A stretch of 46,306 nt of DNA from an uncultured Acidobacteriota bacterium (GTDB lineage: Bacteria > Acidobacteriota > CAIWXX01), in contig CAIWXX010000065.1 in the NCBI GenBank assembly GCA_903916735.1, positions 1 to 46,306 of the forward strand, in the 5' to 3' direction. Shown piece after piece: positions 1 through 46,306 of this stretch. Numbering within the stretch: the first letter of the stretch is position 1; the number at the start of each line of letters is the position of its first letter. Made by a program: the position numbers and the translations under genes. The notes beneath the pieces were generated by a model, which saw nothing but the letters and a program-made list of their open reading frames with translations, was not told the origin of the DNA and searched no databases.

Positions 1-1
1 C

Positions 2-331
2 AAATCACCCCTTAATCGCGGCGGCAAACTGACGAAGCTCATGGAGAGAGATTTTGGCTCTGTTGAAGCCTGGGAGGCCGATTTCAAAGGGACAGGGAGT
101 ATGCGCGGAATCGGCTGGACAATCCTTTATCAGGATAATGTCACAGGCAGGCTCTTCAATCAGTGGATCAACGAGCATGATGGAGGGCACCCGGCCGGTT
201 GCACTCCGATTTTGATTCTCGACGTCTTTGAACATGCTTTCATGATCGACTATGGACTGAAGCGTGCCGATTACATCGCTGCATTCTTCAAGAATATCCG
301 GTGGGATTCCACCGAGACGCGCGCCAAATAA
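2..331 (+). CDS. Fe/Mn superoxide dismutase, C-terminal part (5' end outside window)
   Basis: Superoxide dismutase converts superoxide to peroxide and oxygen. The frame is open from base 2 with no stop, so the gene begins upstream; about 109 C-terminal codons are visible. They carry the C-terminal alpha/beta domain of the Fe/Mn family: an internal GWTIL-type strand, then DVFEHAF, which supplies the Asp and His metal ligands, then the RADYIAAFF helix and the terminal NIRW segment that normally closes the enzyme. The ATG at 41 lies inside the domain and is not the real start. Metal choice cannot be decided without the N-terminal half. No signal peptide can be judged. A stem-loop follows about 70 bases after the stop. 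Confidence 0.85.
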   Translation, partial: KSPLNRGGKLTKLMERDFGSVEAWEADFKGTGSMRGIGWTILYQDNVTGRLFNQWINEHDGGHPAGCTPILILDVFEHAFMIDYGLKRADYIAAFFKNIRWDSTETRAK

Positions 332-398
332 GATCCTTCAGAATCGATTGCCGGAGGGCGAGATCCACTTGCCCGATCGGCGATAAGGACCCTGAATA

Positions 399-430
399 AA
401 GGGCTGATCAGAAAGAGGTCAGCCCTTCTT
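399..430 (+). terminator. Stem-loop terminator after the SOD gene
   Basis: A perfect 9-bp stem (AAGGGCTGA / TCAGCCCTT) with an 11-base loop is followed by a pyrimidine-rich CTTC tail. The T-run is weak, so termination efficiency is uncertain. Position 70 bases after the SOD stop fits an end-of-transcript signal. Confidence 0.6.
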
Positions 431-456
431 CGATTCCACACACGATCCCGGTGCAT

Positions 457-687
457 CCTAACCCTGGCGGAGCCAGAACCAAAGACGGTGGCCGCATCAC
501 AGAGGGACTCCAGACCTCTCAGGGAGCCGGGAAGGGAGGAATGCAGGAATGGAAAGTAGTGTGCCGGCAATGGTCGGTTCGTTCCTGGTTTCCTTACTTC
601 CTACATTCCTGAGAGGTTCGGATGGGATTTTGCATATTCCGAAGAACTTGCCATTTCGCGTCGACATTTCGCCGTTGAGACACTAAG
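457..687 (+). repeat. Dispersed palindromic intergenic repeat, copy A
   Basis: About 230 bases that recur in inverted orientation at 10000-10302. The centre is a long imperfect palindrome (514-617) with arms of about 36 bases beginning ACCTCTCAGG and ending CCTGAGAGGT, around a core containing GTGCCGGCAATG. To its right is one unit of about 72 bases (from GAGGTTCGGATGGG to GACACTAAG); copy B has two such units in tandem. No transposase frame is present, so this is either a non-autonomous MITE-like element or a REP-type structural repeat. Confidence 0.8.
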
Positions 688-813
688 AATACTTTCGGGT
701 TGGTGATGCATTGGTGGCTGCAGACGAGCCGATGGCTCGTGCGTAGTCTCTCGCCCAATCGGTTTCTTCTGCGATTCGGCGGGAAGTTGATTTCCCTAAG
801 CAGAATTCTTTAT

Positions 814-896
814 TGGTGCCGAAGGGGGGACTCGAACCCCCACGGTTGCCCACACGCCCCTCAAACGTGCGCGTCTGCCAGTTCCGCCACTTCGGC
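814..896 (-). tRNA. tRNA-Leu (anticodon GAG)
   Basis: Read on the minus strand it folds as a class II tRNA. The acceptor stem GCCGAAG/CTTCGGC is followed by the discriminator A and an encoded CCA. The anticodon stem CACGT/GCGTG closes the loop TTGAGGG, giving anticodon GAG. The T-arm is GGGGG-TTCGAGT-CCCCC, and there is an extended variable region as expected for leucine. Including CCA it is 83 bases. Confidence 0.95.
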
Positions 897-910
897 ACGA
901 ATCGAGTGAT

Positions 911-938
911 ATTGTACACGAGAATGCGGCTTTTTCAA
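911..938 (-). promoter_or_regulatory. Sigma-70-type promoter for tRNA-Leu
   Basis: On the minus strand TTGAAA (938-933) and TACAAT (916-911) are separated by 16 bases. The -10 box ends about 15 bases before the tRNA 5' end, so the transcript would start almost at the mature tRNA. Box quality and position both support it. Confidence 0.6.
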
Positions 939-984
939 CCATCTTGAAATTTCAGGCCGTGCCCTGAATTTGAGACGGAGAATT

Positions 985-1117
985 CGACGCAAAAGATGCG
1001 AAGATAAGAAGACGCACAAAGGGCAGTGACAAGGAACAGAAATTCTTTGACCTACATTTCCACCCTTTTCCGTGTCTGTGTGTTTCTCATTTTCTTTGCG
1101 CCTTCGCGTTGGCTCCT
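985..1117. repeat. Imperfect inverted CGCAAAG/GCGAAG-type repeat in an intergenic region
   Basis: The left arm has GACGCAAAAGATGCGAAG and GACGCACAAAGG. The right arm, read on the opposite strand, has AACGCGAAGGCGCAAAG. They are about 70 bases apart. A related run (AACGCAAAGACGC) sits at about 37564. No coding frame is credible between 897 and 1215. Function unknown; it may simply be a dispersed low-complexity motif. Confidence 0.35.
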
Positions 1118-1215
1118 TTTGTAGGCCCCGAGGAAAGATCTCAAATGAGGACATTACAGGCTTTCAGGGCGACTCATCGGGAATGGAGCGAATCAACAAA
1201 GGAGTGCCGGTGAAT

Positions 1216-2061
1216 TCACCTGCTCAATATTCGTTTAATCGTCTTGAGCGCCGGAGAACTATTTCTCCGCCTTGAGATCGTACAGGCAATCATGCCGAGA
1301 TGCCGGTAAAGAGGTGCCAGGCCTGGTGCGGACGAATCAATCGTCGCGAGATGCTTCCGGACAGTTTCCACATCGGCACGGGCAATGGGCCCGGTCAGGG
1401 CATCTGCTGTCTCGCGGGAAACAAGATTGGAAACCGTCCTGGTGATCAAAGGCGAGAGCATCCTTCTGGCGCCGGCGCGAGGAAAGCCACAAAGCTGCAG
1501 CAATCGTATGCCCGCTTCAAAAAGAGCCACCTGATACCCACTAACCATGACGGCCGCCAGATGGTAAAGAACTTTATCTCGGCCTCGGAGTGTCTTCATA
1601 TGCGATCTCAGGGCTCGACTAAGAGAGCGGGCTGCTCTTTGCGCCGCCTGATCGCCTTCGAAATAAAAGGTCGTCTCATGGAAAAGAGACGGGGGCGGCG
1701 TTTGAAGAGAAAACGTCTGTAGTGGATGAAATGACCCGACGGCGGCCCCAGCCCGGCGCAGCGGCGACAGGATATCGCTTGTCAGTATGCCGCTGCAATG
1801 CAGAAAGACCCGGCCTTGAAGCGATGACCCCGAGTTTGCTATTTTATCTACAATTGTAGCAATTTCATCATCCCTCGTCGTTATGAGAATGAGATCGGCC
1901 GTTTGTACGATGCGGGCCGGTTCCGTCTCTTGCCGAACGGGTAGAGCCCGTCTCCTCCGGCGGACTCCGACGGCGACAAGATCCAGCTTTTGATGGATGC
2001 AAGCCCGGATGAGCGCGCCCCCGAGTCGCCCTGGGCCGATGATCGCAATCCTATGCCGCAT
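1216..2061 (-). CDS. Rossmann-fold / DUF2520 domain protein
   Basis: 281 residues. The N-terminus is a nucleotide-binding Rossmann fold beginning RIAIIGPGRLGGAL (GxGxxG-type loop, residues 4-17), followed by LILITTRDDEI and HCSGIL at the positions used by NADP-dependent F420 oxidoreductase-like and pyrroline-carboxylate reductase-like proteins. The region from about residue 140 is the helical DUF2520 domain, with GSFHPLQTF at the junction. The family is widespread and its substrate is not established; oxidoreductase activity is inferred from fold only. The gene is divergent from csrA, with about 150 bases between them that must hold both promoters. Length is usual for the family. Confidence 0.8.
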   Translation of the reverse strand: MRHRIAIIGPGRLGGALIRACIHQKLDLVAVGVRRRRRALPVRQETEPARIVQTADLILITTRDDEIATIVDKIANSGSSLQGRVFLHCSGILTSDILSPLRRAGAAVGSFHPLQTFSLQTPPPSLFHETTFYFEGDQAAQRAARSLSRALRSHMKTLRGRDKVLYHLAAVMVSGYQVALFEAGIRLLQLCGFPRAGARRMLSPLITRTVSNLVSRETADALTGPIARADVETVRKHLATIDSSAPGLAPLYRHLGMIACTISRRRNSSPALKTIKRILSR

Positions 2062-2209
2062 GAATTTGCATTAACTATAGTCTTCTCAGAAAGTCACAGC
2101 AAGAGCGGCTGGGGCACCGCAGAGCTGGAGGCGCTGCGGAAAGCCTTTCTTTCCTTTGATAATCGCTTTTCAGAGTGTTCTACGATATAATCACGAGAAG
2201 GCGCTATCA

Positions 2210-2446
2210 ATGCTGATATTTCACCGCAAGAAGGAAGAGAAAATCATTATCGGAAACGAAATCGAAGTGCAAATTTTGGCGATCCGTGGTGGACAGGTTC
2301 AGATTGGAATCAAGGCTCCTCAACATATTTCGGTTTATCGAAATGAAGTCTATGAAGCCATCCGGCGCGAAAACGCGGCGGCTGTTCGATCACAGATTCC
2401 CGATGTTAGCGCTCTGAAACTCCTGAGCCGCAAACTGCAATCCTGA
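2210..2446 (+). CDS. csrA: Carbon storage regulator CsrA
   Basis: 78-residue RNA-binding translational regulator. It follows the family pattern throughout: MLIFHRKKEEKIIIG at the start, then IEVQILAI, GGQVQIGIKAP and VYRNEVYEAI, which form the five beta strands and the RNA-contacting Arg; the usual VHREEI appears here as VYRNEV. About 20 extra residues follow the core, which is common outside gammaproteobacteria. The ATG at 2210 is chosen because the family starts exactly there and GAGAAGG lies 10 bases upstream; a longer frame from 2156 is not supported. A TATAAT at 2186-2191 could be the -10 box but would leave a leader of only about 12 bases. Likely target: the fliC leader at 7280-7315. 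Confidence 0.95.
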   Translation: MLIFHRKKEEKIIIGNEIEVQILAIRGGQVQIGIKAPQHISVYRNEVYEAIRRENAAAVRSQIPDVSALKLLSRKLQS

Positions 2447-2451
2447 TCGGC

Positions 2452-3381
2452 ATGGAGATCCTCCCGATTACCCGTTTCACAAGCCGGCAGCTAGCGGAAG
2501 TACAGCAGGAGGAAATTGCGCGATGGAAGAGCCTCTTCGACTGGGATTTCTCATCAAGTGCGGGCCTCATCTCGTCGGCTCTTGATCACGGCCTTTTCGG
2601 TGGAAAGGCGCTGATCGTATCCGGCAAGCCCGTCGGCTACTGTTTTCTCATTTGTGATTCCGGGCGTGCCATATTCGGATCATTTTTCTTGATACCAGGC
2701 GCCGCTGAAAGGAAGCATGCAGTCGCTCTTCTCAGAGCTTCCGTGAGTGATGTACTCGTCGATCCTTCCATCCTTCGAGTTGAAGTGCAGCTGCCTGCCG
2801 CCGACCAGGAAATTCTCACGGAGGTTCTTGGCGAGTACGGTTTTAGGTCATTCCCGAGAATTTTCATGAGCCGGGAGCTCCCTGGGGATCCTCGCTGGGA
2901 AATCCCTCCTGACCATGAAATCCAAACATGGGGCCCATCGCAACTCGGGCCTTCGTCCGAGCTACTTGAAATGGCATACCGTGACAAGGTCGATCGCCAC
3001 ATCCATGTTCAATATGCATCCGTCTCCGGATGCCAGCAGTTCCTCAGCGATCTGCTCCGACACCCCGGCTGTGGAATATTTGATCCGCGGATCTCCCTGG
3101 CCACCATCCACCGGCCGACAGGCCGGCTGAGTGCCTTCCTCATCGGCTCTCGGGTTTCGCCTCGCATGGCTCATCTTCCGCAGGTGGCTGTCCATCCCGA
3201 CTTCAACGGGCGCGGCATCGGCCGCTCCCTCATGGCCGAATTCATGCATCGCTCGGAATCAGCCGGATATCAGAGCATCTCCCTGAACGTGACGGAAACA
3301 AACGAGCATGCCTTGCGTCTCTACCGAGGAATCGGCCTTCGCGACTCCTACCGCTTCAACGCCTTTCAGATTCAACGATAG
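2452..3381 (+). CDS. GNAT-family N-acetyltransferase, double-length
   Basis: 309 residues, beginning 6 bases after the csrA stop, so probably cotranscribed. The C-terminal half is a clear GNAT domain: VAVHPDFNGRGIGRSL is the acetyl-CoA pyrophosphate-binding motif (V..xxRGxGxG/A type), followed by SISLNVTETNEHALRLYRGIGL, the usual strand-helix pair. The N-terminal half looks like a second, degenerate GNAT-like domain, giving the two-domain architecture of mycothiol-synthase-like and other tandem GNATs. Substrate unknown. The csrA linkage does not point to a known pathway. Confidence 0.8.
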   Translation: MEILPITRFTSRQLAEVQQEEIARWKSLFDWDFSSSAGLISSALDHGLFGGKALIVSGKPVGYCFLICDSGRAIFGSFFLIPGAAERKHAVALLRASVSDVLVDPSILRVEVQLPAADQEILTEVLGEYGFRSFPRIFMSRELPGDPRWEIPPDHEIQTWGPSQLGPSSELLEMAYRDKVDRHIHVQYASVSGCQQFLSDLLRHPGCGIFDPRISLATIHRPTGRLSAFLIGSRVSPRMAHLPQVAVHPDFNGRGIGRSLMAEFMHRSESAGYQSISLNVTETNEHALRLYRGIGLRDSYRFNAFQIQR

Positions 3382-3477
3382 CCGCGAGTATTCAATTCAC
3401 GCTTTCACGCCGCTGTTTCTCTTCATTATCTCCCCAAGAGATCCCGACTTCGGCGCCGTCCGTGCTGCTCGATGAGC

Positions 3478-3903
3478 TCAGCCCTGATGTTGGAAATCGT
3501 GAGAATCACCATCGAGCCGGCCGTCACGATAGGCGGTCACTGCCTTTTTCCCGCTCGCCAGGGATTGTCCTTGTGCGAGTGAATTCTCTTTGAACTTCTC
3601 GAGATGCTCACGGCATCTGGCAAAATTGGTCAGGATTGTGGATGTGAGTTGCCGCACGCGATCTCGCGTGCCGATGATTTCAGCCGGCAGAGCCACTCCT
3701 CCCACGATCTCGACACCGATCTTGCAATCAATTTCTTGAATTTTTTTCAGAAGCGGTTCGCATTGAGCCATCGACTCTGCGAGATCCGAAGGCCGTCGAG
3801 TTCCGGCCAGATGAATCTGCCGGTCGGAAAGCAGCGCCAGGCTCTCCAGCTCGGCCAGCAAATCCTGGTAGAGGGCGTCCAGCCGGCCGGCGACAGCAGC
3901 CAT
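3478..3903 (-). CDS. FliT/FlgN-like flagellar export chaperone (putative)
   Basis: About 141 residues, almost wholly helical with heptad-like leucines, and ending in an ASGKKAVTAYRDG segment like the C-terminus of FlgN-type chaperones. It is the last gene of the fliC-flaG-fliD-fliS cluster, 30 bases after fliS, the place usually held by fliT. FliT binds the cap protein FliD and FlgN binds hook-filament junction proteins; which client applies here cannot be read from the sequence. I take ATG at 3903; an in-frame TTG at 3909 is possible. Similarity is weak, so the call leans on position. Confidence 0.55.
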   Translation of the reverse strand: MAAVAGRLDALYQDLLAELESLALLSDRQIHLAGTRRPSDLAESMAQCEPLLKKIQEIDCKIGVEIVGGVALPAEIIGTRDRVRQLTSTILTNFARCREHLEKFKENSLAQGQSLASGKKAVTAYRDGRLDGDSHDFQHQG

Positions 3904-3933
3904 CCTCAATCCCGCCCAAACCCCGCCATTTTG

Positions 3934-4455
3934 TTATCCAAACAATTCGAGTTGCGGGCGTTCCGCTGCCGGCTGCGCGCGGAAGGTGGGAGTTGAAGGC
4001 GGTCTGTATTGCAAGGGAGGAGCAGAAGCTGGAGCCGCCGGGGCAGAAGCTTGAACCTGAGCAGCAGCGCTTTCCCGCGGCGGATTCTTGGCGACCTGCG
4101 CCCACGCATCACGGATCGGCTGTATAAGATTGATAAGTTCAGTGCAGGGTGCCGGATCGAGGTGAAAACTGGCCTCGAGCGCTCTCTGGCCCATGTACGC
4201 ATACAGAGCGTCCATGTGAGTCGTGAAACCGCCGCCTTGTTCACGATTGAGACTTGCGCGGAGCTCTCCGATGATGGCTAGAAACCGGTCGATCCTCTCA
4301 GCCTTGAGAGGTATATCCCGCCTCACGATCGCCTGTTGCGCCTCGCGCAGGAATCGTACCGCTCCATCGAACAACATGACTAGAAGCTCGATCTTGTTGA
4401 CCGTTTCAACTTCTATTCTGCGATATTGTTCCGTTGCCAGAGCCATGGCGTTCAT
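3934..4455 (-). CDS. fliS: Flagellin export chaperone FliS
   Basis: About 173 residues. FliS binds the disordered C-terminus of newly made flagellin in the cytoplasm and delivers it to the flagellar export gate. The body matches the family: an ATEQYRRIEVETV start, KIELLVMLFDGAVRFL in helix 1-2, LNREQGGG, then the MDALYAYMGQRALEA region. It carries an Ala/Pro/Gln-rich C-terminal tail of about 45 residues beyond the helical bundle, longer than most FliS. ATG at 4455 is preferred because a G-rich ribosome-binding site lies just upstream; an in-frame TTG at 4473 would put that site inside the gene. It follows fliD by 21 bases. Confidence 0.92.
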   Translation of the reverse strand: MNAMALATEQYRRIEVETVNKIELLVMLFDGAVRFLREAQQAIVRRDIPLKAERIDRFLAIIGELRASLNREQGGGFTTHMDALYAYMGQRALEASFHLDPAPCTELINLIQPIRDAWAQVAKNPPRESAAAQVQASAPAAPASAPPLQYRPPSTPTFRAQPAAERPQLELFG

Positions 4456-4476
4456 GGAGTAACCCCCCCTCAAGTC

Positions 4477-5844
4477 TTATGCTGATTGCAAGTTGGTCAG
4501 CATGGTCGTGTAGCTGTTGTATTGACTCATGAGCTGATCGACTGCAGCAAATTGCTGTACGAGAGCCTTTCGGGAAACATCGATCTGCTGCTGCAGATCC
4601 AGGATCTGTGTCGTGAACGCATTGACGGAGTTGTCGAAATTCTCCCTGGTCTTTGTCATGATGCCATCGGATGCAGTGAGGGAATTAATCGATGAAACCA
4701 GCTTTCCGAAGACACCATCCGTGCTCTCCGTCCCCTGAAACAGCTTTTGAACATCGGCCGGATTACTGTCAATCGAATCGGAGAATTTGGTCGAGTCGAG
4801 GACAAGATTGCCGGTTTGATCGAACGTGATCCCCACCTCGGAGAGGCGCGAAAATGTTCCGCCGACACCCACTTCGTCCCGCAGATTGCCACGGATGACG
4901 CTCATCGATGTACGCAGAACGGCCTCACCCGACAGCGGTCCGGGTTCGTTCGTCGATGTCCCGATTGTGTATTCCGCGTTGACGTAGCTGGCGAGATCGT
5001 TATAGGTCGAAATAAAATCCTGAACCTTGGAAAGAATGCTGCTTGTATCCCGTGATACATCCAATGTATGTGTATTCGACGAATCTTCTTTTAATAGACT
5101 CAGCGTCACACCCGGCAAGGCGTCTGTGACCGTATTGGTAGCCCGCTGTATCGTCAAGCCATCGATGACAACTTCCGAATTCTTCGCGTTGACGGTATTG
5201 TCGTCGGCGGTGTTCCCGGAAATTCCATCGTGATTTGTGTCTGTAAAGGCCACCCCACTCCCGCCGGTCAAGTTGTTGCTCGAAATTGTAAAGGCGTTCG
5301 CTGTTCCTGAGCTCTTCCCATTCAGGACCAGCTTGAAAGCACCGTTTCCAGTGTCCACCACGCTGGCCATCACTCCAATATTGCTCGTTGAATTGATCTG
5401 ATCGGCAAAATCCTGAAGAGTTGTCGACTCGGAGATCGTTATCGTTTTGCCGCCGATGACTATTGAGCCGCCGGTCGCGACGACATCGTCAACTGAGCCG
5501 AATGTCGACGAGCTGACGGTTGTTTGCGACGCGGCCAGGCTATTGACCCGGATCGTATGATTCGCGACGGGTGCGCTTTCAGTCGAGGATGCCGTGAAGA
5601 CCGATGTCGCCGATGAACTGGCGGTTGTACCGAGAAACAGAAGCGAGGAATTAACCTGTTGAGCCTTGCTCTTGACCGAATCGATTCTGGTCTGGAAGGT
5701 TTTCAGCGATGAGATTTTGTTCTGGATGCTGTTTTGTTCTTGCTGAGCGAGTGTGATCGGCTGGCTTTGGACTTGAATGAGAGTGGTAATGATGGAATTG
5801 AAGTCGATGTTATTGAAGCCGCTGAGTGTAATCGGTGTCGACAT
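4477..5844 (-). CDS. fliD: Flagellar filament cap protein FliD
   Basis: About 455 residues. FliD forms the cap on the growing filament tip and guides flagellin assembly. The N-terminal FliD_N domain starts ITLSGFNNIDFNSII and runs to about residue 110, with LRVN/SLAASQT-type strands; a flagellin_IN-like repeat follows around 120-200 (SIVIGGKTITISESTTLQDF). The C-terminal FliD_C domain ends in a helical segment (residues about 400-455) with the coiled-coil pattern expected for the leg. Cysteine-free and Ser/Thr-rich, as usual for filament proteins. ATG at 5844 is chosen over an in-frame TTG at 5850 because GAGG lies at proper distance. A strong stem-loop sits just upstream. Confidence 0.95.
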   Translation of the reverse strand: MSTPITLSGFNNIDFNSIITTLIQVQSQPITLAQQEQNSIQNKISSLKTFQTRIDSVKSKAQQVNSSLLFLGTTASSSATSVFTASSTESAPVANHTIRVNSLAASQTTVSSSTFGSVDDVVATGGSIVIGGKTITISESTTLQDFADQINSTSNIGVMASVVDTGNGAFKLVLNGKSSGTANAFTISSNNLTGGSGVAFTDTNHDGISGNTADDNTVNAKNSEVVIDGLTIQRATNTVTDALPGVTLSLLKEDSSNTHTLDVSRDTSSILSKVQDFISTYNDLASYVNAEYTIGTSTNEPGPLSGEAVLRTSMSVIRGNLRDEVGVGGTFSRLSEVGITFDQTGNLVLDSTKFSDSIDSNPADVQKLFQGTESTDGVFGKLVSSINSLTASDGIMTKTRENFDNSVNAFTTQILDLQQQIDVSRKALVQQFAAVDQLMSQYNSYTTMLTNLQSA

Positions 5845-5860
5845 GGTCAAGCCTCATATT

Positions 5861-5892
5861 GCGGAGAGACGGAAAAAACTCCGTCCCTCCGC
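5861..5892 (-). promoter_or_regulatory. Stem-loop between flaG and fliD
   Basis: A 13-position stem with one mismatch (GCGGAGGGACGGA / TCCGTCTCTCCGC on the minus strand) encloses a T-rich hexaloop. It lies 17 bases before the fliD start codon. The T-run is in the loop rather than after the stem, so it is not a classical terminator; it could stabilise an RNA end or set relative expression of flaG and fliD. Confidence 0.55.
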
Positions 5893-5926
5893 CCGGAAGT
5901 AGATGTGCTGATCTTAGCCGTCATCA

Positions 5927-6343
5927 CTAGATCCGTTTGTCGAGCAGTAGACCTGTTTGCGTTCTGAGCGACCGGGCCATTTTCACAATTTCTTCAGGTG
6001 GATATTGTTTGAGTATCTCCTGGGTTTTTGGATCTATCACCTTGACGATGATCTGGTTGAGGTCCTTATCGAGCTCGAAGCTCAGAATACTATCGTTCGA
6101 CTTCAGGATTCGTTCAACTTCCTTCGCGATCTGAGTCGGCGTTTGGTCCTGGCTGACAGGTGCTTCCGCCGTTTTCGGTGGAGCAGCAGTCTCGTCGACT
6201 TTACTGCTCGACGGGGATCCCGTTCCCTTGCCGGCAGCCTGACCCTTGACGGGCGTCTCCCTCTTGACGTCTTCAGCGCGACCGGGCGAGGTGGAGCTGA
6301 GACCTGGCAGGGGTTGGATTAACCCTCCAGTAATCATGTCCAT
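5927..6343 (-). CDS. flaG: FlaG-family flagellar protein
   Basis: 138 residues. FlaG proteins influence filament length in several bacteria; the mechanism is unsettled. The N-terminal 70 residues are Pro/Ser/Lys-rich and look disordered. The C-terminal FlaG domain (about 75-138) has the family pattern: LSFELDKDLNQIIVKVID followed by TQEILKQYPPEEIVKMA and a short helix. The gene lies between fliC and fliD, its normal company. Ribosome-binding site AAGGAGAAG precedes the ATG. Confidence 0.88.
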   Translation of the reverse strand: MDMITGGLIQPLPGLSSTSPGRAEDVKRETPVKGQAAGKGTGSPSSSKVDETAAPPKTAEAPVSQDQTPTQIAKEVERILKSNDSILSFELDKDLNQIIVKVIDPKTQEILKQYPPEEIVKMARSLRTQTGLLLDKRI

Positions 6344-6370
6344 CGCCTCTTCTCCTTACTGCCTCATGCA

Positions 6371-6398
6371 GGGAAACCGGCCTTACGGCCAGCTCCCC
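6371..6398 (-). terminator. Stem-loop after fliC (probable attenuating terminator)
   Basis: On the minus strand GGGGAGCTGGCC, a GTAA loop and GGCCGGTTTCCC pair along 12 positions including several G-T pairs. It begins about 24 bases after the fliC stop. It lacks a following T-run, so partial termination or 3'-end protection of a fliC-only transcript is more likely than full termination. That would explain excess flagellin over the downstream cap and chaperone proteins. Confidence 0.5.
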
Positions 6399-6421
6399 TT
6401 AGCATGGGATTAATTCGCGCT

Positions 6422-7273
6422 TTATCTCAAGAGAGCCAATACACCGCTGGATGATGTATTCGCCTGTGCCAGGGCTGCGAGGCCGCTCTGCGTCAGGATC
6501 GTAAACTTGGCCAAGTTCGACGACTCTGATGCGAAGTTCGCATCCCTGATGACGCTCTCGGCTGCCTGCGTGTTCGTGATCTGGCTCTTGACCAGGCTGA
6601 TAGCATAACCGAGTCTGTTCTGAGCTGAACCGTAAACGCCCTGAGCTACGCCCAATGTCCCAATAGCGTTGTTCACAGTGGCAATTGCCGCTTTGGCATT
6701 TGTAACAGCTGTGGCCTGATCTATGCCGGTGATTGTGGCGGAGCCAACTGCGTTGGCAATGCCGAGTCCTAGACCTGTTGAATCCAAAGCCTGGGCGCTT
6801 GTGAAGCTGACAACGGCTGCTGTTGCAGCGCCGCCGACAAACACGGATTGGGCACCCAGGAAGGTGCCACCTGTCTGAACGCTGGACTGTGTTGCTTCAC
6901 GCGTGATTTCTGTTTTGATTTCCTGGAATTCCTGGTCCAGAGTCGTACGATTGCCTTGGAATGTTCCAGACGCAGATTGTGCACCCAGGGTGGCCATGCG
7001 GTCGAGCAACAGGGAGATGTTGTTCAACGAAGAGTCGACGATCTGCAGTTTGCTCAAGCCTTCATTGGCGTTCCGTTCGCCCTGTGTAAATACGGAAACC
7101 GATGACCGATACGAGTTGGCGACGGCCAAGCCGGCTGCATCATCACCGGACTTATTGATGCGGTAGCCGCTCGACAGGCGTGCAAGGGTGTTGTTGAGTG
7201 AAACCTGGGTTAATGAAAGGGTAGCGTTCGCGGTCAGCGCCGCAATGTTGTTGACAACCGAAAAAGAGCCCAT
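6422..7273 (-). CDS. fliC: Flagellin
   Basis: 283 residues, the filament subunit. The N-terminal D0/D1 domain has the family signature (NNTLARLSSGYRINKSGDDAAGLAVA, residues about 27-52) and LQIVDSSLNNISLLLDRM; the C-terminal D1/D0 domain has AQNRLGYAISLVKSQITNTQAAESVIRDANFA and ends VLALLR. Only a short Ala/Gly/Thr-rich stretch separates them, so there is little or no D2/D3 outer domain: a minimal flagellin. Ribosome-binding site GGAGG is 6 bases before the ATG. The gene has a sigma-28-type promoter and a leader of about 125 bases with a CsrA hairpin. It heads the operon fliC-flaG-fliD-fliS-fliT-like. Confidence 0.97.
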   Translation of the reverse strand: MGSFSVVNNIAALTANATLSLTQVSLNNTLARLSSGYRINKSGDDAAGLAVANSYRSSVSVFTQGERNANEGLSKLQIVDSSLNNISLLLDRMATLGAQSASGTFQGNRTTLDQEFQEIKTEITREATQSSVQTGGTFLGAQSVFVGGAATAAVVSFTSAQALDSTGLGLGIANAVGSATITGIDQATAVTNAKAAIATVNNAIGTLGVAQGVYGSAQNRLGYAISLVKSQITNTQAAESVIRDANFASESSNLAKFTILTQSGLAALAQANTSSSGVLALLR

Positions 7274-7279
7274 TTTTTT

Positions 7280-7315
7280 CCTCCATGAAAACCGTGCCCG
7301 ACATCCATGTCGGAC
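7280..7315 (-). promoter_or_regulatory. CsrA-binding leader of fliC (hairpin plus ribosome-binding site)
   Basis: In the fliC leader a 7-bp stem (GTCCGAC / GTCGGGC, 7296-7315) presents the hexaloop ATGGAT. The run ACATGGATGT agrees closely with the selected CsrA target consensus RUACARGGAUGU, with GGA in the loop as required. A second GGA lies in the Shine-Dalgarno sequence (CATGGAGG, 7280-7286), about 20 bases away, a spacing suited to bridging by one CsrA dimer. Repression of flagellin translation by CsrA is known for the Bacillus hag leader; that it occurs here is inference. Confidence 0.7.
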
Positions 7316-7403
7316 TTCCTTTGTTTACTTCGACTTGGTTTGCTTTGATTGAGCGGCTCTGCTGCCTCTCACCTCCCTTTCTCTTTATTTCGTCCCACTG
7401 TGC

Positions 7404-7430
7404 TTATCGTCACTTTGGCCAATTACTTTA
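7404..7430 (-). promoter_or_regulatory. Sigma-28 (FliA)-type promoter of fliC
   Basis: Minus strand TAAAGTAA, 11 bases, GACGATAA, against the flagellar sigma-28 consensus TAAAGTTT-N11-GCCGATAA: 13 of 16 positions and exact spacing. Transcription would begin about 7397, giving a leader of about 125 bases before fliC. Confidence 0.85.
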
Positions 7431-7499
7431 GTCTCTTCTTAAGGAAGAGGCGGATTCTCCGAGCGAGTGGAATGTAAAGATGCCCTCGTTTTTGGTCGA

Positions 7500-8570
7500 T
7501 TATTCGGCTTTCCGATCAGTTTGATAATAATCAGATAGGAGATACCATTGATGCCCGCTCTTGATGAAAACCACTGCGACCGCGACCGTCGGGACAGCGA
7601 GTAGCATGCCAATCAAACCGAAGAGACTGCCCCCGACAACCACCGCCGCCATGATGACAACCGGGTTCAAGCCCACGCTCTCACCAACAATCCTCGGACT
7701 GATGATGCTGCCTTCGAGGATGTGGGCCAGAATGAAAACACTACCGACCAGCATCGTCCTTCTCAGATCATGATACTGCAAAAGCGTAAAGAGCATGGCC
7801 CCGCACGAGCTCGATAGCGTCCCCACATACGGAATGAGATTTCCATAGCCTCCCAGCAATGCCCAGAACAGCGCCATCGGCACACCCAGGAGTGACAAGC
7901 CGATGCCGTAAAGGAGTGCAAGAATAGTGCACACAGTCAACTGACCCCGGACAAAGGCGCTGAGCACGCGATCGATCTCATGCATCTGTTCATTGACCGT
8001 TGCGCGATATCGAGGAGGGATAAGCCCATTGACGGTACTCTTGACCTTCTTCATGCCGCTCAGAAAATAGTAGGTCATGACGGGGATCAGGATGATGTTC
8101 AGCAACCCTAAAATGAAATTGACAACGCTGCTGAATGTCGTGGCGAGAAAGGCGGCAAGAGGCGAAAGAAGTTTCGGAGCATTCGCTTTGGCTGCTTCAA
8201 TGCCTCGTGCCATCAAAGCATCGATTCCGCCCGGAAAAACTTTGTCGATGCGCGCTATAGAGGGCTTCACGAAACTCATGAATGAAGCCGAGTACGTCGG
8301 CATTTCGGCGATGACGATTCTCACCTGCTGAATGATCGTGGGGAGGAGCAAGACGAAAATAGCGATCAGGATGCAGGCAGCGAGTGCCATCAGTCCGAGA
8401 GCCGCGACGGGTCTCGGTATCCGCCGTTTTGAAATGTAATCGACGATCGGGTCCAGAAGATAAGCCAGAGCAAATGACACGACCAGAGGCAGAAGGACCG
8501 CTCGGATCAGAAAAAAGAAAACAACGATGCCGATGATGACCGCTGAGACCACGAGCCAACGCTTTCTCAC
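7500..8570 (-). CDS. AI-2E (UPF0118) family membrane transporter
   Basis: 356 residues with about seven to eight hydrophobic segments: two near the N-terminus (residues 6-40), one at about 58-80, then a soluble loop of about 80 residues, and the C-terminal cluster from about 150. Family marks are the early SFALAYLLDPIVDYI, the later GGYGNLIPYVGTL and the EGSIISPRIVGESVGLNPVVI segment. Family members export autoinducer-2 or act as cation antiporters; the substrate cannot be told here. The start is GTG at 8570. It lies between the fliC promoter and pgsA but has no functional tie to either that I can see. Confidence 0.88.
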   Translation of the reverse strand: MRKRWLVVSAVIIGIVVFFFLIRAVLLPLVVSFALAYLLDPIVDYISKRRIPRPVAALGLMALAACILIAIFVLLLPTIIQQVRIVIAEMPTYSASFMSFVKPSIARIDKVFPGGIDALMARGIEAAKANAPKLLSPLAAFLATTFSSVVNFILGLLNIILIPVMTYYFLSGMKKVKSTVNGLIPPRYRATVNEQMHEIDRVLSAFVRGQLTVCTILALLYGIGLSLLGVPMALFWALLGGYGNLIPYVGTLSSSCGAMLFTLLQYHDLRRTMLVGSVFILAHILEGSIISPRIVGESVGLNPVVIMAAVVVGGSLFGLIGMLLAVPTVAVAVVFIKSGHQWYLLSDYYQTDRKAE

Positions 8571-8666
8571 GAATTCGCCCTGGGCCCTTTCATCTCATGA
8601 ACGCCGGATGTTTGGGTCAAGCCTTTTTTCGGCATGTGGCGAGAGAGAGTCATGATCACCCAGCTC

Positions 8667-9275
8667 TCAGTCCTGCACATCTTTGGCCTGACGCTGATTG
8701 CCGGCGGATGCCGATGTTGTGTTGTTGTCGCTGCTGGCGAGCCGAGGCAGTGTCGCGAGGTAATGAAATCCCGAGAGAAGCGTTATTGCCAGCACGGCAT
8801 CGAATGCATATCGGATGGCCTGTGGTTGCAAGCTCAACCAATTCAGCAACAATACCAGGAAGACGACGGAAACCTGCACGGAGGTTGCGACTTTGCCGAA
8901 TATCGACGGATTAAAAGTCCTCCGGCCATACGCCATATGGATGATCAGAGCCGCCAGGACGATGATGACGTCGCGGCTGATGACGAGGATCGTGAGCCAC
9001 ATTGGTATCGTGTTAGCCGGGTTGATGCCCGGCATTGACAAGAGGACGAACGCGGAGGTTATTAGAAGCTTATCAGCCATCGGATCGAGGAATGCGCCGA
9101 GAGCCGTCTTCTGGTTGAGCCGACGCGCCAGCAGGCCGTCAAGACCATCTGTTACTCCGGCGAGTAGAAACACCAGTAGTGCCAGACCTGTGTTCCCATA
9201 AATCAGGGCGATGATGAAGATGGGAACTATGCCCATCCGTAAGAGCGTCAATTGGTTCGGAAAGGTCATGACCAT
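8667..9275 (-). CDS. pgsA: CDP-diacylglycerol-glycerol-3-phosphate 3-phosphatidyltransferase
   Basis: 202 residues, inner-membrane enzyme making phosphatidylglycerophosphate, the first step to phosphatidylglycerol and cardiolipin. The CDP-alcohol phosphatidyltransferase signature is complete: D43-x2-D46-G-x2-A-R51-x8-G60-x3-D64-x3-D68, the metal- and CDP-binding residues. The N-terminal PNQLTLLRMGIVP is typical of PgsA rather than phosphatidylserine synthase. Several hydrophobic helices follow, and about 25 polar residues are added at the C-terminus. Two ATGs are possible (9275 and 9269). Length is normal for PgsA. Confidence 0.93.
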   Translation of the reverse strand: MVMTFPNQLTLLRMGIVPIFIIALIYGNTGLALLVFLLAGVTDGLDGLLARRLNQKTALGAFLDPMADKLLITSAFVLLSMPGINPANTIPMWLTILVISRDVIIVLAALIIHMAYGRRTFNPSIFGKVATSVQVSVVFLVLLLNWLSLQPQAIRYAFDAVLAITLLSGFHYLATLPRLASSDNNTTSASAGNQRQAKDVQD

Positions 9276-9523
9276 TCGCGGTGCATTATATAAGAAAAGG
9301 AAGGCCGGATTTCAACATCTAATCCCGAGGCGTTTGGGTTGCAGATGAGAGGCTATTCTTTTCGCAATGGCAGAGGTGTGGAGGAACTGATGCCTCTGAT
9401 TCACATCGGCTCCTCTCTGCAAAATCCAATCTACGGTCCAACCGGCTTGGCAATTCGCTCTGAGCTGCTCTTTCGATAGAGAGATGTCAAATATTCTTTC
9501 GTGGATTGGGGCAAGGATTTTCC

Positions 9524-9910
9524 TCAGAAATGCCGTCTACTGAATGAGTAGTGTGAATTCCTCCGGCCTTGCCGGACAAAGGAATAGGAGCTATTTCCGC
9601 GGTTGCCCATGACAACCGTCGTCCTGACCTGGTATGGAACACCCATATAGACAATAGGGCAAACGGGACCATGCGTGACAATCACCTTGGGCTGCCCGTT
9701 CATAGAGTCGTTCGCAGATCCGGAGTTGCCGGTGAAATATACCTGACGCCAGTCACCGCTATAGTTATAGAAACCGGAGCCGCTCAACTGGCCCCCGTCC
9801 CTTAACAGGATGCCCTTCCAATCTCCATTGTAGGAATAGTAATCCGCATAGGCGACAATCGAAAACCCGACACAAGCCACTGCCACCATCGCCGCTGTTC
9901 TTATCCACAT
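9524..9910 (-). CDS. Small exported protein of unknown function
   Basis: 128 residues. The N-terminus is a signal peptide (MWIRTAAMVAVACVGF then AYAD as probable cleavage region near residue 22). The mature part has two short similar motifs, YYSYNGDW and FYNYSGDW, followed by a basic, Arg/Ser/Tyr-rich tail. I recognise no family. A ribosome-binding site (GGAGAGGA) precedes the ATG. Codon structure and the signal peptide support a real gene; function open. Confidence 0.6.
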   Translation of the reverse strand: MWIRTAAMVAVACVGFSIVAYADYYSYNGDWKGILLRDGGQLSGSGFYNYSGDWRQVYFTGNSGSANDSMNGQPKVIVTHGPVCPIVYMGVPYQVRTTVVMGNRGNSSYSFVRQGRRNSHYSFSRRHF

Positions 9911-9999
9911 ATTATCCTCTCCTTCACACTTATTATATCGTGCGAAATGCCGGATTTGTCTGTGAGATCAATCACATAGTCATTTTTCAGGTTCAACCC

Positions 10000-10302
10000 C
10001 TTAGTGTCTAAATGGCGAAATGTCAACACGAAACGGCAAGATCTTCGGAACATGCAAGATCCCATCCGAACCTCTTAGTATCTGACCGGTCAATTCTGTG
10101 CACAAAATGGCAAGACCTGTGACAGGGCATAATCATGAATTCCTCTCAGGAAGCCAGGAAGTAAGGAATCCAGGAACGAACCGATCATTGCCGGCACACT
10201 ACCTTCCGTTCCCGCATTCCCACCTTCCAGGCTTCCTGAGAGGTCCGGAGTCGCTGAGTGGTGCGGCCCACCGTCTTTGGTTCCGGCTCCGCCAAGGTTA
10301 GG
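10000..10302 (-). repeat. Dispersed palindromic intergenic repeat, copy B
   Basis: Inverted second copy of the element at 457-687. The palindrome lies at 10142-10243 with arms CCTCTCAGGAAGCC / GGCTTCCTGAGAGG and the same GTGCCGGCAATG core on the minus strand. Flanking it are two tandem units of about 74 and 71 bases (10001-10074 and 10075-10145), each from TTAG(T)GTCT-like to CCTC; copy A has only one. The stretch 9911-10374 holds no convincing gene besides this element and the promoter region of the 9524-9910 gene. Confidence 0.8.
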
Positions 10303-10374
10303 GAAGCAGGTGACATGGAAGAGCTGAGCTCGCTGCTCCGTGCAGAGCAATGAGGAACGATGGAGAGGAATGCG

Positions 10375-11280
10375 CTATACGAATTTCCCTTGGCGACTGC
10401 CTCTCCGCTCCAACTCCTCATCGATCATTTTCAGTACTGTCGATTTCTCCGTGACCCAGTCGGGTGCCAGAAGCTCTGGCCTGCGTCGTTCGCCCGTCAG
10501 ACGATGAATGACAATCGTCGGATCGAGGTGTTCCAGGAAATCGCAAACCGCTGCGACATACTGATCGCGGTGCAGCAGCTCGATTTCGCCCCTTTCATAG
10601 GATTCTGCCAAAGGCGCGCCTCTGACAATATGGAGCATGTGGATTTTGACACCGTCGATGCGCAATGCGGTCAGGACACGTGCAGTTTCAATCCACTCTC
10701 CGCTACCTTCGCCCGGAAGGCCCAGAATCACATGAGCAACGACTTTGAGACGTCGTTCGTGAGTTCGAAGACACGCATCAATAAAATCCGCAAGTGTGTG
10801 TCCGCGATTGATCGCCTGCAGGGTTCGCAGATGAGCCGATTGGAGGCCATACTCAACCCAGAGCGGCAATCGCCCGGCCCACTTCTCGAGGACATCCAAA
10901 ACGGCTTGGGGAACACAGTCCGGGCGCGTGCCGATGGCGATTGCAGCGACATCGCGCGCCGAAACCACTCGAGCGAGAATGCCATCGAGCTCCTCCGCCG
11001 AGCAATAGGTATTCGAAAAAGCCTGCAGATATGCGATGAATCTGCCCGGCCTGCGGCGTGCATCGATCTGAGCTTCGATTGTCAGTCCGACGCCTCGGCC
11101 AGGACCTGAGCCGGATGGGTCGCAAAATGCGCATCCCGTTGTCCCCAGCCGCCCGTCACGAGTGGGGCACGTCATCCCAGCGTCGATTGTGACTTTGTTG
11201 AGTCTTTCGCCGAATTCATGCCTCACCCAATCAGAAAACTTCCGATACCTGGGATTGTCGCCGGCGGCATCATGGGTCAT
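10375..11280 (-). CDS. YhcC-type radical SAM protein
   Basis: 301 residues. Radical SAM enzymes use a [4Fe-4S] cluster to generate the 5'-deoxyadenosyl radical. The cluster motif here is C38-x11-C50-x2-C53 inside VTIDAGMTCPTRDGRLG, the layout of the YhcC/TIGR01212 subfamily rather than the common Cx3Cx2C. Later marks are WVEYGLQSAH, VVAHVILGLPGE and GVKIHMLH, all family-typical. The cellular role of this subfamily is not settled to my knowledge. ATG at 11280. Length is typical. Confidence 0.88.
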   Translation of the reverse strand: MTHDAAGDNPRYRKFSDWVRHEFGERLNKVTIDAGMTCPTRDGRLGTTGCAFCDPSGSGPGRGVGLTIEAQIDARRRPGRFIAYLQAFSNTYCSAEELDGILARVVSARDVAAIAIGTRPDCVPQAVLDVLEKWAGRLPLWVEYGLQSAHLRTLQAINRGHTLADFIDACLRTHERRLKVVAHVILGLPGEGSGEWIETARVLTALRIDGVKIHMLHIVRGAPLAESYERGEIELLHRDQYVAAVCDFLEHLDPTIVIHRLTGERRRPELLAPDWVTEKSTVLKMIDEELERRGSRQGKFV

Positions 11281-11374
11281 ACGCGTGTGATCAGATCGAG
11301 TGTCTGAGGAAGCATGAGGTCAATTGAGCGCCCATTGGTTTTTGAAATCGCAATCACCGCCGAACAGTTTGATT

Positions 11375-13300
11375 TTAGCGGAGAGGCATGAGGCTGTAAA
11401 TCGCCACTTCCTGCTCATTGAAGATCAGCCGGCAATCCAACCGGATGGCGTCGTCGAAGATGCGCTTCTCCTCTTGGTTTTTCCAATCCATGTACTCGCC
11501 TGGAATCCATGACATCCGTCTGATTTCACCCGAGTTGATGAGAATGTGGGTGAAGCCAAGCCCCTGGAGCTTCCGAGTAAATTCCTCCGGGCTCCGGCAT
11601 CCGCGAGCCAGGCTCACGGCAAGCGGAGTGTCGTATTTGCTTTCGGGGTAAATCTTCCGATGGATATGGAATGAGTCCATCTGCCCGATCGTCAGGATGC
11701 ATGCATCAGGCCGAAGAACAGAATTGATGAATAGGGCAGCGGGATAATCATTCAGGTTCCGAGTTAAGTATTCATCGCACGATTCAGCGCCAATGACTCG
11801 ACGGGCCGGATTGAATGCCAAGTGGTAGTAGAAGAGACAGTGATAGAAATTTGTCATCAAAATGACGAAGAAAGCCACTGAAATGAAAGCGACCCCTGCC
11901 CGGTTTCGCAACTGAGAGAGCCCATCGGAAGCAGCTATAGAGAGCAGTCCGAGGACCGGGAGCAAATGCCGCGCCTGCGGGGACATGAGCGCCCATACGG
12001 CGCAGAATACGAGCATAAAAATCAGAATGTCGCGACGCCGGGCAATTGAGAGGAAGAAAAATGGAAGCATCAAGGCAAGGGCCGGACCGATCACATCGTC
12101 CAGGAAAGGCTGCTTGAACGAATAGTAATAGGGAATCTGCAACCAGCTGATCCAGCCTTCCCTCAGTTCTCCCTGAATATTATTCAATTCGTATGCCTGC
12201 CGTTCAGCTCGATATGTGCCGGGATCTGTTTTGAATAATTTTTGAAAGTATGGATAAATCGGATTTCCAGTATAGATGGAGTTGCGCGCAAGCCATGGAC
12301 CCGCAAAGACGAGAAGGGCAAGCATGTATGGAGCATAAATTCTAAGACTCTTTCCCGGAAAGCGGCGGGTTGCGAGTATGACGAGCATGGCGGCGAGAGC
12401 ATAGAACCCAGTGTACTTGGCGGAGATTGCTGCAGAGGAGAGCAGACCGGAAAGGAGCAGCCAGCCACGACCTCTCGTCTCGATGAATCGATCCAATGCG
12501 GCGTAAGAAGCAATGACATAGAAGGTGAGGGCATAATCGACGTACGGATAACCGGCATTGATCGTGGCTGTCGGCATGCTCAGGAAGATGAGCGCCGGAG
12601 AGATCCAAACTGAACCTTTCCCCATGTGCTGCAAAAGGAGCAAAACCGCCAGGCAGAATCCCAAATTGAGAAGAGCCGGGGCTGTTTCACCGGCCACCGA
12701 TAATCCGAATGCGTAAAGCATCTCGCATGCCATTGGCCAAAATGAAAAGAAATTGTTGGGGATCGGGGCCATCAGATGCTGCCGCAAGTAATATGCAGGG
12801 ACGGAGAGATGATAGAGGATGGCATCGGTCGACCCCGGCTCGGCGAGCGCGCACATGGCCGCAAGACCAAAAAAGGGCAGAAGGAAAAGCAGCGACCACG
12901 GAGGCAGGAGCTTACGAGCGTCTTGTAGGGGCTTGCTGAAATCGGAAAAGACCGCCAGGAAGCCGCCGATGGCAGCCAACACAAGCAGAAGCCAGCCAAA
13001 AAGAAGACCGACATTCGCGAGGATAAAAATCACAAGAGAGAAAAGAGCTGAGCCAATGCCGAATCCATAGAGAGCGAGTTCGAGATCGGTTGTGGCATGC
13101 CGCCGCAGCAGAATGCGGACGATGGGGCGGCCGGCTGCGGTGAAGATACAAAGGAAAAAAGCGCAGCAGAGGAGTCCGGCGCCGAAACGAGTCATATCAT
13201 CGAGCCTTGGCGGCGCTCGGCGTTGAACGAGGTAGGACCAGCAGATTCCGGCAGACCAGACGGCGATGCCCAGGGAGAGCAGAATTGGTTTGAGGCGCAT
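11375..13300 (-). CDS. Polytopic membrane protein, GT-C glycosyltransferase-like
   Basis: About 641 residues with 11-13 hydrophobic segments across the first 500 and a soluble C-terminal domain of about 140. The first extracytoplasmic loop has GSTDAILYHLSVPAYYL, an acidic-residue loop like those holding the catalytic Asp in GT-C (ArnT/PMT-like) transferases, and GNPIYPYF further on is common in such proteins. These enzymes move sugars from polyprenyl-phosphate donors. Acceptor unknown. ATG at 13300 is taken (GGGAG upstream); TTG at 13318 is possible. The fold call is moderate; no specific function follows. Confidence 0.65.
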   Translation of the reverse strand: MRLKPILLSLGIAVWSAGICWSYLVQRRAPPRLDDMTRFGAGLLCCAFFLCIFTAAGRPIVRILLRRHATTDLELALYGFGIGSALFSLVIFILANVGLLFGWLLLVLAAIGGFLAVFSDFSKPLQDARKLLPPWSLLFLLPFFGLAAMCALAEPGSTDAILYHLSVPAYYLRQHLMAPIPNNFFSFWPMACEMLYAFGLSVAGETAPALLNLGFCLAVLLLLQHMGKGSVWISPALIFLSMPTATINAGYPYVDYALTFYVIASYAALDRFIETRGRGWLLLSGLLSSAAISAKYTGFYALAAMLVILATRRFPGKSLRIYAPYMLALLVFAGPWLARNSIYTGNPIYPYFQKLFKTDPGTYRAERQAYELNNIQGELREGWISWLQIPYYYSFKQPFLDDVIGPALALMLPFFFLSIARRRDILIFMLVFCAVWALMSPQARHLLPVLGLLSIAASDGLSQLRNRAGVAFISVAFFVILMTNFYHCLFYYHLAFNPARRVIGAESCDEYLTRNLNDYPAALFINSVLRPDACILTIGQMDSFHIHRKIYPESKYDTPLAVSLARGCRSPEEFTRKLQGLGFTHILINSGEIRRMSWIPGEYMDWKNQEEKRIFDDAIRLDCRLIFNEQEVAIYSLMPLR

Positions 13301-13418
13301 CGCCGAAAAATCTCCCAACCGTCAGTTCTCAGCCGGTCGTACCCATTCCTGAACCATTGTCATGAGACAGATCTTATTTGCCGGCAAAGCCGGTAAGAGC
13401 CATGTTGATTGTGCAGAA

Positions 13419-14789
13419 CTACTTCACTTCAAATTGCAGATCCCGCGCAACTTGTGCGCCACTGACCCTGTCGTCGATTTTGACGGTGGCCGTGTACTTC
13501 CCTGGTGGGAAGCTGGTGAGAGGCACTTCGGTGCCGAGCACGATGGCGGATGCATCCCCCGGCTTCTGCTGAGTCAATTCGGCCGGGATTCGATTGAAGT
13601 ATTGGCCGTCTCTGTTGAACACGTACTCCACCATGAGCTGTGTTTCGGAATTCGCGAGTCCATAATTATAGACATTGTAGAAAAGGAAAAGCGACGAATC
13701 CTTCGAATAAACGGCATCAGCCTTCGGAATTAATCGATAGTGACCGAATGTGAAAGGACTGACCGGAGCATTATTTGACCCGCTTGTCGATGAAGCAATT
13801 TGAACCGGTTCTATCTTGTCCGAGGCTTGAGGGGCCGTCATCTCGATCTTGCCGGAATCGAAATTGGGCACATCAATTGTGAGCTTCCGCAGAGTCACCT
13901 TGTTGGTGCTTTTATCCATGATCCCCAAAAGCAGATCGGCCTTCCCCGCCATGATGGCGAACCCGGCATAGGCGAAAGTATGCTCGCCCGCTGCGGTCGT
14001 CTCCATCGGTTCGTTGAATTCCTGTGTGGCAGATGGCTGAATGCAGCGTCCGAACGCCGCCGGCTTTGCGGGTTTCGCGCGCATGTCGGCAATGAGGCAG
14101 ACATACGTGGCCCCACCGATGGACTTCAGATATTGAATCGAGACATCACACGGAACCTCCTCACGCGCCGGGCCTCCACCGGCAAATTCGTCAATCATCG
14201 CGATCATCGTCTTATCCATCATGTGGGGATAGGTAGGGACATCGTGGAGCTCAGGATGGAGGATGAGAGCGGCCGGTATGGAGGCCAACAGGCCTATTCC
14301 ATCCGACATATCGCTTGACAATTCAAATAACCCATCCCGATTGCTGAAACGAAAGTGAAGCGGATGGGTCAACCCGAACTTCGGCATCGCCGGATAAATC
14401 CAGGTCACTCCGCCGCTGAGGGTTTCCTGCTTCTCCGGCTGCCCCAGGAGCAGGTAGATATGCGCCGCATCGGATTTGATCCCGAAACGAGTTCGCAGGA
14501 AACGATCGCTCCTGACAAACGCCAGTCGCTGTTCATAATCCGACTTGAATTCGTTGGCCGGCGTCAGGGGCGTTGGATCTCGCCGAGCCCAGAAAATCTC
14601 GATGAATCGGTCTCGATCGGCATCGTCCTTCAAATCCTTGAACGCCTTTTCGTCATCCTTGGTGACAAGCACCCATGCATCTTCTTCGAGCCATTTTTTA
14701 TGCCGATCCGACATCTTGCCGGCGATCGCATTTGCCGGGATCGCAATAAGAACGGCCAGGATCATTGTTCGATAAAAGCGTAATGGCAT
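13419..14789 (-). CDS. GWxTD domain-containing exported protein
   Basis: 456 residues. Signal peptide at 1-24 (ending NAIAG). The GWxTD-type domain spans about 27-130: KKWLEEDAWVLVTKDDEKAF, DRDRFIEIFWARRDPTP and YEQRLAFVRSDRF, followed by the RTRFGIKSDAAHIYLLLGQP region. The remainder is beta-rich, with several Ig-like-looking segments. The family is found mainly in Acidobacteriota and Bacteroidota-like genomes and has no established function. Presumably periplasmic or surface. It is divergent from lptD. Confidence 0.8.
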   Translation of the reverse strand: MPLRFYRTMILAVLIAIPANAIAGKMSDRHKKWLEEDAWVLVTKDDEKAFKDLKDDADRDRFIEIFWARRDPTPLTPANEFKSDYEQRLAFVRSDRFLRTRFGIKSDAAHIYLLLGQPEKQETLSGGVTWIYPAMPKFGLTHPLHFRFSNRDGLFELSSDMSDGIGLLASIPAALILHPELHDVPTYPHMMDKTMIAMIDEFAGGGPAREEVPCDVSIQYLKSIGGATYVCLIADMRAKPAKPAAFGRCIQPSATQEFNEPMETTAAGEHTFAYAGFAIMAGKADLLLGIMDKSTNKVTLRKLTIDVPNFDSGKIEMTAPQASDKIEPVQIASSTSGSNNAPVSPFTFGHYRLIPKADAVYSKDSSLFLFYNVYNYGLANSETQLMVEYVFNRDGQYFNRIPAELTQQKPGDASAIVLGTEVPLTSFPPGKYTATVKIDDRVSGAQVARDLQFEVK

Positions 14790-15146
14790 CGCCCACTCCT
14801 CTGCTGTGCTGTCGTTGTAGAGGGCAGTCTATCAACCGGCATTGCGATGGGTCAAATAGTAGGGGACGGGGGATAGGGATGAGAGGCGGAACGACACACA
14901 GAAATTAAGATGGTCAATCGTCATGCAAGAGGGAATGACATCAGAAGGAAGGAGGTATTAAAATAGGGTGAAAATGAAATTTAAAATATGCGAAGTCGCC
15001 AGCAGAGGCTGCCCTCTTGGTGGAGGCTCTGCCATACCACAATCCTGTTCTTTGGCGCCTTGAACAGCTATCGATTCATGTGGTATGTAGAGGATCACTA
15101 ATGTCGAAGAGGATCGTGAAAGGTACATGAATGTAGGGGGAAAGCC
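14790..15146. other. Intergenic region before lptD with a possible 29-residue frame
   Basis: Divergent promoter region of 357 bases. It holds an A-rich stretch and a small frame at 14974-15063 (29 codons plus stop, Cys-containing). AAGGAGGT lies 17 bases before its ATG, or 11 before an in-frame GTG at 14968. A weak TTGAAC / TATGTA pair with 18-base spacing near 15060-15090 might serve lptD. Nothing else is seen. Confidence 0.3.
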
Positions 15147-17543
15147 ATGAAAGCATTGGTTATTGTCACTACCGTTCTCCTATTCTCCGGTAATATCTTA
15201 GGGCAGACGAGCGAGACGAAGAAGGCTCAGACTCAACCCTCAACCACCCCAACCACTCCGGCTCTCCAACCCTCTCCAGCATCGGCTCCTCCATCCGCTC
15301 CGCCTCCTCCCATCGCCACACCCGTCCCCGAACCGACATTCCCTGCCAATGTTCCGAAGATCACAGCCGGGTATCAGGAGAAAACCAAAGACACCGTCAT
15401 CGCGCGGAATTATGTTGATTTCACTTATGAAAAATATCGGATCCAATGCGACTTTCTCGAGTACAACATCCAAACGCAGGAAATAGATGCTCATGGAAAC
15501 GTAATCCTCGAAGAGCAAGGACAGCGGCTTGCGGGTGACAAATTTCACTTCAACCTCAAAACAAAGCGCGGCGTCATGTACGACGCAAGCGGGATGGCCC
15601 CGCCCGATTTGAATTTCACCGGCAAAGAGATCGAAAAATACGATGAGCTCAAATACAGATCGACGGGTAGCGTGTTCACATCCTGCACACAGCCAAATCC
15701 GCGATGGAAAATCAGTTCCACTAAAGCGGATATAGAAATGCACAATCACGTCACATTCAAGAATGCCGTTTTCAAAATTAAATCCATCCCGGTTTTTTAC
15801 CTTCCTTATATGCGCTATCCCATTCGCGACGATAACCGTGCGACGGGATTTCTTATCCCGAATTATGGGCACTCGACCCTCAAGGGCCAGATCATTGGAG
15901 AAGCTTTCTTCTGGGCCATCAACCGCAGCCAGGATGCGACTGTGGCCTATCGGTCATTTTCTGAAATTGGAAAAGGCCTGGAAGGAGAATATCGCTATTT
16001 CTTCTCCAACACAATTTACGGGCATATGAATTTGTTCAAGATACTGAACAAAGGAATTACTGAGACAACAATATCCAATAAGGATCAAGATGTAACCGGC
16101 ATTTATTTGCAGATCAATCATTCCCAAACTTTGCCATGGAATATTATCAATCAGACTGACATCGAGATAATGACCAGCAAGTCACTACAAAACATTTATA
16201 GCAGCAATTTTTATAGTAATGCCGATACCCGAAAAGTTTCGATGACGTCCTTCTCAAAAAGCAGTGGGTATGAAGCCGTTAATGTTCAATTACGGCATGA
16301 CTATGATTATTACGGCCTCAAACAAATATATATTAATACTGTGCATGGCAAGAAAAGATATAAATACGTTGAACAATCACAGGTCGCAGACTATTTGCCG
16401 ACCGTTGATTTCACTCACAACCAACAAAAGCTCGGTGCATCCCCATTTCTCTTTTCTGCAAAAGGATCCTTCATGGATTATGAAATCAACATGCAAGAAT
16501 ATAACACGCAATCCAAAATAACCACTGTCACGCCATTATATAAATTTAATAAACTGACATGGTCGCCAACAATAGCCCTTCCCATCACGGCCATCCCCTG
16601 GATCTCATTTAATCCTTCTTTCACATACTCCGGAGCTCGTTGGAATGACTCACTTGCCCTTGATAAGAATGGTCAACCAAAGACAGATAAAAATGGGAAT
16701 TATTTATATAGCGGCATTCCCCTTTTTCGAAATACATTCATTTCAAACATCTCAATATACGGCCCAAATATCAATCGTATCTTTTTGAGCCCTGGTTCAC
16801 ATTTTTCTAAGAAATGGAAACACTCAATAGAACCTCAATTGGATTTGGGCTATAATACGGCATTTAAGGACTATATACGTGTACCGTTGGGTGATCGGGA
16901 CGGATATGGTCCAATCTCGACCCAGAGAATCTCATATGTGATAACAAATACTCTTTGGGCCAAAAGGACTCTTTCTCCTGGCATGGATCCAAGCCCAGTT
17001 GACATATTGAGATGGGAGCTCAAGCAAACTTACGTGCCGAATGCTATTCCGAATACGGCTGTAAAATACCCAACAAAATTCTATCCGCTTGCCTCAACCT
17101 TAACTTTCCGATTAGCGCCTACGATCGATTTTTCATACAAAACAAATTTCAATATGGAATGGCGTTTTTTTTCGGACCACCAATTGTACGTCACTCTGAC
17201 TAAACTCAACTCGGTTGTCATTCAATCCGGGATCTCAATATCCAACGGCCAAAAGCCCGGAGATGATACAACCAAATACTTCACCGGCGGCGGCGTCGTC
17301 AACATCAACAGTTTAGGTATGCAATTAACCGGGCATTTCGCTTATAGCCCCGATGACTTAAAGAATAAGCTTCAGAATGCCGATTTCACTGTCAATAAAA
17401 ACTTCCAGTGCTGGGGCGCCGAGGTGTCATTTCAGCGATACAGACCTCAGGGCCTGGCTCAATACGATCAGTCATTCTATTTCACGCTTCACATCGGATC
17501 AATCGGGACTATCAGCCAGCGCGTCGGCGGCACGCAGTTCTAA
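15147..17543 (+). CDS. lptD: LPS-assembly outer-membrane protein LptD
   Basis: 798 residues. LptD, with lipoprotein LptE, inserts lipopolysaccharide into the outer leaflet. Signal peptide at 1-19. A Pro/Thr/Ala-rich linker (about 30-70) precedes the periplasmic OstA jellyroll (about 80-200), where strands such as VDFTYEKYRIQCDFLEY and IDAHGNVILEEQGQRLAGD match the family. The barrel entry region WKISSTKADIEMHNHVTFKNA, FYLPYMRYPI and ATGFLIPNYG is diagnostic. The remainder is a beta-barrel with alternating aromatic strands. Few cysteines are present, so the four-Cys disulfide pattern of E. coli is absent. The second half is visibly AT-richer than its neighbours. Confidence 0.9.
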   Translation: MKALVIVTTVLLFSGNILGQTSETKKAQTQPSTTPTTPALQPSPASAPPSAPPPPIATPVPEPTFPANVPKITAGYQEKTKDTVIARNYVDFTYEKYRIQCDFLEYNIQTQEIDAHGNVILEEQGQRLAGDKFHFNLKTKRGVMYDASGMAPPDLNFTGKEIEKYDELKYRSTGSVFTSCTQPNPRWKISSTKADIEMHNHVTFKNAVFKIKSIPVFYLPYMRYPIRDDNRATGFLIPNYGHSTLKGQIIGEAFFWAINRSQDATVAYRSFSEIGKGLEGEYRYFFSNTIYGHMNLFKILNKGITETTISNKDQDVTGIYLQINHSQTLPWNIINQTDIEIMTSKSLQNIYSSNFYSNADTRKVSMTSFSKSSGYEAVNVQLRHDYDYYGLKQIYINTVHGKKRYKYVEQSQVADYLPTVDFTHNQQKLGASPFLFSAKGSFMDYEINMQEYNTQSKITTVTPLYKFNKLTWSPTIALPITAIPWISFNPSFTYSGARWNDSLALDKNGQPKTDKNGNYLYSGIPLFRNTFISNISIYGPNINRIFLSPGSHFSKKWKHSIEPQLDLGYNTAFKDYIRVPLGDRDGYGPISTQRISYVITNTLWAKRTLSPGMDPSPVDILRWELKQTYVPNAIPNTAVKYPTKFYPLASTLTFRLAPTIDFSYKTNFNMEWRFFSDHQLYVTLTKLNSVVIQSGISISNGQKPGDDTTKYFTGGGVVNINSLGMQLTGHFAYSPDDLKNKLQNADFTVNKNFQCWGAEVSFQRYRPQGLAQYDQSFYFTLHIGSIGTISQRVGGTQF

Positions 17544-17759
17544 GGAATGGTCTTAAGTGAAAGGTTTGACATATATAGCATTCCAGGATCGCGCATTCAT
17601 CATATGTAACGCGGCCGCCGCGATATCCTTGATGATTTGGTTTCAATCGATTATACTTGATTGTTCCGTGGAGCTCAGTTTTGAAGACGGGGGGGATAAA
17701 GTGATCATCGACATCGCAAGTGCTTTGCGAACCATCTCTCCGCATATCCTCAATGGCTC

Positions 17760-17864
17760 ATGCCAATCAGAATCATCATATACGATGAATCGAGGATCGC
17801 GGTGGAATCGGTTTTGTCTCTGATTAGCGACGGACTGCGGTGGAAAAAGGATATTGAGACATGA
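17760..17864 (+). CDS. Possible 34-residue protein translationally coupled to the TlpA-like gene
   Basis: 34 codons from ATG at 17760; its TGA overlaps the ATG of the next gene (ATGA). The product is mixed basic/hydrophobic (starting MPIRIIIYDES, ending KKDIET) with no recognised domain. The 317-base gap after lptD otherwise has no clear gene, though a neighbouring frame ending near 17823 also reads smoothly, so a frameshifted short gene is possible. No good ribosome-binding site precedes it. Support is mainly the stop-start overlap. Confidence 0.25.
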   Translation: MPIRIIIYDESRIAVESVLSLISDGLRWKKDIET

Positions 17865-18427
17865 CGAGCTCATTCGAAAAATTTATTCGGTACCAATGGG
17901 TCAGCCTGCGAAAACGTGATCTGCTTATGTGCGCACTTTTAGGCTTGTGCATCATTCTCGCAACTGGTTGTCGATCATCGAAGCATTCGGCCGGCACAAG
18001 CAGCGACGTCAGTCCTGTTCCAGCCGTCACGGTGAAGGACCTGGAAGGCAACCCCCTCGCCCTCTCTTCTACGACCGGGAAAGTCGTCGTCATCAACTTT
18101 TGGGCCACCTGGTGCGGCCCGTGCCGGATGGAGATTCCCGATCTTGCTAAAATCCATTCGACATACAAGGATCAGGGACTTTTAATCCTGGGCTTCGCTG
18201 TCGATTCCGGTTCTGCAAATGAAATCGCGCGCGCGGCAAGGGGTTTCGGCATAACATACCCGGTATATATCGCAGACGATGTCCAGGCTCAGTTCAAAAC
18301 CGGTGAAATCCTGCCGGTGACATTCATTATTAATCGCAAGGGACGGATTGTTTCGAAGCTGATCGGATTGCAGGAACGGGAGCAATTCGAGAATGCTATT
18401 CTCCCTCTGTTGAAAGAGGCTGCATGA
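17861..18427 (+). CDS. TlpA/ResA-like thiol-disulfide oxidoreductase, membrane-anchored
   Basis: 188 residues. The hydrophobic segment at about 21-36 ends in ATGC, so Cys37 may be a lipidation site; an uncleaved anchor is the alternative. The thioredoxin fold runs from about 53, with active site W84-C85-G-P-C88 and the cis-Pro in LPVTFIINRKG. Such proteins reduce periplasmic disulfides, for instance in cytochrome c maturation; no ccm genes are present here to confirm that. AAAAGGA precedes the ATG. The gene overlaps the next start codon by 4 bases, so the two are probably translated together. Confidence 0.88.
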   Translation: MTSSFEKFIRYQWVSLRKRDLLMCALLGLCIILATGCRSSKHSAGTSSDVSPVPAVTVKDLEGNPLALSSTTGKVVVINFWATWCGPCRMEIPDLAKIHSTYKDQGLLILGFAVDSGSANEIARAARGFGITYPVYIADDVQAQFKTGEILPVTFIINRKGRIVSKLIGLQEREQFENAILPLLKEAA

Positions 18428-18957
18428 GCCGTCAGGGACTGGTCATTGTTTACACCGGAGATGGAAAAGGAAAAACGACGGCTGCACTTGGAATGGCCCT
18501 ACGCGCTGTAGGCTACAATTTCAAGAGCATCATGTTTCAATTCGTGAAAGGTGGTTGGCGTTCGGGCGAGCTTGCCGCCATGGAGCGACTGAAGCCGGAA
18601 TTCGAAATCCGCCCTTGTGGCAAGGGGTTCATTGGAATTGCCGGCGATAAACTCCTTGTCGAAGAGCACCAGAAAGCGGCCATCCAGGCGCTGGATGAGG
18701 TGCGTCGGGTCATCAGCAAAGGATCCTATGATATCGTCATCCTTGACGAGATTTTCATCGCACTCGGCCTGGGACTCATCACCGAGGAGCAGGTCCTGGA
18801 GTTGCTGGATGCGCGGCCGGAACCGCTTCACCTCGTGCTGACAGGCCGCGGTTGCCCTGCTTCCATTATTGAGCGTGCCGATGTCGTGACCGAAATGAAT
18901 GAAATCAAACACCCCTACCAGCAAGGCCGAATTGCTGAAATCGGAGTTGATTTCTAG
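18424..18957 (+). CDS. Cob(I)yrinic acid a,c-diamide adenosyltransferase (CobO/BtuR family)
   Basis: 177 residues. It transfers the adenosyl group of ATP to Co(I) corrinoid, making the coenzyme B12 form. The P-loop is G12-DGKGKT-T19, unusual in the family for binding ATP in reversed orientation; VKGGWRSGELAAM, DIVILDEIFIALGLGLI and LVLTGRG follow as expected, and EMNEIKHPYQQG closes the domain. Starts in the ATGA overlap with the TlpA-like gene. No other cobalamin genes are in the window, so corrinoid salvage rather than synthesis is possible. CobO versus BtuR cannot be told apart by sequence alone. Confidence 0.92.
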   Translation: MSRQGLVIVYTGDGKGKTTAALGMALRAVGYNFKSIMFQFVKGGWRSGELAAMERLKPEFEIRPCGKGFIGIAGDKLLVEEHQKAAIQALDEVRRVISKGSYDIVILDEIFIALGLGLITEEQVLELLDARPEPLHLVLTGRGCPASIIERADVVTEMNEIKHPYQQGRIAEIGVDF

Positions 18958-19298
18958 ACGGACCATTCGAGCGGAGTCTCAGCCGAAAAGAGATGTATCA
19001 ATAAGCGGCGACTAGGAAATCAAAACCTATTCACGACCAGGTCGCGTTTTCCCTTATGATTCTCATCCAGGCCCAAATTTCGTTGCCCCTGGATTCGGTC
19101 GCAGCGCCAGAATCGGGGGGGTTTCCAGGGTCTGACAATATCGGTTAGGTGAGAGGTCGGTCATCGCAAAAAAGGGTCCGGAGGCCGAGGATCGGAGGTG
19201 AGCGGTCTCCTCTGGATCACATCTCCTCTGCACATCCGCCGTGGCAAGAAGAAATGTGCCTCTTGCACAATTCTAGAGATGCTGGATTCAGAGTGTCC
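18958..19298. other. Intergenic stretch without a recognised gene
   Basis: About 340 bases after the adenosyltransferase gene. Short frames exist on both strands but none shows a recognisable domain together with a ribosome-binding site. A G-run near 19117 is the only visible oddity. Confidence 0.4.
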
Positions 19299-19327
19299 TT
19301 GACCTCTTTCTCACGCTGTCCTATATT
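19299..19327 (+). promoter_or_regulatory. Sigma-70-type promoter of the small secreted protein gene
   Basis: TTGACC (19299-19304), 17 bases, TATATT (19322-19327): a near-consensus housekeeping promoter. Transcription would start about 19334, giving a leader of about 65 bases before the ATG at 19401. Confidence 0.7.
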
Positions 19328-19400
19328 AACTGAGTGCAATGAGGCATTTCGATTGCCCATCATTCACACAATTTAGCTTTCCTTGGAAGGGGAGGGGAAA

Positions 19401-19856
19401 ATGAAAATGAGAATCGCGTTGATTCTTCCCGTTATCTTTGTATTCGCGGCATTCCTGACATTGTCGACTCAGGCTGCAATCTCGGGCAATGAGCTGGAAA
19501 TGGTCGCGACGCTGTCGCAGGCTCCTGCGAGTGTCGCCACACCATCCCCGCTCATCATGCAGGGACTGAAGAAAGTCGACTCCATCGATAACGAGGCGAT
19601 GCCTAGAGGCTGGGCCAAGGCTTATTTGAACATCCACGACTGGTGGTGCATCAGTGGGAGTGGAGTCGATGTGTGGATCAACAACCAATATCTTGGGATT
19701 TGCAGCCAAGGGCCGGGCCTCTATTACATCGCCAAGATTAAAAAGGGATACAAATACCAGCTTTACTGCAGGGATTCCGATGGTTCTCCATCCTGGAAAT
19801 CCAAGAAAACCACTGTGAACAGCGCAAAGATCACGTGGGGGATTTATTGCTACTAG
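19401..19856 (+). CDS. Small secreted protein of unknown function
   Basis: About 151 residues. Signal peptide (MKMRIALILPVIFVF through about residue 26). The mature part has a leader of about 50 residues, then a compact domain from about 62 with Trp-rich IHDWWCISGSGVDVWINNQYLG and several cysteines, which may form disulfides outside the cell. I recognise no family. The ATG at 19401 is chosen because GGAAGGGGAGGGG lies directly upstream; an earlier in-frame ATG at 19383 would lengthen the signal peptide with acidic residues. The gene has its own promoter and terminator and so is a single transcription unit. Confidence 0.7.
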   Translation: MKMRIALILPVIFVFAAFLTLSTQAAISGNELEMVATLSQAPASVATPSPLIMQGLKKVDSIDNEAMPRGWAKAYLNIHDWWCISGSGVDVWINNQYLGICSQGPGLYYIAKIKKGYKYQLYCRDSDGSPSWKSKKTTVNSAKITWGIYCY

Positions 19857-19880
19857 GCTGAGTTTTTATCGGGCGGCAAG

Positions 19881-19932
19881 AAGGGCTCCTCCTCCGATCG
19901 ATTGACTATTCGAGGGTGGAGGGGCTCTTTCT
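19881..19932 (+). terminator. Rho-independent terminator of the small secreted protein gene
   Basis: AAGGGCTCCTCCTCC pairs with GGTGGAGGGGCTCTT along 15 positions with one mismatch and two G-T pairs, and is followed by TCTTT. It starts 24 bases after the stop codon. Confidence 0.75.
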
Positions 19933-19955
19933 TTATTACCAGGGGCGGTTCCGAT

Positions 19956-20513
19956 TCAGGGCTTTGTTTGTGATGGTGTCCCATTTTCTGAAAATTCATC
20001 GCGCAACATGCCCATCAGGATCACGTCGTGATATACCCCATCACGGTAGAAAGCGTGGCGGCGGATTCCTTCCTTATGGAACCCGAGTTTCTCATATGAT
20101 CGGATACCGCGAGTGTTAAAATCGAAAACTTCAAGCTCCACCCGATGCAAATTCAATTCATGGAATGCAAACCGAAGGAGCAGGCGAGTCGCTTCAGAGC
20201 CATAGCCGCGTTCCCACTGGTTCTTCTCACCGATGAAGATGCCGAAAACCGCCGTACTGTTTTTCCAATCGATTCGGTTCAGGCCGCACGCGCCGATATG
20301 AAGCCATTCCTGAATGACCAGCGCTTCGATGGCAAAAGTGAAAGAATCTTTCAAATCGAGCTGAGCGTCGAGCCAGCGTTCTTCTTTCACTTTGGAAAGG
20401 GGTTCGAAGAGCATCAGGTAGCAGCGTACTTCAGGATCGTTCAGCCATCGCACATAGTCCGGAACATCATCACGCTCATTTGCGCGTAACCTGACTCGCT
20501 GCCCGATAAGCAT
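19956..20513 (-). CDS. RimJ/RimL-like N-acetyltransferase
   Basis: 185 residues, single GNAT domain. It opens LIGQRVRLRANERDDVPDYVRWLNDPEV, the usual start of the Acetyltransf_3 group that includes ribosomal-protein and antibiotic acetyltransferases. The acetyl-CoA site is QWERGYGSEATRLLLRFAF, and LHRVELEVFDFNTRGIRSYEKLGF is the diagnostic end of the fold. Substrate unknown. It lies 10 bases after accA on the same strand, so the two may be cotranscribed without sharing a pathway. Confidence 0.87.
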   Translation of the reverse strand: MLIGQRVRLRANERDDVPDYVRWLNDPEVRCYLMLFEPLSKVKEERWLDAQLDLKDSFTFAIEALVIQEWLHIGACGLNRIDWKNSTAVFGIFIGEKNQWERGYGSEATRLLLRFAFHELNLHRVELEVFDFNTRGIRSYEKLGFHKEGIRRHAFYRDGVYHDVILMGMLRDEFSENGTPSQTKP

Positions 20514-20523
20514 CTTTTGAAAA

Positions 20524-21480
20524 CTAACCTTCCAGGGCGAGAGTGAAGACGCCCATTTGACGGAACTTTGTATACCGCTCTTCGATGAGCTTCGCGGTCT
20601 TTAAGGATTTCAGTTTCTTCAAATTCTGGGCTATCGCTTCGCCGACCGTTGCTCCCATCGATCGAGAATCCGCGTGGGCTCCTCCGGGGGGTTCAGGGAG
20701 AACGCCATCGACGATACCGAGCTTGAGGAGTTTTTCTGATGTGAGGTGGAGTTTATCCGCGGCGGTCTCAGCCATGGATGCGTCTTTCCAGAGAATTGCG
20801 GCACATCCTTCAGGTGAGATAACCGAGTAGATTGCAAATTGGAGCATCAGCACACGATCTCCGACGCCGATCGCCAGCGCTCCGCCGCTGCCGCCTTCCC
20901 CGGTGACGATGACGATAATCGGTACACGAAGCCGGCTCATCTCGCGCAAATTCCGGGCGATCGCTTCCGCCTGACCCCGCTCTTCTGCTTCGATCCCCGG
21001 GAAAGCTCCAGGGGTATCGATTAAGCAGATCAGGGGGCGAGAAAATTTCTCGGCAAATTTCATGACCCTGAGAGCCTTGCGATAACCCTCCGGCTTCGGC
21101 TGTCCGAAGTTACGATACAGACGCTGCTTGACGTCACGGCCTTTCTGATGGCCGATGATGGCTACAGGTTCACCACGAAAGTAGGCCATGCCGGCAACGA
21201 TAGCCGGATCATCCGCAAAGCCGCGATCGCCATGAATTTCGGAAAACCCAGTAAAGAGCATCGAGATGTAATCAAGCGTGTAGGGACGGAAAGAATGACG
21301 GGCCAGTTGAACCACCTGCCAGGGCGACAGATTGGTGAAGATCTGGCTGGCCAGGATGTCATGCTTCCTGATGAGTTCTTCGACCAGCGAATCGGCTTCG
21401 GGTCCGCCGGTGCGAGCAGCGATGATCGCCTTGCGAATCGCGACCAGCTCTTCCTCGAATACCAACCCCTCAAATGCCAT
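20524..21480 (-). CDS. accA: Acetyl-CoA carboxylase carboxyltransferase subunit alpha
   Basis: 318 residues, the usual length. With AccD it transfers the carboxyl group from biotin to acetyl-CoA, giving malonyl-CoA for fatty-acid synthesis. Family marks: LARHSFRPYTLDYI, FTGFSEIHGDRGFADD, VAIIGHQKGRD, NFGQPKPEGYRKALR, and the oxyanion-hole stretch VTGEGGSGGALAIGVGDRVLM followed by YSVISPEGCAAILWKD. Everything needed is present. It stands apart from accD, which is not in this window. Confidence 0.97.
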   Translation of the reverse strand: MAFEGLVFEEELVAIRKAIIAARTGGPEADSLVEELIRKHDILASQIFTNLSPWQVVQLARHSFRPYTLDYISMLFTGFSEIHGDRGFADDPAIVAGMAYFRGEPVAIIGHQKGRDVKQRLYRNFGQPKPEGYRKALRVMKFAEKFSRPLICLIDTPGAFPGIEAEERGQAEAIARNLREMSRLRVPIIVIVTGEGGSGGALAIGVGDRVLMLQFAIYSVISPEGCAAILWKDASMAETAADKLHLTSEKLLKLGIVDGVLPEPPGGAHADSRSMGATVGEAIAQNLKKLKSLKTAKLIEERYTKFRQMGVFTLALEG

Positions 21481-21827
21481 TCTTCATGTCCTCTCTGGCA
21501 GTGGATTTATAGTACAAGTGGCTGATGCATGCAAACACCAAGAGAAGCACCATCAGGATAACGTCAAAGTCAAGCCGGCGTCTTATCGGGAAATTTTGAA
21601 TTTGTGACGTCCACGTAAAAAGGAAAACCTCAATCAAAACGCTTTCAGAAATTTTTATGTTTTGTTTTTCACTTTTTACTTCGCAAATTCAGCGCATTCT
21701 TGCCGACTTTGGCGTGGTCTTGGAAGGGCGCTGGATGCCATGAAGCTGCTGTAATGGCGTCCTGAATTCCTTGCCCGGCAGAGGCTCAAGCGCCGTGTGA
21801 CCTCCATCGCTCCACACATTTTGCATT
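21481..21827. other. Intergenic region between accA and the DUF4416 gene
   Basis: 347 bases containing an AT-rich block near 21640-21690 that could hold the accA promoter. A 45-codon minus-strand frame just after the DUF4416 gene has no ribosome-binding site and no recognised match. No stem-loop terminator was seen. Confidence 0.35.
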
Positions 21828-22382
21828 TTATTTCTCGGCATCCTGCCCTATGGCTCCTATCTGTCTCCGATAAATGCTCCGGATTTCCCGCAAAATCCCG
21901 ATATACTCCCGACTCTTATAGTCCGGGTAGGTCCAGGGCAATGGACGTGCGCCGCTTTTGGTAAAAAGCAGTTCTTGTTCGAGATAGATGCCGGAGGCTG
22001 CTGGGATGCGATGCTGGAAGTTTTTGGTCGATGCCAGGATGAATGAATGGAGGGTGAGGCAACCGGGATCGAGATTGACTCGACGTCGAACCATCGTGGT
22101 TCGTTCCGCCAGTTCTTCTTCGATCTCATTTGTCGAGACCTTGATGCGCGAAATCTCCACTGGAGCAATCAGATTCTGGAAGGAAACGAACACTCGACGC
22201 AGGCCCGCGCCCATCTCGTTATTGTAGTAATCCGTAAAATGAAAATCCAATGGCAGGCTGAGGTAATCAGCCGGGCCCGCGAGCGACTCAAGCCGCTCGA
22301 TGGCCGCGCATACGACGTCGATGTGACCTCCAAGTACACCGCAAACGAGTTTGACAAAAGCAAATGAACGTATCATCCCCAT
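21828..22382 (-). CDS. DUF4416 family protein
   Basis: About 184 residues. It resembles the uncharacterised DUF4416 family: a short start (IRSFAFVKLVCGVLGG), the FHFTDYYNNEMGAGLRRVFVSFQNLI segment, NLDPGCLTLHSFILASTKNFQHRI, and a C-terminal YPDYKSREYIGILREIRSIYR. Function is unknown; such genes occur in deep-branching anaerobes and have sometimes been described as GTP-binding, which I cannot support from motifs here. Start taken at ATG 22382 (ATG 22376 also possible). It is 88 bases after the DnaE-like gene, same strand. Confidence 0.7.
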   Translation of the reverse strand: MGMIRSFAFVKLVCGVLGGHIDVVCAAIERLESLAGPADYLSLPLDFHFTDYYNNEMGAGLRRVFVSFQNLIAPVEISRIKVSTNEIEEELAERTTMVRRRVNLDPGCLTLHSFILASTKNFQHRIPAASGIYLEQELLFTKSGARPLPWTYPDYKSREYIGILREIRSIYRRQIGAIGQDAEK

Positions 22383-22470
22383 GCTCTGAACTATAGCCAA
22401 GTGAAAAGAAAAAAGGCAAAAAGAAAGCACCTCGATTCAAGCATGGCTCACCCTCGATGTGTTAGGCCTA

Positions 22471-25266
22471 TCAGCTTTGACCATTTGCATGCGTTGATCT
22501 CTTCCGGATTTCAGCTTCCAACCCCTGAGCGTCGCTGCGCTCCAGTTCAAAGAGCTCGCTTTGTCCACTCACACGCTCGCGGCTATGCTTCAGTTCCAGA
22601 AACTGATCCAAATCAAGGAGCAGGAGCGACGGTGCCAACCCCATGCAATCAAAGCATCCGGCCTTGATGAGCGCTTCGAGGCTGTGCTGTGTCAGCTTTC
22701 GATGATCGAATGCAAAGAGGAAATCCGAGAACGACACGAAAGAGCCCGCTTCCGTACGAGCCCGCTGCACCTCCAGAGCGGCTTGTTCGCCAAGTCCCGG
22801 CACCATCACGAACCCCATCTGGATCGCATCACCAACTGGACAGCAACGGATTTCACTCTGGTTGATATCCGGCGGGAGGAGCCCAATCGACAACCGATGG
22901 CACTCGATGAAAAGTGGTTCAAAATCCCCTTCCTCTTCAGCTCGATCCGTCAAGAGGGCCGCCATGAAATGCACCGGATAATGGGCTTTCAGATAGGCAA
23001 TGCGATATGTCTGAAGCGCGGTTGCGGCTTTGGACGCCTTGCTGAGCAGGCGTGGTGCGGCTTCCATCAGCAGATCCCAAAGCAGCGGAACACGACGTGC
23101 CAATACGCGCCCTCGCGCTGCTCGCTTCAGGCGAACAAAAAGCGGGTGAGGAGATCCGTCATCTTCGAGAGCCGGAGGGCCCTCGCCGGCTTCGATGCGT
23201 GCCAGGGCATCCCTGATATCATCAGCCGCTTTCACAACATCCATCCGACGAACGCTCCCGTCGCTAAAACTTTGAAGGATGGCTTCAACCTGTTCATGAA
23301 AAATGATCAGGCCGCCTGTTGGGGCGAGAATTTCTCCGAGCTCCGGCAGGCGTTCCGGTGCGGATTTGCCGCATGCAATGGCGCTCTCAATCGCATGCGC
23401 CGCAGTCGGATCGCGGCTGGCGATCTTGCCGATCGCGATCATCACAATCAGATCGGCGAATGTGCGCGGCACATAGGAGATCGACCGATAGATGGGGAGA
23501 TCCAAGGGAGTCACTCCCACAAGGATTTGTGACTGCAGAAGAGCGAAGGTCGCAGAATCATCTTTGGGCTCCGGAACAGACCGACTCACCCTGCCGATCA
23601 TTCCCAGCTCGCGATTATTACGATGGAAATCAACACGGAGAAATCCGAAACGGTCGAGATCATGTGATCCATAATGAGTCGCCAGTGTCCCATCGGCCAG
23701 ACGGCTCGCCGGCAATAGGTCCACGAGGGGTTGTTGAGACAGAACGACGGAAGATCCATGGGCCGGTGAATAGTGATGAACAAGAGACTCGATTCTCTTC
23801 GCGGCATCGATGACTTTGATCACGCTTTCATCGGCATGTGTTTCCTGCCTCAGGCGCTTCTCCGCTCGATGAACAGGCGTATCAGGCGGCAGAGCGCCCA
23901 ACAGGGATTCCACGATCTCCGGATCAGCCTCCAGCGCCCTCGCGCACTCCCGAATCGCTGTTCGCGGGTGAAACCAGCTGAACTCGATAATGTGCGCCAC
24001 CTGATCAACTCCATATCTCGTCAATAGATGATCCATCAATTCCTGCCGTCGTTCGAAAAAAACCTCGATTGAAAAATGCGCGACACGATGATCGCTCATC
24101 ATGGTTCCATCCAGAGGAAGATCCACTTCGATGGGGTCGATGTCGGAAATCCCCAGGATATACGCGACCAGGCTCGATGGCGCGATCCCCTTAATGGTGC
24201 AGGGAATGCAGCTCGCACCGGCGAACTGCATGAGGTCCCAGGCAAACAGGAAGAGGCCTGCCAGACGGCGTTCGATGATGACATCGAGCTCGGCTTCGAG
24301 CCGCTTGGCATACTCATCAGTTGCTAATCCACGGGCGTTCATGCATGACCGGATCTGGTCAGCCAGCATCGAGTCTTCACTCACCCCCGGGGGTGTGGGG
24401 AATCGAGGTCGCGAGCCGACTGTGGAATCGAGTCTGAAATTGCATTTGTCGGCGATGGCAACGGTCGCCCGTAAGGCTTCTGGAAATTCACTGAAGAGCG
24501 CCGACATCTCTTCATAAGGCCGGAGATAGTAGGTGTCGTGATAATGATTGAAATCGCGAACTGAAGCGAGCGTCCGGCCCTGAGAAATGGCAATCAGGAG
24601 TTCCTGTCGTTCGAAGTCAGACACCCGCGGGAAATGCGTATCGTTCGTCGCGACGATCGGCAAACCGACTCTCCGTGCAATTTCCACAAGACTGGGGAGG
24701 TAGCGCTTCTCTTCGCTTTTCCCATGATCCATGAGCTCAATAAAAAAATTGCCTCGGCCGAAGATGTCGGCATAAACGTCCGTAATCTTGGCTGCCTCTT
24801 CCTTGCGATCGGCGAGCAGCAAGCGGGGAATCTGTCCCCGCAGACAACCGCTCATACCGATCAACCCCTCTGTATGCAGGCGCAGCACATCCAGATCGAT
24901 CGATGGCACGCGGGTTTCATGAAGAATTTTCGCGGAGGAAATGAGCCTGCAGAGATTCCGGTAGCCAGTGGTGTTCTGAACCAGGAGAGGAAGGTGGTAC
25001 AGATTGAACGGTTCATCGTTTGCAGGAGAAAGCACCGGCGGAGTGCTTGTACGCACGTATATCTCGCACCCTAAGATCGGCTTGATGCCGGAAGCCAGCG
25101 CTTTATCGAAGAATGCCGGTGCCGCATGCATGTTGGCGTGATCGGTCAGCGCCAGTGCGGAGAAGCGAAGACGTCGAGCCAATTCGATGAGCTCTTCCGG
25201 TAGCGATGCGCCGTCATGCAGAGAATAGGCCGTATGATTGTGAAGATGCACGAACGGTACTTGCAT
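22471..25266 (-). CDS. DnaE-family protein with intact PHP domain but lost polymerase catalytic residues
   Basis: 931 residues against about 1,100-1,200 for DnaE. The PHP domain (about 1-280) keeps its metal-site pattern: H9-N-H11, D18, LTD42-H43, E68, C141, ELMDH181 and NDTH211. The palm is aligned easily (SLVAYILGISDIDP, FFERRQELMDHLLTRYG), but the GPGRGSAAGS loop reads CTIKGIAPSS and the catalytic PDFDIDF reads AHFSIEV (396-402), so both aspartates are replaced (Ser399, Glu401); only the third, D546 in LRVDF, remains. The RPGPM-type fingers motif is also gone. Helix-hairpin-helix region present (MVPGLGEQAAL); the OB-fold and tau-binding C-terminus are missing. The frame is unbroken, so it is maintained. 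It probably cannot polymerise DNA; a PHP nuclease or phosphatase, or a structural role, is inference. Confidence 0.85.
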   Translation of the reverse strand: MQVPFVHLHNHTAYSLHDGASLPEELIELARRLRFSALALTDHANMHAAPAFFDKALASGIKPILGCEIYVRTSTPPVLSPANDEPFNLYHLPLLVQNTTGYRNLCRLISSAKILHETRVPSIDLDVLRLHTEGLIGMSGCLRGQIPRLLLADRKEEAAKITDVYADIFGRGNFFIELMDHGKSEEKRYLPSLVEIARRVGLPIVATNDTHFPRVSDFERQELLIAISQGRTLASVRDFNHYHDTYYLRPYEEMSALFSEFPEALRATVAIADKCNFRLDSTVGSRPRFPTPPGVSEDSMLADQIRSCMNARGLATDEYAKRLEAELDVIIERRLAGLFLFAWDLMQFAGASCIPCTIKGIAPSSLVAYILGISDIDPIEVDLPLDGTMMSDHRVAHFSIEVFFERRQELMDHLLTRYGVDQVAHIIEFSWFHPRTAIRECARALEADPEIVESLLGALPPDTPVHRAEKRLRQETHADESVIKVIDAAKRIESLVHHYSPAHGSSVVLSQQPLVDLLPASRLADGTLATHYGSHDLDRFGFLRVDFHRNNRELGMIGRVSRSVPEPKDDSATFALLQSQILVGVTPLDLPIYRSISYVPRTFADLIVMIAIGKIASRDPTAAHAIESAIACGKSAPERLPELGEILAPTGGLIIFHEQVEAILQSFSDGSVRRMDVVKAADDIRDALARIEAGEGPPALEDDGSPHPLFVRLKRAARGRVLARRVPLLWDLLMEAAPRLLSKASKAATALQTYRIAYLKAHYPVHFMAALLTDRAEEEGDFEPLFIECHRLSIGLLPPDINQSEIRCCPVGDAIQMGFVMVPGLGEQAALEVQRARTEAGSFVSFSDFLFAFDHRKLTQHSLEALIKAGCFDCMGLAPSLLLLDLDQFLELKHSRERVSGQSELFELERSDAQGLEAEIRKRSTHANGQS

Positions 25267-25992
25267 GACACCCTCTCGGAAATGGCTTCACCTGAATTCT
25301 GACTCAAATGTGAAATCACGGCAAGCAAATTGCTTGGGAGAAATATGGGATGTCGTCACGTGCGTCCCAAAAGATGTCGAACGCCGGCACCCCCGGCGCG
25401 GATCATTCAAAGCTGATTTGTGAGGCACCGTTTTCGTAGGCAATGCAAGCAGAGCCGGAATTGGCGATATGGCTTTTGCCCTCCAACCTTCTTCGCCTGA
25501 TCATTTCCGAAGCACTCCCGATGCTGAAAACCAGTGTCAGTAATAACCGGCACCCCAAAAGGAGGGGGGAAGGGCTCAACGATCCTCAGAAGCTCGGTTT
25601 GTTTGAGGGTCGTTGAGCCCGGAGGGGATTTAAGGCGGGCTTGTATGAGGGCAAATAGAGAACTCGTGATGACAGCGTGTATAAATAGAACATGAACATC
25701 GGTAAGTGCCGCAAATCAAAATAACCGGCGATGGAAATAACGGCCGATCTGATGTTCGATACAAATCGAAACAGATATCGCATCATTATTTTCATAAAAT
25801 AGAATCGCCCGCGCATCCTCATGGTTGATAATCCTCAGGCTGCCCGCTCTTCATCCTTTACGTATAAGTGTGAGCAAACGCACGGGAGGCGGAAAGTTCC
25901 CTTTCCGCCTCCCACTGCCCAACACCCCGTCAGCATCTTCATTACCTTCTCACTACTGTAATACGCAACTCGAACCCTAAAAGTTACGAACC
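25267..25992. other. Gene-poor stretch with a long hairpin at 25572-25620
   Basis: About 725 bases with no convincing gene. A 79-codon minus-strand frame (25586-25822) is low-complexity and lacks a ribosome-binding site. At 25572-25620 a 17-bp stem with one imperfect position (GGGCTCAACGATCCTCA / TGAGGGTCGTTGAGCCC) has a 15-base loop. Function unknown; it may be a structured RNA or the end of the PEGA transcript. Confidence 0.5.
25884..25913 (-). terminator. Perfect 13-bp stem-loop after the PEGA gene
   Basis: GGGAGGCGGAAAG and CTTTCCGCCTCCC pair perfectly around a TTCC loop, 80 bases after the PEGA stop codon. The minus strand continues GTGCGTTTGC, so the T-run is poor; it may act as a terminator in either direction or as an RNA 3'-end stabiliser. 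Confidence 0.5.
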
Positions 25993-26814
25993 TTACCCAT
26001 GCTCCGGTACCATCACAACATCAAGCACCACATCCTGACCTTCCACAATGCTCACATCCTGCCGGAACGTTTGAAACCCGGGTTTGACAACTTCTATTTT
26101 GTGATTTCCTATTGACAGTCCAACCGTGTTCGAGCCGGCATCCCGGATGACTCCCCAGAAATTGCCGTCGATATAAACCGAAGCGTTCGTCTGGGTGATA
26201 CTCATTCTGAGTCGTCCCTGGCCGGCGATTGCTTGCGGTGTACGAGGTTGTACCTGACTCTCGCTTGTCGTCATTTGTGTCTGTTGCCGATCGTCGTTCT
26301 CGATTTCACTAGTATACGATCCAGGCGGAACGGAATGACCTGGCCCTTGGAATTTGTTCCGTTGCTGCATCCGAGCATCATCTGGCAGCTTGTCATCACC
26401 AGGAATCATTTCCTGTTTGATATGAACATCGGATCCGGGAGCACCGTAGAGGCTGACACTATATGGCGCGAAGCCCGGTTTCCGGAATGTGATCGTATGC
26501 GAACCCGGAGTTATTTTCAGCCGCTGGAAAAAGCCGTCATAATCATCGACGATCCCGGCATAGTATCCATCGACGAATACGGACGCATCCTTCGGCTTCA
26601 CTTCACATCGTACATCCGTATACGGATCGTAGACACCTATCGAACTGTAGAATGGGTACCAGCTGTAGGAGGGTCCGTAATATCCGTAATAATGCGGGTA
26701 GAATCCTCCATGATGAGAGTGACCGCGATAGTGAAACCCAACACCAATGTCCGCCCCCGCATAGGTTGTGCTTGCCAAAAGAGCAACCACGATTAGCCCA
26801 AATATTTTTCTCAT
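25993..26814 (-). CDS. Exported protein with two PEGA domains
   Basis: 273 residues. Signal peptide (MRKIFGLIVVALLASTTYAG). Next comes a Gly/His/Tyr-rich stretch (about 22-60), then PEGA domain 1 (about 68-137: ASVFVDGYYAGIVDD, PGSHTITFRKPGFAPY), a Gln/Ser-rich linker, and PEGA domain 2 (about 200-268: ASVYIDGNFWGVIRD, IGNHKIEVVKPGFQTF). PEGA domains are small beta-sandwich modules of cell-surface and periplasmic proteins; no enzyme activity is known for them. Ribosome-binding site AAAGGAAGGG precedes the ATG. Function open. Confidence 0.85.
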   Translation of the reverse strand: MRKIFGLIVVALLASTTYAGADIGVGFHYRGHSHHGGFYPHYYGYYGPSYSWYPFYSSIGVYDPYTDVRCEVKPKDASVFVDGYYAGIVDDYDGFFQRLKITPGSHTITFRKPGFAPYSVSLYGAPGSDVHIKQEMIPGDDKLPDDARMQQRNKFQGPGHSVPPGSYTSEIENDDRQQTQMTTSESQVQPRTPQAIAGQGRLRMSITQTNASVYIDGNFWGVIRDAGSNTVGLSIGNHKIEVVKPGFQTFRQDVSIVEGQDVVLDVVMVPEHG

Positions 26815-27167
26815 GCCGCCCTTCCTTTCGTCTCATCAATTTCTCTGCAAACGCCGTGCCAGATATCTCCTTGATTGGATATCAATGAATTAGGTCCATT
26901 TTTCGGTTTTGTGTGTTAGAAAAAGTGGACACTCTTGTCATCCCCAGGAGACTCCCGCGCCCCTGGAGTTGCCATGAGGCGGGGCGAAGGGGAAGGCAAA
27001 TATTAAGTGAAAATTTCCTCTATTTCTGAAAAGCGTTGGAAAATTCTTATTTGCTTTGAAAAATCAACGCCTTATCGTTGACGCTGACTGTTGGTCGCAG
27101 GACTGCCCATTTCTTGACTCTCTGCCTTGATGTGTAGTAATTTTTCAAACTTCACATGGAAGGAAAA
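26815..27167. promoter_or_regulatory. Divergent promoter region, PEGA gene / glycine cleavage operon
   Basis: About 350 bases. TTGACT (27114-27119), 18 bases, TAATTT (27138-27143) is a fair promoter candidate for gcvT with a start near 27150. A stem of 10-11 bp (GTCCATTTTTC / GAAAAAGTGGAC, 26894-26930) lies nearer the PEGA gene. No complete glycine riboswitch was found: GGCGAAGGGGAAGGC resembles one fragment, but the conserved downstream CTCTCAGG segment is missing. Confidence 0.4.
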
Positions 27168-28259
27168 ATGAAACGAACAGCACTCAATCAAATCCACCAC
27201 AATTTAAAAGCAAAATTGGTCGAGTTTGGCGGATGGGAGATGCCTGTCGAATTTTCTGGCCTCTCCCAGGAACACGTCAACGTCCGCACTCGAGCGGGCA
27301 TTTTCGATGTCTCCCACATGGGGGAAATTTTTGTATTCGGCCCGGATGCGACTCGGTTTTTGCAAAAGGTCTTCTCTATCGATCCCGCCAAGATCAAGCT
27401 TGGGCAGATTCGATATTCGGGGCTCATGACGGATCAAGGCACCTTCGTCGATGATCTCCTCTGCCATCGATTCTCCGACAACTCTTATTTCATGTGCGTC
27501 AACGCTTCCAATTCCGACAAGGACTACGCATGGATGAAGGAGCGATCAGCCGGCTTCAACTGTACGGTTGAAGACAGGAGCCCTCAATATTCGCAGATTG
27601 CACTCCAGGGGCCTTTCTCTGAGTCCATCCTTCGTCCCTATACAAACGTTGATCTCACCAAGATCAAGTACTACTGGTTTACCGAAGGCGAAGTCATGGG
27701 CGAGAAAGCGATCCTTTCCCGAACCGGTTACACGGGTGAAGATGGTTTTGAGATCTATGTTCGTTGGGACGCGGGACCGGCCGTCTTCGAACGACTTCTC
27801 GAAGACAACATCGGCTGCGGATTGCTGCCGACCGGTCTTGGGGCTCGAGACACCCTCCGCCTCGAAGCCAAAATGGCCCTCTACGGCCACGAGATCGATG
27901 ACACGACAACTCCACTGGAGGCCGATCTCGAATGGATCGTCTCCTGGGATAAGGGCCCATTCGACGGGCGCGATATCATCGCGGCGCAGAAACAACGCGG
28001 TCTCACTCGCAAGCTCGTCGGATTCGAAATGATCGATCGTGGGATCGCACGGCAGGGATACCCGATCGTGAAGGATGGTCAGCAGGTGGGAGCGGTCACG
28101 AGCGGGACACATTCACCATGGTTTAAAAAGGCGATCGGGCTCGGTTACGTTCCCATCGGGATGTCGCCGGTTGGAACTGAAATCGAAATCGCCATCCGGG
28201 AAAAACCATGCAAGGCAAAGATCGTCGAAACGCCTTTCTATAGCCGCAAGAAGAAATAG
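27168..28259 (+). CDS. gcvT: Glycine cleavage system T protein (aminomethyltransferase)
   Basis: 363 residues. It takes the aminomethyl group from lipoyl-GcvH, releasing ammonia and making methylene-tetrahydrofolate. Family marks: VEFGGWEMPVEFSG, GIFDVSHMGEI, LQGPFSESIL, SRTGYTGEDGFEIYV with the folate-site Tyr/Glu, and CGLLPTGLGARDTLRLEAKM. The C-terminal domain is the usual beta barrel. ATG at 27168 is preferred: AAGGA lies 5-7 bases upstream, whereas the in-frame ATG at 27156 has no such site. First gene of the gcv operon; gcvH follows after 52 bases. Confidence 0.97.
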   Translation: MKRTALNQIHHNLKAKLVEFGGWEMPVEFSGLSQEHVNVRTRAGIFDVSHMGEIFVFGPDATRFLQKVFSIDPAKIKLGQIRYSGLMTDQGTFVDDLLCHRFSDNSYFMCVNASNSDKDYAWMKERSAGFNCTVEDRSPQYSQIALQGPFSESILRPYTNVDLTKIKYYWFTEGEVMGEKAILSRTGYTGEDGFEIYVRWDAGPAVFERLLEDNIGCGLLPTGLGARDTLRLEAKMALYGHEIDDTTTPLEADLEWIVSWDKGPFDGRDIIAAQKQRGLTRKLVGFEMIDRGIARQGYPIVKDGQQVGAVTSGTHSPWFKKAIGLGYVPIGMSPVGTEIEIAIREKPCKAKIVETPFYSRKKK

Positions 28260-28311
28260 CCGCTGTAGAAAGGGGTTCGGTTCACTACAATATTGGGAGA
28301 GGCAAGAGATC

Positions 28312-28704
28312 ATGAATTATCCGCAGGATCGTCGTTACACGCCCGAACATGAATGGATCAGTGTCACAGCCGGTGTCGGCACGATGGGGATCACCGATTT
28401 TGCTCAGCGCGAGCTGGGAGATATGGTTTTGGTCGATCTGCCGAAAGTCGGCATGCGTCTGGAAGCACACCAATCGATCGGCACAATCGAATCGGTGAAG
28501 GCGGTCTCCGACGTCTATTCGCCGGTCTCTGGAGAGGTCATCGAGATCAATGAAGAACTGGGGAAAGCGCCAGAGAAACTGAATCAGGATCCTCATGGAG
28601 CTGCATGGCTCATCAAGATCAAGGTCAGCAGCCCGGTCGAATTGGAAAAACTCATGACCTCCGACCAATACGAAGATTACATTCAGCAGAAGGGTGCGCA
28701 TTAG
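28312..28704 (+). CDS. gcvH: Glycine cleavage system H protein
   Basis: 130 residues. This lipoyl carrier shuttles the aminomethyl intermediate between the P, T and L proteins. The lipoylated lysine is K63 in GTIESVKAVSDVYSP; the YTPEHEWI start, GITDFAQRELGDMV and SGEVIEIN complete the family pattern. The ribosome-binding site GGGAGAGG is slightly upstream of the ATG. No lipoate ligase or L protein (dihydrolipoyl dehydrogenase) gene is in the window. Confidence 0.97.
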   Translation: MNYPQDRRYTPEHEWISVTAGVGTMGITDFAQRELGDMVLVDLPKVGMRLEAHQSIGTIESVKAVSDVYSPVSGEVIEINEELGKAPEKLNQDPHGAAWLIKIKVSSPVELEKLMTSDQYEDYIQQKGAH

Positions 28705-28824
28705 GCACGCCACGCTCTGCAGGTCTCGACTGTTTTTTTTCGGCGGGGCCAATGGATCCAGCCTCAAGCGATCCCGCCGGAGATTTTCGTCAACTGTCCT
28801 TCGACAGAGTTGGAGGAATGAATC

Positions 28825-30162
28825 GTGCGCTATATACCACTGACAGAAAATGAAAAGCGCCTGATGCTCGACGGCATCGGCGTCACATCCATCGATGATC
28901 TTTTCGAGTCGATTCCGTCACAGTTGAGGTTCAAGCGGCCTCTGCAGGTCGCAGGGCCGATGAGCGAACTGGACGTCGATCGTCACATGGCCAAGCTGGC
29001 CGGGATGAACCAGCTTTCCTGTCTTTCTTTTGTTGGAGCAGGCGCCTATCAGCACCACATTCCTGCTCACATCCCGCAACTTGCGACCAGGTCGGAGTTT
29101 TCCACCGCCTATACGCCCTATCAGCCGGAAATCAGCCAGGGGACGCTGCAGAGCGTCTTCGAGTACCAGACGCTGATTTGTGAGCTGACCGGCTTGGACA
29201 TCGCCAATGCGTCGCTCTATGACGGTGCGACGGCCACGGCCGAAGCCATGCTCATGGCCAACCGCTCCAACAGCCGCAAGACGTTTATCATCCCGAAAAC
29301 AGTGCATCCGGAATACCGACTGGTCTGCCGGACTTATGCAAAAAACCTGGGATTCAATTTGATTGAAGTCGGGTTCACAGATGATGGGACGACAGACATG
29401 AAAGCGGCGGCCGATCAAGCCGGCGATGATCTCTCAGCCATCATCATCCAAAGCCCCAATTTCTTTGGATGCATCGAGAACTGGGAGGAAGCTTCATCGC
29501 TGGCGAAGGCTCGCGGCGCATTCTCGGTGGCGGTCACAACCGAGCCTCTTTCGCTGGCCCTCATCAAGAGCCCCGGCGAATACGGCTGCGACCTGGCTGT
29601 CGGCGAAGCTCAATCCTTCGGCGTGCCGGTTAGTTTCGGCGGCCCGGCGCTCGGTTACATGGCCGCGCTCACCAAGCATGTCCGCAACATGCCCGGGCGG
29701 CTTGTCGGAGAAACCATCGATAAAAACGGAAAGCGCGGTTACGTTCTGACACTGGCAACGCGCGAACAACACATTCGGCGCGAGAAGGCGACGTCCAACA
29801 TCTGCACGAACGAAGGCCTCTGCGCCCTGATGGCGACAATCTACCTGTCGACGCTCGGCAAACGCGGACTTCGCGATCTGGCAGGGCTGAACCTGTCGTT
29901 GGCTGTCCATGCGCGGGCGGCGCTGCAATCTTCGCGGAAACTCAAGCTCCGCTTCAACGGAGTTGGCTTCAATGAGTTCGTCGTCGATGTGGGGATGGAT
30001 GCCCGGAAGGCCCACGAACGGCTACAGAACGAAGGCATCATCGCAGGCCTCCCGCTGGGAGATCTCTATCCCGAGCTGTCCACATGCCTGCTCCTTTGCT
30101 TCACGGAAATGGTGAGGCGCGAAGATATTGACTGTTTAGTGCATGAGCTGGAGGCATTATGA
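28825..30162 (+). CDS. gcvPA: Glycine dehydrogenase (decarboxylating) subunit 1
   Basis: 445 residues, the N-terminal half of the split P protein; with GcvPB it decarboxylates glycine and loads the methylamine on GcvH. Family marks: MRYIPLTENEKRLML start, SFVGAGAYQHHIPA, TAYTPYQPEISQGTLQSVFEYQT, and the DGATATAEAMLMA and SFGGPALGYM loops. The start is GTG at 28825 with GGAGGA 7 bases upstream; an out-of-frame ATG at 28818 sits directly on that site and is unlikely. It overlaps gcvPB by 4 bases (ATGA), coupling the two subunits. Confidence 0.96.
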   Translation: MRYIPLTENEKRLMLDGIGVTSIDDLFESIPSQLRFKRPLQVAGPMSELDVDRHMAKLAGMNQLSCLSFVGAGAYQHHIPAHIPQLATRSEFSTAYTPYQPEISQGTLQSVFEYQTLICELTGLDIANASLYDGATATAEAMLMANRSNSRKTFIIPKTVHPEYRLVCRTYAKNLGFNLIEVGFTDDGTTDMKAAADQAGDDLSAIIIQSPNFFGCIENWEEASSLAKARGAFSVAVTTEPLSLALIKSPGEYGCDLAVGEAQSFGVPVSFGGPALGYMAALTKHVRNMPGRLVGETIDKNGKRGYVLTLATREQHIRREKATSNICTNEGLCALMATIYLSTLGKRGLRDLAGLNLSLAVHARAALQSSRKLKLRFNGVGFNEFVVDVGMDARKAHERLQNEGIIAGLPLGDLYPELSTCLLLCFTEMVRREDIDCLVHELEAL

Positions 30163-31619
30163 AACTGCAAGAGAAACTCATCTTCGAAAAAAGCAGGCCC
30201 GGCCGAACAGGATACGAAGTGCCGACGACAACCGCGAAGCCGATAGATCCGGCGGCCTATTTTGGAAAATTTTACCGCAAGGACATACCGGAATTTCCAG
30301 AGCTTAGTGAACCCGAAGTGATCCGACATTTCGTGAACCTGTCGAAGCTCAACTACTCGATCGATGAAGGTTTGTATCCGCTCGGTTCCTGTACTATGAA
30401 ATACAATCCCAAGATCAACGAGAAAGTGGCGGCGATGGAAGGATTCTGCGCCGCCCATCCGTACTGGCCCGAGCGACAGGTGCAGGGGTGCATGCGCATC
30501 ATCAAAGAGCTCGAAGAGATGCTCTGTGAGATCACTGGGATGTCGGCTTTTTCGTTGCAACCGGCTGCGGGAGCCCACGGAGAGCTTACTGGAATGCTCA
30601 TGGTCAAGGCCTATCATGATTCCCGCGGCGAAAACCGCGACATCGTGCTCATCCCCGATTCAGCGCATGGAACAAACCCAAGCAGTGCACATATTTGCGG
30701 TTTGCATGTCGTTCAGATCGCCAGCAACGAACGTGGAGGGTTGAACATCGAGGATTTGGGCAAGAATCTCTCGCCGAAGGTCGCGGCGCTCATGATCACC
30801 AATCCCAGCACACTCGGCCTCTTTGAAGAAGAGATCGGGACCATCGCCAAGATGCTGCATGATGTTGGGGCTCAGCTTTATATGGACGGCGCCAACATGA
30901 ACGCGCTTCTTGGAAAGGTGCGACCCGGAGACTTCGGAGTCGACGTGCTCCACATCAATCTCCACAAAACCTTTTCGACTCCGCATGGTGGAGGAGGCCC
31001 TGGGGCCGGTCCGGTTGGAGTCGCCGGGCATCTGGAAAAATTTCGACCCGTTCCGATCGTCGAAGAAGCGCCCGGCGGGACGCTGCGCTTCAACGTCAAC
31101 CGGCTCGATTCAATCGGGAAGGTGAAGGGATTTTTCGGAAATTTCGGCATCATCGTCCGCGCCTATACTTACATTCTGAATATGGGCCCGGAAGGATTGA
31201 AAGCCATCGCCGAAACAGCCGTGCTCAATGCCAACTACCTGCGCGTGAAGCTCAAGCCGCGGTTCAACCTCCCCTACGACAGAATCTGCATGCATGAGGT
31301 GGTTTTTGATGATAAGCGGCAAGCGCCAAAGGGAGTATCAACGCTCAACATCGCGAAACGGTTGATGGATTACGGGTTCCACCCACCGACCATCTACTTC
31401 CCGCTCATCGTGGGCGGCGCGTTGATGATCGAGCCCACCGAGAGCGAACCGCTTGAGGAGCTTGATCGGTTTATCGCGACCATGAACACGATCGCAGATG
31501 AAGCCGAAACAAACCCGGACCTGGTCAAAAACGCCCCGTACACGACACCCGTCCTTAAGCTCGATGAAGCCCGCGCCGCGCGCACACCCGTGCTGAGGTG
31601 GAAGCCGGCCGCAAAGTAA
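30159..31619 (+). CDS. gcvPB: Glycine dehydrogenase (decarboxylating) subunit 2
   Basis: 486 residues, PLP-bearing half of the P protein. The cofactor lysine is K270 in LHKTFSTPHGGGGPGAGP. YPLGSCTMKYNPKINE, LQPAAGAHGELTG and SAHGTNPSSAHI are diagnostic. Length is as expected for the two-subunit type found in Gram-positives, archaea and deep-branching bacteria, while proteobacteria usually have one fused chain. A strong terminator follows 8 bases after the stop. Confidence 0.97.
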   Translation: MKLQEKLIFEKSRPGRTGYEVPTTTAKPIDPAAYFGKFYRKDIPEFPELSEPEVIRHFVNLSKLNYSIDEGLYPLGSCTMKYNPKINEKVAAMEGFCAAHPYWPERQVQGCMRIIKELEEMLCEITGMSAFSLQPAAGAHGELTGMLMVKAYHDSRGENRDIVLIPDSAHGTNPSSAHICGLHVVQIASNERGGLNIEDLGKNLSPKVAALMITNPSTLGLFEEEIGTIAKMLHDVGAQLYMDGANMNALLGKVRPGDFGVDVLHINLHKTFSTPHGGGGPGAGPVGVAGHLEKFRPVPIVEEAPGGTLRFNVNRLDSIGKVKGFFGNFGIIVRAYTYILNMGPEGLKAIAETAVLNANYLRVKLKPRFNLPYDRICMHEVVFDDKRQAPKGVSTLNIAKRLMDYGFHPPTIYFPLIVGGALMIEPTESEPLEELDRFIATMNTIADEAETNPDLVKNAPYTTPVLKLDEARAARTPVLRWKPAAK

Positions 31620-31626
31620 AAATCAC

Positions 31627-31678
31627 AATCGGCTCTCGGATTGGAAATCATGTGTCCAACTGAGAGCTGATTTCTTTT
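31627..31678 (+). terminator. Rho-independent terminator of the gcv operon
   Basis: AATCGGCTCTC and GAGAGCTGATT form an 11-bp stem (one G-T pair) with a 24-base loop, followed by TCTTTT. It is located immediately after gcvPB. Confidence 0.82.
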
Positions 31679-31737
31679 AAAAGCGCCTTGATTTTCCCTT
31701 TCGCAAGGGCGATTCATTATCGATATAAAGTGAGCGC

Positions 31738-32988
31738 ATGAATTTTTATCTCCTATTTATTCTCCTCGTGCTGGCCGGCGATTTTCTGCTTGACCTTATC
31801 GTCGAATGGTTGAATCTGCGTCGTCTCGACCATCGCCTGCCCAAGGATTTCGTCGGATATTACGACGAAGAAAAGTACTTCAGGTCGCAACAATACACAC
31901 GCGAACGGACTCGCTTCGGCCTGCTGCATGGCAGCCTCGCAACCACAGCCATCCTGGCTTTCATTCCGCTTGGTGGGTTTAACATTATCGATCATCTGGC
32001 CCGCCGCCTGGCTCAGGGTCCTATCCTGACCGGCCTTGTCTACGTATTGATTCTGTCGCTCATGACCGGGATCCTCTCCCTGCCGTTCAGTATCTACAGC
32101 ACTTTCGTCATCGAAGAAAAATATGGATTTAATAAAACCACAGCGAAGACGTTCGTGATGGATTTATTAAAAGGCTTTCTCCTGATGCTCATCCTCGGAG
32201 GTCCGCTCCTGGCCATGGTAATTTGGTTTTTTAGTGTTGCCGGGAAATCCGCATGGATCATTGTCTGGATCGCCATCACAACCGTTCAGCTGTTCATGAC
32301 CTACATTGCCCCCGTGGTCATCATGCCCCTCTTCAATAAATTCACCCCTCTCGAAGATGGCGAGTTGAAAAGAGCAGTTGAAGTCTACGCGCAAGAACAG
32401 GGGTTCAAGATGAAAGGCCTGTTCAGAATGGACGGCTCGAAGCGCAGCAGCAAAACCAACGCCTTTTTCACCGGGTTCGGCCGCTTCCGCCGTATCGTGC
32501 TCTTCGATACTCTCATTGAGAAGCACAGCGTTGATGAATTACTGGCAATCATCGCTCACGAAATGGGGCATTACAAACTGAGACACATCATGAAACTGGC
32601 GATCGCATCGATCCTGGAGACCGGTTTCCTGCTCTTTCTTCTCTCTTTCTTCATCCGGAATCCGGGCCTATTTGCCGCTTTCAAAATGGAACACATCTCG
32701 ATTTATGCCGGCTTGGTTTTCTTCGGTTTTCTCTATACGCCCTTAAGCTCTATTCTTTCCATCGTCATGAATTATTTTTCCCGCCGGCATGAACTGGATG
32801 CGGATCGTTATGCGGTTCAAACCACTCGAAAGGCAGAGGCATTCATCGTTGCCCTGAAAAAATTGAGCGTGGAAAATTTATCGAACTTGACTCCTCATCC
32901 CCTGAAGGTCTTCCTCGAATACAGCCACCCACCGGTTTCGCAGCGGATTCATTCGATCATCGACTGCCATACGCCAAACATTTCTTGA
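31738..32988 (+). CDS. M48 family (Ste24-like) membrane metalloprotease
   Basis: 416 residues with about seven hydrophobic segments. The zinc site is H274-E275-x2-H278 (AHEMGHYKLRH) with the third ligand E352 in HELDADRYAV. This layout and the N-terminal region (VGYYDEEKYFRSQQYTRERT) match the CAAX prenyl protease 1/Ste24 group. Bacteria lack CAAX prenylation, so the likely role is proteolysis of membrane or exported proteins; that is inference. A TATAAAG run and GTGAG lie before the ATG. Confidence 0.9.
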   Translation: MNFYLLFILLVLAGDFLLDLIVEWLNLRRLDHRLPKDFVGYYDEEKYFRSQQYTRERTRFGLLHGSLATTAILAFIPLGGFNIIDHLARRLAQGPILTGLVYVLILSLMTGILSLPFSIYSTFVIEEKYGFNKTTAKTFVMDLLKGFLLMLILGGPLLAMVIWFFSVAGKSAWIIVWIAITTVQLFMTYIAPVVIMPLFNKFTPLEDGELKRAVEVYAQEQGFKMKGLFRMDGSKRSSKTNAFFTGFGRFRRIVLFDTLIEKHSVDELLAIIAHEMGHYKLRHIMKLAIASILETGFLLFLLSFFIRNPGLFAAFKMEHISIYAGLVFFGFLYTPLSSILSIVMNYFSRRHELDADRYAVQTTRKAEAFIVALKKLSVENLSNLTPHPLKVFLEYSHPPVSQRIHSIIDCHTPNIS

Positions 32989-33056
32989 CGTGCACCATCG
33001 ACGGCCCTCATGGCATGTCGAAAATAGAAACCACTGGCGAACCCGGCTGATCCCGT

Positions 33057-34034
33057 TCAGAATCTTTTTGTGTAGACATGGCAATAGGGTGAGCCGTGCT
33101 TCTTTTCGTAGTAATCCTGGTGGTAATCCTCAGCCTTCCAGAAAGTGCCGGCTTGAACGAGCCGCGTGACGACCTTATCGCCTTTTAATTTCAGGATATC
33201 AATCAGCTTCTGAGCGATTTCTTTCTGCTGATCATTCACGTAAAAAATCTCCGATTGATACTGCTCCCCGATATCAGGCCCCTGCCCATTGACCTGTGTC
33301 GGGTCGTGAATTTCAAAAAACAGTCTTGCCAATTGCTCATAGCTGACCAAGGCCGGATTATAAACGACTTCAAGTGCCTCCCTGTGGCCGGTCGTTCCAG
33401 AGCAAACCTGCTCGTACGTGGGATTTGAACTGTGTCCCCCCGTATATCCCACGGTCGTCTGGAGCACGCCTCGCACTTTGTGGAAATGATATTCGACCCC
33501 CCAGAAACAGCCGCCGGCAAAGATCGCTCTTTCTGTTTTTTCGATGGGGATAAAATTCATGGAAATCGAATTCACGCAATGTCGGATGTTTTTTCGAGTC
33601 AATCCCTCGCCCACAAACACGTGCCCCAAATGGGCTCCGCAATTGGCACAAACGATTTCGGTGCGCTGTCCATCAGGATCAGGAATTCGTTTGACTGCTC
33701 CCTCAATCCCATCATCGAAACTGGGCCAGCCACAGCCGGAATCAAATTTATTGTCCGACATGTAAAGAGGTGCATCGCACCGTTTGCATGTGTAAAACCC
33801 TTTGGCTTTATTCGTGGCATACGTCCCAGTAAATGGGAGCTCTGTTCCCTTGTTGACGATAACTCTCTCTTCTTCAGGTGTGAGTTGATTGTAGGTCTGG
33901 TTATTCTTCGCGGGCATTTTTTCATCCTTGCTTCTTGCAACGGCCGCCAAAACCACGATCACGAGAACCCCGATTGCGATGACGGCGATATTTCGGCTCT
34001 CAGTCACTTTATTTCCAAAGATTGATATCTTCAT
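33057..34034 (-). CDS. Membrane-anchored methionine sulfoxide reductase MsrB-MsrA fusion
   Basis: About 325 residues. It reduces both stereoisomers of methionine sulfoxide in oxidised proteins. A hydrophobic anchor (about 15-33) puts the enzyme outside the cytoplasm. The MsrB domain (about 48-165) has zinc cysteines C83/C86 and C129/C132, catalytic C153 (RHCVNS) and a second cysteine C101 in SGCGWPSF. The MsrA domain (about 169-325) has catalytic C176 in GGCFWG and the GYTGGH and YHQDYY segments. The order B then A is one of two known; PilB-like fusions have A then B. ATG at 34034 is taken; GTG at 34043 is possible. Electrons must come from a thioredoxin-like partner, perhaps the TlpA-like protein (inference). 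Confidence 0.94.
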   Translation of the reverse strand: MKISIFGNKVTESRNIAVIAIGVLVIVVLAAVARSKDEKMPAKNNQTYNQLTPEEERVIVNKGTELPFTGTYATNKAKGFYTCKRCDAPLYMSDNKFDSGCGWPSFDDGIEGAVKRIPDPDGQRTEIVCANCGAHLGHVFVGEGLTRKNIRHCVNSISMNFIPIEKTERAIFAGGCFWGVEYHFHKVRGVLQTTVGYTGGHSSNPTYEQVCSGTTGHREALEVVYNPALVSYEQLARLFFEIHDPTQVNGQGPDIGEQYQSEIFYVNDQQKEIAQKLIDILKLKGDKVVTRLVQAGTFWKAEDYHQDYYEKKHGSPYCHVYTKRF

Positions 34035-34286
34035 CTTTTTCACCCTATTTATTTAATAATTCAAGCGTCCCCTAATTTCAATTCTGGATTCTCTAACTTC
34101 TTCATTCTGAAGAGTTCTCAATTCTTTCGAAAATGACTCATCATTTCACTCTGAGCCCGGAACGGATTTTATTGCAAGATGGAAACAGTCGATGATCGAG
34201 GGGGTCATCAACAATGAGTTCCGAGAAAATGCCACTGAACATGGGCGCTCTTCATCGTGGGGGTTATGGGCTCTGTGTGGGGACTC

Positions 34287-34517
34287 CTATGTGGTTGTCA
34301 CTATCTCACCATAGAGCAAATCAGACCAGACGCCGATCGCATCCCAGTTGCGGGAATCCCCTTGAGGAGTCTTCATGGCTTTGACGATCAGCCGCGGCAG
34401 GAAGTCCAGTTTGTTGAAGTCCATCTTGCCGGCAAAAAATTCCATTCTCCCTGGCTCGAGAATCTCGCGAACAGGCTTCGGATAGTCGGCGACGATCCGG
34501 CGATTCTTGCGATATCC
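34287..34517 (-). pseudogene. 3' remnant of a flavodoxin-domain (HemG-like) gene
   Basis: 76 codons open on the minus strand, ending TAG. The peptide reads RKNRRIVADYPKPVREI, then FAGKMDFNKLDFLPRLIVKAM and then TPQGDSRNWDAI, which is the conserved C-terminus of the flavodoxin_5 group (protoporphyrinogen oxidase HemG-like). The N-terminal FMN-binding part is absent: the frame is cut by TAA only 6 bases after the end of the neighbouring gene. There is no start codon or ribosome-binding site, so this is a truncated leftover. Recognised from memory of the family, not by a search. Confidence 0.65.
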
Positions 34518-34522
34518 TTATT

Positions 34523-35278
34523 TCATGATCTTTTTTCAATGATTGCGGCGTTGACAGCAGCACGTCCATACAGTGTGACTGTCGCCTTGGGCTTCCCGGG
34601 TTCACTCCGATACCACAGTTCAACCTTCCGAATCACACGAGCAACACCCGGTAGATCGACTGATCGGCTCCGACTCCCCTCCTGGAATTCCATTCGAGTT
34701 CCGGGCGAGAATGATGTGCCATCTCCAAAGGTGATCTTGATATTGAAGAGGATGAGATCGCCATTCTCGACATAGAGCCGGATGGCTGTAAACCGGCCCT
34801 CTCCCTCACAGAAGATCGCGTCTTTATCACCGATGAAATCGACCACTCGCGTCCCCAGCTTCTCCCAACCGGGCTCAACGATGATCTCATTGCTTCGCTT
34901 GCCAAACAGTGTCACTGTGGCCCGGCCGTTTGTCAGTCGGCTGCGATACCAGAACTCGACTGTACGGATCGATCGGGCTATCCCGGGCAGATCGATGGTC
35001 CGGCTCCATGACCCCTCCTCGAATTGAATTCTCGTATCGGGCGAGAACCTCTGATTGTCGCCGAATGCCAGCTTGATGTTATACATTTCGACGTTCCCGC
35101 CTTGGACCTCTAGCTTGATCGCAGTGAATGCCCCTTCGCCGGCGCATGAAATGACGTCATGATCAAGACCGAAATTGACCTCGCGAGATCCAAGCCGCTC
35201 CCACTCCTGCGCCGCTACGAAGGCAGGCGCCATCCAGAAAAACATCGACATGAAAAACACGGCCTGTTTTAATGACAT
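34523..35278 (-). CDS. Exported protein of two tandem homologous domains, unknown function
   Basis: About 251 residues. Signal peptide at about 1-23 (ending FVAA). Two copies of a roughly 100-residue domain follow (about 24-128 and 135-240): each goes WERLGSREVNF / WEKLGTRVVDF, GEGAFTAIKLEV / GEGRFTAIRLYV, FEEGSWSRTIDLPG / FQEGSRSRSVDLPG, VEFWYRSR / VELWYRSE, and ATVTLFGK / ATVTLYGR. Repeat identity is high enough to mean internal duplication. Mostly beta; possibly related to DUF2541-like secreted proteins, with low confidence. ATG at 35278 is chosen because GAGGAGG lies directly upstream. Confidence 0.75.
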   Translation of the reverse strand: MSLKQAVFFMSMFFWMAPAFVAAQEWERLGSREVNFGLDHDVISCAGEGAFTAIKLEVQGGNVEMYNIKLAFGDNQRFSPDTRIQFEEGSWSRTIDLPGIARSIRTVEFWYRSRLTNGRATVTLFGKRSNEIIVEPGWEKLGTRVVDFIGDKDAIFCEGEGRFTAIRLYVENGDLILFNIKITFGDGTSFSPGTRMEFQEGSRSRSVDLPGVARVIRKVELWYRSEPGKPKATVTLYGRAAVNAAIIEKRS

Positions 35279-36519
35279 AATGATCCTCCTCATGTCTATC
35301 AGACTGTCTCATGAATTAACTCAACACTTGTCAGGCAACCTCCGCTGTCGAATGGCAATAGCCGGAGGCAGAGATGCCTCATCAGAACGATTGACCGATC
35401 GATGAAGGAATAGTCGCATGAAATTCCACGTTCCAAAAAGACACCTCATTGATAAAGCCGAACACATCAATCGTACTGAATCTATCGCTCGGCTGCAATC
35501 AATCTCCTAACACGGCATGGCCGAAACCAAACAAAATGGCTTTGACAACCATCGCTCCCACCCCTCTGGCGACACCCCGTTCGCGCCGTGGCAATTTATT
35601 GGACTTTTGTATCATTTGAATTTGGTCATGAATCGCCAAAATCTCTATTCCGGGATTGCGGAAGGGAACGTATGGAGTGTACATAGTGGTGGACGGGCAG
35701 ACGAGCAATACAGTGCAGTTTCCGGTGAAATAAAGTAGAGCGCACACATCGATACCGCGCTTTGGCATAACTTCGAGAAGTTCATGTGGGTGTACGGCGG
35801 CAGACTTTAGACGGCCATCTCCAACATCCTGGCCACGAATCGTGATCATTCGACAAGCCTTCAATATGCGTCATGGTTTCCGAAATCCACGGATAAGGAA
35901 TGGCGGGATATAGAATTTTGCTTTTCTGCTCTGGATGCTCAAATGCCACGAACGTAGTAAATTGAGTATCCTCGCATCGATATTGACACCCATCCTCCGT
36001 CCTTGGGGATGGAGGATGGCGCGGCGGATAGTTATTTTGCGGGGGTCGATGGTGGAACAGGATCAAAATGTAGATTTGCAGCGGGCTGGTGTCAATGCGA
36101 ATCGAAAATTGGACCGACTCGACCTGGGAATCCGGATACCGGCGTTAGAGATGATAGGAATCCGGGAAATTTGCTTGGGGATCGGGGGAATCGAATGAGA
36201 CCGGTGGGGCTCGTGAGGGAAGCTGGAGAAAATCGAAACGGTATTTGACGTGTTTTGGAATTCGCGTCTCCAGATTCGGCTGAGATCGTGCTTCGATTAC
36301 TGAAATCACTTTTGAGGTGGAGCCGCATTCACACATCAAGGGATCCGCCTCGTCAGATCCGAAACTTGATGTGGCAGCGAAAGGCCGGATGGCTGGGGAA
36401 CTCCTCAAAAAGTGCGGCGTCGCTCAGGTTCAGTCAGGCGTTTCACGTTGCCGTAGTCTTGAGAAGCCCGCGCCGGCTCTGGCACCTCGACCGGATTTTG
36501 TGAGAGAATCCTCCGGACG
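35279..36519. other. 1.2-kb stretch without a convincing gene
   Basis: Candidates seen and not accepted: a 121-codon minus-strand frame at 35499-35864 with no recognised domain, and a 30-codon plus-strand frame at 35418-35510 that does have AAGGA before its ATG. At 35982-36096, ATTGACACC and GGTGTCAAT face each other about 100 bases apart, and inside them lies a short stem CATCCTCC / GGAGGATG (about 35991-36018). The stretch may be decayed DNA or hold regulatory sequence for the dehydratase gene at 36520. Confidence 0.4.
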
Positions 36520-37512
36520 ATGGAGCCAGTTGTTTCGTTTGATGACATTAAAGCAGCTGCGCAGCGGCTTGTCGGCATTGTTAATCGTACGGCTGTTCTC
36601 ACATCGAGAACACTCGATGCACGCGTCGGTGCGCAGGTATTCTTGAAATGCGAGAATTTCCAGCGAACAGGTGCCTTCAAGCTACGTGGTGCTTATAATA
36701 CGATCAGCCGATTGAACGCCGAGCAGCGGCGGCGCGGAGTCGTTGCATTTTCATCGGGAAATCACGCTCAGGGTGTGGCTCTCGCCGGCAAGCTCCTCGA
36801 TGCCCCTGCCGTGATCGTGATGCCATATGACGCGCCTGGGGTCAAGATGAGGGCCACGCGGGAGTACGGCGCCGAAATCATTTTGTACGATCGGGTCGAG
36901 CAGAGTCGCGAAGAAATTGCGCGCCGACTGTGCGACGAGCGCGGCCTCTCACTCGTGCCGCCCTTTGATCACCCATACATCATCGCCGGCCAGGGCACAG
37001 CCGCTCTGGAGTTGGTAACCGATGTGCCGGATCTCGATATGCTGCTGGCGCCCGTAGGCGGAGGTGGCTTGATTTCAGGATGCAGCATTGCTGCTCATGC
37101 GCTGCGCCCTCAAATGAGAGTGATCGGAGTCGAACCGGAGAATGCGAATGATGCCTTTCTTTCGCTGCAGAAAGGCGAACGGGTCACAACATCTCAGGCG
37201 CAATCAGTCGGCGACGGCCTCCTGCCAACGGCGCCCGGGAAAATCACTTTCCCAATCATGCGACAGCATCTCGACTCGATTGCTCTCATCAGCGATCATG
37301 AAATGATCGATGCTGTGTTTTTCCTGCTGGAGCGGCTGAAAATACTTGTCGAACCGAGCGGCGCAGCTCCTGTCGCAGCCTTGATGAGCGGCCATGTAAC
37401 GGGGTTGGCAGGAAAGAAAATCGGAGTCATTCTCTCCGGTGGAAATATCGATCCCTTGCGGCTCGCTGAATTTCTTGCCGGAAATCATCAAACGGCAAAA
37501 GCGAAGGCGTGA
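36520..37512 (+). CDS. Threonine dehydratase / serine racemase-like PLP enzyme
   Basis: 330 residues, PLP fold type II. The cofactor lysine is K54 in RTGAFKLRGAYN; SSGNHAQGVALA binds the substrate carboxylate, and VGGGGLISG is the glycine-rich phosphate loop. There is no C-terminal ACT-like regulatory domain, so this is the short, catabolic or racemase-like kind (TdcB, serine racemase, threo-3-hydroxyaspartate dehydratase), not isoleucine-feedback-controlled IlvA. Which substrate is used cannot be read directly. The start codon has only a weak ribosome-binding site. Confidence 0.9.
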   Translation: MEPVVSFDDIKAAAQRLVGIVNRTAVLTSRTLDARVGAQVFLKCENFQRTGAFKLRGAYNTISRLNAEQRRRGVVAFSSGNHAQGVALAGKLLDAPAVIVMPYDAPGVKMRATREYGAEIILYDRVEQSREEIARRLCDERGLSLVPPFDHPYIIAGQGTAALELVTDVPDLDMLLAPVGGGGLISGCSIAAHALRPQMRVIGVEPENANDAFLSLQKGERVTTSQAQSVGDGLLPTAPGKITFPIMRQHLDSIALISDHEMIDAVFFLLERLKILVEPSGAAPVAALMSGHVTGLAGKKIGVILSGGNIDPLRLAEFLAGNHQTAKAKA

Positions 37513-37703
37513 AGCCCCGACCGGGCAGCCTCGAACGTGTGCCGCCGTCATCGAGCCCCCATCTCAACGCAAAGACGCACGGCCGCAGAGATGCAAAGCC
37601 TTCTATATCATCTCAATATTGCAGTCGGATCGCTGTGAAGAGCCTCCGCTTCAGCTCACCACTTCTCAGGATCACAGCTCGTTCGCTGCTCCCTCCCACA
37701 TGG

Positions 37704-38327
37704 CTATCTCGTTTCGGGCGGGACCATCTCTTCCATGGTCATCACGCTATCTTTGTCTTTATCTTTTTTCGTGAACTCCTTATTCCGGTAGGCCATGTAT
37801 TCGTCTTTGCTGAGTTTTCCATCTTGATTAGTGTCGGCTTCCTTGAAACTCCCCTCCCAGGCCACAACAAACTCGCCGAAGGCAAGCGTCCCATCCGCAT
37901 TGGTGTCCATTTTTTCGAAATCGCACTTGGTTTCACCAGGCTTGGCGGCCTTGGCAATCGCTTCTCTTTCCGCTTTTTCCACTTTGGCATCCGGGCCTGC
38001 AAAGAAGATGATGAACTCGTCGAGTGTCGCCATGCCGTCCTTATCCGCACCGTCCATTTTTTGAAAACTGCTGACATGAAAGGCGGCCCACTCCTGCTGA
38101 GTCACTTTGCCGTCACCGTTGACATCGATCTCCTGAAACCAGGCTTTCCGGCGGGCGCTGAATTCGTCGTGAGTAATCTTTCCGTCGACGTTGGCATCGT
38201 GTTTAAGAAAGACGGGTTTGTTGGCGGGTGGAGTCGAAGCAGGTTTCTCTTGAGCCAGAGTGAACATAGGCGTGATGAGCAAAATCGCGCACAGGACAAC
38301 CAGAGCGATTGTGATGGGTTGTTTCAT
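37704..38327 (-). CDS. Exported EF-hand protein
   Basis: About 207 residues. Signal peptide (MKQPITIALVVLCAILLI to about residue 26). Six EF-hand-like loops follow: DANVDGKITHDEF, DVNGDGKVTQQEW, DGADKDGMATLDEF, DTNADGTLAFGEF, DTNQDGKLSKDEY and DKDKDSVMTMEEM. Loops 1, 2, 4 and 5 keep the canonical Asp/Asn positions 1, 3, 5 and Glu or near equivalents at 12; loops 3 and 6 are altered. A calcium-binding extracytoplasmic protein is likely; partner unknown. The ATG at 38327 follows GGAGGAAGAG. Preceded by a good promoter. Confidence 0.85.
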   Translation of the reverse strand: MKQPITIALVVLCAILLITPMFTLAQEKPASTPPANKPVFLKHDANVDGKITHDEFSARRKAWFQEIDVNGDGKVTQQEWAAFHVSSFQKMDGADKDGMATLDEFIIFFAGPDAKVEKAEREAIAKAAKPGETKCDFEKMDTNADGTLAFGEFVVAWEGSFKEADTNQDGKLSKDEYMAYRNKEFTKKDKDKDSVMTMEEMVPPETR

Positions 38328-38420
38328 GGTTCTCTTCCTCCTGGGGAAAAATATTGTCGACCGCCGGCGCGCCAAGACAATAATCGCATCTATGATCGAA
38401 TCGGCGAGTTTAGTTCCCCT

Positions 38421-38450
38421 TCTTATAATGCAGGGAGAAGGGCAACGTCA
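38421..38450 (-). promoter_or_regulatory. Sigma-70-type promoter of the EF-hand gene
   Basis: Minus strand TTGACG (38450-38445), 18 bases, TATAAG (38426-38421). Both boxes match 5 of 6. The leader would be about 85 bases. Confidence 0.6.
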
Positions 38451-38573
38451 ATCAGGATCAGGCCTTGATCACTTTCGTTGTTTTGTCGGCTTTGATAATC
38501 TTCCAGTGATGCATTTGATCTTGTCTCGAAATATGCCCCTGGAAATCAGGGACTGACAACTGGGGATATCGCA

Positions 38574-39470
38574 ATGTCCGGCCGCATTCATATCGGAATC
38601 GCGGGATGGTCTTACCCCGACTGGCAGGGAGTTGTCTATCCTGCCGGGAAAGTGGACCAGCTCGCCCACGTCGCGCGCTATTTCGATACGATTGAATTAA
38701 ACACAACCTTTTACCAGCCGCCTCCGGAACGAAATGTCGTGAGCTGGTTGAAAAGGGTTGCACAGCTCCCGGATTTTCGCTTCACAACCAAGCTCTGGAA
38801 ACGATTCACACATGACCCCGAGCCGGTCGGAAGCGGTGAATTAACCGCAGCGCTCCTTCCATTGAAAGCAATTGCGGCTGAAGGGAGGCTCGGCGCTCTA
38901 CTCCTTCAATTCCCCTATTCCTTCAAGAACACACTGGAAGGCCGAGAGAAGCTGGGACGCCTGCTGGAGATCTTTTCCGCGTTTCCACTCGTGGTCGAAA
39001 TCCGGCATGACTCCTTCAACACGCAAGAGTTTTTCAAGTATCTCCACAGCTTGAATGTCGGCTTCTGCAATATCGATCAACCGCTTATCTCACGTTCGAT
39101 CGGACCGACTGACATGACCACGTCCTCTGTTGGCTACGTCCGGATGCACGGCCGGAATTATCACCAGTGGTTTAATGAGGAAGCCGATGCAACGACGCGT
39201 TATGATTATCTCTATTCCTCTCAAGAGCTCCAGGAGTGGGCGCAACGGATCGAAGACATGGCAAGGCGATCGGCCACGATCTATGTCATCATGAACAATC
39301 ACTTTCATGGGCAGGCACCGGCCAATGCCTTGCAGCTTAAATCGCTGTTGGCCCGTTCGGCCGTAGATGTGCCCTCCACACTCGTCACTGCATTTCCATT
39401 CCTGCGGGAAATCACGCGGCGAGCTCCTGGTCAAGGAGACCTCTTTGAAGGCGATCCCAGCCTACTCTAG
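38574..39470 (+). CDS. DUF72 family protein (YecE-like)
   Basis: 298 residues, a TIM-barrel-like family. The start IHIGIAGWSYPDWQGVVYP, then FDTIELNTTFYQPP and FRFTTKLWKRFTH, are diagnostic, as are GALLLQFPYSFKN, VVEIRHDSF and YVRMHGRN. Biochemical function is not established; the fold resembles hydrolases of the xylose isomerase type. The final residues run to a TAG at 39468, just beside the end of the opposite-strand open frame. Convergent with the M14 gene. Confidence 0.92.
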   Translation: MSGRIHIGIAGWSYPDWQGVVYPAGKVDQLAHVARYFDTIELNTTFYQPPPERNVVSWLKRVAQLPDFRFTTKLWKRFTHDPEPVGSGELTAALLPLKAIAAEGRLGALLLQFPYSFKNTLEGREKLGRLLEIFSAFPLVVEIRHDSFNTQEFFKYLHSLNVGFCNIDQPLISRSIGPTDMTTSSVGYVRMHGRNYHQWFNEEADATTRYDYLYSSQELQEWAQRIEDMARRSATIYVIMNNHFHGQAPANALQLKSLLARSAVDVPSTLVTAFPFLREITRRAPGQGDLFEGDPSLL

Positions 39471-39731
39471 AGCTTTCCCACGAAAAACCTGGGTGGCATG
39501 CGGTCCAAGAGCGAGTTGAATGATGTTGTTCGATGCGTGTTCATCCATGGACGGCATGTCCGGCATCAGCATGGAGGCGGCTGCCAGTGGCCCGGCCTCC
39601 AATCCGAGAGCCGTCAATTCAAACGTGATGCTGACCGTGACAGATTCACCGAAATCTGCGGTTTGGTCGCGGATTTCAGGGACGACGCTGAGCAGTGCAG
39701 CCGGTCTTCCGATTTGATACCGTCTGGATTG
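39462..39731 (-). other. In-frame open extension beyond the M14 gene stop codon
   Basis: After the TAG that ends the M14 gene (39732-39734), the same frame stays open for 89 codons to another TAG at 39462. The encoded sequence looks protein-like: alternating strand patterns such as ESVTVSITFELTALGLEAG, then MLMPDMPSMDEHA. It has no ATG or ribosome-binding site near its start, so an independent gene is unlikely. It could be a former C-terminal domain cut off by a nonsense change, or the remnant of another gene. Readthrough is possible but unsupported. Confidence 0.4.
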
Positions 39732-41267
39732 CTATCGAGCCGGCTTCTCTTCACCGTTCATGACGCGCCAAACCGGACAGATGCCGTCGGGTCCGACGAG
39801 CGCTTTAAAAGGCGCATATTGGAAAAGGCCGTAGAGCATCGTGGGTTCGAGGACGAGCACGGCTCGCAATCCCGCTTCTTGATTCAGCGAGACAATCAAA
39901 GCGCCTGATGGGAATTCGTGAGGGGCGGCCGGCTCACGCTGGACGATCTGACGACCTTGGTAACGATTGTAGACATCGTCAAACTCGCTCTCGATAGCTA
40001 TCAGTTTGCATCGTTCAGCGCTGAGAGTACGTGCCGTGCTCAATCTTTCGTAATGAATGCCATGCCGATCGAGCAGCGCCGAGATGATCTCGGCCGCGGA
40101 AGAATCAACGGCATAGCCCCATGGTGTCTGGACGCTTTTTTTGACGATCAGGTCGTGCATGAAATTGGCCGTCGGAACAAGTCGTTTCAAACCTGAAGCC
40201 TGATCGATGACGGGGAAGTCGGTCACGCGAGGCCCGACGTTGCCCCAGAAACAGTTTGTCGGAATGAAGGCGGGAAGCTTGCTCTGCCGCGCCTGTTGAA
40301 TCACCTGCATATCATCGCGGCGGTGCCGATCATCACGGATGAACGGCCACAGCAGGCCGAGATATGCATCGACGCGCTGCGCGAGATCCGCATCGGGATT
40401 GGCAGACGATCGGGAGACACCGGCTTCGATGATGAAGGAGAGCCCACCATACGCGCCGATGCCATTGCGACCGTCGTCGGGATCCGGCGCCGAATGGCGC
40501 AGTTCGCCGTCCGGAGGCGCATCGCCGACAACATAGCGCATATAGGCATGGCCCGCCTTTTCCATGATGGGCGTTGCGCCTTCAACCCAGCGCTGGGTGG
40601 CCTTTATCTGCTTCTCGTCGAAAAGTGGATGGTTGAGCCCGTCCATCATAATCAGCGGCCATTCCGTCCACCCACGATCGCGATAATCGGATGAATCCCG
40701 CGTGAACTCGTGGCAATCGACGGCGATATGAGGCAGTACCCGCCGGCAGACGCGATACAGCGCTTGCGTTTCGGGTTGCAGAAGGGATAGATGATCACGA
40801 TTCAAATCGGCTCCCGCATCGTTCCGGCGGCTGTTCGCTTCGGCCCCGTCAGGGTTCAGCATCGGCATGATCCAGAGATCCACCGACTCAGGCAACGACT
40901 CGGGTTTCTCGACAATGGTTCGAATCATGTACAGCAAGGCGTCCTTCCCCGAGACTTCGTCGCCATGCTGTTGCGCGTAGAAAAGCACTCGCCATGCGGC
41001 CTTCTCCCCGCCCCGGTTCAAATGAACCAGGTAGACGGGGCGGTTCGCCGCACTCCGGCCTTCCACCGTCACCTTGACCGGCCCCTTGCCGTCGATCTGA
41101 TCGAGAAAGGCTTTCATGTCGGAGAAGGAAATAGTGTGAGTGAGAGAGTGATGATCCGCTGGAAAGCGGTCGGAACCCGGAAGTCGTGAGCTCTCTTGGG
41201 CCGAGGCCTGAAAATTCCCGAATGCAAACAACGCAAGAAAAATCGAGAATGAAATCAGCCTTACCAT
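39732..41267 (-). CDS. M14-family zinc carboxypeptidase-like exported protein
   Basis: 511 residues. Signal peptide at 1-23 (ending ASA). Zinc ligands H101-x2-E104 (QQHGDEVSG) and H186 (DCHEF). The substrate-site run NPDGAEANSRRNDAGADLNRDH is complete, and the likely catalytic Glu is in SFIIEAG (about 286). The C-terminal 180 residues form a region usual in larger bacterial M14 members. The protein probably trims peptides or peptidoglycan outside the cytoplasm; specificity unknown. An open frame continues beyond the TAG stop. Confidence 0.88.
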   Translation of the reverse strand: MVRLISFSIFLALFAFGNFQASAQESSRLPGSDRFPADHHSLTHTISFSDMKAFLDQIDGKGPVKVTVEGRSAANRPVYLVHLNRGGEKAAWRVLFYAQQHGDEVSGKDALLYMIRTIVEKPESLPESVDLWIMPMLNPDGAEANSRRNDAGADLNRDHLSLLQPETQALYRVCRRVLPHIAVDCHEFTRDSSDYRDRGWTEWPLIMMDGLNHPLFDEKQIKATQRWVEGATPIMEKAGHAYMRYVVGDAPPDGELRHSAPDPDDGRNGIGAYGGLSFIIEAGVSRSSANPDADLAQRVDAYLGLLWPFIRDDRHRRDDMQVIQQARQSKLPAFIPTNCFWGNVGPRVTDFPVIDQASGLKRLVPTANFMHDLIVKKSVQTPWGYAVDSSAAEIISALLDRHGIHYERLSTARTLSAERCKLIAIESEFDDVYNRYQGRQIVQREPAAPHEFPSGALIVSLNQEAGLRAVLVLEPTMLYGLFQYAPFKALVGPDGICPVWRVMNGEEKPAR

Positions 41268-41368
41268 GTTGCCTTCCTTTTCAAAGTGACGAAATCGTCG
41301 TTGAACAATTGTATGGTTCTTGAATCGATCCTCTTCAAGCCCGGCACCAGCATGGCGTTATCCGCCAT

Positions 41369-42742
41369 CTATACTGGTTCAAAGGTTGCCACGAATTGAG
41401 CCAGGACCGGCGGGCGGTAGATGAATCGAAGGCCTCGCACTTCGTGGCGTCGCTCGAAGAGATCAATCAGGGTCTCTGCGGCATAAGACAGGTGATTGCT
41501 CGAATAGACGCGTCGCGGGATGGCGAGGCGCAGAAGATCGAGCGCCGGCCATGTCCAGCGGCCCCCGGCTTTATCACGGCGCCCCATCATGACATTGCCC
41601 GTTTCCCAGCTCCTCACGCCTCCATGCACATAGAGCGCCACTGACAACGACCACGCTGGGAGCTGTTCATCCGGAAGGTGTGGGCAGAAGGCACGTCCGT
41701 CCACGTAGATGGCGTGCGCTCCGAACGGCCGCAACACAGGCACACCGCCGGCAGCCAGCTGTTCCCCTAGTGCGCAGGTCGATGCGATGCGATAAGCGAG
41801 GTAGTTTTCATCAAGTGCTTCATCGAAAGCGACGGCGAGAGATTCCAGGTCGCGCCCGGCGAGGCCGCCGGCTGTCGTGACTCCCTCGCTCACCAGAAGG
41901 CGAATGCGAATCTTCTCGGCCCACTCATCGCTATTGATTGAGATGAGTCCGCCGGTGTTGCCAAGTCCGTCTTTCTTCAAGCTCATGAACACCCCATCCG
42001 TCAGGTGGAACATGGCCTGAGCCACTTCGCGCGCCGTCATCCGACGGGCCTCCTCCTCGCGCAGCTTGATCAGGTAGGCGTTTTCGGCGAAGCGAGCTGC
42101 GTCCAGCAGGAGAGGAATGCCATGGCGCCGGCATATCTCCTGCGCCGCACGCAGATTGGCGAGACTGACAGGCTGGCCACCGTGCGAATTGTCGGTGACG
42201 GTGATGACAACAAATCGCACATGTTCCGGTCCGGCTTCACGGATGCTGCCTTCAAGGCGGTTGAGGTCGATATTCCCCTTGAATGGGTGAGGGCTCGCTG
42301 GATCGAGTGCCTCGGGAATCGGCAGGTCACGCGCCACGGCTCCAGCCTCTTCGAAATTCTCCCGCGTCGTCGCGAAGTGCGTGTTGGAAAATATCACGTC
42401 GCCCGGCTTGATAACGGCATGAGCAATGAGGTGTTCGGCCGCACGGCCCTGATGACACGGGATGATATGGCGATGTCCAAGCAGAGATTGCGCTGCCTCG
42501 CGAAATCGGTAGAAACTGCGCGAGCCGGTAAAGGATTCGTCTGCGCCGAGCATTCCGGACCACTGGCGCGTGGACAGAGCTGAGGTGCCTGAGTCGGTGA
42601 CGAAATCGATGATGACCTGCTCGGCTTTCAGCAGGAACGGATTGTAATGCGCATCCCGGATAAATTCTTCGCGCTGTTCGCGTGTCGTCATGTGGATGGG
42701 CTCGACCACCCGGCTGCGATAGGGCTCAATCATTGTTTTCAA
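41369..42742 (-). CDS. Tryptophanase / tyrosine phenol-lyase family beta-eliminating lyase (divergent)
   Basis: 457 residues, PLP fold type I, aligning without gaps to tyrosine phenol-lyase (TPL) numbering as I recall it. Kept: N185 and D214/R217 around the pyridine ring, the cofactor K257 with K256 before it (SLKKDG), and the RLAIPRRVY and RGLRFIYRPP ends. Changed: the acid/base Tyr71 is Phe, Thr124 is Ala, and the phenol-binding Arg381 is Thr (SWETGN). So it is not a typical TPL, and the Tyr71 change also differs from known tryptophanases. A beta-elimination on another amino acid is likely but unproven. No tnaC-like leader was seen. Confidence 0.85.
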   Translation of the reverse strand: MKTMIEPYRSRVVEPIHMTTREQREEFIRDAHYNPFLLKAEQVIIDFVTDSGTSALSTRQWSGMLGADESFTGSRSFYRFREAAQSLLGHRHIIPCHQGRAAEHLIAHAVIKPGDVIFSNTHFATTRENFEEAGAVARDLPIPEALDPASPHPFKGNIDLNRLEGSIREAGPEHVRFVVITVTDNSHGGQPVSLANLRAAQEICRRHGIPLLLDAARFAENAYLIKLREEEARRMTAREVAQAMFHLTDGVFMSLKKDGLGNTGGLISINSDEWAEKIRIRLLVSEGVTTAGGLAGRDLESLAVAFDEALDENYLAYRIASTCALGEQLAAGGVPVLRPFGAHAIYVDGRAFCPHLPDEQLPAWSLSVALYVHGGVRSWETGNVMMGRRDKAGGRWTWPALDLLRLAIPRRVYSSNHLSYAAETLIDLFERRHEVRGLRFIYRPPVLAQFVATFEPV

Positions 42743-43149
42743 GGGCGCCTCCCGGCGTCATCGCGCTGCCGATGTGTTGATGGCGAACATATCCATCTCG
42801 TGGGGAATGTTCACTCGATGATCAGGCAATACTCGGCTACGCATTGTCATCACTGGATCATTGAATTTGCTTTTCACTTGACACGGAAACCTATCGAGGG
42901 TGACCGGAATTGTCAAGGCGATCTGTATTCTCCTGGGATTCGGGGGCAATCCAGGTATCATACATCGGCTGCTGCAGAGGAGCTGAGGTGCCAAGTAGCG
43001 GATGTGAACAGGCCCCTCTGCAAACCCTCCGCTTCTTGGCCGTTGCAAAAAGAAGGAGAATCTCACCGGCAATCTCAATGCTGACGGATTGCTGCCGAGG
43101 ATTCTCTCTTGACAGGCGATTGGCATTAGGGAAACAATAAGCCGCCTCA
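42743..43149 (+). promoter_or_regulatory. Intergenic region with candidate promoter of tRNA-Phe
   Basis: About 400 bases with no credible gene. TTGACA (43109-43114) is a full -35 box; AACAAT (43133-43138) after 18 bases is a partial -10 box, ending 11 bases before the tRNA. Upstream of the lyase gene on the minus strand nothing definite was found. Confidence 0.4.
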
Positions 43150-43225
43150 GCCGGGGTAGCTCAGTTGGTAGAGCGAGGGACTGAAAATCCCTGCGTGGGG
43201 GGTTCAATTCCCTCCCCCGGCACCA
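43150..43225 (+). tRNA. tRNA-Phe (anticodon GAA)
   Basis: 76 bases including encoded CCA. Acceptor stem GCCGGGG/CCCCGGC, D-arm GCTCAGTTGGTAGAGC, anticodon stem GGGA/TCCC region closing the loop CTGAAAA (anticodon GAA), and T-arm GGGGG-TTCAATT-CCCTC. All conserved positions are in place. Confidence 0.96.
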
Positions 43226-43264
43226 ACCTTCTCAATAAGTTATCTCGCATCCCAACCTTCAATG

Positions 43265-43456
43265 CTACTTCGATTGTATAGTTTTTGTATAGTTGATCTC
43301 GGTCGGAGCGTCGAGTAGCTTCACTGCGGTATGCCCTTCACTGGGCATGAGGTGTGCGTATCTAAGGGTCATCATAAGCGTTTTGTGTCCCAAAAGTTCT
43401 TTCAGAGCCAGGAGGCTCACGCCTTCCATCGCCGGGTGTCCCTCCAGATGGAAAGT
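43265..43456 (-). pseudogene. 3' remnant of a tyrosine recombinase (integrase) gene
   Basis: 64 codons open on the minus strand. They encode EGVSLLALKELLGHKTLM, then MTLRYAHLMPSEGHTAVKLLD: the C-terminal box of phage-type integrases with the catalytic His of LGHK and the nucleophile Tyr of RYAH. The first catalytic Arg (HxLRHTFA) and everything before it are missing; an in-frame TGA lies just upstream. It is 40 bases from the 3' end of tRNA-Phe, the classical integration site of such elements. Confidence 0.75.
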
Positions 43457-43568
43457 TCACCCTATCTTCGCAGAATCGGGGTTCCACGTCTAGTCCCTTC
43501 TTTGCGAAAAAAATTTCTCACCCGAATGAATCACCCAATGAATTCAAGGCGCTGCTATTCGTGCGTCA

Positions 43569-44086
43569 GGGCTGTCATTCGCCGGGACACTCGCCGTCGA
43601 TGTCCGCGACTGGCGTCGATCGCATGAACACGAGATCGTCATAGATTTCTTCCACCTTCTTGCGATTCCAAATATCGCATCGGACAAGGTGGGGGTGGAG
43701 CGAAACGCCGAAGCGATCGCGGCGCTTTACCGGCAGCGAGGGCTCAATGTTAGAATCCTGCAGATCGAGGGTGCGCCGCCGGCGGTCTATGCGGCACTTG
43801 ACTCCCCTGGAGCCAAGCGAATTGTGACATTCTACGCGCACTACGACGGTCAGCCCACGAACCCGGCCGAATGGTCCGGCGCTCCGTGCACTCCTATCCT
43901 CAGATCCGGACGCCTCGAAGATGGCGCGAAGTAAATACCGGCCGCTCAGTGGCCGCAGCACTCGATGCACTGCACGCACTCAACCGCCGGCCGGCGGTCA
44001 ATGTGAGGTTCTTATTCGAGGGCGAGGAGGAAGCGGGTTCACCGCACCTCGGCGAGGACTTCAGCAAGCACTTCACCGGGATGGAT
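43569..44086 (+). pseudogene. Broken M20-family peptidase gene
   Basis: Two adjacent pieces in different frames. Piece one (43569-43934) reads RDWRRSHEHEIV, LLAIPNIASD, ERNAEAIAALY, TFYAHYDGQPTNP (His and Asp of the metal site) and LRSGRLEDGAK, then stops. Piece two (about 43946-44086) continues in another frame with SVAAALDALHALN, VNVRFLFEGEEEAGSPHL (catalytic Glu pair) and KHFTGMD. About 25-30 residues between the pieces, including the usual RSASDDK segment, are gone, and nothing of the family follows. Frameshift with deletion plus 3' truncation. From 44087 to 44408 no gene is seen. Confidence 0.75.
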
Positions 44087-44408
44087 AGGAGGCAGTCGGT
44101 TTCTTCGCGTTGCATTCCGATTAATTTCTACGTAGAATACAAGATCGTGACCATATTTTTATGCGATAATTCAGCCGGGTGGAGTCTCTTGCATATCGTT
44201 GGTTCTTGCAAGGGGTCGATTAAAGCCCTGATCCCGGGACAACGCCGCAAAGAGCTGCGGGCCCAGGCCCGCGAGAAGGTCGCGAGTGCCGGGAGCCGAG
44301 GAGCCGCAAGCAAAGCCATTGTCCGTGAGCACCGCAGCGACGAAGTCGACGCCGCACATGCGTCCTTATCGCGGAATCTGGGGGACGCCCCTGCCATACC
44401 AAGCTGAA

Positions 44409-46067
44409 ATGGCCAAGTCGACGGGGTGGCTTCGAGGAATCATCGTCGCACTGGCGCTATTCTGCTCCCTATACTACGCGTGGACTGCCTTCCGACCCAT
44501 CGTGCCAACGCAGTTCGACGATGCCTACATGTTCACGCGTTACGCAAAGCACTATCTCAGCGGCCATGGCTTCTCCTGGAACATTAGTGACGGCCCAAGC
44601 TATGGCTGCAGCAGCCCTCTTCATCTCCTACTCATCACGGCTCTTCGCAGCTCGAGCTCGCTCGATGACGGCGTCCTGCTGACGGCTACATCCATCGTGG
44701 TCGGACTCCTGTCGTGGGTTGCGCTGATCGCTCTCGGATTCCTCGCGCTGGACGACGGCGAGGCACGGCGGAGCTGGCTCCCGCTGCTGGTCATTCCTCG
44801 ACTCGCCACCAGCGACCTCTACCTCTTTCATAGCACGAGCGGCATGGAGACGACGCTCTCAATGCTCATGAACACTCTCCTGATCTGTGCCGTCATCTGG
44901 TGCTGCAAGAAGCCCTCGACAGCGCGCGTCGCAATGTGTGTGGCGGCATCGGCGCTCTCCTTTCTGACTCGGCCCGACAACGGGATCTATTGTCTCCTCT
45001 TCCCTCCGCTTTTCTTGCTCGCATCGGACCGAAGTCAGACGAAACGGGCCGCCATGTACCTCGGAGCGTTCCTCGCCTTTCTTTGCCTCGACGCCGGCCT
45101 CATGAAAATGCTCTTTGGGGACGCCATCCCACTATCCTTCCACGCCAAGCACAGCGGCTTCTACCTGGGGTATCTGGGTGCTCACAACTGGAATCCGATC
45201 CGGTTCATATTCGAATTCCTGGAAGATACCCTGCCGGCGCTCCTGTTGTTCGCCGCCATTTGCTCGCGGCGTGAATGGAGGAAATATGCCGCGATTTTTG
45301 TGCCGGTCGTGCTCACCATCGGCTACTTCTTCACCGTCAACCAGATCATGGGATCCTCGGCGCGATACTACTACCCCTCCTTTCCCTACGTCGTACTCGC
45401 GGCATGGCTCGCCGTCTCGGCCTGGGAAGGGCGCTCCGCAGCCCCGGCCCCGGTTCGTTCCATAGCAGCCCGTGCCGTATTGGGGATCTGCCTCTTGCTG
45501 CTCCTGACGAACCATGAGCAACGGAAGGCGGCTATCGAGTACTACCAGCACCACTGGATAAAGCCTTCCGAAATGTACACGCCTCATCTAACCTATGTAG
45601 CGAAAGCGGGTCACACTCCATCGCGCGCAGGATTCTGGCACGGAATGAACGACTTCGTCGGCCTCGTTCGCAAGATGCCGCCGAACATTGTGCTCGCGGC
45701 ATCCGAATATGGCTTCATCGGCGCGCAGCTGCCCGACAACGACATCCTGGATCTCGTGGGATTGCATGATCGCCGATTCGCTCGACAGGGCTTTTCGGCC
45801 GGCTATCTCTTCTCGCGACAGCCCGACCTCATCCTGCTCCCGCCGGCGGACTATTCCTACACATTTTCGCAGATCGTCGACAGCCCCGAGTTTGTGCAGG
45901 ATTACGAGTACTACCCGGGCTTGTACGTGTACGGCATCGCCCTCCGGAAATCCTCTCCGCGATTCGTCGAGATGCAAAAGGCCCTCGCGGACGAGTTCAA
46001 GCGGATCCTGCCGAAGCGGTCACTCACGGATTACCTGGCAGCACCTCCAGCTAACGCCGGCCCGTAG
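44409..46067 (+). CDS. Polytopic membrane protein, probable GT-C glycosyltransferase
   Basis: 552 residues from ATG 44409, with about ten hydrophobic segments. After the first membrane helix (about 6-22) comes FDDAYMFTRYAKHYLSGHGFSWN, then SSPLHLLL: the Asp-Asp loop of GT-C transferases related to arabinofuranosyl- and mannosyltransferases. The C-terminal 150 residues are soluble, with VLAASEYGFIGAQLPDNDILDLVGLHD. Donor and acceptor unknown. ATG 44409 is taken because hydrophobic sequence begins just after it; the frame is open from 44286, but that part lacks protein-like features. It looks GC-richer than the left part of the window. It lies in the region behind tRNA-Phe and the integrase remnant. 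Confidence 0.75.
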   Translation: MAKSTGWLRGIIVALALFCSLYYAWTAFRPIVPTQFDDAYMFTRYAKHYLSGHGFSWNISDGPSYGCSSPLHLLLITALRSSSSLDDGVLLTATSIVVGLLSWVALIALGFLALDDGEARRSWLPLLVIPRLATSDLYLFHSTSGMETTLSMLMNTLLICAVIWCCKKPSTARVAMCVAASALSFLTRPDNGIYCLLFPPLFLLASDRSQTKRAAMYLGAFLAFLCLDAGLMKMLFGDAIPLSFHAKHSGFYLGYLGAHNWNPIRFIFEFLEDTLPALLLFAAICSRREWRKYAAIFVPVVLTIGYFFTVNQIMGSSARYYYPSFPYVVLAAWLAVSAWEGRSAAPAPVRSIAARAVLGICLLLLLTNHEQRKAAIEYYQHHWIKPSEMYTPHLTYVAKAGHTPSRAGFWHGMNDFVGLVRKMPPNIVLAASEYGFIGAQLPDNDILDLVGLHDRRFARQGFSAGYLFSRQPDLILLPPADYSYTFSQIVDSPEFVQDYEYYPGLYVYGIALRKSSPRFVEMQKALADEFKRILPKRSLTDYLAAPPANAGP

Positions 46068-46088
46068 GACCCAAGGCCCCCCGTTCGC

Positions 46089-46306
46089 TCATTTTCCCGC
46101 CTTAGTAGATGCTCCGGATGCCGCGAGCTGCGGTTTGACATAGTCACTCAGCACCTTGTGGCGATTCTGGTCATCGTTGTGGTTGAAGTAGTACTGTTCG
46201 AACCAGACCAGATCCTCAGCCACTTTTGAAACAGGCTTCTCATGGAGCGTCGCGATATAGGTGTCGAGGTAACTCTCGAAATCGAGGAAATGTATTTCCG
46301 GCACCC
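46089..46306 (-). CDS. Hypothetical protein, C-terminal part (5' end outside window)
   Basis: About 72 codons to the window edge; the frame is open throughout. The peptide is acidic and aromatic (DLVWFEQYYFNHNDDQNRHK) and ends in an Ala/Ser/Lys-rich tail. A GTG at 46304 would be a start only by chance. I recognise no family. It converges with the membrane protein gene, the two stops being about 22 bases apart. Confidence 0.5.
   Translation of the reverse strand, partial: VPEIHFLDFESYLDTYIATLHEKPVSKVAEDLVWFEQYYFNHNDDQNRHKVLSDYVKPQLAASGASTKAGK

Follow-up and report, generated by a model that had tools for sequence, protein, structure and literature searches.

A predicted polymerase-dead DnaE1 with an intact PHP site at the native dnaE1 locus in two genera of Acidobacteriota

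The only DnaE1 of an uncultured Acidobacteriota bacterium (genome G000) has, by its sequence, lost the polymerase active site and kept every ligand of its PHP metal site. It is encoded in the 46,306-nucleotide stretch of DNA that we analysed (the window, contig C65), and we refer to this polymerase-dead DnaE1 orthologue as pE1. The gene occupies the native dnaE1 position, and other components of the replication apparatus have changed as well; both observations go beyond an earlier interpretation of the window made without database searches (the sequence-only reading), in which the coordinates, the strand, the 931-codon frame free of stops and the quoted motifs were all exact. We lean towards viewing pE1 as the original DnaE1 that no longer synthesises DNA and would work as a clamp-tethered PHP nuclease, synthesis having moved to another enzyme, most likely a family-B polymerase (PolB).

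The analysis is based on two genomes, the window genome G000 (5.37 Mb, 98.7 % complete) and G001 (100 % complete), both drafts of 183 and about 350 contigs, respectively. G001 is a groundwater MAG of Acidobacteria (public record JACPPM010000025.1) and the only other sampled genome of the class to which G000 belongs, although from a different genus. Polymerase-dead DnaE1 was recovered in just these two of the 396 Acidobacteriota genomes searched; the next best among the matches listed were about 35-37 % identical, with frames of DnaE1 length. Coordinates of the main features are given in Table 1.

Table 1. Features of the pE1 locus (window positions) and the family-B polymerase genes (locus positions, contig in brackets).
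Feature	Position	Strand	Basis
pE1, polymerase-dead DnaE1 orthologue, 931 aa	22471..25266	-	ORF, Pfam/NCBIfam and tree (DnaE1 side, 100/100)
PHP domain region, residues 1-290, all nine metal ligands kept	24397..25266	-	Pfam PHP 3.4e-46; alignment with 28 DnaE1
Erased triphosphate-binding loop CTIKGIAPSS, residues 356-365 (DnaE1: GPGRGSAAGS)	24172..24201	-	Alignment
Erased catalytic motif AHFSIEV, residues 396-402 (DnaE1: PDIDIDF)	24061..24081	-	Alignment
D546, third catalytic Asp position, kept in pE1 (Glu in the sister-genus orthologue)	23629..23631	-	Alignment
Helix-hairpin-helix DNA-binding region, residues 794-877, kept	22636..22887	-	Pfam HHH_6 8.8e-19
Putative clamp-binding motif QSELF, residues 902-906	22549..22563	-	Aligned with the DnaE1 internal clamp motif
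DUF4416 gene directly downstream of pE1, between pE1 and accA (40-bp gap to pE1)	21828..22430	-	Pfam
accA, marks the ancestral guaA-dnaE1-accA locus	20524..21480	-	Pfam, locus comparison
PEGA-domain protein upstream of pE1, homologue also upstream in the sister genus	25993..26814	-	Pfam, locus comparison
PolB (G000), archaeal-like family B	L109:9248-11692 (G000:C29)	-	Motif reading
PolB (G001), archaeal-like family B	L110:7057-9492 (G001:C312)	+	Motif reading

Pfam recognises in pE1 only PHP, DNA_pol3_alpha, a weak finger domain and HHH_6, with no X-family polymerase domain. The NCBIfam model TIGR00594 matches with 562 bits, which passes its cut-off of 434, and none of the NCBIfam DnaE equivalog models scores above its own cut-off. 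The protein stops 25 residues past QSELF, and its 931 residues compare with about 1150-1250 in relatives. The absence of the C-terminal OB and tau-binding regions, already noted in the sequence-only reading, was confirmed by length and alignment in both pE1 and its orthologue. From their spacing, pE1 and the DUF4416 gene are probably co-transcribed.

We compared pE1 and the orthologue residue by residue with 28 acidobacterial DnaE1 sequences. At the catalytic positions, where all 28 have D/D/D, pE1 has S399, E401 and D546 (S399 and E401 taking the places of the first two aspartates) and the orthologue has A, E and E, its corresponding region reading RGAHPAVEVS. According to an earlier survey (PMC3919608), these aspartates (D401, D403 and D555 in E. 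coli numbering) are invariant throughout the C family. The GPGRGSAAGS loop, which has become CTIKGIAPSS in pE1, is lost in the orthologue as well. The claim that two of three catalytic aspartates and the triphosphate-binding loop are gone thus stands, and, as judged from the alignment, the polymerase site of pE1 has been erased. All nine PHP ligands (H9, H11, D18, H43, E68, H91, C141, D209 and H211) are retained in pE1, and likewise nine of nine in the orthologue. They form the metal motif HHDHEH[C/H]DH (PMC12926913), and their nine counterparts in M. tuberculosis DnaE1 bind three zinc ions and function in proofreading (PMC5636811). The intact PHP site had been noticed from the letters, but the 'DH' listed for it (IELMDHG) is not a ligand, and H91 and C141 had not been listed. 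Otherwise invariant DnaE1 residues are retained in both proteins at 41 of 51 positions in the PHP domain, 8 of 37 in the fingers and 2 of 9 in palm2, so some invariant PHP residues have changed too, as have many in the (HhH)2 region. The putative clamp motif reads QSELF in pE1 and QSQLF in the orthologue, both aligned with that of DnaE1. Structure prediction of pE1 gave a mean pLDDT of 37.7 and was discarded, so the PHP geometry is taken from the alignment.

The orthologue in G001 has 920 amino acids and is 52 % identical to pE1; a repetition of the pattern at this distance shows that it goes beyond chance. The two genes differ at 36, 27 and 65 % of first, second and third codon positions, which means purifying selection on pE1 in every domain, and this bias together with the orthologue rules out a pseudogene. 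Identity between the two proteins is highest in the PHP domain (61 %) and 43-54 % in the other domains, with palm1 the lowest (43 %). In pairs of normal acidobacterial DnaE1 the PHP domain is less conserved than palm1 in 12 of 13 cases (the exception is G028/G041), so the order of domain conservation in pE1 is the reverse of the normal one. A search for homologues with the same substitutions had been proposed in the sequence-only reading; it led to the G001 protein, and a conservation pattern is present. The occurrence in a second genus, the codon-position bias, the preferential retention of the PHP domain and the kept clamp motif support the suggestion that the protein is maintained for something other than polymerisation, whether as a PHP-type nuclease built on the polymerase scaffold or as an accessory protein that binds the clamp or DNA.

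A maximum-likelihood tree places pE1 and its orthologue with DnaE1 (100/100); the stem leading to the pair has 2.05 changes per site. They do not belong to DnaE2/ImuC, and the DnaE2 of G000 is a separate gene. Many relatives have guaA and/or accA next to dnaE1; the gene order is guaA-pE1-accA in G001 and pE1-DUF4416-accA in the window. Because of its place in the tree and this ancestral guaA-dnaE1-accA locus, pE1 is the native dnaE1 and not a stray copy.

No other DnaE1 and no PolC were detected in G000 or G001. PF07733 hits only two genes in G000, pE1 and a DnaE2 on contig C92, and a protein search gave the same picture in G001. A second complete dnaE had been named as something to look for; another DnaE1 was not detected, but this DnaE2 is catalytic. 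It has an intact catalytic triad (PDIDVDF), the GRGSA loop and a dead PHP site, and is the sole catalytic C-family protein. It lies in a lexA-ImuB-like-dnaE2 operon, in which the ImuB-like gene is of the Y family; in G001 the reading frame that immediately precedes the Y-family gene has a LexA-like end. This setting means that DnaE2 is probably SOS-controlled. A LexA box common to the upstream regions of lexA, the ImuB-like gene and the polymerase genes was sought, with no convincing result. The stem of DnaE2 in the tree is long (1.45). Between G000 and G001, DnaE2 is 78 % identical and PolB 75 %, and since the DnaE2 identity is as high as that of PolB, the rate does not single out a replicase. 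High DnaE2 conservation was also considered as a sign of a replicase, but the pairwise identities of DnaE2 and DnaE1 in relatives are similar, so it is not diagnostic.

In both genomes the polymerase motifs (DFASLYPS and YSDTDS) and the exonuclease motifs (FDIEN and YCLQDT) of PolB are intact, and the protein ends with a putative clamp motif, QLNLF in one genome and QLSLF in the other. Among solved structures, archaeal replicative enzymes of the KOD/Pfu type match it best, along almost the whole protein (about 1e-53), with Pol delta close behind and E. coli Pol II at about 2e-24. Within the phylum sample this type of PolB is confined to the class of G000 and G001, the next best proteins in the phylum being 29-31 % identical, and the GC content of the PolB contig matches that of the host in each genome. 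In a small tree of 15 rows PolB falls outside the G1 (Pol II) clade, its position being otherwise unsettled. Its intact exonuclease motifs do not match the bacterial group G2, where ExoI is not conserved and ExoIII is missing, and its motif C (IVYSDTDS) has no Glu, the mark of group G3, as far as a small tree and a partial reference set allow. A phage or plasmid source was also considered, but the best phage match is 27 % identical and the best plasmid match is archaeal (26.5 %), so no clear source emerged. The acidobacterial family f54 (L130, G110:C14) has a different PolB, 29 % identical, alongside a full-length DnaE1.

The clamp loader is also changed. DnaX has 385 and 378 amino acids in the two genomes (L118:5484-6641(+) and L119:414-1550(+)) and comprises domains I-III only, without the tau domains, whereas DnaX frames elsewhere in the phylum, where no contig end truncates them, have 501-813 amino acids. 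In both genomes dnaX is found in the usual dnaX-ybaB-recR context. As pE1 has no tau-binding region, the contact between tau and alpha is lacking on both its sides. A DnaN is encoded next to dnaA and gyrB. DnaN scores against its family model are 248 and 243 bits (L123:1501-2613(+) and L124:1495-2601(-)), compared with 332 and 307 in two relatives, perhaps reflecting faster evolution of the clamp.

We detected no family-A polymerase (PF00476) in G000 or G001, the same search being positive in 10 of 10 bacterial controls; the relative G010 has PolA. G000 encodes a stand-alone FEN-like 5'-3' exonuclease of 298 amino acids (G000:C28:80032-80928(-), L233), which ends with QSGLFDDENE and so contains a clamp-like QSGLF. 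A small DEDDh (DnaQ-like) exonuclease is apparently common to G000 and G001 (L127:1468-2118(-) and L126:1084-2022(+)); an RNase_T match was absent in the two relatives tested, G021 and G059.

In the explanation that we prefer, the (HhH)2 region and the QS[EQ]LF tail would put pE1 on DNA bound by the beta clamp, where its tri-zinc PHP site would trim 3' ends in the 3'-5' direction, either as proofreading in trans or as end cleaning. Chain synthesis would be carried out by the archaeal-like PolB, with its own exonuclease and QL[NS]LF motif, and less likely by DnaE2, which would be the SOS enzyme. We infer the nuclease activity and clamp binding of pE1 as well as a role of PolB as the chromosome replicase. 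PolB is chosen over DnaE2 on the grounds of its motifs, its restriction to this lineage and the lexA operon that contains dnaE2; rates play no part in the choice. A point against this explanation is that a second proofreader would be redundant for PolB, because PolB has its own exonuclease. The changes at some otherwise invariant PHP residues and at many (HhH)2 residues also speak against it. We give about even credence to the broader picture, in which the class would copy its chromosome with an archaeal-type PolB on a bacterial beta clamp, Pol III alpha being dead, Pol I gone and the nuclease parts surviving as the PHP domain and clamp motif of pE1 and as a free-standing 5'-3' exonuclease whose tail resembles a clamp motif.

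DnaE2 might instead be the chromosomal replicase, with pE1 providing PHP proofreading in trans and PolB acting as an accessory repair enzyme. DnaE2 is the only C-family protein here with both the triad and the GRGSA loop, its dead PHP site faces intact ligands in pE1, and its stem is long. However, the operon in which it lies is the usual setting of the SOS mutasome, and PHP loss is the norm for DnaE2, also in bacteria with an intact DnaE1 (PMC12926913), so the complementarity of DnaE2 and pE1 is not specific and was dismissed as a sign of a division of labour. We regard a replicative DnaE2 as unlikely.

In eukaryotic Pol epsilon, the inactive C-terminal half is a polymerase module that stays at the replication fork although it is dead, and pE1 could similarly be a catalytically silent scaffold organising the replisome while bound to clamp and DNA. 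The analogy lies in the retained dead module; Pol epsilon belongs to family B and has no PHP site. Purifying selection also acts on the palm, fingers and HhH of pE1, which is more than a nuclease alone would need, but a pure scaffold would not need nine of nine PHP ligands in both genera or a PHP domain that is the best conserved part. This counterargument is tempered by ligand mutants of M. tuberculosis DnaE1, in which protein stability was lowered as well (PMC5636811), and on balance a scaffold seems quite unlikely. It is very improbable that an intact dnaE1 (and polA) went unbinned in both organisms and that pE1 is a diverged paralogue: both assemblies are drafts, but they are nearly or fully complete, pE1 is at the native locus, the changes in DnaX and PolA agree and are seen in two genera, and a DnaE1-type match was obtained in nearly all of 60 relatives sampled. 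That pE1 still polymerises with a remodelled active site (E401 together with D546 or, in the orthologue, E) is hardly credible. An acidic residue does stand at two of the three catalytic positions in both proteins, but the first aspartate is Ser or Ala, the GRGSA loop has been lost along with most of the invariant residues of the fingers, and the C-family rule on these aspartates (PMC3919608) speaks against it.

With the DnaE1 of Mycobacterium tuberculosis and Thermus, in which the PHP domain is active, pE1 shares descent, the order PHP-palm-thumb-fingers-(HhH)2-clamp motif, the nine PHP ligands and the native locus; it differs in the erased catalytic aspartates, dNTP loop and finger residues and in the absence of the OB and tau-binding domains. 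DnaE2/ImuC, the mutasome polymerase, is a C-family paralogue in the same genomes and the opposite of pE1, with the triad kept and the PHP site dead. Noncanonical prokaryotic PolX proteins are likewise reported to be polymerases without synthesis that keep a PHP nuclease site and act as exonucleases (PMC9226535); they belong to the unrelated family X and are not the ancestral replicase. Given PHP proofreading by M. tuberculosis DnaE1 (PMC5636811) and the PolX exonucleases (PMC9226535), the end state proposed for pE1 has a precedent in another family. For Aenigmarchaeota a replication takeover by a different PolB was also proposed, there replacing the PolD catalytic subunit (PMC7544198); however, these are archaea, and the old catalytic subunit is absent, whereas here the dead protein is kept.

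When more than 3000 complete genomes of bacteria were surveyed, each species was reported to have a DnaE1 or DnaE3 replicase, and in Pol III alpha it is the PHP domain that becomes inactivated (PMC12926913). In an incomplete literature search we found no reports of a polymerase-dead DnaE1 or of bacteria lacking dnaE. The native dnaE1 of two genera breaks the catalytic aspartate rule (PMC3919608), and their genomes appear to break the DnaE1/DnaE3 rule (PMC12926913). By itself pE1 is a retained pseudo-polymerase of a known family, but replication that does without any C-family replicase would be new in kind and, if true, this would be the first bacterium known to lack one. As a natural separation-of-function form of Pol III alpha, pE1 is useful for the study of PHP proofreading. 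Should PolB turn out to copy these chromosomes, the replicase of bacteria would be exchangeable, and what became of the old enzyme, with synthesis lost but the nuclease kept, would show which parts of the replisome are still needed.
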